Origin: Syntrophomonadaceae bacterium
GTDB taxonomy: Bacteria; Bacillota_D; Dethiobacteria; DTU022
Assembly: GCA_003564505.1 (NCBI GenBank)
Contig: PXFD01000140.1
Coordinates: 1 to 6,667, forward strand
Reading direction: 5' to 3'
DNA: 6,667 nt
Part shown: piece by piece, positions 1 through 6,667 of the stretch
How the letters are laid out: every line of letters begins with the position of its first letter
Numbering within the stretch: the stretch's first letter is position 1
Position numbers and translations under genes: made by a program
The notes under the pieces: model-generated
Told to the model about the DNA's origin: nothing
Seen by the model: only the letters and a program-made list of their open reading frames with translations
The model's database searches: none

Positions 1-389
1 CCTAAAACATTGATATTCAAAGCCTGAACTGTCAGACCGGTTGTTTTTTCAATATTATTGCGGATTTCTTTTTTAAGTTTATCGGTAGTATCAACAATTG
101 ACACACCATAATCAACAATAATATTTAAATCGATAGATACTTTATCTTCATCAACCTGGACCTTGATTCCCCTGGTCATATCCTTGCGGCCAAGTCTTTC
201 CGCTATACCACCAACTACTCCACCGCTCATTCCGGCAACACCGGGAATATCACTTGAAATTATGCTGGTAATAACCGCAATAACTTCCGAAGATATTCTT
301 ATGCTATCTCCTTCCTTGTCCTTCGATGGATCAGGCTTCAAAACAGCTTCTTCGGTACCAACATTTTCAGCTTTTTTCTTTTCAGTCAT
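1..389 (-). CDS. Asp23/Gls24 family envelope stress response protein, 3' end missing
   Basis: The frame opens at ATG 389-387 and stays open to the left window edge, giving 129 codons without a stop, so the C-terminus is missing. GGAGGT at 401-396 lies 6 nt upstream and fixes the start. Residues 1-30 are a charged, low-complexity lead (MTEKKKAENV, later KPDPSKDKEG). The Asp23 (DUF322/YloU/YqhY-like) domain follows: RISSEVIAVIT, then IPGVAGMSGG, a glycine-rich GGIAERLGRK, KVQVDEDKVSIDLNIIVDYG, and KLKKEIRNNIEKTTGLTV leading into LNINVF. Family members are small soluble proteins of Gram-positive bacteria, linked to the cell envelope or to control of lipid synthesis; the exact role of this copy is unknown. 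It has its own consensus promoter (531-559), so it appears to be transcribed separately from leuS. The family call is firm; a specific name such as asp23, yqhY or yloU cannot be chosen. Confidence 0.93.
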   Translation of the reverse strand, partial: MTEKKKAENVGTEEAVLKPDPSKDKEGDSIRISSEVIAVITSIISSDIPGVAGMSGGVVGGIAERLGRKDMTRGIKVQVDEDKVSIDLNIIVDYGVSIVDTTDKLKKEIRNNIEKTTGLTVQALNINVL

Positions 390-395
390 ACTGTT

Positions 396-401
396 ACCTC
401 C
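396..401 (-). promoter_or_regulatory. Ribosome binding site of the Asp23-family gene
   Basis: GGAGGT on the minus strand, 6 nt before the ATG at 389. It is a full Shine-Dalgarno match and supports the chosen start. Confidence 0.85.
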
Positions 402-418
402 TTGATTAATATAATTAA

Positions 419-439
419 AGCCGCCAATTTATGCCGGCT
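419..439 (-). other. Short hairpin in the Asp23-family leader
   Basis: AGCCG and CGGCT arms of 5 bp flank an 11-nt loop in the untranslated leader, 17 nt upstream of the GGAGGT. The downstream side is TTAATTATATT. It could be a weak attenuator or a structure near the ribosome binding site, but the stem is short and there is no clean T-run. Confidence 0.3.
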
Positions 440-530
440 GGCTCACTTAATTTGCAAACCGAAAACAACTAAATATTTCAAATAAATTCATTAGGATATT
501 TTGCACAATTTGTTTAAATTACATATTTAC

Positions 531-559
531 ATTATACAATTTGAATATAAACCTGTCAA
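531..559 (-). promoter_or_regulatory. Consensus SigA-type promoter for the Asp23-family gene
   Basis: On the minus strand TTGACA (559-554) and TATAAT (536-531) are separated by exactly 17 nt, a perfect match to the vegetative sigma factor consensus. Transcription should start near 524, giving a leader of about 135 nt before the ATG at 389. This makes the Asp23-family gene an independent unit. Confidence 0.92.
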
Positions 560-693
560 GGCATGTCGTTTTAAAGGACAGTTTGACGTTACATCACAGT
601 TATGAAATCAGTTTAACAGATATATGTTCAGATAGCTAAATTATGCTTATGGTAAGCAGTTGAACATCAGGAATTATCTGAACTGCTATTTTG

Positions 694-716
694 GAGAAAA
701 ACTGCGCAGCTTTCTC
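694..716 (-). terminator. Possible hairpin terminator downstream of leuS (weak)
   Basis: On the minus strand GAGAAAGCT and AG-T-TTTTCTC can pair around a GCGC loop: 7 bp including one G-U, a bulged T, then 2 bp. It lies about 70 nt past the leuS stop. The T-rich stretch sits in the 3' arm instead of after the stem, so it is not a textbook intrinsic terminator. The AGGTT/AACCT repeat at 747-767, followed by TTTAA, is an alternative site of similar weakness. Confidence 0.3.
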
Positions 717-784
717 AGGGTAGAAAACAAACTGCGAGTGAGTTAAAGGTTCCCCCTCCCGCAACCTGGGCAATGGTCCTACTG

Positions 785-3262
785 TCAGCGCGCCACAATA
801 TTAACCAGCTTGCCCGGAACTGTGATAACCTTGATCACTTCTTTGCCGGCTAACAATTCGCCAATTCTCTCATCACTACGGGCCTGGTCGGCCAGCTGGT
901 CTTGATCGCAATCCATGGGCACTGTAATCCTGCCGCGGACTTTTCCGTTTATCTGGATAGCCACTTCCACTTCATTTTCAATCAGCTTACCGGGATCATA
1001 TTCCGGCCAGGACTGTTTATGTACACTTTCTTTGTATCCCAGCTGGTGCCAGACATCTTCTGCCAGGTGCGGTGCAAAGGGAGCCAGCAAGAGGATAGTT
1101 TTTTCCAGGGCTTCTCTTAATACTTCATGATTATGATCTGCCTGGTCAGCTGCCTGGCGGTAAGCATATATTGCATTAACCAGTTCCATGATCGCGCTGA
1201 TTGCCGTGTTGAAGTTAAAGCGCTCCTGGACATCATAAGTAACTTTTTTAATTGCAGCATGAACACTACGTTCAAGAACAGCTTCTTTTTCTCCGCTTTC
1301 AGTACTGCCTTCACCGGACGAAAATTGTTCAACACAATCAGCAGCCAGGCGCCAGATTCTGCGCAGAAAACGGTGACAGCCTTCAACTCCCTGGTCACTC
1401 CAGTCAAGATCCTTTTCGGGCGGCGAGGCAAAAAGAATAAAAAGCCTGCCAGTATCCGCTCCATACTGCTCAACAATTTCATCGGGACTGACTACGTTCC
1501 CCTTGGATTTCGACATTTTTGCCCCGTCCTTGTAGACCATGCCCTGGGCCAGAAGCCGGCTGAAAGGCTCTTCAGCGTTAATCATGCCGGCATCATGCAG
1601 CACCTTGGTGAAAAAGCGGGCATAGAGCAGGTGCAAAACAGCATGCTCAATTCCACCGATATACTGGTCTACGGGCATCCAGTAATTTGCCTCCTCACTG
1701 TTAAAGGGAGCATCTGTGCAGTCGGGGCTGGCATAGCGAAGAAAATACCAGGACGAACAAATAAAAGTATCCATGGTATCTGTTTCGCGGCGGGCATTCT
1801 CGCCACATTCAGGACAGGTTGTTTTGATAAAGCTTTCATAATGAGCCAGTCCCGGAACGCGATCGCCGGACAGCTCAACTTCCATCGGCAGTTCAACGGG
1901 AAGGTCCTTTTCAGGCACCGGTACCGTGCCGCAGCTATCACAGTAGATCATGGGAATTGGCGCACCCCAGTAACGCTGACGGGATATGAGCCAGTCACGC
2001 AGCCGGTAGGTGACCCTGAAGTTGCCCTGGTTTTGCTGTTCCAGGTATTCTGTAACCTTCTTAATTCCCTCAAGGCTGCCGGTTCTGTTAAACTGTCCTG
2101 AATTAACCATGATCCCTTCACCCACGTAAGCCTCTGTCATGGTATCACCTTCAAGGTCTTCGCCTTCCGGCTGAATTACCACCCTGACAGGCAGCTCATA
2201 TTTCCGGGCAAACTCAAAATCCCTCTGGTCATGGGCCGGAACTCCCATCACCGCTCCTGTGCCATATGCCATCAGAACATAATTGCCAACCAGGATCGGC
2301 ACCTCTTCGCCATTAACCGGATTTACTGCATAACGCCCTGTAAAGAGCCCTATTTTAGGCGCATCTTCTGAGGTCCTATCCATTTCACTTTCTTTCCTGA
2401 CCCTGTCAACAAAATTAAGCACCTCATCTTTATAATCAGTTCCTTCCACGAGCTTACCGACCAGGGGATGTTCAGGAGCAAGAACCATGTAGGTTACCCC
2501 AAACAGGGTATCTGGCCGGGTGGTAAAGGTGCGGATTTCTTCATCCGAAAAATCTTTTATGCCGAAAGCAATTTCGGCTCCTTCACTGCGCCCGATCCAG
2601 TGCTGCTGCATAATCTTAACCCTATTGGGCCAATCTTCAAGAATATCAAGATCATAGAGCAGTCTTTCTGCATAGTCTGTTATCTTCAGAAACCACTGCT
2701 CCAGTTCACGAGGCTCAACAACCGAAGAGCATCGCCAGCAAAGACCTTTTTCAACCTGCTCATTAGCCAGAACTGTAACACACTGATTACACCAGTTTAC
2801 ATTCGCTTTCTTTTTATAGGCCAAACCGCGCCGGTACATCAATAAGAATAGCCACTGCGACCAGCGATAATAGTCAGGCGCAGAGGTGTTAACTTCCCGG
2901 CGCCAGTCATAACTAACACCCAGGCGGTTTTGCTGCATCTTCATATGTTCGATATTACGGGCTGTCCATTCTGCAGGATTAACATTATTCTCAATAGCGG
3001 CATTCTCTGCCGGGAGGCCAAAAGCATCCCAGCCCATGGGGTGAATCACATTGTAGTTGCGCATCCTCAGAAAACGGGCCAATACATCACCGATTGAGTA
3101 AACTCTCATATGGCCCATATGCAATTTTCCGGATGGATAAGGAAACATTTCGAGGACATAATACTTGGTCTTGGACTCGTCTTTTTCTGCCCGGTAAAAA
3201 TCTTTTTTTTCCCACTGTTTTTGCCAGTATTCTTCAATTTGTGCAGGATCGTAATTTTTCAA
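785..3262 (-). CDS. leuS: Leucyl-tRNA synthetase
   Basis: Class I aminoacyl-tRNA synthetase that charges tRNA-Leu with leucine in the cytoplasm. The protein is 825 aa, normal for bacterial LeuRS. The HIGH signature is HMGH at residues 48-51 (after PYPSGKL). A zinc-type cysteine set lies at C158, C161, C175 and C178. The CP1 editing domain carries TTRPDT at 247-252 and the HDQRD motif around 344-348. A second cysteine-rich stretch follows, with CDSCG and CPECG motifs. KMSKS is at 582-586 and an anticodon-binding and C-terminal domain ends in LVNIVAR. The start is TTG at 3262, 9 nt behind GGAGGT (3277-3272), giving MKNYDPAQIEEYW, a normal LeuRS N-terminus. The frame continues upstream to an ATG at 3349, but those 29 codons are the T-box antiterminator and terminator. 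Expression should be induced by uncharged tRNA-Leu through the leader. No frameshift or missing motif is seen. Confidence 0.98.
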   Translation of the reverse strand: MKNYDPAQIEEYWQKQWEKKDFYRAEKDESKTKYYVLEMFPYPSGKLHMGHMRVYSIGDVLARFLRMRNYNVIHPMGWDAFGLPAENAAIENNVNPAEWTARNIEHMKMQQNRLGVSYDWRREVNTSAPDYYRWSQWLFLLMYRRGLAYKKKANVNWCNQCVTVLANEQVEKGLCWRCSSVVEPRELEQWFLKITDYAERLLYDLDILEDWPNRVKIMQQHWIGRSEGAEIAFGIKDFSDEEIRTFTTRPDTLFGVTYMVLAPEHPLVGKLVEGTDYKDEVLNFVDRVRKESEMDRTSEDAPKIGLFTGRYAVNPVNGEEVPILVGNYVLMAYGTGAVMGVPAHDQRDFEFARKYELPVRVVIQPEGEDLEGDTMTEAYVGEGIMVNSGQFNRTGSLEGIKKVTEYLEQQNQGNFRVTYRLRDWLISRQRYWGAPIPMIYCDSCGTVPVPEKDLPVELPMEVELSGDRVPGLAHYESFIKTTCPECGENARRETDTMDTFICSSWYFLRYASPDCTDAPFNSEEANYWMPVDQYIGGIEHAVLHLLYARFFTKVLHDAGMINAEEPFSRLLAQGMVYKDGAKMSKSKGNVVSPDEIVEQYGADTGRLFILFASPPEKDLDWSDQGVEGCHRFLRRIWRLAADCVEQFSSGEGSTESGEKEAVLERSVHAAIKKVTYDVQERFNFNTAISAIMELVNAIYAYRQAADQADHNHEVLREALEKTILLLAPFAPHLAEDVWHQLGYKESVHKQSWPEYDPGKLIENEVEVAIQINGKVRGRITVPMDCDQDQLADQARSDERIGELLAGKEVIKVITVPGKLVNIVAR

Positions 3263-3271
3263 GGCTATCTT

Positions 3272-3277
3272 ACCTCC
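3272..3277 (-). promoter_or_regulatory. Ribosome binding site that fixes the leuS TTG start
   Basis: GGAGGT on the minus strand, just after the T-box terminator and 9 nt before TTG 3262-3260. There is no comparable site before the upstream ATG at 3349, which abuts the tRNA CCA end. Confidence 0.9.
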
Positions 3278-3287
3278 AGGTTGAAAT

Positions 3288-3316
3288 AAAAAATCCGCCC
3301 GGTCAAGGGACGGATT
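3288..3316 (-). terminator. T-box intrinsic terminator upstream of leuS
   Basis: AATCCG and CCC (3316-3307, with a bulged T at 3310) pair with GGG and CGGATT (3300-3292) around a 6-nt loop. The T-run spans 3293-3288, overlapping the last stem bases. The CCC of the left arm is shared with the antiterminator, so the two structures are mutually exclusive, as expected for a T-box switch. Confidence 0.93.
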
Positions 3317-3336
3317 ATACCCGCGGTACCACCCTT
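3305..3336 (-). promoter_or_regulatory. T-box sequence and antiterminator
   Basis: The conserved T-box core GGGTGGTACCGCG is at 3334-3322. AAGGG (3336-3332) pairs with CCCTT (3309-3305) to form the antiterminator, leaving TGGT (3331-3328) in the bulge to pair with the free NCCA end of an uncharged tRNA. The N position fits a tRNA with discriminator A, as in tRNA-Leu. It lies 14 nt after the CCA of the tRNA-Ala gene. Confidence 0.95.
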
Positions 3337-3350
3337 CTTGGTGAAACATG

Positions 3351-3425
3351 TGGTGGAGCTGGCGGGAGTTGAACCCGCGGCCTCTTCCATGCCAAGGAAG
3401 CGCGCTCCCACTGCGCCACAGCCCC
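3351..3425 (-). tRNA. tRNA-Ala (anticodon GGC), CCA encoded
   Basis: A complete cloverleaf of 72 nt plus encoded CCA (3353-3351). The acceptor GGGGCTG pairs with CAGCTCC over 7 bp, including the G3-U70 wobble that is the alanine identity element. T8 is present; the D arm is GCGC/GCGC with A14, GG and A21 in the loop. The anticodon stem CTTCC/GGAAG encloses TTGGCAT, so the anticodon is GGC (3393-3391), reading GCC and GCU. The T arm GCGGG/CCCGC has a TTCAACT loop, and the discriminator base is A. No base suggests decay. It has no separate promoter close by, so it probably shares the leader transcript from 3616 and needs RNase P and 3' processing to be released. It lies between the sensing and switching halves of the leuS T-box. 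Confidence 0.97.
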
Positions 3426-3622
3426 TCGTTATGCTACCCGCTTGTGACCGTTATCGCCGGCCAGACGGCAGCGGCTAAATTAATTCACCGCAGCATCTCC
3501 GGGACGAGTTCAGCAGTTGTGCCTGCCGGTTTTCACCTAACACCGGCTCTCTGTAAATAGCAATATCCTGCTTAATACTTCCCTTCATTGAAACTTCTAT
3601 AGGCACCTCGAGTACATTTAAC

Positions 3623-3651
3623 ATTATATGCAGGGCCGGCAGGCTTGTCAA
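3623..3651 (-). promoter_or_regulatory. Consensus SigA-type promoter for the T-box / tRNA-Ala / leuS transcript
   Basis: TTGACA (3651-3646) and TATAAT (3628-3623) on the minus strand are 17 nt apart, a perfect vegetative consensus. Initiation near 3616 lies about 33 nt before the first specifier helix of the T-box, as expected for such leaders. It is 80 nt past the stop of the E1-like gene, in a gap without a clear terminator, so some readthrough from the upstream operon is possible. Confidence 0.94.
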
Positions 3652-3730
3652 TAGGAATAAATGCCGTTGATTCTACTCATTCCTTCAAGCAGGGTTTCCG
3701 GTTCATGCATAAGAGCGGGTTTATCTACTT

Positions 3731-4597
3731 TTAACTTATTTCCACACTGTGAAGGTGGCCCGATTGCAAATCGATCATCAGCATAATATTATCGGGCAGG
3801 ATATCTTCTAAACCGGCCAGTATTTTTAATGCTTCATTAGCCTGCCAGGAAGCGAGCATGGCCGGGGTAGTAGCAGGATTGCCCAGTGTAACTTCAGCTC
3901 CCTGGTCTGCAGCTTTCTCTGACCTGGATCCGTAGATAGACTCGAGCAGGGGTTTCCCGGGCCTTATAACAGCCATCTGACCCATGAAGCCGGCAATGGC
4001 GCCATGGATCATAATCACATTAAGCTTTCTGCAGGCTTCTTCCAGTTCATAACGTGATGAGAGGTTATCGAGACAATCAATAACCAGGTCACAACCTTCA
4101 AATAGCTGGGGCAGGTTAGAGCTATCACCACGACGACAGTAAGCTTTCACGGCCACTGCCCCGTTAATTTCAGAAATCCTCTTTTCGGCTGCTCCGGCCT
4201 TGGGCAAATCCAAGTTTTTTTCATGGGCCAATAACTGTCTGTTCAGGTTACTGTCGCTAAAAACATCGTCATCTACCACCAGCAAACGGCCCACGCCCAT
4301 ACGTGCTAAAAGCTCCAGTACAAAGCCACCCAGGCCGCCGGCACCAACAACCCCAACAGTTGCTTTAAGCAGCTTAAGTTGGCCTTCAATACCAACGGTA
4401 CCTGTGCTGCGCTGGTATCTTTCCGGCACCACTCCGTTTTCCAGGGCTGCAATTTCTACCTGCTGCCTGCTTAACCCGTTCTTTTTTGCCAGGTCTTTTG
4501 ATGCAGCCAGGGATAAGGATCTGTATTCCTCGCCTGCTGGATTAGTTTTAGTCACACTAACCTTATTTAAGATCCTTTTAAATTCATCATTAACCAT
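3731..4597 (-). CDS. ThiF/MoeB/HesA family (E1-like) adenylyltransferase-like protein
   Basis: A 288-aa protein with a Rossmann-type E1-like core. Family members adenylate the C-terminus of a ubiquitin-fold sulfur carrier such as ThiS or MoaD. Visible motifs are GAGGLGG (85-91, nucleotide loop), an acidic DDD (109-111), SNLNRQ (116-121), LPK with K133, and CLDN (175-178) followed by R182, so the ATP-handling residues look intact. TPAMLASWQANEALKIL (244-260) matches the late helix of the family. The two CxxC zinc pairs of MoeB and ThiF are absent: the segment after HGAIAGFMGQ reads PLLESIYG where a CxxC would be expected. Residues 1-70 form an extra helical region (SLSLAASKDLAKKNGLSRQQ, then ENGVVPERYQR). 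No carrier protein gene is in the window. The ATG start has AGGTGG 9 nt upstream and lies 31 nt after rsfS, so it is probably the last gene of the obgE-side operon. Substrate unknown; sulfur-carrier activation is inferred from the family. Confidence 0.88.
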   Translation of the reverse strand: MVNDEFKRILNKVSVTKTNPAGEEYRSLSLAASKDLAKKNGLSRQQVEIAALENGVVPERYQRSTGTVGIEGQLKLLKATVGVVGAGGLGGFVLELLARMGVGRLLVVDDDVFSDSNLNRQLLAHEKNLDLPKAGAAEKRISEINGAVAVKAYCRRGDSSNLPQLFEGCDLVIDCLDNLSSRYELEEACRKLNVIMIHGAIAGFMGQMAVIRPGKPLLESIYGSRSEKAADQGAEVTLGNPATTPAMLASWQANEALKILAGLEDILPDNIMLMIDLQSGHLHSVEIS

Positions 4598-4628
4598 AAT
4601 GTCCGGCCACCTGTGTCCTGTATCTTAA

Positions 4629-5012
4629 TCATTCCAAAGATCCGCTTTCATCACTTTCAACAGTCAACCTCGGAGCATCCGCCCAGAGCCTTTCCAAATC
4701 ATAAAAAGCCCTGGCTTCCGGCTGGAAGATATGTATGACAAGTCCGCCATAATCTAAAACAACCCACCAGCCTTCCCGGTATCCCTCAATACGTAAAGCA
4801 ATATGCCCTTCTTTTTTGAGGCTTTCTATCAGGTGATCACATATTGAGTGGACCTGGACAGCCGAGTTACCTGTACCCAGTAAAAAATAGTCGGCAATAA
4901 TCGATACCTGTCCGACTTCAAGCAGGTTTAAATCATGCCCTTTTTTTTCCGATGCCAGCTGCGCGGCAAATAAGGCCAATTCACGGGAATCATTGGCCTG
5001 ACTCTGTGTCAA
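4629..5012 (-). CDS. rsfS: Ribosomal silencing factor RsfS
   Basis: RsfS (YbeB/Iojap/DUF143) binds protein L14 of the large ribosomal subunit and blocks joining of the subunits, slowing translation in starvation or stationary phase. The 127-aa length is typical. Family signatures are DLNLLEVG (27-34), SIIADYFLLGTGNS (37-50), the core EGWWVVLDYGGLVIHIF (80-96) and YDLERLWADAP (104-114). The start is TTG at 5012, 8 nt behind GGAGGT (5026-5021). A nearby ATG at 5019 is out of frame and only 1 nt from the Shine-Dalgarno sequence. It lies 30 nt after yqeK and 31 nt before the E1-like gene, in the order common in Firmicutes. Confidence 0.96.
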   Translation of the reverse strand: MTQSQANDSRELALFAAQLASEKKGHDLNLLEVGQVSIIADYFLLGTGNSAVQVHSICDHLIESLKKEGHIALRIEGYREGWWVVLDYGGLVIHIFQPEARAFYDLERLWADAPRLTVESDESGSLE

Positions 5013-5020
5013 ACAGCATC

Positions 5021-5026
5021 ACCTCC
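5021..5026 (-). promoter_or_regulatory. Ribosome binding site that fixes the rsfS TTG start
   Basis: GGAGGT on the minus strand with an 8-nt gap to TTG 5012-5010. The alternative ATG at 5019-5017 is out of frame and too close to be used. Confidence 0.85.
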
Positions 5027-5042
5027 AAATTTAAAGTTTATT

Positions 5043-5603
5043 CTAATCTGCCAGCTTTTTTAGCAGGCTATTTCTGAAAGCCACCGAGTTAGGGTGCAGC
5101 ATCAGGTGCCTGTCAAGAATTGATTGAATTGCCCTGTCAACTGCAGTGAGAAGGGCCAGATCAAGATCACTTTTAGCAGCCTTTCTGATTTCTTCCACAC
5201 CTTCAAACTGCCTGTTTTCCTCGATATAGTCTGCCAGGTAAAGCACTTTTTCGAAAGCACTCATTCTATCATGACCGGTAGTATGAAATGCTACAGCTTT
5301 TAGAATATCCGGATCACTGATTCCCAAATCTTTTTCCACCAATACTGCCCCAACGGGGGCATGAAGCAACTTGTGCTGCTGCCTGGTTATAGGGTCAAGA
5401 GGAACCTTCAGCTCTTCGGCTATTTCAAGCAGTTTATCCCCTGAAAAAGGCTTCGCGTAATCATGAACTATTCCTGCCAGGTAGGCTTTTTCGGAATCTA
5501 CCCCGTAACGCTCAGCCAGATCAGAAGCTGCTTTTGCTGTTCCAAGACTATGTTCGAAAATCTCACGATCCAGTCTTTTCTTCATAACAGATATATAATT
5601 CAT
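5043..5603 (-). CDS. yqeK: YqeK-type HD-domain hydrolase (predicted diadenosine tetraphosphatase)
   Basis: The YqeK branch of the HD superfamily hydrolyses symmetrical Ap4A in Gram-positive bacteria. The protein is 186 aa, normal for the family. The metal-ligand pattern is complete: H18 (FEHSLGTAKAA), H47-D48 (GIVHDYAKP), H81 (KLLHAPVGA), H107 (AVAFHTTGHDRMS) and D125 (KVLYLADYIEENR). The start ATG at 5603 lies 3 nt after the RRM gene stop (TAA, TAA, ATG) and has no good Shine-Dalgarno sequence, so translation is probably coupled to the upstream gene. An in-frame ATG at 5585 (residue 7) is a possible alternative start. The place after nadD and before rsfS supports the identification. The assignment to Ap4A hydrolysis follows the family and is not proved here. 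Confidence 0.95.
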   Translation of the reverse strand: MNYISVMKKRLDREIFEHSLGTAKAASDLAERYGVDSEKAYLAGIVHDYAKPFSGDKLLEIAEELKVPLDPITRQQHKLLHAPVGAVLVEKDLGISDPDILKAVAFHTTGHDRMSAFEKVLYLADYIEENRQFEGVEEIRKAAKSDLDLALLTAVDRAIQSILDRHLMLHPNSVAFRNSLLKKLAD

Positions 5604-5606
5604 TTA

Positions 5607-5858
5607 TTACTGCTCACGCGGTTTAGCTTCGTTCACAACAAGTTTACGGCCTTCCAGTTCAGCGCCATTGGTTTTTTCCAGCATGTCTTCCATAACATCT
5701 TCATTTACTTCAACAAACCCGTAACCGCGGGAACGCCCTGTAGCTCTTTCCGTGATAATCCGGCACTCCAGCACTTCCCCATACTGTGAAAAGAATTGCT
5801 GTAATTCTTCTTCCTTGGTGCTCCAGGGAATGTTCCCCACGTACAAAGTCTTCTGCAT
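5607..5858 (-). CDS. Small RRM-domain RNA-binding protein
   Basis: An 83-aa protein made of one RNA recognition motif with almost no extra sequence. RNP2 is LYVGNI (5-10) and RNP1 is RGYGFVEV (44-51); the exposed aromatic residues Y6, Y46 and F48 that stack on RNA bases are kept. The rest follows the RRM pattern: PWSTKEEELQQFFSQYGEV, then ITERATGRSRG, and GAELEGRKLVVNEAKP at the end. Such single-RRM proteins occur in cyanobacteria and several anaerobic lineages as general or cold-linked RNA binders; the target here is unknown. GGAGGT (5874-5869) lies 10 nt before the ATG. The gene sits 54 nt after nadD and 3 nt before yqeK, inside a gene pair that is normally adjacent. A TATAAT at 5886-5881 and a hairpin at 5884-5902 precede it, so it may have its own control. 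Confidence 0.95.
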   Translation of the reverse strand: MQKTLYVGNIPWSTKEEELQQFFSQYGEVLECRIITERATGRSRGYGFVEVNEDVMEDMLEKTNGAELEGRKLVVNEAKPREQ

Positions 5859-5883
5859 TTAAACTTTCACCTCCATTTATATT

Positions 5884-5902
5884 ATAACCCAGTGCAGGTT
5901 AT
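5884..5902 (-). repeat. Inverted repeat upstream of the RRM gene, overlapping a TATAAT
   Basis: ATAACC (5884-5889) and GGTTAT (5897-5902) form a perfect 6-bp stem with a 7-nt loop between nadD and the RRM gene, 10 nt before the GGAGGT. On the minus strand one arm overlaps TATAAT (5886-5881), a possible -10 box, but no good -35 box lies 16-18 nt upstream. It may be an operator, an RNA hairpin in the operon transcript, or chance. Confidence 0.4.
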
Positions 5903-5912
5903 TAAAGCCAGC

Positions 5913-6563
5913 TTAGCGACCGCTTTTATACAAACCATGTTTTCTAATATACTGCTCGACCGGTTCGGGAGTTAAGTATTTTATGGTTTTGCTTAAAGCC
6001 ACTCTTTCCCTGATAAATGTTGATGAAACAGCCAGGGCAGGAATCTCCAACAGGTGCACTTTATGCCTCATATCGGGACAGCTGCGATCTAATGATTCAT
6101 AAAATCGATCCAGTGAATAGCCGGGACGCGAGACAGCAATAAAAGTGCATAATCGCAGCAAGTCCTCGTAATCCTTCCAGGTAAATATCTCCAGGATGGC
6201 ATCAGCCCCGGTAATGAAAAATATCTCCGGACCCGGGTCATGGCCGCAGGCAAAATGCCTCACCGTATCAATAGTGTAGGTAGGTTGCTTCTGGTCTATC
6301 TCCATCCTGGATACAAAAAAAGACGGATTAGACATAACCGCCAGGGACGTCATCAGGTAACGATGCTCAGGCAGAGAAACAGCAGCTTCATCTTTGTGCG
6401 GAGGAACTCCCGTTGGCACAAAAATAACATAGTCAAGATCAAACTGCTGCCTGGCCTCTTCGGCAGTAACCAGGTGGCCCATGTGTATGGGATCAAAGGT
6501 TCCGCCCATTAAACCAATATTCAGGCCACCGGACTTATTGCTGTGGGATTCTAAAAAAAACAC
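5913..6563 (-). CDS. nadD: Nicotinate-nucleotide adenylyltransferase
   Basis: NadD transfers AMP from ATP to nicotinate mononucleotide to give deamido-NAD, the step before NAD synthetase. The protein is 216 aa, slightly long because of a 13-residue lead. The nucleotidyltransferase motif GGTFDPIHMGHL is at 20-31, PPHK at 54-57, YTIDT at 96-100, ITGADA at 117-122 and the second ATP motif SSTFIR at 180-185. The C-terminus YLTPEPVEQYIRKHGLY is typical of bacterial NadD. The start is GTG at 6563, supported by GGGAG (6575-6571) 7 nt upstream. Codons 2-4 form a run of eight T residues (6560-6553), a possible slippage site. The gene lies 20 nt after obgE, as in many Firmicutes. Confidence 0.97.
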   Translation of the reverse strand: MFFLESHSNKSGGLNIGLMGGTFDPIHMGHLVTAEEARQQFDLDYVIFVPTGVPPHKDEAAVSLPEHRYLMTSLAVMSNPSFFVSRMEIDQKQPTYTIDTVRHFACGHDPGPEIFFITGADAILEIFTWKDYEDLLRLCTFIAVSRPGYSLDRFYESLDRSCPDMRHKVHLLEIPALAVSSTFIRERVALSKTIKYLTPEPVEQYIRKHGLYKSGR

Positions 6564-6570
6564 TTTTTAT

Positions 6571-6575
6571 CTCCC
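6571..6575 (-). promoter_or_regulatory. Ribosome binding site supporting the nadD GTG start
   Basis: AAGGGAG on the minus strand, with its GGGAG 7 nt before GTG 6563-6561. It lies in the 20-nt gap after the obgE stop and supports the longer NadD N-terminus. Confidence 0.75.
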
Positions 6576-6583
6576 TTTCTGAT

Positions 6584-6667
6584 CTACTCGTAGTAGTAAA
6601 ACTCTTCTTTGCCGATACGCACCGTATCGCCTTCTTTAATACCCATTTTCTTTAACTGCTGATCAAG
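6584..6667 (-). CDS. obgE: GTPase ObgE/CgtA, C-terminal end only
   Basis: The last 27 codons of a reading frame that enters from the right edge and stops at TAG (6586-6584). The peptide, LDQQLKKMGIKEGDTVRIGK then EEFYYYE, matches the end of the Obg C-terminal (OCT) domain, whose usual pattern is a Leu/Gly-rich helix, VKEGDTVRIG and FEY-type residues. Obg is an essential ribosome-associated GTPase involved in large-subunit assembly and stress signalling. The GTPase and Obg-fold domains are outside the window. Position directly upstream of nadD agrees with the common obgE-nadD order. Confidence 0.88.
   Translation of the reverse strand, partial: LDQQLKKMGIKEGDTVRIGKEEFYYYE

What the first reader, a model, noticed from the sequence alone, without database searches (positions are those of the whole stretch)
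3284..3616. A complete tRNA-Ala(GGC) gene lies inside the leucine T-box leader of leuS
Directly visible: one consensus promoter, a T-box sensing domain with leucine specifier CTC in a well-formed specifier loop, then an intact tRNA-Ala with encoded CCA, then 14 nt, then the T-box antiterminator and terminator, then leuS. In known T-box leaders the sensing and switching halves are on one continuous RNA that bridges a single tRNA. Here a foreign tRNA separates them. Because the ends of a cloverleaf meet, the tRNA could act as an extra helical arm and leave the switch geometry intact. Alternatively RNase P and 3' processing would cut the leader and uncouple sensor from switch. tRNA-Ala is upstream of the terminator, so it would be made whether or not leuS is read, using the terminated leader as a tRNA precursor. 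I do not know of a described example, but cannot search.
Basis: partly seen in the sequence, partly recalled or inferred. Interest (0 to 1): 0.87.

Follow-up and report, generated by a model that had tools for sequence, protein, structure and literature searches.

The report
Alanine tRNA gene inside leucine riboswitch
The RNA switch that is predicted to sense leucine supply and control the leucyl-tRNA synthetase gene carries, inside one of its own hairpins, a complete gene for another transfer RNA (alanine, GGC), an arrangement found in many genomes of two bacterial phyla that would make one short transcript both a sensor of one tRNA and the source of another.

Summary
On the minus strand a consensus promoter is followed by a full-length T-box leader (Rfam RF00230, 107 bits) with specifier CUC, then leuS. 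An intact tRNA-Ala(GGC) with CCA lies inside it, in the loop of Stem III of the charging-sensing domain, between the RRRxG and AA motifs.

Not an artefact. By their letters 84 of 398 Bacillota genomes (81 confirmed by ARAGORN) and about 25 of 301 Chloroflexota genomes (14 confirmed) have it. All 99 leaders examined carry tRNA-Ala(GGC) with G3-U70 and A73; 98 have CTC at the specifier place. Stem III covaries around the tRNA. The base before the tRNA is U in 93 of 99. In 73 of 80 genomes the embedded copy is the only tRNA-Ala(GGC) match. In ten such genomes, 41 other T-boxes checked hold no tRNA. Sister loci with only the T-box or only the tRNA exist.

Best reading: one leader RNA is both T-box switch and tRNA precursor. 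The tRNA precedes the terminator, so it should be made whether or not leuS is read. Response, processing and their interplay are inferred. The papers searched gave no description; two key surveys were not held.

The parts
3623..3651 (-). sigma-70-type promoter TTGACA-17-TATAAT
   Evidence: 12 of 12; a promoter-like site upstream of the specifier in 87 of 99 leaders
3303..3597 (-). T-box leader (RF00230), full model length with a 93-nt insertion
   Evidence: 107 bits, gathering score 93, E 1.2e-23
3506..3508 (-). specifier CUC (Leu) in the Stem I specifier loop, UGAA-CUC-G
   Evidence: CTC at this place in 98 of 99 leaders
3439..3443 (-). RRRxG motif (AAGCG) on the 5' side of Stem III
   Evidence: motif as described in PMC7583486 and PMC7778990 (passages)
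3426..3438 (-). 5' strand of Stem III (GGTAGCAT...) running up to the tRNA
   Evidence: covariation in relatives
3351..3425 (-). tRNA-Ala(GGC), 75 nt with encoded CCA, G3-U70, A73
   Evidence: cloverleaf with compensatory changes
3340..3350 (-). 3' strand of Stem III (CATGTTTCACC)
3338..3339 (-). AA motif on the 3' side of Stem III
   Evidence: AA at this place in 93 of 99 leaders
3325..3331 (-). T-box bulge UGGU-ACC of the antiterminator
3292..3316 (-). terminator hairpin competing with the antiterminator, then a T run
785..3262 (-). leuS, leucyl-tRNA synthetase, TTG start, GGAGG at 3277..3273
   Evidence: TIGR00396, 1107.7 bits

Best explanation
One leader RNA with two jobs. Transcription starts upstream of Stem I; the nascent leader folds as a leucine T-box that reads tRNA-Leu charging and decides, at a terminator, whether leuS is transcribed. 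The upper part of its Stem III is a complete tRNA-Ala(GGC), which is cut out of the same RNA (5' end by RNase P) and used in translation. Because the tRNA lies before the terminator, both terminated leader and read-through mRNA are tRNA precursors, so tRNA-Ala(GGC) supply should not depend on the leucine decision while leuS supply does. Because the two ends of a cloverleaf meet, the tRNA sits on Stem III like an apical loop and leaves the discriminator core (RRRxG, Stem III base, AA, UGGN bulge) as in ordinary T-boxes. Shown here: anatomy, conservation, covariation of Stem III and cloverleaf, embedded copy the only one found in most genomes searched, tRNA-Ala identity elements, strong preference for U before the tRNA. 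Inferred: leucine response, excision of the tRNA and its timing, constant tRNA output.
For: RF00230 accepts the whole leader in the window and in L006, L019, L046, L057 (114-133 bits). 99 of 99 leaders: tRNA-Ala(GGC), G3-U70, A73; 87 of 99 encode CCA. Specifier CTC 98 of 99. Stem III on 46 leaders: 88.4% of cells paired against 18-54% when slid, 33 doubly changed cells against 10.5 shuffled; on 99 leaders own-genome helix 5.4 bp against 2.4 cross-genome and 1.3 shuffled. RNAalifold on 46 leaders predicts the full cloverleaf plus the antiterminator, 15 of 29 pairs with compensatory changes. U before the tRNA in 93 of 99, against 20% T just upstream. Embedded copy the only tRNA-Ala(GGC) match in 73 of 80 genomes and in 7 of 7. 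leuS begins within 0.93 kb downstream in 90 of 99 and 2-2.8 kb downstream on the same strand in 7 more. Where the T-box is gone, a promoter (10 of 12 or better) stands 10-23 nt before the tRNA in 15 of 17 loci.
Against: No RNA data. Plain MFE folding of the window leader finds neither the cloverleaf nor the T-box fold. The window's own Stem III is weak (3 pairs, then an internal loop) and its base before the tRNA is A, the only A among 99. 7 of 99 leaders have a promoter-like site between specifier and tRNA, 5 of them (L011 of Ktedonobacteraceae and four similar Chloroflexota leaders) with a similar one at -34 to -42. RF00230 does not reach its gathering score in the kept leaders L005, L051, L011, nor in 4 of the 10 embedded leaders (G028, G280, G062, G330). 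In 17 of 58 leuS loci of one class the tRNA stays without a T-box core after it and 10 of 58 have the T-box without the tRNA, so neither part needs the other.
Confidence: 0.8

Rival explanations
1. Processing switch (an addition to the best explanation): RNase P cutting at the tRNA is itself part of regulation. It splits sensor from switch, sets a time limit for the T-box decision, and gives the read-through leuS mRNA a new 5' end, much as the B. subtilis thrS and thrZ leaders are cut upstream of their terminators.
For: U before the tRNA in 93 of 99 fits an RNase P substrate (preference recalled). Cutting of thrS and thrZ leaders upstream of the terminator by RNases J (and Y) is described in PMC3997798 (passages). 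Stem III could hold the two pieces together after cutting (inference).
Against: Nothing here tests timing. Versions of the locus without the tRNA or without the T-box exist, so the coupling is not obligatory.
Confidence: 0.3
2. Passive guest: the tRNA sits in a tolerant loop of the leader behind a good promoter and has no effect on the T-box.
For: The stem and loop of Stem III are variable in T-boxes (PMC7583486, passages). leuS T-boxes with a short Stem III hairpin and no tRNA exist in the same class (8 of the 10 tRNA-less ones).
Against: The same tRNA in the same place in 99 of 99 leaders from two phyla, and none in 41 other T-boxes checked in 10 of these genomes. One old insertion, kept because the tRNA is the only copy, would however look the same.
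Confidence: 0.4
3. The tRNA is made from its own promoter inside the leader, so the two only overlap physically.
For: Promoter-like sites between specifier and tRNA in 7 of 99 leaders, with a similar one in 5 Chloroflexota leaders.
Against: None listed in the window. 87 of 99 have a promoter-like site upstream of the specifier. Where the T-box is gone a promoter stands directly before the tRNA in 15 of 17, as if the tRNA otherwise relies on the T-box promoter.
Confidence: 0.08
4. Decoy or structural module: a tRNA-like cap of Stem III that is not used in translation.
For: Its ACCA could in principle pair with the UGGU bulge in cis (letters).
Against: Anticodon GGC, G3-U70 and A73 in 99 of 99; only tRNA-Ala(GGC) match in most genomes searched; a 3' extension would be expected to act like a charged end (inference).
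Confidence: 0.04
5. Assembly or contig artefact.
For: One relative, L139, has a fold-back at a contig end.
Against: 81 ARAGORN-confirmed genomes in one phylum draw and 14 in another, among them single-contig megabase records such as G055 and G022 (contig lengths).
Confidence: 0.005

Closest known systems
Transcriptional leucine T-box riboswitch upstream of leuS (Rfam RF00230)
   Same: Promoter, Stem I with specifier CUC, RRRxG-Stem III-AA, antiterminator with UGGN bulge, terminator, leuS downstream.
   Different: The upper part of Stem III is a complete tRNA gene. The passages seen of PMC7583486 (and its section 18) speak of insertions of unknown function; no tRNA gene is mentioned in them nor in the passages seen of PMC7778990 and PMC2494555.
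tRNA-mRNA joint transcripts such as the E. coli thrU-tyrU-glyT-thrT-tufB operon (recalled, from no call)
   Same: A tRNA is cut out of a transcript that also carries an mRNA.
   Different: There the tRNAs lie beside the gene; here the tRNA is nested inside a folded regulatory domain.
B. subtilis thrS and thrZ leaders cut upstream of the terminator (PMC3997798, passages)
   Same: Aminoacyl-tRNA synthetase leaders (T-box leaders, recalled) that are cut before their terminator.
   Different: Cut by RNases J (and Y); here RNase P would be the expected enzyme and a tRNA the product (inferred).

Membership tests
T-box riboswitch (RF00230) | covariance model match over the whole length | tested here: met
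   model 1-219, 107 bits over gathering 93
T-box riboswitch (RF00230) | specifier codon fitting the gene | tested here: met
   CUC (Leu) and leuS
T-box riboswitch (RF00230) | UGGN bulge in an antiterminator that competes with a terminator | tested here: met
   (sequence and consensus fold only)
T-box riboswitch (RF00230) | RRRxG-Stem III-AA | tested here: met
   AAGCG and AA in the window; AA in 93 of 99; Stem III covaries, though it is weak in the window itself
T-box riboswitch (RF00230) | readthrough on binding uncharged tRNA-Leu | not testable with these tools
   needs an in vitro or in vivo assay
tRNA-Ala gene | cloverleaf with anticodon GGC | tested here: met
   99 of 99 leaders
tRNA-Ala gene | G3-U70 identity pair and A73 (identity role recalled) | tested here: met
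   99 of 99
tRNA-Ala gene | processed and charged with alanine | not testable with these tools
   U before the tRNA in 93 of 99 is indirect only, and the window has A there

The most novel reading that the evidence does not exclude
A tRNA gene is a working domain of a riboswitch: its cloverleaf caps Stem III of the discriminator, and its excision by RNase P, in competition with the terminator decision, sets how long the leucine sensor stays joined to its switch and how stable the leuS mRNA is. The arrangement would be older than, or passed between, Bacillota and Chloroflexota, tying alanine tRNA supply to leucyl-tRNA synthetase control.
Probability: 0.3. Interest if true: 0.95.

Novelty: new variant of a known kind. 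Interest (0 to 1): 0.86.

Why it matters
T-boxes are textbook tRNA sensors; here the sensor RNA is also the precursor of a different tRNA, in most genomes searched the only copy found. It gives an identity to one kind of the 'curious insertions' that PMC7583486 (section 18) lists as unexplained, and it poses a direct, testable question: how a folded switch works while a processing enzyme must cut a tRNA out of it. Natural relatives without the tRNA, and relatives without the T-box, are ready-made controls.

Tried and rejected
Own-genome searches were not possible. Plain MFE folding of the window leader was uninformative. redrew the same phylum as and were not counted again.

Of its 118 loci, 23 have a tRNA overlapping the pattern. 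I kept 7 and dropped 16, which bear many kinds of tRNA (Trp, Gln, Lys, Arg, Thr, Met, Tyr, Ser, Glu, Asp, and one Ala, L040): none has an RF00230 match at gathering score and their 'core' lacks GGGTGG. That test alone does not separate them, since the kept L005, L011 and L051 also miss the gathering score; those were kept for the CTC specifier, antiterminator and terminator letters, and L005 and L011 also for leuS. Rows dropped: genomes G212, G056, G380 (letters only, not fetched) and the extra rows of G190, G062, G015, G101. In one search: 6 of 20 fetched loci have no tRNA; of the 17 unfetched rows I count 11 as real by letters.

I first took the acyl-CoA-synthetase loci for a change of regulated gene; one search showed leuS behind that gene on the same strand, and the AMP-binding domain (one locus tested). 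A GCC (Ala) specifier, which would make the tRNA its own ligand, was rejected: the window reads CTC-GTC and L051 CTC-ACC.

Literature: searches listed no paper on a tRNA gene inside a T-box. The two comparative surveys I asked for by DOI are not held, so an earlier mention there cannot be excluded. Apart from passages of PMC7778990, PMC2494555, PMC7583486 (also its section 18) and PMC3997798, papers were seen as listings only.

Two notebook entries carry slips mended here: entry 4 says 15 of 20 (it is 14), entry 5 says 48 T-box loci (two were fetched twice, so 46).

Full report
What is there. On the minus strand of the window lie, in order, a perfect consensus promoter (3651..3623), a T-box leader matching RF00230 over its whole model (3597..3303, 107 bits), and leuS (TTG 3262 to 785; TIGR00396). 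ARAGORN finds one tRNA in the window, tRNA-Ala(GGC), 3425..3351, with encoded CCA. It makes up most of the 93-nt insertion in the Rfam alignment, which falls in Stem III. Read directly, the order is AAGCG (RRRxG), GGTAGCAT..., tRNA...ATGTTTCACC, AA, then AGGGTGGTACCGCG. The specifier after UGAA is CUC, leucine. The promoter scan lists no minus-strand site between the sensing domain and the tRNA.

Where in the T-box. PMC7583486 (passages) describes Stem III with its RRRxG and AA flanks as part of the discriminator, the domain that reads tRNA charging, with the stem and loop themselves variable. So the tRNA is not between sensor and switch; it caps a helix of the switch. The ends of a tRNA meet, so the helix can carry it as it would a loop (inference).

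Conservation. In a draw of 398 genomes of the phylum of G001 (Bacillota), 87 matched; by their letters 84 are tRNA-Ala ends before a T-box core and 3 are not. ARAGORN confirms 81; the other 3 lie at contig ends: G344 a fold-back artefact, G225 cut inside the tRNA, G221 not fetched. In the phylum of G006 (Chloroflexota) 36 of 301 genomes matched; of 20 fetched loci 14 hold tRNA-Ala(GGC) and 6 no tRNA, and 11 of 17 unfetched rows look real by letters. In the class of G704 (record title: uncultured Clostridia bacterium) 0 of 148 matched. These counts are lower bounds: cores such as GGTGGTATCGCG were missed by the pattern.

The 99 leaders. The window, the 7 named loci, 78 further loci of the Bacillota draw and 13 further Chloroflexota loci make 99 (dropped: L139 and L148 without a whole tRNA, L142 and L222 as second copies of L005 and L011, and 6 Chloroflexota loci without a tRNA). 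99 of 99 carry tRNA-Ala(GGC) with G3-U70 and A73, 87 encode CCA, and AA stands before the core in 93. 98 have CTC at the specifier place; L136 has none, and its promoter stands only 64 nt before the tRNA. 87 have a promoter-like site upstream of the specifier; 7 have one between specifier and tRNA. leuS begins within 0.93 kb downstream in 90. In 6 more an AMP-binding enzyme gene comes first (Pfam tested for one) and leuS about 2 kb on, and in G077 leuS is 2.8 kb on. For L141 leuS is on another contig, and for L051's genome no leuS passed E 1e-40.

Structure. RNAalifold on 46 of the 99 leaders gives, unprompted, the whole cloverleaf (21 pairs) and the antiterminator (8 pairs) with its open TGGTACC bulge; 15 of 29 pairs have compensatory changes. 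It does not predict Stem III. Counted by name, six Stem III pairs are 88.4% paired against 18-54% in slid registers, with 33 doubly changed cells against 10.5 in shuffles. With the search freedom made equal, on 99 leaders own-genome Stem III helices average 5.4 bp, cross-genome 2.4, shuffled 1.3; at 5 bp or more 67%, 23% and 2%. 11 of 99 could not be given a Stem III by the RRRxG rule. The window's Stem III is among the weaker ones. Plain MFE folding of the window leader recovers none of this.

Is the tRNA used? Of 80 genomes with the arrangement, 73 have one tRNA-Ala(GGC) match only, the embedded one; 6 have two (G145, G340, G225, G100, G061, G203); in G344 the only match is elsewhere. In one search it was 7 of 7. 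The base before the tRNA is U in 93 of 99, against 20% T just upstream; a preference of bacterial RNase P for U there is recalled. Against a strict need for this tRNA: 4 of 51 genomes of the class of G001 show no match (G185, G737, G752, G722), though G722 does hold it by ARAGORN, so the pattern misses some.

Specificity. Ten such genomes hold 147 RF00230 matches; of their ten embedded leaders 6 pass the gathering score and 4 do not (G028, G280, G062, G330). ARAGORN on 46 of the 147 places (30 fetched plus 16 more picked among the longer matches) finds a tRNA in 5, each the leuS leader, and in none of 41 others. The remaining 101 were not checked, apart from the five other embedded leaders seen.

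History. In the class of G001, 60 genomes were searched for leuS; 58 loci were classed (G745 at a contig edge and G754 without a strong match left out): 26 tRNA inside T-box, 17 tRNA-Ala(GGC) upstream of leuS without a T-box core after it, 10 leucine T-box without a tRNA, 5 neither, some of these at contig ends. Of the 17, 15 have a promoter of at least 10 of 12 ending 10-23 nt before the tRNA and 15 a terminator-like hairpin after it by a lax rule. Of the 10, 8 have a short Stem III hairpin with the same flanks and 8 have tRNA-Ala(GGC) elsewhere. A quick leuS tree of 70 rows needs 3 changes for the tRNA-only state and 4 for the T-box-only state. Twelve rows outside the class (or the window) were added because they have the trait, the root is a midpoint and several branches are long, so loss from a combined ancestor is the reading I favour, not one shown.

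Mechanism. The tRNA stands before the terminator, so terminated and read-through RNAs both contain it. I infer a constant tRNA supply and a leucine-controlled leuS supply from one promoter. Whether cutting out the tRNA affects the decision or the mRNA is open; the thrS and thrZ leaders of B. subtilis show that such leaders can be cut before their terminators (PMC3997798, passages).

Known or new. Ten paper searches (named under tried and rejected) and the passages seen of PMC7778990, PMC2494555 and PMC7583486 gave no mention; two key surveys were not held. I call it a new variant of a known kind, not described in what I could search.

Noticed in passing
L287, L290, L311, L312, L314, L315, L318, L321, L322, L324, L326, L327, L330, L331, L333, L334, L336: No T-box core after the tRNA: in 15 of these 17 a promoter stands directly before tRNA-Ala(GGC), which is still upstream of leuS, mostly with a terminator-like hairpin behind it.
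   Followed up: partly
L317 and L332 (G753, G737): leuS T-boxes whose Stem III encloses about 85-90 nt without a recognisable tRNA; possibly a decayed tRNA.
   Followed up: no
L011, L219, L220, L223, L224: Similar promoter-like pair 34-42 nt upstream of the embedded tRNA; perhaps an internal tRNA promoter in one Chloroflexota group.
   Followed up: no
L150-L157: Leaders where Stem III follows Stem I almost at once, as if Stem II were missing (by eye).
   Followed up: no
L057, L161-L165: The leader is followed by an AMP-binding enzyme gene and then leuS.
   Followed up: partly
L136: No CTC specifier found and the promoter only 64 nt upstream of the tRNA, yet Stem III, tRNA and T-box core remain: the sensor looks eroded.
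   Followed up: no
L139:1-110: Contig end is an inverted copy of the T-box terminator region, an assembly fold-back.
   Followed up: yes
window 531-559, minus strand: A second 12 of 12 promoter, upstream of the small ORF at 3..389 (weak AmaP match below cut-off).
   Followed up: no
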